DNA of 23,611 bases, taken from a virus. Positions within the stretch are counted from its first letter, which is position 1. Every line of letters starts with the position of its first letter. The position numbers and the translations under genes are program-made. A model generated the notes under the pieces. The model saw only the letters and a program-made list of their open reading frames with translations. It made no database searches and was not told the origin of the DNA. The DNA is taken from the IMG/VR virus record IMGVR_UViG_3300037153_000663, positions 1-23,611 of that record. One strand, written 5' to 3'. This document shows positions 1-23,611 of the stretch, piece after piece.

Positions 1-2
1 AG

Positions 3-1538
3 CAGGCCCTCGGCATTAGCCCACTCTTAGATGATGGGACAGTGTGGCGGGGAGAATTGGATATTGATGATTACGAGTTATCGCATGATGAGGTAATGGA
101 GAGGATATCAAAGCACTCGCTGCCATGGATGGTAAATCGGACGAAGAGTGGCGGACTGAGGATTATATTGTTCTTTAGTGAACCTATCGAAGCGGCATTG
201 GTCCAGGATGGCATGAAGGTATTGGCGGCGCAATTGGGATTTGCAAAGTGTGAGATATTCCCTAAACAGACACAAGTTCTCAACGAGGATGATTACCCCG
301 GCTGGACATTCTTGCCTTATGGTCCTACATTTGATCATTTCGTGGAACAATACGGATTAACTCACAATGCCAATGGGATGACGTTATTGGAGTATGTCAC
401 ACGTGCTGAGCAGAAGCACATATCTAAGGAAAAGTTTATCAACGCTATTCAGATAGAAAATAGGATAAAGACAGAGGCACGAGCAGGGGCAAAGAAACAT
501 GGAAATGGGCGGTGGGTCCAGGAGGAGTCGTTAGAAGCGACTATACGTGCGACATTTTGTGATGGACCCCCGTGCCTATGGGATATAGCTCGGCAAGGTA
601 GCTCAGTATTCCAACACAACCATCTATTCAATTGCGCCGTATTCTTCAAGAACAAATACCCTGACAACTGGAAAGAACCGCTGCAATGGGTGAATGACCA
701 ACTCCTTCGGCCGGTGGGTAACACCGACAAGCTGAAGGATCTTATGCGCAGCATGGACAATACCAAGAAATATACGCATAAGTGTCAAGAGGAACCTATC
801 TGTAGCCATTGCAATCCCTATGCTTGCCGGAGGATGAGATATGGGGTGGGAAATGGGCAAGCTCAGATGGATCATTACGAGCTGGGCCTGACGATTGTCA
901 CGAGTCAGCCATATCGTTTCACCGTTAACATTGGGGATACGCGAGCACCATGCTCTGCGGCTGATCTGCTGAATGTGCATAAATTTCGTGAACTGTGCAT
1001 GAAGTATAGCGGCGAATTTCCTGACAAACAAGCACAGAAGGATTGGGATCAGGTACTCCGGCGCAGCATAGAAACTGCGACATATATCGAGCCATCTGAT
1101 CTATATAAGACCAATGCTGAGGAAATAGAGCTGTTGGCTCGTTACTTCAGCATACACATCCCGAACATGGTGCGCGGGAAGGGCAACGAGTATTTAGCCG
1201 GGAAATGTGGTGATGTAGTTCGCGTCCGCATGAAGGACGAGAGGATTTATTTCAAGTTTGAGAAGCTGGAGTTCTGGGTCAGCAAGTTTAAGCCGAAGAT
1301 GATGGATGCAATGCGTTCGTTCGTTAATGAGCACTGCATCAAAATAGCGCGTGAACGTATGCGCGATTGGTTTCGGAGCAGCTACGCGATAGGGTTCGAC
1401 AGCTTCGATAAAGCTGTCGTACATATGTGGCTAAATCCTGATGAGCCAGATGATGAGGGTGAAGAGGAGGACAGTGTCGATGTTACACAGTCGGAGCAAG
1501 TGGGTGCTCCTGCGGATGCAGGTCCAAAGTCAAAATAG
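3..1538 (+). CDS. PrimPol-type DNA primase, 5'-truncated by window edge
   Basis: The frame is open from base 3, so the real start lies outside the window. The N-terminal part reads like the archaeo-eukaryotic primase (AEP) domain of phage and TOTE-type primases: ALGISPLLDDGT followed by LDIDDY (acidic catalytic motif, about nt 57-74), then KSGGLRI (nt 144-164), EIFPKQ (nt 252-269) and GWTFLPYG (nt 300-323). About 250 codons on is a Cys cluster, CQEEPICSHCNPYACRRMRYGVG (written here as spaced Cys, nt 783-857), typical of primase C-terminal zinc regions. Expected role is de novo primer synthesis, possibly with polymerase activity, in phage replication. The C-terminus is acidic (EEEEDSVDV). It overlaps the next gene by 59 bp. 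Family assignment is by motif pattern; the helicase domain, if any, is not here. Confidence 0.82.
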   Translation, partial: QALGISPLLDDGTVWRGELDIDDYELSHDEVMERISKHSLPWMVNRTKSGGLRIILFFSEPIEAALVQDGMKVLAAQLGFAKCEIFPKQTQVLNEDDYPGWTFLPYGPTFDHFVEQYGLTHNANGMTLLEYVTRAEQKHISKEKFINAIQIENRIKTEARAGAKKHGNGRWVQEESLEATIRATFCDGPPCLWDIARQGSSVFQHNHLFNCAVFFKNKYPDNWKEPLQWVNDQLLRPVGNTDKLKDLMRSMDNTKKYTHKCQEEPICSHCNPYACRRMRYGVGNGQAQMDHYELGLTIVTSQPYRFTVNIGDTRAPCSAADLLNVHKFRELCMKYSGEFPDKQAQKDWDQVLRRSIETATYIEPSDLYKTNAEEIELLARYFSIHIPNMVRGKGNEYLAGKCGDVVRVRMKDERIYFKFEKLEFWVSKFKPKMMDAMRSFVNEHCIKIARERMRDWFRSSYAIGFDSFDKAVVHMWLNPDEPDDEGEEEDSVDVTQSEQVGAPADAGPKSK

Positions 1539-1992
1539 ATACGTAGAGTTGATGGGTGAGAGACAGCCGGGTATCGAATTATACTATCCGCAATATGACC
1601 GGGTAACACGGCCCGCAGGCTCACGGCGGCCGGTGACAGTGCGTTCGCCTGTGTATCCCGGATATGTCTTTGCGAATATAGCGGGGATAGCCGGGTGGGA
1701 GGACTTGCGGCCCGCCTTGATGAGGGTTTGGTGCGTGCGGTTCGGAACTGAAGTGGCAATCATAGATGGCCGGGTGATCGACATGCTCCGCGTGGAGGAG
1801 AAGGCTGGAGTGCTCGTTAGGGAAATTAAAATTGAAAATCCTTATTTGCCGGGTAGAATTGTGCGTGTACACACTCCTATGGCAGATATTATTGCGAGAA
1901 TCGTTAGGTTGACTGGTAATGGGACGAAGATTATCGTAAATAGCTCTCTTTGCCCCATTATTGTACCGTTGCATCAGGTGGAGCTCGTATAA
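1480..1992 (+). CDS. NusG/RfaH-like transcription antitermination factor
   Basis: 170 residues. The N-terminal half resembles a NusG NGN domain: KWVLLRMQVQSQNRYVELM at 7-25, a GIELYYPQ strand at 31-38 and the diagnostic VYPGYVFANI at 58-67. The C-terminal part (PGRIVRVHTPMADIIARIVRLTG at 124-146) fits a KOW-like domain. NusG family proteins bind the RNA polymerase clamp and change pausing or termination. The ATG at 1480 is chosen because GAGGAGG lies 9 nt upstream; an ATG at 1441 is also in frame but has no comparable site. It overlaps the primase gene by 59 bp, so the two are probably co-translated. A phage copy beside terminator-rich operons would suit an antiterminator or specialised RfaH-like role; that role is inferred. 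Confidence 0.8.
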   Translation: MLHSRSKWVLLRMQVQSQNRYVELMGERQPGIELYYPQYDRVTRPAGSRRPVTVRSPVYPGYVFANIAGIAGWEDLRPALMRVWCVRFGTEVAIIDGRVIDMLRVEEKAGVLVREIKIENPYLPGRIVRVHTPMADIIARIVRLTGNGTKIIVNSSLCPIIVPLHQVELV

Positions 1993-2030
1993 ACGGGTGG
2001 TTTTAGGGAGCGTACAATGCGCGCAAGGAA

Positions 2031-2294
2031 TGTACACAATGTACACGGGTCAACGGTGGTTGGGAATGTACACGATGTACACAATGTACACAATGTACAC
2101 ACTCTTAACGGGTTTTGGGTTTTGGTCTGGTACATCTGTACACTGGGGCCGGGGGTCTGTGTACAGAAAATTGAAAGATTTGTACGCTTATACGCGCGCG
2201 CATACAGAGTACACGATGTACACAATGTACACACTTGTTTTTGTGTCAAGGCAATGAATGGTCGTTATATGATTGTACATGAGAGACTTGTACA
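2031..2294. repeat. Cluster of TGTACA sites in 9-bp direct repeats
   Basis: Twelve exact TGTACA palindromes begin at 2031, 2040, 2067, 2076, 2085, 2094, 2137, 2160, 2217, 2226, 2274 and 2289, plus a near copy (AGTACA) about 9 bp before 2217. Several runs have an exact 9-bp period with consensus TGTACACAA. Such spacing is seen in iterons and in cooperative operators. The same TGTACA core ends each arm of the large palindrome at the tas-operon promoter (11531-11570). Whether it is a replication origin or an operator array cannot be decided from the sequence. Confidence 0.75.
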
Positions 2295-2399
2295 ATTATT
2301 TTTTGGGACACGCGCAAGCGCGCTCAAAAGGTTAAATTTATCTGGCACCCCGATACAACCCAAAAGTGCATTCTTTTCACGAATTTTGGCAACTTTTCT

Positions 2400-2433
2400 T
2401 GAAAAAGAAAGCCGGGGCAAATCCACCCCGGCT
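2400..2433 (-). terminator. Intrinsic terminator after the 2455-2874 gene
   Basis: On the minus strand an 8-bp GC-rich stem AGCCGGGG/CCCCGGCT (2426-2433 with 2410-2417, 8-nt loop) is followed by a T-rich tract (TTTCTTTTTC, 2400-2410). It lies about 20 bp past the stop codon of the leftward gene. Confidence 0.8.
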
Positions 2434-2454
2434 AGTCGTTGTATTTCCTTTATT

Positions 2455-2874
2455 TTACGCTCTGCGCCTCTTCTTACGGCGCTCCGGCGGTATCTCATTT
2501 ATAGGAGGCGGACTGTACAATTCCCCGCCTATTTCTATGTAAGAACCACCCCATGTAAACAACCAACGGAGGTGCTCCATACCCTCAACCGGGACTATCC
2601 CCTGAGTTTTCCACGCGATGTCCAAAATCTCACCAACCGTAGACACAGGGTTCGCAACCAACACACTCCACATCGGCCAAGCACGACCACCCGGCCTCCA
2701 CGGGTTTGTACCCGAAACCAATCTTGTAGTCGCATCCATTGGAAAATCGGGCTGACGACGAAAAGCCTGAACATGAGTAACGTGAGATCCCGAGTTTGGA
2801 GCGACGGGAACATTGTATCTCACCACCGGCAATCGTTGCGATTCCTTACGCACTATACTCTTAGTCTTGCTCAT
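2455..2874 (-). CDS. Hypothetical phage protein, basic C-terminus
   Basis: 139 residues, not recognised. The start ATG has AGGAG 9-10 nt upstream and a sigma70-like promoter just beyond, and an intrinsic terminator follows, so this is a self-contained single-gene unit. The protein has a charged N-terminus (SKTKSIVRKES), an aromatic/Trp-rich middle (AWPMWSVLVANPVSTVGEILD, LRWLFTWGGSYIEIGGEL) and a very basic tail (PPERRKKRRRA) that could bind nucleic acid. Two segments of this gene (2633-2680 and 2816-2837) recur exactly inside the patchwork at 3218-3287. No membrane segment or signal peptide is seen. Confidence 0.75.
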   Translation of the reverse strand: MSKTKSIVRKESQRLPVVRYNVPVAPNSGSHVTHVQAFRRQPDFPMDATTRLVSGTNPWRPGGRAWPMWSVLVANPVSTVGEILDIAWKTQGIVPVEGMEHLRWLFTWGGSYIEIGGELYSPPPINEIPPERRKKRRRA

Positions 2875-2895
2875 AGCACATTTCTCCTATGTTTT

Positions 2896-2924
2896 ATTAT
2901 ACCACGGGATTGTGGCCTCGGCAA
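2896..2924 (-). promoter_or_regulatory. Sigma70-like promoter for the 2455-2874 gene
   Basis: Minus strand: TTGCCG (2919-2924), 17-bp spacer, TATAAT (2896-2901). It ends 22 bp before the ATG at 2874, with a ribosome binding site between. Confidence 0.75.
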
Positions 2925-3008
2925 GCATCCAAGCCTGAAGTCGTTAGACTTCCTTGGTCTTGAATTCTTTTCCGGATATAGCGAGCATGATAAATCTCAC
3001 CATATCAG

Positions 3009-3041
3009 GAAAAGAACTCGCAGACCTCACGAGTTCTTTTC
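3009..3041 (-). terminator. Bidirectional intrinsic terminator
   Basis: A 12-bp perfect inverted repeat GAAAAGAACTCG (3009-3020) / CGAGTTCTTTTC (3030-3041) with a 9-nt loop has T-rich flanks on both strands. It sits just past the leftward frame ending at 3047, and would also stop rightward transcription. Confidence 0.75.
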
Positions 3042-3046
3042 TTTTC

Positions 3047-3319
3047 TCAATCCACAGGGATACAGGAATATGACCATCCCATTCCCATGTATCTATACTT
3101 GATCCCAGTCTTATCCAGATCAAAGATCTGTCGCAGATTTCCTTCATTATCCTTGAAGGTCACTCCTCGAAGATACCAATCGATCGTTGGATTTAACACC
3201 ATCGACGGTGAAAAAGATATCTCACCACCGGCAATCGTTCCAACCGTAGACACAGGGTTCGCAACCAACACACTCCACATCGGCCAATTTCGGAGGCCGG
3301 TATTGGGAATTGCTCTCAC
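3047..3319 (-). pseudogene. Remnant frame fused to patchwork DNA
   Basis: A 90-codon frame from a GTG at 3319. Its downstream half (LRGVTFKDNEGNLRQIFDLDKTGIKYRYMGMGWSYSCIPVD) looks like genuine protein and ends 6 bp before the terminator at 3009-3041. Its upstream half is the translation of copied segments: one (3240-3287) still reads WPMWSVLVANPVSTVG as in the 2455-2874 gene, but two others are read out of their original frames. There is no good ribosome binding site at 3319. The signal-peptide gene at 3431 runs into the same DNA in another frame. The simplest reading is the 3' end of an older gene cut off from its start by the patchwork; a short functional gene is possible. Confidence 0.5.
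3193..3306. repeat. Patchwork of four abutting copies of nearby segments
   Basis: This 114-bp stretch is almost wholly made of exact copies in direct orientation: 3193-3216 equals 4124-4147 (24 bp), 3218-3239 equals 2816-2837 (22 bp), 3240-3287 equals 2633-2680 (48 bp) and 3288-3306 equals 4508-4526 (19 bp). The sources lie in two separate leftward genes and in the 5' leader of one of them. The copies adjoin one another with at most a single base between. Confidence 0.85.
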
Positions 3320-3431
3320 AACTGAAGGTCAATTCCCCGACCTCTTGCAGGGTCGGCTTCGGTGGCATCTCAGCCATCGCCGGGGCGATCGTAGCGATTG
3401 CCATCACCCCGGCTATCATTGTTCTCTTCAT
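3222..3431 (-). CDS. Small secreted protein, 3' end replaced by patchwork DNA
   Basis: 69 residues. The N-terminus is a clear Sec signal peptide: MKR, a hydrophobic core (TMIAGVMAIATIAPAMA) and an AMA-E cleavage site near residue 20-21. The mature part starts EMPPKPTLQEVGELTFSCE and then enters the copied DNA (3306 downward), giving a Cys-rich tail (VECVGCEPC) that is probably accidental. GGGAGG lies 5-9 nt upstream of the ATG, and the start overlaps the previous stop as TAATG, so translation is coupled. The original product was probably longer and may have continued into the remnant frame ending at 3047. Function unknown; exported or periplasmic. Confidence 0.6.
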   Translation of the reverse strand: MKRTMIAGVMAIATIAPAMAEMPPKPTLQEVGELTFSCESNSQYRPPKLADVECVGCEPCVYGWNDCRW

Positions 3432-3589
3432 TACTTCCTCCCAAGCAAGAAATCAACATACGACTGCTGATGAAATTGCTTCTGCATCAGATGCCATCGT
3501 TGCATCTTCTCTTCCAGTCGTTGGATTTCCTCGTCGCACGCGAACTGCACGTTGACGAATGGGTTCTCAGAGTTCTTTTCCAGATTCAT
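3431..3589 (-). CDS. Small coiled-coil-like protein
   Basis: 52 residues, starting MNLEKNSENPFVNVQFACDE. The sequence EEIQRLEEKMQRWHLMQKQFHQQ is strongly helical and likely a coiled coil. AGGAGG stands 5 nt before the ATG, one of the best ribosome sites in the window, and the stop overlaps the next ATG (TAATG). Part of its coding DNA contains the ATCGTTGGATTTCCT motif also found at 3602-3616 and, with one change, at 3981. Function not recognised. Confidence 0.65.
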   Translation of the reverse strand: MNLEKNSENPFVNVQFACDEEIQRLEEKMQRWHLMQKQFHQQSYVDFLLGRK

Positions 3590-3647
3590 GATATCCTCCT
3601 AATCGTTGGATTTCCTAGAAATCGTTGCGATTCCTAGGATCGCGGGC

Positions 3648-3980
3648 CTATGGACGACCCACTGTGATCTCGAAGTTGAGCTTGTGCTCGCGTCCCTTGC
3701 GGTGTTGCATCATTCGTCCGAAGGGAATCCACTTCGCGCAAGCGTCGCAGTGCATGAAGATCCGGGCCTTCGCGTTCGAAGGACGACGACCCCACTGGTT
3801 CACCGGCTTTATCTCGTTGGCCGGAAGGCACTTGATCGTTGCCAGATTGCCGTGAGCATCCGTTACGATTCTTGGCTCAAAGCCCTCGGTCGGCAGATGG
3901 TCGCCTTTACCAAATCCCAATCGTTCATACAGCTCTGGCTGTGTGATCTGGTATCGGCTGGAATGCTTGTCGTAAAGCAT
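3648..3980 (-). CDS. Phage protein with C2H2-type zinc motif
   Basis: 110 residues from an ATG at 3980. The C-terminal part has Cys78-x2-Cys81-x11-His93-x5-His99 in HCDACAKWIPFGRMMQHRKGREH, a compact zinc-finger-like motif typical of small phage proteins that bind nucleic acid or protein. The rest (IVTDAHGNLATIKCLPANEIKPVNQWGRRPS) is not recognised. The frame continues upstream to 4643, but that extension crosses a terminator and reads antisense-quality Pro/Ser/Arg-rich sequence, so it is rejected. The ribosome binding site is weak (AGGA). Confidence 0.7.
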   Translation of the reverse strand: MLYDKHSSRYQITQPELYERLGFGKGDHLPTEGFEPRIVTDAHGNLATIKCLPANEIKPVNQWGRRPSNAKARIFMHCDACAKWIPFGRMMQHRKGREHKLNFEITVGRP

Positions 3981-4055
3981 CGTTGGGTTTCCTAGGTTCG
4001 GCAAGGCATGATTGCCCTGCGAGATGCCACCGCTACTCACGGTAGCATTTCGCAA

Positions 4056-4090
4056 CGCAAAAAATCCCGGGCGGGGAAACCCGCCCGGGA
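4056..4090 (-). terminator. Strong intrinsic terminator after the 4099-4470 gene
   Basis: Minus strand: an 11-bp perfect GC stem TCCCGGGCGGG/CCCGCCCGGGA (4080-4090 with 4065-4075) with a 4-nt loop, followed by a run of seven T (complement of 4058-4064). It begins 9 bp past the stop codon. Confidence 0.9.
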
Positions 4091-4098
4091 CGTTGCCG

Positions 4099-4470
4099 TT
4101 ACTCGGCCTTGGGTGCCTCGAACTTAACACCATCGACGGTGAAAAAGCCGTGCAGGTAATCCCAGCGCAGGTCGGCCAGCGCCAGCGTGGACTTGATGCC
4201 CGCGGCCTGAGCCTTGGCCAAATAGTCGGCCACGGTTTGTTCCGGTACATTGTACAGGGCATTGAACCGGGTGAGGGACTTGCCGCGCTTGACATACGGC
4301 GCGGGCGACACCATGCTGATAACCTGCGAAGCAGACGGCTTGCCGGTCGGCCAGCCATACCGGGCGATTTTTGCCTTCGGCGTGGTGGGCTGCTCGGTGG
4401 CAGGCGCTTCGGCCACCACGACCGGGGCAGGCTGCACGGACTCGAGGACGCGCTTGTGGGACTTAGCCAT
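4099..4470 (-). CDS. Hypothetical protein with Ala/Pro-rich linker
   Basis: 123 residues. The ATG at 4470 has AGGAG 7 nt upstream and a promoter about 70 bp upstream; a strong terminator follows, so it is a monocistronic unit. The N-terminal third is a disordered Ala/Pro/Thr/Val linker (VQPAPVVVAEAPATEQPTTPKAK). The rest (KPSASQVISMVSPAPYVKRGKSLTRFNALYNVPEQTVADYLAKAQAAGIKSTLALADLRWDYLHGFFTVDGVKF) looks like a small helical domain, perhaps DNA-binding, but matches no family I can name. Its 3' end and its 5' leader are the sources of two of the copies at 3193-3306. Confidence 0.75.
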   Translation of the reverse strand: MAKSHKRVLESVQPAPVVVAEAPATEQPTTPKAKIARYGWPTGKPSASQVISMVSPAPYVKRGKSLTRFNALYNVPEQTVADYLAKAQAAGIKSTLALADLRWDYLHGFFTVDGVKFEAPKAE

Positions 4471-4781
4471 AGTACACTCCTATAATAGGCCCATCCTGGG
4501 CCGGGTTTTTCGGAGGCCGGTATTGGCCCAACCGATGGTGCTAATGTAGCACAGGCGTATAATAACACAACACATATTTCTGCATGGCTGGTATGCGATC
4601 TACGCATAGCTGCGAGGATAGCTACCCTAGGTAGTCGGGCCATGGCTTCGTTGCGAATTCACAGTCAAAATCTGTAAATCGCCAAAATACCCACCAGACA
4701 AGGTGGAGACCCCCAGGCCCCTCTTCCTATATTGAGAGACGAATAACCGATGGTACTATACTACCCCAACCCAGACCCCCC
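4471..4781. other. Intergenic region with promoter and leader hairpin
   Basis: 311 bp without a gene. It contains a promoter for the leftward 4470 gene, a GGCCCA/TGGGCC hairpin (4488-4502) in that gene's leader, and short hairpins around 4621-4636. A second promoter-like element (TATAGT at 4755-4760, minus strand) shares the downstream sequence ACCATCGGTT with the first, but has a poor -35. I find no tRNA. Confidence 0.5.
4543..4570 (-). promoter_or_regulatory. Extended -10 promoter for the 4099-4470 gene
   Basis: Minus strand: TTGTGT (4565-4570), 16-bp spacer ending TGTGC, then TACATT (4543-4548). It has the same extended -10 (TGC) and spacing as the promoters at 8896, 11548 and 14780. Confidence 0.6.
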
Positions 4782-5027
4782 TCAACCCTTCTCCAAATGC
4801 CTTCTTTCATGCATCCATTTCACAACAGCCTTAGCGAAATCCAACCACGCTCGCTCAGGATACTTAAATCTTGCCGAACCGCTGTTGTTGTAATAATCCT
4901 CTGTCCTAATGTACCATCCCCAGTACCATCCCCACCGGCTATCAGGATGGCGATATAGCACAAATTCCCACCGCTCCTTTTCTCTCTTCCTGATCGCCTC
5001 TCTAAACTTCTGTTCAGCTTCTAGCAT
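4782..5027 (-). CDS. Small hypothetical protein, Trp/Tyr-rich
   Basis: 81 residues from the ATG at 5027, preceded by AAGGG. A longer frame begins with TTG at 5060 and would overlap the upstream gene. The N-terminus is a charged helix (MLEAEQKFREAIRKREKERWEFVLYR). A 12-bp tandem duplication (near 4911-4934) gives the repeated WGWYWGWY. Its C-terminus is basic (KWMHERRHLEKG). Last gene of a coupled leftward run; function unknown. Confidence 0.65.
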   Translation of the reverse strand: MLEAEQKFREAIRKREKERWEFVLYRHPDSRWGWYWGWYIRTEDYYNNSGSARFKYPERAWLDFAKAVVKWMHERRHLEKG

Positions 5028-5053
5028 GGGGAGCCCTTGCGAGTCATGCCCTC

Positions 5054-5350
5054 TTAACAATCATTCACTTGCATCATAGGTTTCAGCATCTCCACCACCT
5101 CCCGAAACCCCGGCATATAATGCTCCGTTATCGGGTCTCGGGCCACGCCAGATATGATCTGATGGCCGCAACCACGACACTCCCAGAGATCACCTCGCCA
5201 GAGCTTGTAAGGTTGCCAGAACTCCGCGCCCTCCCTCCCGGCAGGAGCGCCCTCAAATCTAGGCATCCCCTCCAGGAATATCACACCGTTTTTCTGCGGG
5301 TGGTAGAACCGTTGGCACTTCACGCATATGGGTTTGAGCGGACCACTCAT
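5054..5350 (-). CDS. Zinc-ribbon-like phage protein
   Basis: 98 residues. Two Cys pairs, CVKC near residue 9 and CRGC near residue 58, the second followed by GHQIISG, suggest a zinc ribbon that folds around one metal. Similar small Cys-pair proteins occur in phage early regions, but I cannot name a function. The ATG overlaps the upstream stop as ATGA, showing translational coupling. Confidence 0.7.
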   Translation of the reverse strand: MSGPLKPICVKCQRFYHPQKNGVIFLEGMPRFEGAPAGREGAEFWQPYKLWRGDLWECRGCGHQIISGVARDPITEHYMPGFREVVEMLKPMMQVNDC

Positions 5351-5619
5351 TTCTTGCCCTCTATTTCATCTAGCTTCGCGGCGTGCCTCAGTATGAGTTC
5401 GGCGAAGTCTTTTGCCCGGCTAGCAGGCATGGATATCCAGGCGACAGGTTTTCCAAACTCGATGCGAACTTGCCCCTTGATGAGGAAGACTGCTATATTG
5501 AGCTCACCCTCATCGTCTGGACTCACCTTTCCCAAGGGGTATCTGCCGGTAGCGCCGAGCTTCTCTGTCACTTTCTTGCTCCTTCGCATATATGGTCCTG
5601 TCTTAGGTCTATTTCGCAT
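5347..5619 (-). CDS. Hypothetical phage protein
   Basis: 90 residues from the ATG at 5619; a longer in-frame start at 5637 exists. The basic N-terminus (MRNRPKTGPYMRRSKKVTEK) precedes a beta-rich stretch (GELNIAVFLIKGQVRIEFGKPVAWISM) and a helix (ASRAKDFAELILRHAAKLDEIE). The pattern of a short beta domain plus terminal helix is common in phage early proteins. It overlaps the upstream gene by 11 bp and the downstream gene by 4 bp. Confidence 0.65.
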   Translation of the reverse strand: MRNRPKTGPYMRRSKKVTEKLGATGRYPLGKVSPDDEGELNIAVFLIKGQVRIEFGKPVAWISMPASRAKDFAELILRHAAKLDEIEGKK

Positions 5620-5995
5620 GCTCGTCCACATCCCCATTAGCTCGTGCGCAGCCGCGCACCGCCTCTTCCGTCGTATGATATACCGGCGCGTCCATTTGTA
5701 ACGAGACTGGAGACCACAGACCCAGTCGCTCGGCTATTTGCATACAATCATTTGGCCTTTCCTCGCGCGTCAGTATAATCAACACCCCGGCACAGTGCTG
5801 CCCCTCTACTCTGATCCGACCCTCCACCCCGGCGCTGTAATCTACCGTCTTGTGGCAAGTGAATGATGGAGACGGCCACCATTGTCTACCACGATCCCCG
5901 CCCAGTATCTGACGTACTCGTTCTGCCTTAAGAGGAAATGGTCTGTCGCTGCGGAACGGACAGTTGCTGCACGGTGTTGTTAAATCAAATCTCAT
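5609..5995 (-). CDS. DUF6283-like Cys-rich phage protein
   Basis: 128 residues from the ATG at 5995, preceded by GGGGAAG. The start MRFDLTTPCSNCPFRSDRPFPL, a later FTCHKT and HCAGVLIILTREERPNDCMQIAERLGL match the pattern of DUF6283, a family of small phage and plasmid proteins with conserved Cys and His that may bind metal. The molecular role is not established. The frame could extend to 6124, but that part lacks family character and a ribosome site. The region 5996-6198 between this gene and the one upstream is otherwise empty. Confidence 0.7.
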   Translation of the reverse strand: MRFDLTTPCSNCPFRSDRPFPLKAERVRQILGGDRGRQWWPSPSFTCHKTVDYSAGVEGRIRVEGQHCAGVLIILTREERPNDCMQIAERLGLWSPVSLQMDAPVYHTTEEAVRGCARANGDVDEHAK

Positions 5996-6198
5996 GTTCT
6001 TCCCCAAATAAGAGGATCGCCCCGGTGTCGTTTCACCGGCCATCGCCAGACGCACGTCGGGTGGTTGGCTACACGTCACCAACCAGTGCATCATGGGGAG
6101 CACGCTCCAGCGATCCTTGGGCACACCATCTGTTCAAGGGCTGAATTATGATGGTGCACCCTGTTCAGCACGTAGGACGGGGTGTCTTCCGTGCCGAA

Positions 6199-6408
6199 CT
6201 ACCCGGCTACTCCGTGCGGCGGATTTAGCCGGGATCCTGAATAGGGTCCCTTGATATGCCATCTCAATCGACCATTTTCATTAAGTTTCATCTCCAGGTT
6301 GAGGGCACTTTCTGCGACCATCTGATTAAACTCCTCAGTGGTCATGCCGTGCGATGTGTAGACTGACAAGACGAAGTGGTGCTCATGCTTGGGGTTTATC
6401 GCGCACAT
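6199..6408 (-). CDS. Small hypothetical protein
   Basis: 69 residues, MCAINPKHEHHFVLSVYTSHGMTTEEFNQMVAESALNLEMKLNENGRLRWHIKGPYSG. It reads as a compact alpha/beta protein with no recognised motif. The ATG lies 26 bp inside the upstream gene with GGAG about 10 nt before it, so translation is probably coupled. Confidence 0.6.
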   Translation of the reverse strand: MCAINPKHEHHFVLSVYTSHGMTTEEFNQMVAESALNLEMKLNENGRLRWHIKGPYSGSRLNPPHGVAG

Positions 6409-6736
6409 TTAGGTTATTCTCCTTTAGCCACTCAGTAATGGGCGGTATCAGTAATTCGGCAGGTATCTCCATCACCGAATCCACTAGGGCGATCATGTCA
6501 TCGGCAATCTCAGCCGGTGTTGCATGATGCAAGTATCCTCCTATCTTAAAGGCGTCGTTTTCCTTGGCTGAGATCAGGTTTGCTCGAATCATCTGCCGAA
6601 TACCCCACTCCTCCCCGGCTATAAAAACTTCGAGCAGGAGCTTGAGAGCCCGAGTTACTTCGCTGTTACTGCTCAGGTCACTTTCCATTAGCTCCTTGGC
6701 GTCCATTAGCCGATCTATTGCGCTTTTGTCGACCAT
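6383..6736 (-). CDS. Hypothetical helical protein
   Basis: 117 residues. The ATG at 6736 has GAGGG 5 nt upstream. Composition is helical and acidic (MVDKSAIDRLMDAKELMESDLSSNSEVTRALKLLLEVFIAGEEWGIRQMI; ATPAEIADDMIALVDSVMEIPAELLIPPITEWLKENN). No catalytic or metal motif is visible. It is inside the leftward cluster of short genes. Confidence 0.65.
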   Translation of the reverse strand: MVDKSAIDRLMDAKELMESDLSSNSEVTRALKLLLEVFIAGEEWGIRQMIRANLISAKENDAFKIGGYLHHATPAEIADDMIALVDSVMEIPAELLIPPITEWLKENNLNVRDKPQA

Positions 6737-6763
6737 CTTTCCCTCGCCCGTATACGGATGTGT

Positions 6764-7000
6764 TCACGCATCCCGATCTCTAGTCTGCTCTTGTATTTTG
6801 AGAATACCATCCACAACTACCATCAACTTTTCTACAGTTCCATAGTGACTTGTCTGCACTCCATTGATCCACAGCCTGAACTCTTCTGACCCTCGGCGTG
6901 CGCGCCGGATGACGAATCGTCCAACCTTTGTCTGCAGAACCCACACATCATAGGCATTGGCCCATTTGCTCTTATCTACGAAGAGTTCGTTTTGTGACAT
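6764..7000 (-). CDS. Small hypothetical protein
   Basis: 78 residues from the ATG at 7000, with GGAG shortly upstream; a GTG at 7030 would add ten residues. Sequence KWANAYDVWVLQTKVGRFVIRRARRGSEEFRLWINGVQTSHYGTVEKLMVVVDGILKIQEQ suggests a beta sheet followed by one helix. Overlaps the upstream membrane-protein gene by 29 bp. Function unknown. Confidence 0.62.
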   Translation of the reverse strand: MSQNELFVDKSKWANAYDVWVLQTKVGRFVIRRARRGSEEFRLWINGVQTSHYGTVEKLMVVVDGILKIQEQTRDRDA

Positions 7001-7286
7001 ACACTCCATCCCCTCTGTCTTCGAGCTCACCCAAATCCACCGGCAACTCGTCCTTCTTAGCTCTCAGTCGGGCCATGGCCCATTCCTGCATTTCCAACTG
7101 CGCCGCCTTCCTGCTTGCCATCCATTCAGTGAACCAAACGAGTGGTTTCAGCACTATGACAACAACTTGGGCGATAATCATCAGGGAGATGAGAGCAATA
7201 AAGGCATAGATCGGCCCAACGATGCCCCATATGTAGAGGCTCCCAATAAGCAATCCCAGCGCGAACAACCCCTCCCGGCTAAACAT
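6972..7286 (-). CDS. Small membrane protein with two TM segments
   Basis: 104 residues from the ATG at 7286, which has GGAGG 5 nt upstream. Two hydrophobic stretches near the N-terminus (GLFALGLLIGSLYIWGIVGPIYAFIALISLMIIAQVVVIVLKPLVWF) make a likely helical hairpin in the inner membrane. The remaining 55 residues are charged (RKAAQLEMQEWAMARLRAKKDELPVDLGELEDRGDGVYVTKRTLRR) and probably cytoplasmic. Unlike a holin in context, being far from lysis genes, but that cannot be excluded. Confidence 0.68.
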   Translation of the reverse strand: MFSREGLFALGLLIGSLYIWGIVGPIYAFIALISLMIIAQVVVIVLKPLVWFTEWMASRKAAQLEMQEWAMARLRAKKDELPVDLGELEDRGDGVYVTKRTLRR

Positions 7287-7287
7287 C

Positions 7288-7578
7288 TTATCCTCCAAGG
7301 AACCATGCGACAACAAAGACCCATATCACAATAATCATAGCCATGGGAAGAAACGAAAGCCCTGGCTCTGTTGCTGGAATCTTTCTTCCACGGCCCAGTG
7401 ATTGTCGGTAGCTCAACCCGCTCCCAGGCAACCCGATTGTCATCATGGGAGAGCGTCTCCTCGTGCTGAGCAATGGCACGTTGAGCGTAAACCCTCCCCT
7501 TCTCCCGGAGCTAACGCTAACTCCGCTTTTGGAGATGTTAAATGGCCCAACTCGCTTTTGAAATCGGAAGCCCATCAT
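7288..7578 (-). CDS. DUF4236-like protein with C-terminal TM helix
   Basis: 96 residues. The N-terminal part MMGFRFQKRVGPFNISKSGVSVSSGRRGGFTLN and later TIGLPGSGLSYRQSL match the DUF4236 signature (short beta-strand protein, GFRFrK...NlSKSG.S.S.G...GtGLSY). The C-terminus is one membrane helix (FLPMAMIIVIWVFVVAWFLGG). DUF4236 proteins occur in bacteria and phages and have no settled function. ATGATG start overlaps the upstream stop. Confidence 0.78.
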   Translation of the reverse strand: MMGFRFQKRVGPFNISKSGVSVSSGRRGGFTLNVPLLSTRRRSPMMTIGLPGSGLSYRQSLGRGRKIPATEPGLSFLPMAMIIVIWVFVVAWFLGG

Positions 7579-7793
7579 GCAACCTTCTTGGTCGCCAGCC
7601 TCTTAAGCTCGGAAAGGGCGAGGTCCAAAGGAATTGATCGAATAGGTGACCAACAGAAGATAATCTCCCTAAGCGGCACCCCGGCTGCTCGCTTGGTCCT
7701 GATATATTCATACATGGCAGTCCGCATCCGCGCATCGTTGTGCGCTGTGACGTATCGTCTACCTTCATTAGTCTGTAGTTCATAGATTTGCAT
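7575..7793 (-). CDS. Small hypothetical protein
   Basis: 72 residues. GAGGAAG precedes the ATG. Sequence MQIYELQTNEGRRYVTAHNDARMRTAMYEYIRTKRAAGVPLREIIFCWSPIRSIPLDLALSELKRLATKKVA has no recognised motif. Stop codon overlaps the start of the DUF4236-like gene, so the two are coupled. Confidence 0.6.
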   Translation of the reverse strand: MQIYELQTNEGRRYVTAHNDARMRTAMYEYIRTKRAAGVPLREIIFCWSPIRSIPLDLALSELKRLATKKVA

Positions 7794-7802
7794 GTCACTT
7801 CC

Positions 7803-8051
7803 TCATGTGGCTGGAATCGGCTTTACCCACGGACATTCCCTCCGGTAGGGGCAATGAATAAGCTCGAGTGGGTAGGGCTCGAGCGTTGCGATATGGGCAA
7901 GCGTATCGATTATCTCTCGCGGATCGGTATCGATCATCGCTAGCCGATGACGGTTTAAATTTTCGATCTGAACCGAGAGCGCGTTGACGATAACGCGGTG
8001 TTCGGTTTCGGTTAGTCGGCAGCGGTATTCGATAGTAGGATCGGCGCTCAT
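7803..8051 (-). CDS. Small hypothetical protein
   Basis: 82 residues from the ATG at 8051 (MSADPTIEYRCRLTETEHRVIVNALSVQIENLNRHRLAMIDTDPREIIDTLAHI). A perfect 14-bp palindrome AGGTGATATCACCT ends 1 nt before the ATG and supplies the AGGTGAT ribosome site, so it may form a small leader hairpin or a repressor site. Helical middle, two Cys near the C-terminus (HCPYRRECPW). Function unknown. Confidence 0.6.
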   Translation of the reverse strand: MSADPTIEYRCRLTETEHRVIVNALSVQIENLNRHRLAMIDTDPREIIDTLAHIATLEPYPLELIHCPYRRECPWVKPIPAT

Positions 8052-8059
8052 AGGTGATA

Positions 8060-8314
8060 TCACCTACTCTTGGTACCCTGAACGCGGCCCTGTGCATCAC
8101 GATAGATGGTTGTTCCGTTCGAAACCGACGACGTCCCTGTCGTCACACCCCGGCTATCACGATAGATCGTCGTGCCGTTGCTCTGAGTGGCTGTGCCGAT
8201 GGTCCGGCCCTGCGCGTCCCTGTAGATCTGTTGCCCTTGGGCCTCTGCGCTGCGCAATGGCATCTGGCAGGACGTAAGCCCTGCTAGAACGAGTACTACA
8301 ATAGAAAATTTCAT
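8060..8314 (-). CDS. Small lipoprotein with YRDAQGR repeats
   Basis: 84 residues. The N-terminus MKFSIVVLVLAGLTSC is a lipoprotein signal with lipobox LTSC, so Cys16 is likely lipid-modified and the product sits in the cell envelope. The mature part is three repeats of about 20 residues: QQIYRDAQGRTIGTATQSNG, TTIYRDSRGVTTGTSSVSNG and TTIYRDAQGRVQGTKSR. Similar repeats occur in small exported proteins of alphaproteobacteria. A host-surface role such as blocking superinfection is possible but only a guess. AGGAG lies 7 nt upstream; the start overlaps the previous stop (ATGA). Confidence 0.72.
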   Translation of the reverse strand: MKFSIVVLVLAGLTSCQMPLRSAEAQGQQIYRDAQGRTIGTATQSNGTTIYRDSRGVTTGTSSVSNGTTIYRDAQGRVQGTKSR

Positions 8315-8472
8315 TTTGATCTCCTGTGCTCCTCGGCACGTTTTTTGGCAGCATCTTCAATACAGTCACGACACTGTTCCGGCATAAACGAAACTAAGGC
8401 GCGCCAGAGCGATGGCTCACCGTATCTGCGCATTTGCAGACTGGCAAGGTTAGCGAATTTTTGTTGTGTCAT
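8311..8472 (-). CDS. Small hypothetical protein
   Basis: 53 residues from the ATG at 8472, with AAGGA 8 nt upstream; a longer frame from 8505 has no such site. Sequence MTQQKFANLASLQMRRYGEPSLWRALVSFMPEQCRDCIEDAAKKRAEEHRRSK contains one CRDC pair and a basic helical tail. Stop overlaps the lipoprotein start. Confidence 0.55.
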   Translation of the reverse strand: MTQQKFANLASLQMRRYGEPSLWRALVSFMPEQCRDCIEDAAKKRAEEHRRSK

Positions 8473-8501
8473 GTTATTTTCCTTATCACAATGTGTGCAG
8501 T

Positions 8502-8645
8502 TCAATCCGGGTTATTGTCTATCCTTTGACGCAAGGCTTCGAGTTCCACACGAATTTCATCATCTGACATGTGCTCGATGGAATCTGCAGCCGCTTCGAG
8601 GAGCGCCAAAAGACGTTGAATATCATCCTGTTTGGGATTTAGCAT
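8502..8645 (-). CDS. Very small acidic helical protein
   Basis: 47 residues: MLNPKQDDIQRLLALLEAAADSIEHMSDDEIRVELEALRQRIDNNPD. Heptad-like leucines suggest a helical hairpin or coiled coil. AGGA stands only 1-2 nt before the ATG, closer than usual, so the start is less certain. It lies between two other small leftward genes with almost no spare DNA. Confidence 0.55.
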   Translation of the reverse strand: MLNPKQDDIQRLLALLEAAADSIEHMSDDEIRVELEALRQRIDNNPD

Positions 8646-8652
8646 GTCCTAT

Positions 8653-8868
8653 TCAGTTATGATCTTGGGCACTATGTCCACAAACGCACATTGCCCAATG
8701 AAACCCTGGCCACTTGTCAACTCTTGGAGCTCTCGGTGCTGATGTTGGCCGATATTGGTCGCACATGCACATACCGCATCTGTATGTGTCCTTGGTGTGG
8801 ATCTTGCACCATGTATTGTCCATAGGAAGACTTGGCCCTCGAAACTTGCATTCACACTGCGGTTCCAT
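8653..8868 (-). CDS. Cys-rich zinc-binding-like protein
   Basis: 71 residues from the ATG at 8868, with AGGAG 8 nt upstream; a GTG one codon earlier is less likely. Cys pattern: CECKF, CKIH, CGMCMCDQY and CVCGHSAQDHN. The CxCGHxxxxH ending is a recurrent metal-binding form in phage proteins, so one or two zinc sites are likely. A competing overlapping frame (8649-8855) lacks this order. It is the first gene of the leftward operon driven by the promoter at 8896-8923. Confidence 0.68.
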   Translation of the reverse strand: MEPQCECKFRGPSLPMDNTWCKIHTKDTYRCGMCMCDQYRPTSAPRAPRVDKWPGFHWAMCVCGHSAQDHN

Positions 8869-8895
8869 CACTATTCTCCTTTGCTGCTATGTAGT

Positions 8896-8923
8896 ATTAT
8901 AGCATACACCCCAGGGACTACAA
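8896..8923 (-). promoter_or_regulatory. Strong extended -10 promoter for leftward small-gene operon
   Basis: Minus strand: TTGTAG (8918-8923), 16-bp spacer ending TATGC, TATAAT (8896-8901). The TGC before the -10 gives an extended -10. It lies just downstream of the repeat array and upstream of the Cys-rich gene at 8868. Confidence 0.8.
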
Positions 8924-8949
8924 GCATCTTGTTAGGCGCTCATTTTGCT

Positions 8950-10455
8950 TGGTACACTTCGTTCTGATGGCTCGCTCTCTGTCTTTGGTGCTCTTCACTG
9001 GCATGGCTCGCTCCCTGTCCTTGGTACTCTTAGATCCAATGGCTCGCTCTTGCCATTTGGCACACTTCACGTGTTTGGCTCGCTCGTCTCATCTGGTACT
9101 CTCTTCGAAGATGGCTCGCTCTCTATCCTTGGTGCTTTCAGGTCATATGGCTCGCTCTCGGAGACTGGTATTCTCGCAACCTATGGCTCGCTCATATCTC
9201 ATGGTACTCTCCGTGGCTCTGGCTCGCTCTGCTATTATGGTGCTCTCGGTCATCATGGCTCGCTCCCACTTGATGGTACTCTCCTGGCGTTATGGCTCGC
9301 TCGTCTTGGCTGGTACTCTCCGGTTCTTTGGCTCGCTTGTCCTCACTGGTACTCTCGCTATCTATGGCTCGCTCGTCCTCTGTGGTACTCTCGAACTCCT
9401 TGGCTCGCTCCAGGTATATGGTACAACTCTCGCTACATGGCTCGCTCTTCATTCATGGTACTCTCCTATGGTCTGGCTCGCTCTTGTGCTGTGGTGCACT
9501 CTTGTCGTATGGCTCGCTCCGTTTCTTTGGTGCTCTCGCCTCTTATTGGCTCGCTCTGTGTGCATGGTACTCTCAGGTATTGTGGCTCGCTTCTCTCGAA
9601 TGGAACTCTCTAATTTTATGGCTCGCTCTATAGATATGGTACTCTTCCCCTCTTTGGCTCGCTCTCCGTCCTTTGGTACGCTCTCATATCTTGGCTCGCT
9701 CTCAAGCATTGGTGCTCTCCGGACATTTGGCTCGCTCTGTTCCTTGGGTGCTCTCAGACCCGCTGGCTCGCTCTATTCTTTTGAAACTCTCCGGATAGGT
9801 GGCTCGCTCCTTTTCTATGGCACATTCTGTTATCATGGCTCGCTCTTTGAGTCTGGTACTCTCTCCCGGCATGGCTCGCTCCGTAGATCTGGTACTCTTC
9901 CGTACTCTGGCTCGCTCATTCAATATGGTACTCTCTTTTCTATTGGCTCGCTCACGCCTTGTGGTACTCTGAAACCAAGTGGCTCGCTCTCTCGTGTGGT
10001 GCACTCTCTTTTCTGGCTCGCTCTGCTATCATGGTGCTCTCGACTATGCTGGCTCGCTCTGGCTGTCTGGTGCTCTCTTGGGAAGTGGCTCGCTTCACTC
10101 ATCTGGTACTCTACCCTATGATGGCTCGCTCTGCGCTGTTGGTGCTCTCATCTAACATGGCTCGCTCGTCGATCGTGGTACTCTTCTATCATATGGCTCG
10201 CTCTGGGGCGTTGGTGCTCTCATTTGGTATGGCTCGCTCATACCCTATTGGTACTCTCCAGTCATTTGGCTCGCTCTCCTTGTATGGTACACTCCGTAAC
10301 GTGGCTCGCTTTCAGGATATGGTATTCTCGGGTTGCATGGCTCGCTCGTCCATCGTGGTACTCTCGTTGCGATTGGCTCGCTCCGCTTCGCTGGTACTCT
10401 CTGATTACTTGGCTCGCTCTGAAGCTCTGGTACTCTCTCAGCCTTAGGCTCAAGG
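8950..10455 (-). repeat. TIGR-like dual-spacer guide RNA array (36-bp units)
   Basis: About 1.5 kb of 36-bp units. On the + strand each reads TGGCTCGCTC, 8 variable bases, TGGTACTCTC, 8 variable bases; as minus-strand RNA, GAGCGAGCCA-N8-GAGAGUACCA-N8. The first box occurs 41 times from 8968 to 10410, plus a degenerate copy (AGGCTC) at 10446. Of the 41 spacings, 34 are exactly 36; the others are 37 (five), 35 and 34. The TGGCTCGCTC box is nearly invariant (only a final T in four copies), whereas the second box varies (TGGTGCTCTC, TGGTATTCTC and others). Spacers look unrelated to one another. Unit length, dual short spacers and adjacency to a Nop/IS110-type gene match TIGR arrays, whose transcripts are processed to 36-nt tigRNAs. 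Direction is inferred from the tas gene, whose stop codon overlaps the first degenerate repeat. Confidence 0.88.
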
Positions 10456-11250
10456 CCAGTTCGGCGGTAACACTTCATGGGTGTGCCCATGATCCCTGGT
10501 CAGGATATAGGGCTTCGGTGCATCCTGCCCTGTTTCCATCTTCCACCACACCGCCTGCATGTGTGATAAGAAGATCTTGACCGCCCACCGACGTGCGCGG
10601 GCATCAATCTGTGCTGGTGGAAGCTTGCCGTTGCTCAGGTGCTTGTAGGCATCAGTATTCTTATTGAACTTTGCCTTCAGCGTTTCGGCAACAGCCGCGT
10701 TGTCACCCCGGTTATTCCTGGCTATTTCATATTCCTTGCGCTCTCGATAGAGTTTCCCGTAAAAGCACTCCTCCCTGTTACTGAACTTCATGAACGATTG
10801 CCCGATGTGCCAGCAGAGGGTTTTCAGCCCTGCATTCCAGGGCCGCTTTTGACCTTTTTCCCATTTGCTGGTAGGGTCCAATCCCGCATATCGCCAGATG
10901 TGCCCTGCCGTCGGCGCTTCCTTAATGTTGATGTGAGCCATCAACCCGGCTGCGATAACCGGGCCGATTCCGTATATGCTCTTCATCCATGTGCCGATAG
11001 GCTTGGTGTTGCTGTATCGATCCAGCGCCGCTTTCAGTTGGCTTTCCAGCATTTCATTTTGACTGAAGAACCAGGCGAGAAGAGCGTGTGGTTCGTTTTC
11101 CATGCTTCGGACTTGGTTGCCAGAACGCTTGCGGTCCTCCTGTATGATGTAGTAAGCATCAACCAAGAACCGTGCCTCTGCATCCGATAAGGTGGCAGTG
11201 GCCGAACGCAAGTCTCGCGTCAGCCGCTGTAGGGTAGGTAGATCATCCAT
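10450..11250 (-). CDS. tas: Tas-like Nop-domain protein (TIGR-associated), no nuclease domain
   Basis: 266 residues. Residues 1-85 are helical and charged. The core at 90-156 (SIYGIGPVIAAGLMAHI, then HIWRYAGLDPTSKW, KGQKRPWNAGLKTLCWHIGQSF) is the region annotated in many databases as IS116/IS110/IS902 transposase; known structural work links this fold to the Nop domain of box C/D RNPs and to Tas proteins. A second helical block follows (FYGKLYRERKEYE, 163-175; ARRWAVKIFLSHMQAVWWKM, 219-238). There is no N-terminal DEDD domain as in IS110 transposases, and no HNH or RuvC motif, so it should bind a guide RNA and a target without cutting. CAGGAG precedes the ATG, which overlaps the upstream stop (TAATG). 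The repeat array begins at its stop codon. An isolated transposase relic is the main alternative, but the array argues against it. Confidence 0.85.
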   Translation of the reverse strand: MDDLPTLQRLTRDLRSATATLSDAEARFLVDAYYIIQEDRKRSGNQVRSMENEPHALLAWFFSQNEMLESQLKAALDRYSNTKPIGTWMKSIYGIGPVIAAGLMAHINIKEAPTAGHIWRYAGLDPTSKWEKGQKRPWNAGLKTLCWHIGQSFMKFSNREECFYGKLYRERKEYEIARNNRGDNAAVAETLKAKFNKNTDAYKHLSNGKLPPAQIDARARRWAVKIFLSHMQAVWWKMETGQDAPKPYILTRDHGHTHEVLPPNWP

Positions 11251-11525
11251 TAGTGTCTCCTGTAGTTTTTGGCGTGGAAGGGATAGAACCCTTTACGAAA
11301 GGAACCATCCAGGATATCCAAGTTTTGGTGTATCCCGGCAACATCGTACATAAACAAATCCTCTGGCGCATTAAGCATTTCTTGCAGATTTAGTGGGCAA
11401 ATATCATAATGAACTATACTTATTTCACCCTTGATTTGGGATGTTCTTATGTCTATGCCTCTTTTCATGTACTCCTTTACTGCTCGAACTGCAATCAGCC
11501 TGATGAGTTGCAATGAATCTATCAT
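11250..11525 (-). CDS. Small protein co-transcribed with tas
   Basis: 91 residues from the ATG at 11525 (MIDSLQLIRLIAVRAVKEYMKRGIDIRTSQIKGEISIVHYDICPLNLQEMLNAPEDLFMYDVAGIHQNLDILDGSFRKGFYPFHAKNYRRH). AGGGG from the promoter palindrome serves as its ribosome site. Its stop shares one base with the tas start, so tas translation depends on it. I do not recognise a family: an N-terminal helix, a beta region and a basic tail are visible. It may be an accessory of the Tas system or a regulator, on position alone. Confidence 0.68.
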   Translation of the reverse strand: MIDSLQLIRLIAVRAVKEYMKRGIDIRTSQIKGEISIVHYDICPLNLQEMLNAPEDLFMYDVAGIHQNLDILDGSFRKGFYPFHAKNYRRH

Positions 11526-11530
11526 GTGTG

Positions 11531-11575
11531 GTCCCCTGTACAATGCTATTGTAGCATATGTACAGGGGACTGCAA
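11531..11575 (-). promoter_or_regulatory. tas-operon promoter inside a 40-bp palindrome
   Basis: Minus strand: TTGCAG (11570-11575), 16-bp spacer ending TATGC, TACAAT (11548-11553). Around it GTCCCCTGTACA (11531-11542) and TGTACAGGGGAC (11559-11570) are perfect 12-bp arms, and the centre ATGCTA/TAGCAT (11543-11548, 11552-11557) is a second inverted repeat. The -10 is at the dyad centre and one arm holds the ribosome site of the first gene. This fits an operator for a dimeric repressor or a leader hairpin that hides the ribosome site. Confidence 0.82.
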
Positions 11576-11578
11576 GCT

Positions 11579-12259
11579 TCAGGCAGGAACGTATTGCATT
11601 GCCTCCTTTTTCTGTTTCTCCAACTGGTTGATCGCCTTATAGCCTTCTTGCTCTGCCATCTTCATAAGTATTGGATAGCCGGTGTCGATGGAGTGCATTA
11701 TTTCTTCACTGGTTGCTTCACGTCCCTCAGCAAACCACAGTGTTCTTATTGGATCACCGATACGGAGCAAGTACCCGTCACCATCTTTATATGTTGTGAA
11801 TTTCTTCGTAACCCATAGGCAACTCACACCTGGATTTCGTCTTATCATTTCTCCAGCAGGAGAGCTAGTCTCGATTGGTAGATCCTTTTCGTTGCGCCGC
11901 ATTCTGGGTTGCGTTAAGAATGGACAAGCAGTCACACTAAATTTTGCGCATTCGAAATGACACGCTGGTTCGGAACTAGTCCGGTTGATAATACACATTG
12001 GCCCGATCACGAATGTTTTATACGCTCCCATCTGTTCACCGCAGACCCAGCAGTTATAGAACTTGATGGCGTGCATGAACTTAACTCTGTCCATGATACG
12101 AAAGTCCGGTATACCGTCACCCGGCTGACATGGTTTTCCATCCTTTAACCATTGCACGAACCATGGTACAGGATATCCATCTGGAGAAATAGGGAGCTTA
12201 GATATTCTGTGCGGTATTTCGATTGAAGACATCCGCTTGTTCAGCGCAGTTCGCACCAT
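11579..12259 (-). CDS. Conserved Cys-rich phage protein
   Basis: 226 residues from the ATG at 12259, which has GGAGAG upstream; an in-frame ATG at 12295 is possible but a TATAAT motif overlaps it. The sequence IPHRISKLPISPDGYPVPWFVQWLKDGKP, FYNCWVCGEQMGAYKTFVIGPMCIINRTSSEPACHFECAKFSVTACPFLTQPRM and NPGVSCLWVTKKF is a pattern I know from many phages and plasmids as a hypothetical protein. The Cys spacing (CWVCG, later C and ECAKFSVTACPF) implies zinc binding. Biochemical role unknown. The C-terminus is a helical Lys/Glu-rich tail. Confidence 0.75.
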   Translation of the reverse strand: MVRTALNKRMSSIEIPHRISKLPISPDGYPVPWFVQWLKDGKPCQPGDGIPDFRIMDRVKFMHAIKFYNCWVCGEQMGAYKTFVIGPMCIINRTSSEPACHFECAKFSVTACPFLTQPRMRRNEKDLPIETSSPAGEMIRRNPGVSCLWVTKKFTTYKDGDGYLLRIGDPIRTLWFAEGREATSEEIMHSIDTGYPILMKMAEQEGYKAINQLEKQKKEAMQYVPA

Positions 12260-12527
12260 TTCTCTCTCCATTTGGGCTGATGTGTTTCTACACATTATAC
12301 CTTAACGCGCGTGCGCGTAGGGGCAGTCAAAAAGGAAGGTGCCCCACTCTCGCAGGGGCTCGCGGTCCAATCAGAGAATCACTCACTTATTTCCACTCCC
12401 ACAGGAACTTCCGGACTATCCGGGCACCACAAGAGGGTTAATAAGTGAGCATAGGAGTGCGGTCCTTTAGGAGCACAGTTTCCTTGGACTGCCGGTGTTA
12501 TGACGCCACCTCCGGCTGGGCTGGCTC
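12260..12527. other. Intergenic region with inverted repeats
   Basis: No gene is supported. A 5-bp stem GCCCC/GGGGC (12341-12345, 12355-12359), followed on the minus strand by CCTTCCTTTTTG, may be a weak terminator for the AbrB-like gene. A perfect 10-bp inverted repeat CTCACTTATT (12383-12392) / AATAAGTGAG (12440-12449) encloses 47 nt. No tRNA cloverleaf is apparent. Confidence 0.45.
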
Positions 12528-12722
12528 TTACGCTTGGCTGGCAAGTTTTCGTATTTGCTCCCCTTTGACGATTTTTAGCCGGAGGCTGTTATCACCTCCT
12601 GGGCTAGACTCCCAGAACACGGCATCGCCGTGCGCCAGCTCGAATTCTCGCACAACTTCCCACGGAATGGTCACAACTAGACTGTTACCACTCTGCCGGA
12701 TGTTGCTTTGCTTTGTTGTCAT
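12528..12722 (-). CDS. AbrB/MazE-like swapped-hairpin DNA-binding protein
   Basis: 64 residues: MTTKQSNIRQSGNSLVVTIPWEVVREFELAHGDAVFWESSPGGDNSLRLKIVKG. The pattern RxxGNSLxVTIPxxVxxxxxLxxGDxV is the classic MazE/AbrB/SpoVT domain, which dimerises to bind DNA. No MazF-like toxin is adjacent, so it is more likely a phage regulator or orphan antitoxin. AGGAG stands 9 nt before the ATG. It is divergent from the terminase genes, only 40 bp away, and could control them or the palindromic tas promoter; both are inference. Confidence 0.85.
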   Translation of the reverse strand: MTTKQSNIRQSGNSLVVTIPWEVVREFELAHGDAVFWESSPGGDNSLRLKIVKGEQIRKLASQA

Positions 12723-12762
12723 AAAAATACTCCTACTTTCCTAAAAATAGCCACTTGTCATC

Positions 12763-13209
12763 GTGACTAGGTTTGTGTTACAGGCCCTGTCCCAGCGGAC
12801 GCAGTTGCCGTTAGCCCTCCTAGGACCACTGGGTTTCCGTGCCACGTCTCGCCCACCCAATCCCCGCCTCCAGGGGAAGTTGTTAGATTTGCCAAAACTA
12901 TTAGAAGGCGAGGTGCTTGGGCCAGAGGAACATACATATAATGACCAAACCCTCAGTCCTAAGCAGTTCCTCGAAGCCGTATACAAGAACCCTCGACTAC
13001 CCATGTCTGTCCGCATAGACGCGGCCAAGGGCATGTTGCCGTATGAGTATCCTCGTCTCCAGCAAGTTAGCCAAGATGTTACATCTGGAGCTAGGGTTAT
13101 CATCGAAGGCGGCCTTCCTGCCCTTCCTGGCACAAACATCATTATGCCTGGGGATGAGCCAACCAAACCGAATGGTAAGGCGAAACCAAATGGTGGCTCT
13201 TCCCCATAG
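12763..13209 (+). CDS. terS: Probable terminase small subunit
   Basis: 148 residues from a GTG at 12763; no ribosome site is visible, so the start is uncertain and may lie inside. The section LSPKQFLEAVYKNPRLPMSVRIDAAKGMLPYEYPRL resembles small terminase subunits (short helical DNA-recognition region before a RIxAAKxxxPYExPRL element). It stands directly before the large subunit. Role: recognition of viral DNA for packaging. The tail is Pro/Gly/Lys-rich and disordered. The 5' part (Arg/Pro/Leu-rich) is weak and may be untranslated. Confidence 0.68.
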   Translation: MTRFVLQALSQRTQLPLALLGPLGFRATSRPPNPRLQGKLLDLPKLLEGEVLGPEEHTYNDQTLSPKQFLEAVYKNPRLPMSVRIDAAKGMLPYEYPRLQQVSQDVTSGARVIIEGGLPALPGTNIIMPGDEPTKPNGKAKPNGGSSP

Positions 13210-13218
13210 CATTAAAGT

Positions 13219-13247
13219 ACTATAGCACACGCCCGCGCGGAATACAA
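13219..13247 (-). promoter_or_regulatory. Leftward promoter between terS and terL
   Basis: Minus strand: TTGTAT (13242-13247), 17-bp spacer ending TGTGC, TATAGT (13219-13224). Same extended -10 style as the other leftward promoters. Its transcript would run antisense through terS into the AbrB-like gene. Confidence 0.6.
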
Positions 13248-13249
13248 GC

Positions 13250-14551
13250 TTGAATGCGCCTCTAACTCTTACTAAACCTCATACTAGTGTTATCAATCTT
13301 CCGGAACTTCACTCCGGGCAAGTCGCCGCATTTAACCTCCCGGCAAGGTTCAAGGCTTTACGATGTGGTCGGCGTTGGGGGAAGACTGCATTTCTTAAAA
13401 CTATATCTTGTGATTTTGCTGCCAAGGGTGCTCAAGTCGGTTGGTTCGTGCCTAATTATCGATATGCAGCGGAAGCCTATTCTGATAATGAACAAGTTCT
13501 TGAATGCATCGTCACTAGTAGCTCTCGCAACCTTGGTATTATCCACACATCGGTCGGTGGTCGCATTGAGCTTTGGACTCTTGAGGATGAAAAAGCCGGT
13601 CGATCTCGCAGGTACCACTTGGTGATCATCGATGAAGCCGCCTTCACTAAACCGAATGCTATCAGCATCTGGGAAAAAGCTATTAGACCAACATTGCTCG
13701 ACTTTCGTGGGGCGGCGATCATTGCGTCAAATACTAATGGAATCAATGAGGATAATCTGTTCTGGCGAATCTGTAATCTGCCAGAGTACGGCTTCCTCGA
13801 ATATCATGCGCCATCTCACTCTAACCCATACCTCCCAGCAGACGAGCTTGAGAGACTTGAACGGGACAACCATCCACTCGTCTACGCACAAGAATATTTA
13901 GCTGAATTTGTTGATTGGTCTGGTGAGGCGTTCTTTTCTCTTCGTAATTTGTTGACTCAAGATAAGCCAGAGCCATATCCACAGAGGTGTGCTTATGTCT
14001 TCGCAACGCTCGACACCGCTATCAAAACTGGCAAAGAGAATGACGGAACCGGAGTCATCTATTGGGCTTACGAAAAATTGGGGACCGAACATTGGGTTAA
14101 GATCGTTGATTACGAATATCTCCAGATCGAGGGTAGCCTTTTGGAATCTTGGCTCCCAACAGTCTACCGAAACCTCGACGACATCGCAATCAAGTGTGGA
14201 AGTCGCCTCGGACAGCGAGGATGTTTCATTGAGGACAAGGCCTCAGGGTCTATTCTCATTCAGCAAGCGCAGAGGCGGAATTTACCTGTAAGTCCACTTC
14301 CGCAGAAGCTAACACAGCTTGGTAAAGCCGAACGATCGATTAACGTATCCGGCTATGTGTGGAGAGGACAGGTTAAGATTTTGGAGCCTGCTTTCGATCG
14401 TATCATAACGTATAAGCAGGTTACGAAGAATCATCTCCTTGGGCAAGTTCTTGGATTCCGTGTAGGAGATGTCGAAGAGCGGGCCGATGACTTGCTTGAT
14501 TGTTTCACTTATGGCGTCGCGATTGCTCTTGGTAATTGGGAAGGGTATTGA
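13250..14551 (+). CDS. terL: Terminase large subunit
   Basis: 433 residues, starting at TTG 13250 (an ATG at 13254 is out of frame). Walker A GRRWGKT at 40-46, Walker B HLVIIDEAAF at 123-132 and the coupling motif IIASNTNG at 157-164 form the packaging ATPase. The nuclease half begins FATLDTAIKTGKENDGTG (Asp255) and includes FIEDKASGS (about 325) and ADDLLDCFTYGV (about 415), consistent with an RNase-H-like metal site. It pumps DNA into the prohead and cuts the concatemer. Length is at the short end of the family but both domains appear complete. Its 3' end overlaps a convergent gene by 47 bp. Confidence 0.93.
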   Translation: MNAPLTLTKPHTSVINLPELHSGQVAAFNLPARFKALRCGRRWGKTAFLKTISCDFAAKGAQVGWFVPNYRYAAEAYSDNEQVLECIVTSSSRNLGIIHTSVGGRIELWTLEDEKAGRSRRYHLVIIDEAAFTKPNAISIWEKAIRPTLLDFRGAAIIASNTNGINEDNLFWRICNLPEYGFLEYHAPSHSNPYLPADELERLERDNHPLVYAQEYLAEFVDWSGEAFFSLRNLLTQDKPEPYPQRCAYVFATLDTAIKTGKENDGTGVIYWAYEKLGTEHWVKIVDYEYLQIEGSLLESWLPTVYRNLDDIAIKCGSRLGQRGCFIEDKASGSILIQQAQRRNLPVSPLPQKLTQLGKAERSINVSGYVWRGQVKILEPAFDRIITYKQVTKNHLLGQVLGFRVGDVEERADDLLDCFTYGVAIALGNWEGY

Positions 14552-14759
14552 TTTCTTTGTCGTACAGCCGGAATACATCTTTTTCTTCTTCTACAACTTT
14601 AAATCCTAAGTTCTCGAGTCGGTGTCGTATTTCACTGGGGTAACACTCAAGATCGCAGAAATTGCCGTAAAGAATAGTGGGAAGCCATTTTAATCTTGCT
14701 CTGGTAAAGTTCCAGTCACCGCACATTCCCCAATTAATATGAAGGTTGCGCTTTTTCAT
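14505..14759 (-). CDS. Small hypothetical protein, convergent with terL
   Basis: 84 residues from the ATG at 14759 (MKKRNLHINWGMCGDWNFTRARLKWLPTILYGNFCDLECYPSEIRHRLENLGFKVVEEEKDVFRLYDKEINTLPNYQEQSRRHK), with CAGGAG 8 nt upstream and a good promoter just before. It is a leftward gene inside the rightward late block, its 3' end overlapping terL. Compact alpha/beta fold likely; not recognised. Such single inserted genes are typical phage morons or regulators. Confidence 0.7.
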   Translation of the reverse strand: MKKRNLHINWGMCGDWNFTRARLKWLPTILYGNFCDLECYPSEIRHRLENLGFKVVEEEKDVFRLYDKEINTLPNYQEQSRRHK

Positions 14760-14779
14760 ACTATGTCTCCTGTAATGCA

Positions 14780-14807
14780 ATTGTAGCATACTGGGTGTAG
14801 ACTACAA
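14780..14807 (-). promoter_or_regulatory. Promoter for the 14505-14759 gene
   Basis: Minus strand: TTGTAG (14802-14807), 16-bp spacer ending TATGC, TACAAT (14780-14785). It has the same core as the tas-operon promoter but without the long palindrome. Confidence 0.75.
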
Positions 14808-14834
14808 TTGGTCAGGAGTTACATTACGTGAAGC

Positions 14835-14872
14835 TTGCCTGACCGAGTGCTTGTGTGCTACCGTGCTATTGT
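14835..14872 (+). promoter_or_regulatory. Possible rightward promoter for the head-gene operon
   Basis: TTGCCT (14835-14840) with TGCTACCGT 18 bp on, or an overlapping TGCTATTGT (-10 at 14867-14872) with no clear -35. It precedes the AAGGAG ribosome site of the Gly/Pro-rich gene. Confidence 0.3.
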
Positions 14873-14899
14873 TAAATACCTCACACAAAGGAGCTACGA

Positions 14900-15589
14900 A
14901 TGACGCAGTATCTTGCGTTGATCACTATTCTTGGAGGGGGTGACGGAGGTGGTGGTGGAGGAGGTGGTTCGCCTCCTGGCTATTGGGGGGGAGTCGCTCC
15001 CCCGTTGCCGACTCATCCAATCGCTCCCGGTGGCCCTGGTCCTGGCATTTGGCCGTCGCCTGGTCATCCTGCTCATCCTATTGCTCCGGGCGGTCGGCCT
15101 CCTGGTATCTGGGGTGGACCTCCTCTCTATCCTGATCAAGGACTGCCTGGACAACCTCCTGGTATTTGGGGACCGACCGATCCTCGTCCAGGATGGGGTC
15201 TCCCAGGTGGTGGAGGTGGTGGCTCGCCTCCTGGATATTGGGGTGGTGTAGCTCCTCCACTTCCGACACATCCTATCGCACCTGGAGGACGTCCTCCCGG
15301 TATCTGGGGTGGTGGCGGAATGCCAGTCCCGACCCCCCCGATCTATCTCCCGCCTGGAAGCATTCCAGGATTGAAGCCAGAGCATCCGATCTATATTCCT
15401 CCAAGCATCTGGCCATCGCCGGGTGTGCCTACACATCCTATTGTACTTCCACCCCCTGGCTCCGATGAAAAGCCAGAGGTACTGGAGAACTGGGAAGTGA
15501 AGACAGCTTGGTCAGAACAGACTGGCTGGGTCGTTGCGATTGTGCCATCGGAAGAGCATCCAGCCGTTCCGACACCTTCTGCTTCGTGA
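14900..15589 (+). CDS. Gly/Pro/Trp-rich low-complexity phage protein
   Basis: 229 residues. AAGGAG stands 7 nt before the ATG. After a short N-terminus (MTQYLALITILGGGDGG) it is dominated by Gly runs and Pro-rich repeats such as PPGYWGG, PPGIWGG and THPIAPGG. A block of about 27 residues (poly-Gly, SPPGYWGG, VAPPLPTHPIAPGG) occurs twice, near nt 14957-15037 and 15215-15295. The end is an ordered segment, WEVKTAWSEQTGWVVAIVPSEEHP. Located between packaging and head genes, it may be virion-associated, but its repeats do not indicate a fold or function. Confidence 0.75.
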   Translation: MTQYLALITILGGGDGGGGGGGGSPPGYWGGVAPPLPTHPIAPGGPGPGIWPSPGHPAHPIAPGGRPPGIWGGPPLYPDQGLPGQPPGIWGPTDPRPGWGLPGGGGGGSPPGYWGGVAPPLPTHPIAPGGRPPGIWGGGGMPVPTPPIYLPPGSIPGLKPEHPIYIPPSIWPSPGVPTHPIVLPPPGSDEKPEVLENWEVKTAWSEQTGWVVAIVPSEEHPAVPTPSAS

Positions 15590-15649
15590 ACTCCTGAGTT
15601 CGTGACATCTCTAGCGTTTCCCACCAGACGAGGCCGGTGTCACGAATAC

Positions 15650-15695
15650 GGGGAGCCAGTCATCGAACCCGTCCCGGATTGGCAACTGGCTCCCC
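15650..15695 (+). promoter_or_regulatory. Strong RNA hairpin in leader of next gene
   Basis: A perfect 11-bp stem GGGGAGCCAGT (15650-15660) / ACTGGCTCCCC (15685-15695) with a 24-nt loop lies about 23 nt upstream of the ATG at 15719. No T tract follows, so it is not an intrinsic terminator. It could protect or process the mRNA. Confidence 0.6.
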
Positions 15696-15718
15696 AACCA
15701 CTTTAAAGAGGGCAAGTG

Positions 15719-16096
15719 ATGGCAACAACTTCTTTTACTTCTACTACTGTTGGATCAAAGCTTGCTGCGGCCACTGGCTCGAAAATCACTGGTTTGACAA
15801 TCAATCAACCTACGGCTGCGGCTGAAGAAAATGTTCCACTAATTCTGATTGATCAGGCAGTAGCTCCAGCTAATGCAGCAGCGATGGCAACTCCTCCTCG
15901 AACCTTGTGGGCTGGAATCCTAGCGGCATTCGCTACTATGTATGCGGTCAAGCCAACTGCTCCAACTTTATCTCCTGGCTTAACTGCTCCGGTATGGCCT
16001 ATGGCTCTCGGAACAAATATGAATATCCCGTTTGCTAATGGAGTTTGGGTTCAAAGCTGTCCGGCGAATGTAACATTCACTTTAACCACTGCTTGA
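15719..16096 (+). CDS. Small unknown protein of head-gene block
   Basis: 125 residues from the ATG at 15719, with GAGGG 8 nt upstream. It is Ala/Thr/Pro-rich (ATTSFTSTTVGSKLAAATGSKITGLTINQPTAAAEENVPLILIDQAVAPANAAAMATPPRTLWAGILAAFATMYAVKPTAPTLSPGLTAPVWPM) and lacks a classic signal peptide. The Thr/Ala beta-prone composition suits a small structural or decoration protein. Not recognised by family. The next gene starts 1 bp after the stop. Confidence 0.68.
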   Translation: MATTSFTSTTVGSKLAAATGSKITGLTINQPTAAAEENVPLILIDQAVAPANAAAMATPPRTLWAGILAAFATMYAVKPTAPTLSPGLTAPVWPMALGTNMNIPFANGVWVQSCPANVTFTLTTA

Positions 16097-16097
16097 T

Positions 16098-16559
16098 ATG
16101 CCGCTTCCATTAGATCCATTAGTCTCAGAAACATATATTCCTTGGGCACAGTTAGCTAGATTCGTACCTACACCGAAACCTGTTCCTTGGACACCACCAC
16201 CTTTACTTCAGGCTTCGGTGCTAGCTTCGTCTTCTCAGCCGCAAGAAATTCTTGGTGGTAGTGGATTTGTTAAACTAAGATTTGATAAGATAAATCGCCA
16301 AATTGGTAATCATTTTAATCCTGTTGATTTTACTTGGACGCCGCCTGCTGGTGAAGCACGAATAGTTCTATTCAATAATCCATACTTCGTTGTGTTTATT
16401 GCTAAGAACGAAATACTTCTCCCAATCCCATATAGTAATTATATCGTTGACTATGCAAACGGTTCAGACGTTTATGATGCCCGAATACTTAGTCTACCAC
16501 CCGGCAAAGGTGACTTCAGTGTTTGGGACGTTCGGTGGTATGGGTATTCGTTGGGGTAG
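16098..16559 (+). CDS. Unknown protein of head-gene block
   Basis: 153 residues. The ATG follows the upstream stop by 1 bp and has no separate ribosome site, so translation is likely coupled. A Pro-rich N-terminus (FVPTPKPVPWTPPPLLQ) leads into a beta-rich domain (GFVKLRFDKINRQIGNHFNPVDFTWTPPAGEARIVLFNNPYFVVFIAKNEILLPIPYSNYIVDY... WDVRWYGYSLG). This looks like a small beta-sandwich structural protein; no family is assigned. Confidence 0.65.
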   Translation: MPLPLDPLVSETYIPWAQLARFVPTPKPVPWTPPPLLQASVLASSSQPQEILGGSGFVKLRFDKINRQIGNHFNPVDFTWTPPAGEARIVLFNNPYFVVFIAKNEILLPIPYSNYIVDYANGSDVYDARILSLPPGKGDFSVWDVRWYGYSLG

Positions 16560-16592
16560 AGGACTGGTGGGGTGTATGAACAGGGTTTCTAG

Positions 16593-18113
16593 ATGAGTTT
16601 TTCAGGGTCTGTACAGACGACTCCTGGCAATGCTTTGCAGGAGCTTCTGGTAGCTCCCGACATCGTCCCTGGAGATGTTGTGAGCTACCAGACCTGTAAG
16701 GAAATCTACCTTTATCATCCACTAGGAGCTCGTATCACTGAAGGTCCGGTAAGTCTAGCTCTTTCGCAAAAAAGAGACATTAAGGTTCCCGATAGTCCTG
16801 GTGAACATTGCGTGGAAGCTTTCAATGAGGAATGGAAATCGCTTGGGGGTGATTTTCTTGTTCATAATATTCTAACTATCAGTCGTATATATGGTATTGC
16901 TTCTATTGCGTTACTAGTCGATGGTGTGAAGAGTAATGAGCAGATCGACTACTGGGATTTGCCTGATCTTAATATCAGTTTCAATATACTTGATCCTCTT
17001 AATACTGCTGGCTCTCTCGTATTAAACCAAAATCCCAATGCAATGGATTTTTTGAAGTATACTCAGATCGCAGTTAGTGGGACTGTATACCATCCTTCAC
17101 GTACAGTGACAGTTACCAATGAAAGACCAATATATCTTGGTTATACTACTTCTGCTTTTGGGTTTGTTGGTCGTTCTGCTTACCAGCGCGCCTTCTATCC
17201 TCTTAAATCTTATATCAAAACCCTTATCGCAGATGATCTTGTTGAAACCAAAGTTGGCGTTCTGGTTGCCAAGATCAAACAACCCGGAAACTTTGTTGAT
17301 AATATCATGGCCTGGGCCGCTGGTTACAAGCGAGCTCTTGTTAAAGAGGCTGAAACTGGTAACGTACTCAACATTACCCCGGATGAAGATGTTGAATCTT
17401 TAAACATGCAGAACCTGGAGGGACCACATGTCCTCGCCAGAAGAAACATCCTCGAAAACATCGCCAACGCCGTCGATATGCCAGTCAAATTGCTTACTCA
17501 AGAACCGTTTGCGGAGGGTTTTGGAGAAGGTTCGGAAGACGCGAAAGCTGTTGCGCGATACATGGACCGACTTAGGGAAACTATGGACCCAGTCTACCGA
17601 TACTTAGATCGGATTGTAATGCATCGGGCCTGGACTCCTACTTTTTATCGATCTTTGCAGGCTAAGTTTCCAGACAAGTACAAATCTGTTCCATATAAGG
17701 AAGCATTCTATTCTTGGGCAAATAGTTATTCGGCAGTATGGCCTTCGTATTTGCGCGAGCCAGATTCTGACCAAGTTAAGGTTGATGATACCAAGATGAA
17801 GGCGGCTATTTCGATTTATCAGATTTTAGAGTACTCATTTGATCCAGAAAATAAGGCTCGACTTATTCAATGGATCTGCGATGCTATTACGAATAACAAG
17901 CTTCTGTATTCCAGCCCACTCAGTCTAGATTATAAGAGATTGCTCGTGCAGTTAAAGAAGAACCAAAAACAAATGGATGATCAATTAGCAGCGGGCATTG
18001 AGCCAGATAAGGGTGCTCCAGATTTTCCGAAGGTCAAGATGTCGCGGGCCGATGATGCTGTTGAGGGTGAAGTAATTAGGCTTTTGGAGCATCTCGGTGG
18101 CTCTAAGCGATGA
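16593..18113 (+). CDS. Portal protein, DUF1073 type
   Basis: 506 residues. Features of DUF1073 portals: an early YQTCKEIYLYHPLGARITEGPVSLALS helix, SRIYGIASIALLVDG, a central RSAYQRAFYPLKSYIKTLIADDLVETKVGVLVAKIKQPGN and NLEGPHVLARRNILENIANAVDMPVKLLTQEPFAEGFGEGSEDAKAVARYMDRLRETMDPVYRYLDRIVMHRAW, followed by a helical tail. The portal is the dodecameric ring at the capsid vertex through which DNA enters and leaves. Length is usual for the family. Its 3' end overlaps the next gene by 17 bp. Downstream protease and DUF2184 capsid genes support the assignment. Confidence 0.88.
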   Translation: MSFSGSVQTTPGNALQELLVAPDIVPGDVVSYQTCKEIYLYHPLGARITEGPVSLALSQKRDIKVPDSPGEHCVEAFNEEWKSLGGDFLVHNILTISRIYGIASIALLVDGVKSNEQIDYWDLPDLNISFNILDPLNTAGSLVLNQNPNAMDFLKYTQIAVSGTVYHPSRTVTVTNERPIYLGYTTSAFGFVGRSAYQRAFYPLKSYIKTLIADDLVETKVGVLVAKIKQPGNFVDNIMAWAAGYKRALVKEAETGNVLNITPDEDVESLNMQNLEGPHVLARRNILENIANAVDMPVKLLTQEPFAEGFGEGSEDAKAVARYMDRLRETMDPVYRYLDRIVMHRAWTPTFYRSLQAKFPDKYKSVPYKEAFYSWANSYSAVWPSYLREPDSDQVKVDDTKMKAAISIYQILEYSFDPENKARLIQWICDAITNNKLLYSSPLSLDYKRLLVQLKKNQKQMDDQLAAGIEPDKGAPDFPKVKMSRADDAVEGEVIRLLEHLGGSKR

Positions 18114-18303
18114 AGTTGCTCGTTCTCTAAATTATCTACGCCGGAAATATAAAGTAAAAGAACGGGACTTAGTCGCCATTGCGCGCCGACTGAATAAACA
18201 CAATGAAGAACCTGAAGAAACTTGGGACGAAATCGTATTAAGAACCTTGCGTGATAGACGCGGTAGATTTACGAGGGGCCATGCCGTTAACAGAAAAAGG
18301 TAG
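18097..18303 (+). CDS. Small basic protein overlapping portal
   Basis: 68 residues, starting at a GTG at 18097 with GGAG 7 nt upstream. Sequence MALSDEVARSLNYLRRKYKVKERDLVAIARRLNKHNEEPEETWDEIVLRTLRDRRGRFTRGHAVNRKR is helical and very basic. It overlaps the portal end and the next gene start, so all three are coupled. A small head-assembly or DNA-associated protein is plausible. Confidence 0.6.
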   Translation: MALSDEVARSLNYLRRKYKVKERDLVAIARRLNKHNEEPEETWDEIVLRTLRDRRGRFTRGHAVNRKR

Positions 18304-18607
18304 AACGATTCGAGCGGCTATGATTAAGCAGTACGGCCATGATAAAGGCCGTGAGGTGTTCTATGCAAGCAAGAATGCAGGGAAGATAACTGGTGTGGAC
18401 ACCAAAGAAGATGATAATCAGCACATGGGCTTCTCCAAAGGCGAAGCCACCCCGGTTGAACAATTGATTACACACTGTGATGCTCTTGCTGTTCGTCTAG
18501 ATGCATTTGAGCGACGTAGGGCTATGCGAAGACCCGAAAAGGTAAAACCTCGAACTAAAGACGGAATGCAACCCTCCAATCGTCATCCTAAAGAGATTAG
18601 TGGATGA
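18281..18607 (+). CDS. Small conserved head-block protein
   Basis: 108 residues from the ATG at 18281, with GAGG 4 nt upstream. The segment MPLTEKGRTIRAAMIKQYGHDKGREVFYASKNAGKITGVD is widespread in phages next to portal and protease genes (MPLTxKGxKIxxAMxxxYGxxKGxxVFYASxNxGxI), with no proven role. The remainder is a helical region and a basic, disordered tail. Its stop overlaps the start of the protease fusion. Confidence 0.7.
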   Translation: MPLTEKGRTIRAAMIKQYGHDKGREVFYASKNAGKITGVDTKEDDNQHMGFSKGEATPVEQLITHCDALAVRLDAFERRRAMRRPEKVKPRTKDGMQPSNRHPKEISG

Positions 18608-19716
18608 CCGTCGCCTCTGGAATTCTTTTTAAGGCACAGACTGGACGTATTCTGCTATGCCGTCGAACAGATGGATTAGGGTGGGCGTTCCCTGGCGGAG
18701 TACAGAAAGATGGCGAGTCACTTGAGACATGCGCCGTTCGAGAGTGTTTCGAAGAAACCGGATACAATCCCGGTACCGTGGGGCCTGTCCTCAGTCGACG
18801 CATTAGAGATGGAGTGGATTTTACTACCTATATCCATAACTGCGCTGATGAATTTGTACCTAAATTCAATCATGAGCATGATGCTTTTGTCTGGGTACAT
18901 CCTGATCATGCAAATAGTCTGTCTCTGCATCCCGGCTGTCACATTGCTCTTCGCAAAATGAGCGGGATGAATGAGCTGGAACTGGCTGAAGCAATTCGTG
19001 ATCAGGAACTGGTTTCTCCTCAATTTATTGAAAATGTATGCTTGGTGGACATGCGAATCAGTGGTACGGGATTCAGTTACAGACCCAAGTTGAACGAATG
19101 GGTTTATCGCCGTGACACCATATATCTTACTCCTGAATTTATGCGTCGATGTGGCGGAATACCAATTATCTTTGAGCACCCTCACACTCAAATTCTTAAC
19201 TCGGATGAATTCTCAAAACGAGTTGTGGGAACGATGTTTCTTCCTTACGTCAAAGGGGACGAAGTCTGGGGAATTGCTAAGATTTACGACAAGCCCACGA
19301 TCCAACTGATTTCACAAAACCAGCTTTCTACTTCGCCGAGTGTAGTTTTCCGAGATACCAAGGTTAATTACACGATTGAGATGGATGATGGTAGTACTTT
19401 ACTTGTTGAGGGTGAGCCTAGTTTCGTTGATCATCTTGCAATATGCGAAAAGGGTGTCTGGGACAAAGGCGGAGATGCCAGCGGTATTAGGATTGATTCT
19501 GAAACTGTTGGGGAACCTCGAGAACAAGTCGTTACTGCGAAACCAGACAATGGTGAAATACCGCAACCAGTTATTCCCATCGGTGGTGAGAGTATCCCAC
19601 CGGCACCTGGGATGCAAGGAATTCCACCTGGATTGGTGGGATTAGCCGATGGTCTTAGTAGCCTTGCTGATCGAATTGGTAAGTTTATGGCTAGACGAGA
19701 CCTTATGGTTCGTTAA
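18604..19716 (+). CDS. Nudix hydrolase fused to DUF2213-like prohead protease
   Basis: 370 residues. Residues 1-125 are a Nudix domain with the full box G32-x5-E38-x7-R46-E47-x2-E50-E51-x-G53 (GGVQKDGE...REC..EETG). Residues about 140-290 (VDMRISGTGFSYRPKLNEWVYRRDTIYLTPEFMRRCGGIPIIFEHP, VVGTMFLPYVKGDEVWGIAKIYD, LSTSPSVVF) fit DUF2213, the phage prohead maturation protease family. The tail is Pro/Gly-rich and ends in a helix. The protease would trim scaffold and capsid proteins. The Nudix part would hydrolyse a nucleoside-diphosphate compound; its substrate is unknown. ATG overlaps the upstream stop. Confidence 0.82.
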   Translation: MTVASGILFKAQTGRILLCRRTDGLGWAFPGGVQKDGESLETCAVRECFEETGYNPGTVGPVLSRRIRDGVDFTTYIHNCADEFVPKFNHEHDAFVWVHPDHANSLSLHPGCHIALRKMSGMNELELAEAIRDQELVSPQFIENVCLVDMRISGTGFSYRPKLNEWVYRRDTIYLTPEFMRRCGGIPIIFEHPHTQILNSDEFSKRVVGTMFLPYVKGDEVWGIAKIYDKPTIQLISQNQLSTSPSVVFRDTKVNYTIEMDDGSTLLVEGEPSFVDHLAICEKGVWDKGGDASGIRIDSETVGEPREQVVTAKPDNGEIPQPVIPIGGESIPPAPGMQGIPPGLVGLADGLSSLADRIGKFMARRDLMVR

Positions 19717-19743
19717 CGCGCGACGCGCACTAAGGAGACTGAA

Positions 19744-20745
19744 ATGACTACAGCAGCCGACTCGAAAGTGAGCGTCGACGCTCTGCTCGCCGACGCAATT
19801 GCCAAGATGGATGGCCTGAGCAAGCGCATGGATGCGCTTGAAGTAGGTGAAAAGAAAATCATCAAAGGAGATGATGATGATGACGATGACAGGAAATCTG
19901 ACGCCTCGGCGAAATCCAAAGCCGACGATGATGACGATGACCGTCGTGGGGATGGCTCCTCCAACACGAAGAGTGATGAAGGTCGATCTCCCAAGACTCA
20001 CATCCTTAGCGATGCGAAAGCGGCATCAGCAGTGGATGCAGCAAAGCCTCCGCGGAAGGTAGACGATGATGGTGAATTGGAGATCAAACACGGTAAGACT
20101 GACTCGTCTCGCAAGGCCGATGAATTCCCCCCAAAGAAAAAAGAGGAGAAATGCGACGACGACGACGATAAGAAAAGCGATGCGTCTGCAAAAAAGTCCG
20201 ATGACGATGACGATGATGATGATGATGACAAGAAGTCCGATGCGACAACCAAGGCAGACGATATCGGCGATCTCCGCCGTCAGATCGCAGACCAACAATC
20301 CGTAATCGCTCGGCTCGAGGCTCTTATGAAGCCGAAGAGCGATGATGAACATGCTGCGTTCGCGGACGCGCAAGCGAAAGCTGACGCTGTATTCAATGGT
20401 TTCGGCAAGCGGGCACCTCGACCGCTGGAAGGTGAGGGGCTGATCGATTACCGAAAGCGCCTTGCGACCACCCTCAAGATGCATTCCCCAGTTTGGAAGA
20501 ACGCCAAGCTTTCCAAACTCGACAACGATACTTTCGGCATTGCCGAGAGCGCCATCTACGCTGATGCAACGTCCGCTGCTGCCAATCCATTGGATTTGGA
20601 GGCAGGGGAACTGCGCGCGGTTACGAAAGTCAACCAAACGACCGGTGGACGTGAAACTGTGTTCTACGGCAAAGAGTCCTTTGTCAAGAGCATGGGACGC
20701 CCCGGACGCAGGGTTGCTTCTTTCCGCACCATGCAGTCTGTCTAA
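19744..20745 (+). CDS. Asp-rich scaffold-like head protein
   Basis: 333 residues. AAGGAG stands 9 nt before the ATG. The N-terminal helix (SVDALLADAIAKMDGLSKRMDALEVGEKK) looks coiled-coil. From about residue 43 to 170 there are repeated poly-Asp runs (up to ten Asp) alternating with KKSDASAKK; then a second coiled coil (DLRRQIADQQSVIARLEALMK). The C-terminal 130 residues (AFADAQAKADAVFNGFGKRAPRPLEGEGLIDYRKRLATTLKMHSPVWKNAKLSKL) are ordered. Position between protease and capsid genes suggests an internal scaffold, perhaps trimmed by the protease. Extreme acidity could mimic or displace DNA inside the prohead. Confidence 0.72.
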   Translation: MTTAADSKVSVDALLADAIAKMDGLSKRMDALEVGEKKIIKGDDDDDDDRKSDASAKSKADDDDDDRRGDGSSNTKSDEGRSPKTHILSDAKAASAVDAAKPPRKVDDDGELEIKHGKTDSSRKADEFPPKKKEEKCDDDDDKKSDASAKKSDDDDDDDDDDKKSDATTKADDIGDLRRQIADQQSVIARLEALMKPKSDDEHAAFADAQAKADAVFNGFGKRAPRPLEGEGLIDYRKRLATTLKMHSPVWKNAKLSKLDNDTFGIAESAIYADATSAAANPLDLEAGELRAVTKVNQTTGGRETVFYGKESFVKSMGRPGRRVASFRTMQSV

Positions 20746-20778
20746 CCTAACACCCCCCTCCCTCTACGGAGATTTAGT

Positions 20779-21417
20779 ATGCAACTCAACCCCTACGTCC
20801 AGACCAACGCGCCTGGAATGTTCAACATTGAGTCTGATGGACTCATTGTTGGCACAGCCTATCCAGACCCGGCAGCACGATTCGCACTTTCCGGTGGCTG
20901 GCTCGCTCAGTCCGAGACTCTTCCCATGTGGGGTGGAGTTGGTATTTCGGAACACGTTCCCGCGGAACGATTGGCGGCGGTCACAGCCAATCCGCCAAAT
21001 GTTCCCACTGCTCCTGCTGGGCGGGCGGATGTTTCTCTGGGCGGGTTTATCGGTCGAGCAACGGCGGACGCGAACCTTACTGGCTTTAGTGTTTTCGACC
21101 AGAACTACGCTGCGATTAATTCACCACAGTCCCCGGTTCCGTGCACGGAAAAGGGTGGCTTGGTGAATTTCTACCGGCTCGGATGCGGTATCCGTGTTGC
21201 ATTGGCAATCGATCCAACACTGGTGAGCTTGGAAGGCGGTTTGATCAATGCGGCCGTCGCCTGGGACTACACCAACCAGAAGATCATTGCTGGGAGTGGT
21301 TTCCCTGGTAAGATTCTGGCAATCAAGACCGTGAACTGTATGGTTCCAGTCTACTCTTCGGGGACTGGGTTCATTACATGGAACTACAACGGAGCTGCGG
21401 CAGTCGTTCTGCTGTAA
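20779..21417 (+). CDS. Structural cement/decoration-like head protein
   Basis: 212 residues. GGAG stands 8 nt before the ATG. The N-terminal region MQLNPYVQTNAPGMFNIESDGLIVGTAYPDPAARFALSGGWLAQSETLPMWGGVGISEHVP and the closing ILAIKTVNCMVPVYSSGTGFITWNYNGAAAVVLL are beta-rich, as in small capsid decoration or cement proteins that sit beside DUF2184 capsids. It directly precedes the capsid gene. Function is by position and composition. Confidence 0.68.
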   Translation: MQLNPYVQTNAPGMFNIESDGLIVGTAYPDPAARFALSGGWLAQSETLPMWGGVGISEHVPAERLAAVTANPPNVPTAPAGRADVSLGGFIGRATADANLTGFSVFDQNYAAINSPQSPVPCTEKGGLVNFYRLGCGIRVALAIDPTLVSLEGGLINAAVAWDYTNQKIIAGSGFPGKILAIKTVNCMVPVYSSGTGFITWNYNGAAAVVLL

Positions 21418-21473
21418 TCCATTCAACCTGACAAGGCCGGGGTCATCTCTGGCCCAATTTCTAGGAGTCAACC

Positions 21474-22496
21474 ATGGCGAATATCTCCCCGGCATTTGTG
21501 CAGGTTCATCCCTCGTACATGATGCCAGATACACTCATGCCCTATTCGCAGGCATCAGGGGCCTTTGAGCTCCTTGCGAGTGGGGCACCTCTCATTCGGC
21601 TGGCGGATGGAGACCTCTATGCTTATATCAAGCGGGTGGATGTCCGCACCCGAATGGCTGCTGGTCAGTCGGCGTACAATCAACTTCCTGGTGTGGCGTT
21701 CGCGCTGTCCCAGATTAGTGCGCCTACTTATCTCCTTCGGGTTCGTGCAGAATATGATCATCACGACACGGCGGCCATGGCTCGATGGGGTCTCAGCATT
21801 GTCGATGCCCACCGACTCGGTATGCGTCAGGCCACGTTCCAGCTTATCCGAAACGGTCTCTTGTATGGGTTCAACCCCATCAACGGAGAAGGTCTTGTCA
21901 ATACCAACGGCGCGACGGCCATCAACCTCCCGGCTGATAGCGCGGGCAATACGACCGTAGTCACCTACGACAACGGTCAGATGGCATTCTTCCTGATCTC
22001 TCAGGTGGCGGCCATCAAGACAAGAACCAACCAACTCGGCATCGGTCGCAAGTTTGTGTTCGTTGGGCCTCAACGAACACTGGGCGCGATGGAATACCAG
22101 AATATCGTACAGCTCACCAGCTATCAGCGTCCTGGCGCTGGTTCGCAATCCACGGCTGGTGTGATCAAGGATGTTCTGGAAGTGAACGATGATGAAATCA
22201 TCTGGGCCTATGACGATACCCTTATCGGCAAAGGCGCGGGTGGTAATGATGCGGTAATCATCGTGATGCCGGAGGTGGAACAACCCAAGGGTTCACGTAT
22301 CGACACGAACGAGTTTGCCAAGCTCACTCCTTCCATGACGGCTTGCACTCTCCAACTCTGCGATATGGCAGCGCCGAAGGAAATTCCAACTCCTCTGGCT
22401 GGCGGTGCGATTGACGTGCTCGCGGAAATGCGAATCACTTCGGGGTGGGGCGTACGACCGGAGAGCATTACGATCGTTTCTATGCAGTATAGTTGA
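21474..22496 (+). CDS. Major capsid protein, DUF2184 type
   Basis: 340 residues. AGGAG 8 nt before the ATG. The sequence (DVRTRMAAGQSAYNQLPGVAFALSQISAPTYLLRVRAEYDHHDTAAMARWGLSIVDAHRLGMRQATFQLIRNGLLYGFNPINGEGLVNTNGATAINLPADSAGNTTVVTYDNGQM, then PEVEQPKGSRIDTNEF and a closing WGVRPESITIVSMQYS) has the layout of DUF2184 proteins, which are HK97-fold major capsid proteins. It would form the icosahedral shell after scaffold-guided assembly. An intrinsic terminator follows, as expected for a highly expressed late gene. Confidence 0.88.
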   Translation: MANISPAFVQVHPSYMMPDTLMPYSQASGAFELLASGAPLIRLADGDLYAYIKRVDVRTRMAAGQSAYNQLPGVAFALSQISAPTYLLRVRAEYDHHDTAAMARWGLSIVDAHRLGMRQATFQLIRNGLLYGFNPINGEGLVNTNGATAINLPADSAGNTTVVTYDNGQMAFFLISQVAAIKTRTNQLGIGRKFVFVGPQRTLGAMEYQNIVQLTSYQRPGAGSQSTAGVIKDVLEVNDDEIIWAYDDTLIGKGAGGNDAVIIVMPEVEQPKGSRIDTNEFAKLTPSMTACTLQLCDMAAPKEIPTPLAGGAIDVLAEMRITSGWGVRPESITIVSMQYS

Positions 22497-22512
22497 CAAG
22501 CGCGCGGTACTG

Positions 22513-22546
22513 GGGGACTCCACAACTCCCTGGAGTCCCCTCTTTT
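22513..22546 (+). terminator. Intrinsic terminator after major capsid gene
   Basis: A 10-bp perfect stem GGGGACTCCA (22513-22522) / TGGAGTCCCC (22531-22540) with an 8-nt loop is followed by TCTTTT. It lies 17 bp past the capsid stop, and the next gene's ribosome site follows, so some read-through must occur. Confidence 0.88.
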
Positions 22547-22560
22547 GGTGGGAGACTACA

Positions 22561-23088
22561 ATGACTCAACTTTACGTGGGCAACGTGTCCAAACAGATAC
22601 AGATCTTTGCGTACCGAGCGCTCGAGAAGCCCGGTATCATTAGTCAGACAATTCCTATTGGTGGGCAAATCCGGGTTGCTCCCAACGGGCCGAATACAGA
22701 TTTGACTGCTCACGAGATTGATTTTATCATCGGCCAGCACAAGATGTATGGCATTAGGTCTGCCGATGATTTGAACGATAATTCGAATAGCCCTTTCAAT
22801 GGTCTGGTCTATTCAACCGGCAAACCTATTACGGCCGAAAAACTTCGGCGAGCCATGCAAAAGAATGAAGAGCTTCTGCGCTCGTTGGGTAGGCAGATGC
22901 GACAAGAGGCTGCTCTTGCTGTGAACTCGCAGATCGAGGAACAGATTGGTGGTCCTCTGAACACTCTCGAGATGAGCATCACTGAGGTAGAGCCTCGTGG
23001 TGGCTACGGCGAGGACTCGGATCCTATTGCTGAAGGTGTTCGTGTAACTCGAGATACCGAAACAGTTGGACGACGTAGGCGTCAATGA
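22561..23088 (+). CDS. Unknown protein downstream of capsid gene
   Basis: 175 residues from the ATG at 22561, with GGGAG 7 nt upstream; the in-frame extension to 22405 overlaps the capsid gene and is rejected. The N-terminal 80 residues form a beta-rich domain (LYVGNVSKQIQIFAYRALEKPGIISQTIPIGGQIRVAPNGPNTDLTAHEIDFIIGQHKMYGI). A helical middle (TAEKLRRAMQKNEELLRSLGRQMRQEAALAVNSQIEEQI) and an acidic-basic tail (VGRRRRQ) follow. Virion or assembly protein by position; family not identified. Stop overlaps the next start (ATGA). Confidence 0.72.
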   Translation: MTQLYVGNVSKQIQIFAYRALEKPGIISQTIPIGGQIRVAPNGPNTDLTAHEIDFIIGQHKMYGIRSADDLNDNSNSPFNGLVYSTGKPITAEKLRRAMQKNEELLRSLGRQMRQEAALAVNSQIEEQIGGPLNTLEMSITEVEPRGGYGEDSDPIAEGVRVTRDTETVGRRRRQ

Positions 23089-23594
23089 CGACTGCTGTTG
23101 CTGTTCCGCGTGCAGGTCCGCCCCTTGTCATCCCGCCTGGAGACCCTACGTTTGATGGGTTCAAGGCATGGGTTCAGGCAGTCATGGGTGTGCCTAATGT
23201 ATCTCTGCCTGACGATACTACTCTTCAGATAGCGTACGATCAGGCTATTAATCTAGCCTATCTTGGTTTTCAGAGTATTCCTAGTCAGTCAACTTCTCTA
23301 ACTATTTATGCTCAGGCAGTATATAATCTGGGCGGAGCAATGTTAGTTGAATTTGCTGTTGACAATCCTAATTCTTCATACTGGCAAGACCTACGAAATA
23401 GGATGGGTATCTATAACTTTACTGGCGGATTAACGAATAGTGCCTATGATCAGGGCACAGGTGAAGGAATGTACATCCTTCCTATTTTCAGTGGTCTTAC
23501 ACTGGGGAACTTACAGCTTCTTAAGACTCCATGGGGTCGTGCTTATCTGGCACTCGCTGGTCAGTGGGGCACTATCTGGGGTCTTACAATATGA
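23085..23594 (+). CDS. Unknown protein of head/connector region
   Basis: 169 residues. The ATG overlaps the preceding stop. After a Pro-rich start (VPRAGPPLVIPPGDPTFDGFKAWVQAVMGVP) it is mostly hydrophobic helical and beta sequence (LQIAYDQAINLAYLGFQSIPSQSTSLTIYAQAVYNLGGAMLVEFAVDNPNSSYWQDLRNRMGIYNF). This resembles head-tail connector or adaptor proteins in size and position after the capsid, but no family can be named. Next gene starts by ATGA overlap. Confidence 0.7.
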   Translation: MTTAVAVPRAGPPLVIPPGDPTFDGFKAWVQAVMGVPNVSLPDDTTLQIAYDQAINLAYLGFQSIPSQSTSLTIYAQAVYNLGGAMLVEFAVDNPNSSYWQDLRNRMGIYNFTGGLTNSAYDQGTGEGMYILPIFSGLTLGNLQLLKTPWGRAYLALAGQWGTIWGLTI

Positions 23595-23611
23595 AATTGA
23601 ATTTTGGTTTC
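23591..23611 (+). CDS. Start of next gene, cut by window end
   Basis: An ATG at 23591 overlaps the preceding stop (ATGA) and opens MKLNFGF before the window ends. The repeated ATGA coupling in this operon supports it as a real start. Nothing more can be said. Confidence 0.5.

What the first reader, a model, noticed from the sequence alone, without database searches (positions are those of the whole stretch)
8950..11250. A TIGR-Tas-like RNA-guided system in a phage genome
Seen: a 36-bp-unit array with two conserved boxes and two variable 8-nt spacers per unit starts at the stop codon of a gene for an IS110/Nop-type protein. Known: TIGR-Tas systems, found in phages and parasitic bacteria, pair such arrays with Nop-domain Tas proteins, and arrays are processed into 36-nt dual-spacer tigRNAs that guide DNA binding. 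Inference: this is such a system, with about 41 guides (82 spacers). Automatic annotation would call the gene a transposase and leave the array blank or fill it with false ORFs.
Basis: partly seen in the sequence, partly recalled or inferred. Interest (0 to 1): 0.97.

Follow-up and report, generated by a model that had tools for sequence, protein, structure and literature searches.

The report
Phage TIGR-TasA system with 42 guides
This virus of bacteria carries a compact RNA-guided DNA-binding system (a TIGR array of 42 split guides beside a nuclease-free TasA protein); relatives of it show that each guide is a contiguous 16-letter DNA address cut in two, and in one bacterium several of these addresses point at early genes of a rival phage.

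Summary
On the minus strand 10451-8935, starting at the stop codon of a 266-aa gene (11250-10450), lie 42 units of edge repeat GAGCGAGCCA, spacer A, loop repeat GAGAG(T/C)ACCA, spacer B: 36-nt period, 8-nt spacers, 41 full edge repeats against 0.27 expected. The protein is a nuclease-free Tas (TasA): by sequence and by fold its best solved matches are TasR and TasH, ahead of IS110. The locus is therefore a member of the published TIGR-Tas kind, not a transposon. The same repeats and TasA are widespread in IMG/VR phages. Two results go beyond the published description. (1) In 1,683 guides, spacer A followed by the reverse complement of spacer B behaves as one contiguous stretch of natural DNA (Z = 4.05; swapped pairing Z = 0.4), which supports tandem 16-bp targeting for TasA and identifies edge and loop. 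(2) In Acidobacteriaceae KBS 96 a TasA prophage has 3 of 6 guides matching (16/16, 14/16, 13/16) within 0.9 kb of the early genes of a second prophage (0 of 3,000 null sets). Best explanation: RNA-guided silencing of rival phages' early genes. The window's own targets were not found.

The parts
10450..11250 (-). tasA: 266-aa nuclease-free Nop-domain (TasA) protein, annotated 'transposase' by Pfam and PHROG
   Evidence: Pfam Transposase_20 1.5e-5, PHROG 4285 5e-48, TasR 9mty 3.2e-15 and TasH 21kl 1.3e-10, AF2 pLDDT 92.3, Foldseek PDB hits 1-11 are all TasH/TasR
8935..10451 (-). TIGR dual-repeat array: 42 units edge(10)-A(8)-loop(10)-B(8), from truncated edge GAGCC (overlapping the tasA stop) to truncated edge GAGCGCC
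8968..10419 (-). 41 full edge repeats GAGCGAGCCA (box C = CCA)
   Evidence: 41 exact 9-mers, 0.27 expected in shuffles; 10-bp consensus
8950..10437 (-). 42 loop repeats GAGAG(T/C)ACCA alternating with the edge repeats
   Evidence: edge and loop assigned by truncated ends and by the pairing test on 1,683 guides
11250..11543 (-). 97-aa DUF6874 gene ending at the tasA start; candidate operon partner
   Evidence: Pfam DUF6874 1.4e-10; relative held only in L024 and L012, so not a conserved partner

Best explanation
The window carries a TIGR-TasA system. The minus-strand transcript through tasA and the array would be cut within the edge repeats into about 42 tigRNAs of 36 nt (inferred from published Tas systems, not shown here). 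A TasA dimer binds one tigRNA through box C-like CCA ends. Spacer A pairs with one strand and spacer B with the other strand of one contiguous 16-bp DNA site, written 5'-A-revcomp(B)-3' (geometry shown here statistically for the family). TasA has no nuclease, so it would hold and bend the DNA and block transcription or replication rather than cut (inferred). The guides are most likely directed at coding DNA of other phages, especially early genes of rival temperate phages, giving the carrier phage an advantage over competitors (shown for one relative's array, inferred for this window).
For: Identity. Array-gene link: of 96 TasA ORFs in fetched viral loci, 95 have array units within 1.5 kb, always on the same strand. 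Geometry: 1,683 unique 8+8 guides from 196 viral loci. The junction dinucleotide A8|first base of rc(B) follows natural DNA dinucleotide odds: Z 4.05, 0 of 1,000 within-locus shuffles, excess per pair 0.0127 against 0.0107 for truly adjacent bases. B with the next unit's A gives Z 0.4; A+B -2.5, B+A 0.7, rc(A)+B 0.85; two within-spacer positive controls give Z about 4. Coding frame runs coherently across the join only for A+rc(B), gap 0: Z 2.25-2.85, controls below 1.6 in size. Target: KBS 96 array against its second prophage: TAAAAGCA/TTCGATTC 16/16 in an excisionase-like HTH gene; CTCCAGGT/ACTTACAA 14/16 and TTTGCCCG/GTGGCTTG 13/16 in a replication-type gene, several mismatches synonymous; all gap 0 within 911 bp. 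0 of 3,000 composition-shuffled guide sets and none of three wrong arrangements does as well. It is the only such cluster for the right geometry among all guides in 4.1 Mb. The TasA phage's own homologue (59% identical over the matching part) differs at those sites.
Against: No target was found for any of the window's guides in 1.84 Mb of related phage DNA, and guides overall show no excess of exact matches in the held phage DNA. The native-target case is a single array in another phage (TasA 53% identical to the window's). Other prophage-bearing genomes gave chance-level or ambiguous hits, e.g. a host 5' UTR in G021 and a 15/16 match in ccmF in a Halomonas. The second sample of guides alone is weak (481 guides, Z 1.6) and the small GTDB set shows nothing (166 guides, Z -0.2). 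Expression, processing and silencing are untested.
Confidence: 0.72

Rival explanations
1. TIGR-TasA locus as above, but the guides act on the host's own genes (regulation of host or phage-host takeover) rather than on rival phages.
For: The coding-frame coherence fits any coding target. Exact self hit of an L144 guide just upstream of an M23 peptidase-like gene in its own genome; a 15/16 hit in Halomonas ccmF.
Against: Those hits are single, AT-rich/Shine-Dalgarno-like or imperfect, and near chance. The one multi-guide cluster lies in a rival prophage.
Confidence: 0.15
2. TasA assists DNA bending or integration or partition for the phage's own genome (RNA-guided architectural factor), as raised in the original paper.
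For: TasR bends its target by about 180 degrees, and some TasA loci are operonic with ParB-like genes (PMC12045711).
Against: No excess of guide matches in the carriers' own DNA; a set of 42 different guides is not expected for one or two own sites; no ParB match among the two genes upstream of this tasA.
Confidence: 0.07
3. The gene is an IS110-family transposase and the array is an unrelated tandem repeat.
For: Pfam Transposase_20 and PHROG 'transposase' labels.
Against: No DEDD/RuvC domain in 266 aa; Tas structures beat IS621 by orders of magnitude in sequence and fold searches; array and gene co-occur on the same strand in 95 of 96 loci.
Confidence: 0.01

Closest known systems
TIGR-TasA, e.g. 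Flavonifractor plautii FpTIGR (Faure et al. 2025, PMC12045711)
   Same: Nop-only TasA; dual-repeat array with edge and loop repeats, 36-nt unit, truncated edges, array beside tasA
   Different: 8-nt rather than 9-nt spacers; 42 units against the usual 5-15; edge GAGCGAGCCA and loop GAGAGYACCA; no rho-independent terminator seen after the array
TIGR-TasH of Salicola phage CGphi29
   Same: phage-borne; 16 nt of spacer per guide; TasH is the top fold hit and the only INPHARED relative
   Different: TasH has an N-terminal HNH nuclease; only 31.5% identity over 34% of the protein
TIGR-TasR (9mty, Thermoproteota)
   Same: Nop core aligned from query residue 36; box C CCA in both repeats
   Different: the window protein lacks the RuvC domain; loop and edge sequences differ; box D here is GA(G) instead of UG
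IS110/IS621 bridge-RNA recombinase
   Same: shared Nop-like RNA-binding fold (Foldseek 3e-3)
   Different: no DEDD domain, no bridge RNA, array of many guides
Phage-borne CRISPR mini-arrays
   Same: works like one: inherited list of guides, at least one array aimed at a related phage
   Different: not CRISPR: split two-strand spacers, no Cas protein or adaptation gene seen beside the array

Membership tests
TIGR-Tas (dual-repeat, TasA) | Array of two alternating 8-12 nt repeats separated by about 8-12 nt variable spacers | tested here: met
   41 edge and 42 loop repeats, 8-nt spacers, 36-nt period
[quoted passage not shown]
   GAGCC at 10451-10447 and GAGCGCC at 8941-8935
TIGR-Tas (dual-repeat, TasA) | Rho-independent terminator after the array (typical feature, not required) | tested here: not met
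   no terminator-like site on the minus strand downstream of the array by consensus scan; the paper describes it as typical of arrays, not as a criterion
TIGR-Tas (dual-repeat, TasA) | Adjacent Nop-domain Tas protein | tested here: met
   sequence and fold matches to TasR and TasH
TIGR-Tas (dual-repeat, TasA) | TasA subtype: no nuclease domain | tested here: met
   266 aa; Pfam finds only Transposase_20; query residue 36 aligns with TasR residue 124, so the N-terminal RuvC part is absent
TIGR-Tas (dual-repeat, TasA) | Box C/D motifs shared by edge and loop repeats | tested here: met
   both repeats end in CCA and both begin GA(G); box D differs from UG of TasR, and the paper allows divergence with covariation
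TIGR-Tas (dual-repeat, TasA) | Spacers A and B specify opposite strands of one adjacent target | tested here: met
   for the family, by statistics on 1,683 guides: Z 4.05 for A+rc(B), gap 0; not testable on the window's 42 guides alone
TIGR-Tas (dual-repeat, TasA) | Processing to 36-nt tigRNAs bound by Tas | not testable with these tools
   needs small-RNA sequencing
IS110 transposase | N-terminal DEDD/RuvC-like catalytic domain | tested here: not met
   absent; only the C-terminal Nop-like part matches
CRISPR-Cas | Cas proteins and single-spacer repeats | tested here: not met
   dual-repeat units with split spacers; the three genes scanned at the array (tasA, DUF6874, 238 aa) have no Cas match in Pfam or PHROGs

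The most novel reading that the evidence does not exclude
TIGR-TasA arrays in phages are an inherited anti-rival system: each unit stores a contiguous 16-bp piece of coding DNA, split as A and revcomp(B), from early genes of related competing phages, and nuclease-free TasA silences them. The KBS 96 case would then be the first identified native target of a TIGR system known to me.
Probability: 0.5. Interest if true: 0.88.

Novelty: new member of a known kind. Interest (0 to 1): 0.72.

Why it matters
The 2025 description of TIGR-Tas left open what the guides target in nature, what the nuclease-free TasA does, and where spacers come from. This locus is a long, clean example, and its relatives give a statistical answer about what a guide is (one contiguous 16-bp address) and a concrete native target (early genes of a rival prophage in Acidobacteriaceae KBS 96) that can be tested directly. 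It also shows that a PHROG called 'transposase' (4285) matches TasA over its full length, so such systems are likely under-counted in phage annotation.

Tried and rejected
Exact A+rc(B) matches among guides and 1.1-4.1 Mb of held phage DNA: no excess over other arrangements or shuffled pairings. Window guides against 1.84 Mb of relatives, including whole contigs: none exact, one at 1 mismatch in a 14-mer. IMG/VR scans with two KBS 96 guides: 33 and 1 stretches; about a third of the 33 are one unrelated phage family and the rest scattered. Position-by-position identity or complementarity between A and B: nothing consistent beyond the junction. Palindromic targets: small excess, perhaps compositional. 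Codon-phase pattern in near-duplicate guides (e.g. window TATGACCT/AGGATAGA and TTGGATCT/AGGACAGG, both readable as xDLLS): suggestive by eye, not significant overall. 5-aa peptides from guides in the own contig's proteins: 86 against 71 expected, weak. TasA in other Acidobacteriota genomes: only KBS 96 itself among 396; none in plasmids. Relatives of the targeted replication gene in IMG/VR: none found. Own-genome hits in other TasA-bearing genomes: chance-level or ambiguous.

Full report
What is there. The window is one complete IMG/VR record, a 23,611-base phage fragment with terminase, portal and major-head genes; its major head protein is about 59% identical to those of Pantoea phage PdC23 and Klebsiella phage Chronis. 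On the minus strand, directly at the stop codon of a 266-aa gene, lies an array of 42 units of 36 nt: edge GAGCGAGCCA, spacer A, loop GAGAG(T/C)ACCA, spacer B. Forty-one exact edge 9-mers lie in the array; 0.27 are expected in the window by chance. The array starts with a truncated edge that overlaps the gene's stop codon and ends with another truncated edge.

What the protein is. Pfam calls it Transposase_20 and PHROG 4285 'transposase'. In the PDB the best sequence matches are TasR (9mty, 3e-15) and TasH (21kl, 1e-10), far ahead of IS621 (4e-3). An AlphaFold2 model from 47 aligned relatives (pLDDT 92.3) finds TasH and TasR as its first 11 PDB hits. It lacks the N-terminal RuvC or HNH part, so it is TasA. 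Together with the array it meets every sequence-testable core feature of TIGR-Tas (PMC12045711); a terminator after the array, described as typical, was not seen.

How common it is. A protein scan and three repeat-pattern scans of IMG/VR returned well over 150 stretches of phage DNA with this edge repeat or a close variant (several stretches can come from one contig). Of 96 TasA ORFs in fetched viral loci, 95 have array units within 1.5 kb, all on the same strand. A GTDB scan found 26 relatives, mostly in MAGs, but also in Halomonas sp. NO4 and Acidobacteriaceae KBS 96; most have arrays of the same type. TasA is rare in chromosomes: 1 of 396 Acidobacteriota genomes.

What a guide is. The published rule for TasR, that each spacer pairs with a different strand, implies that the target reads 5'-A-revcomp(B)-3' (my derivation from the published cut sites). 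I tested this on 1,683 unique 8+8 guides from 196 viral loci. If A and revcomp(B) are adjacent in real DNA, the dinucleotide at their junction should show natural dinucleotide bias. It does: Z 4.05, no shuffle of 1,000 as good, and the mean excess (0.0127) is about that of truly adjacent bases (0.0107). Pairing B with the next unit's A gives Z 0.4, and the other arrangements give -2.5 to 0.85. Positive controls inside one spacer give about 4. The A8-B8 cell also has the largest association of all 64 position pairs (G = 28.4). The second sample alone is weaker (Z 1.6) and a small GTDB set is null. A second test asks whether a reading frame runs through the join: Z 2.25-2.85 for A+revcomp(B) with gap 0, all controls below 1.6 in size (first seen, where a positive control gave 12). 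So guides look like contiguous, at least partly coding, 16-bp stretches, and the test itself identifies GAGCGAGCCA as the edge and GAGAGYACCA as the loop.

What guides target. Searches of held phage DNA for exact targets gave nothing above chance, and the window's guides have no target in 1.84 Mb of relatives. One clear case emerged. Acidobacteriaceae KBS 96 carries a TasA prophage with six guides. One guide matches its own genome 16/16 at a site inside a second prophage, recognised by capsid, small terminase, HTH repressor and integrase genes. A scan of that prophage found two more guides at 14/16 and 13/16, all three within 911 bp and all with gap 0. The sites lie in an excisionase-like HTH gene and in a replication-type gene, both on the strand divergent from the repressor, as early genes usually are (the replication label is weak, PHROG 345 E 0.004). 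At the imperfect sites several differences are synonymous (TGT/TGC, GCT/GCC, GGG/GGA), as expected if the guides were made against a homologue of the gene. The TasA prophage has its own distant homologue of the replication-type gene (59% identity over the matching part), which differs strongly at both sites. No set of 3,000 composition-matched random guides produced such a cluster in 0.28 Mb of this genome, nor did the wrong arrangements of the same guides, and no other cluster with the right geometry exists in 4.1 Mb (one control arrangement gave a single weaker cluster). The two prophages coexist in one chromosome, which a cutting enzyme would hardly allow but a nuclease-free binder would (inference).

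How it most likely works. Shown: the array, its association with TasA, the Tas fold, the contiguous 16-bp geometry for the family, and one native target region. Inferred from published Tas systems: processing into 36-nt tigRNAs and two-strand DNA binding. Inferred here: silencing of rival phages' early genes rather than cutting. Not found: the targets of this window's 42 guides, and how units are acquired. Related arrays share some units, differ in others and contain duplicated or slightly altered units, so arrays turn over quickly.

Novelty. The locus is a new member of a known kind. I found no paper in the held library that reports a native target of any TIGR system; that library lacks most subscription journals and separate preprints, so this is not proof of priority. 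The KBS 96 case and the contiguity statistic are the parts a specialist would find new.

Noticed in passing
L003 / L004 (IMG/VR contigs of 56.8 and 82.5 kb): One phage, seen in two metagenomes, has at least seven separate TIGR arrays scattered on both strands within 20 kb (54 units), all with the same repeats, although only one TasA gene was found.
   Followed up: partly
L021:761-2242, L065:351-1832, L125:3367-4785: TasA reading frames of 473-494 aa with about 200 extra N-terminal residues that match no Pfam family; possibly a new domain fused to TasA, or only an upstream open frame.
   Followed up: no
PHROG 4285: This PHROG, labelled transposase / integration and excision, matches TasA over its full length (5e-48); the label likely hides TIGR systems in phage annotation.
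   Followed up: partly
window 9157 and 9049 (minus): Two guides, TATGACCT/AGGATAGA and TTGGATCT/AGGACAGG, read as target differ at 5 of 16 positions, mostly third-codon positions of an xDLLS peptide, as if aimed at two versions of one gene. A family-wide test of such patterns was not significant.
   Followed up: partly
window 8890-8930 and 11530-11575: Similar short elements (CCC.GGGACT.CAAGC next to TATAAT- or TGTAC-like sequence) lie just past the array end and just upstream of the DUF6874-tasA genes; perhaps a shared promoter/operator.
   Followed up: no
arrays in L145, L146, L147, L148, L156 and others: The edge repeat (GAGCGAGCCA or a close variant) is nearly the same in loci from MAGs assigned to Chloroflexi, Woesearchaeota, Planctomycetota and Proteobacteria, while loop repeats and period (34-36) vary.
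   Followed up: no
L145:1313-1730, L117, L038, L023, L100: Identical or near-identical units recur within one array (34 pairs seen in viral loci), so units can be duplicated and then drift.
   Followed up: partly
window 2065-2101: Four copies of a 9-bp tandem repeat (AATGTACAC) in a region of GTACAC-rich sequence between genes.
   Followed up: no
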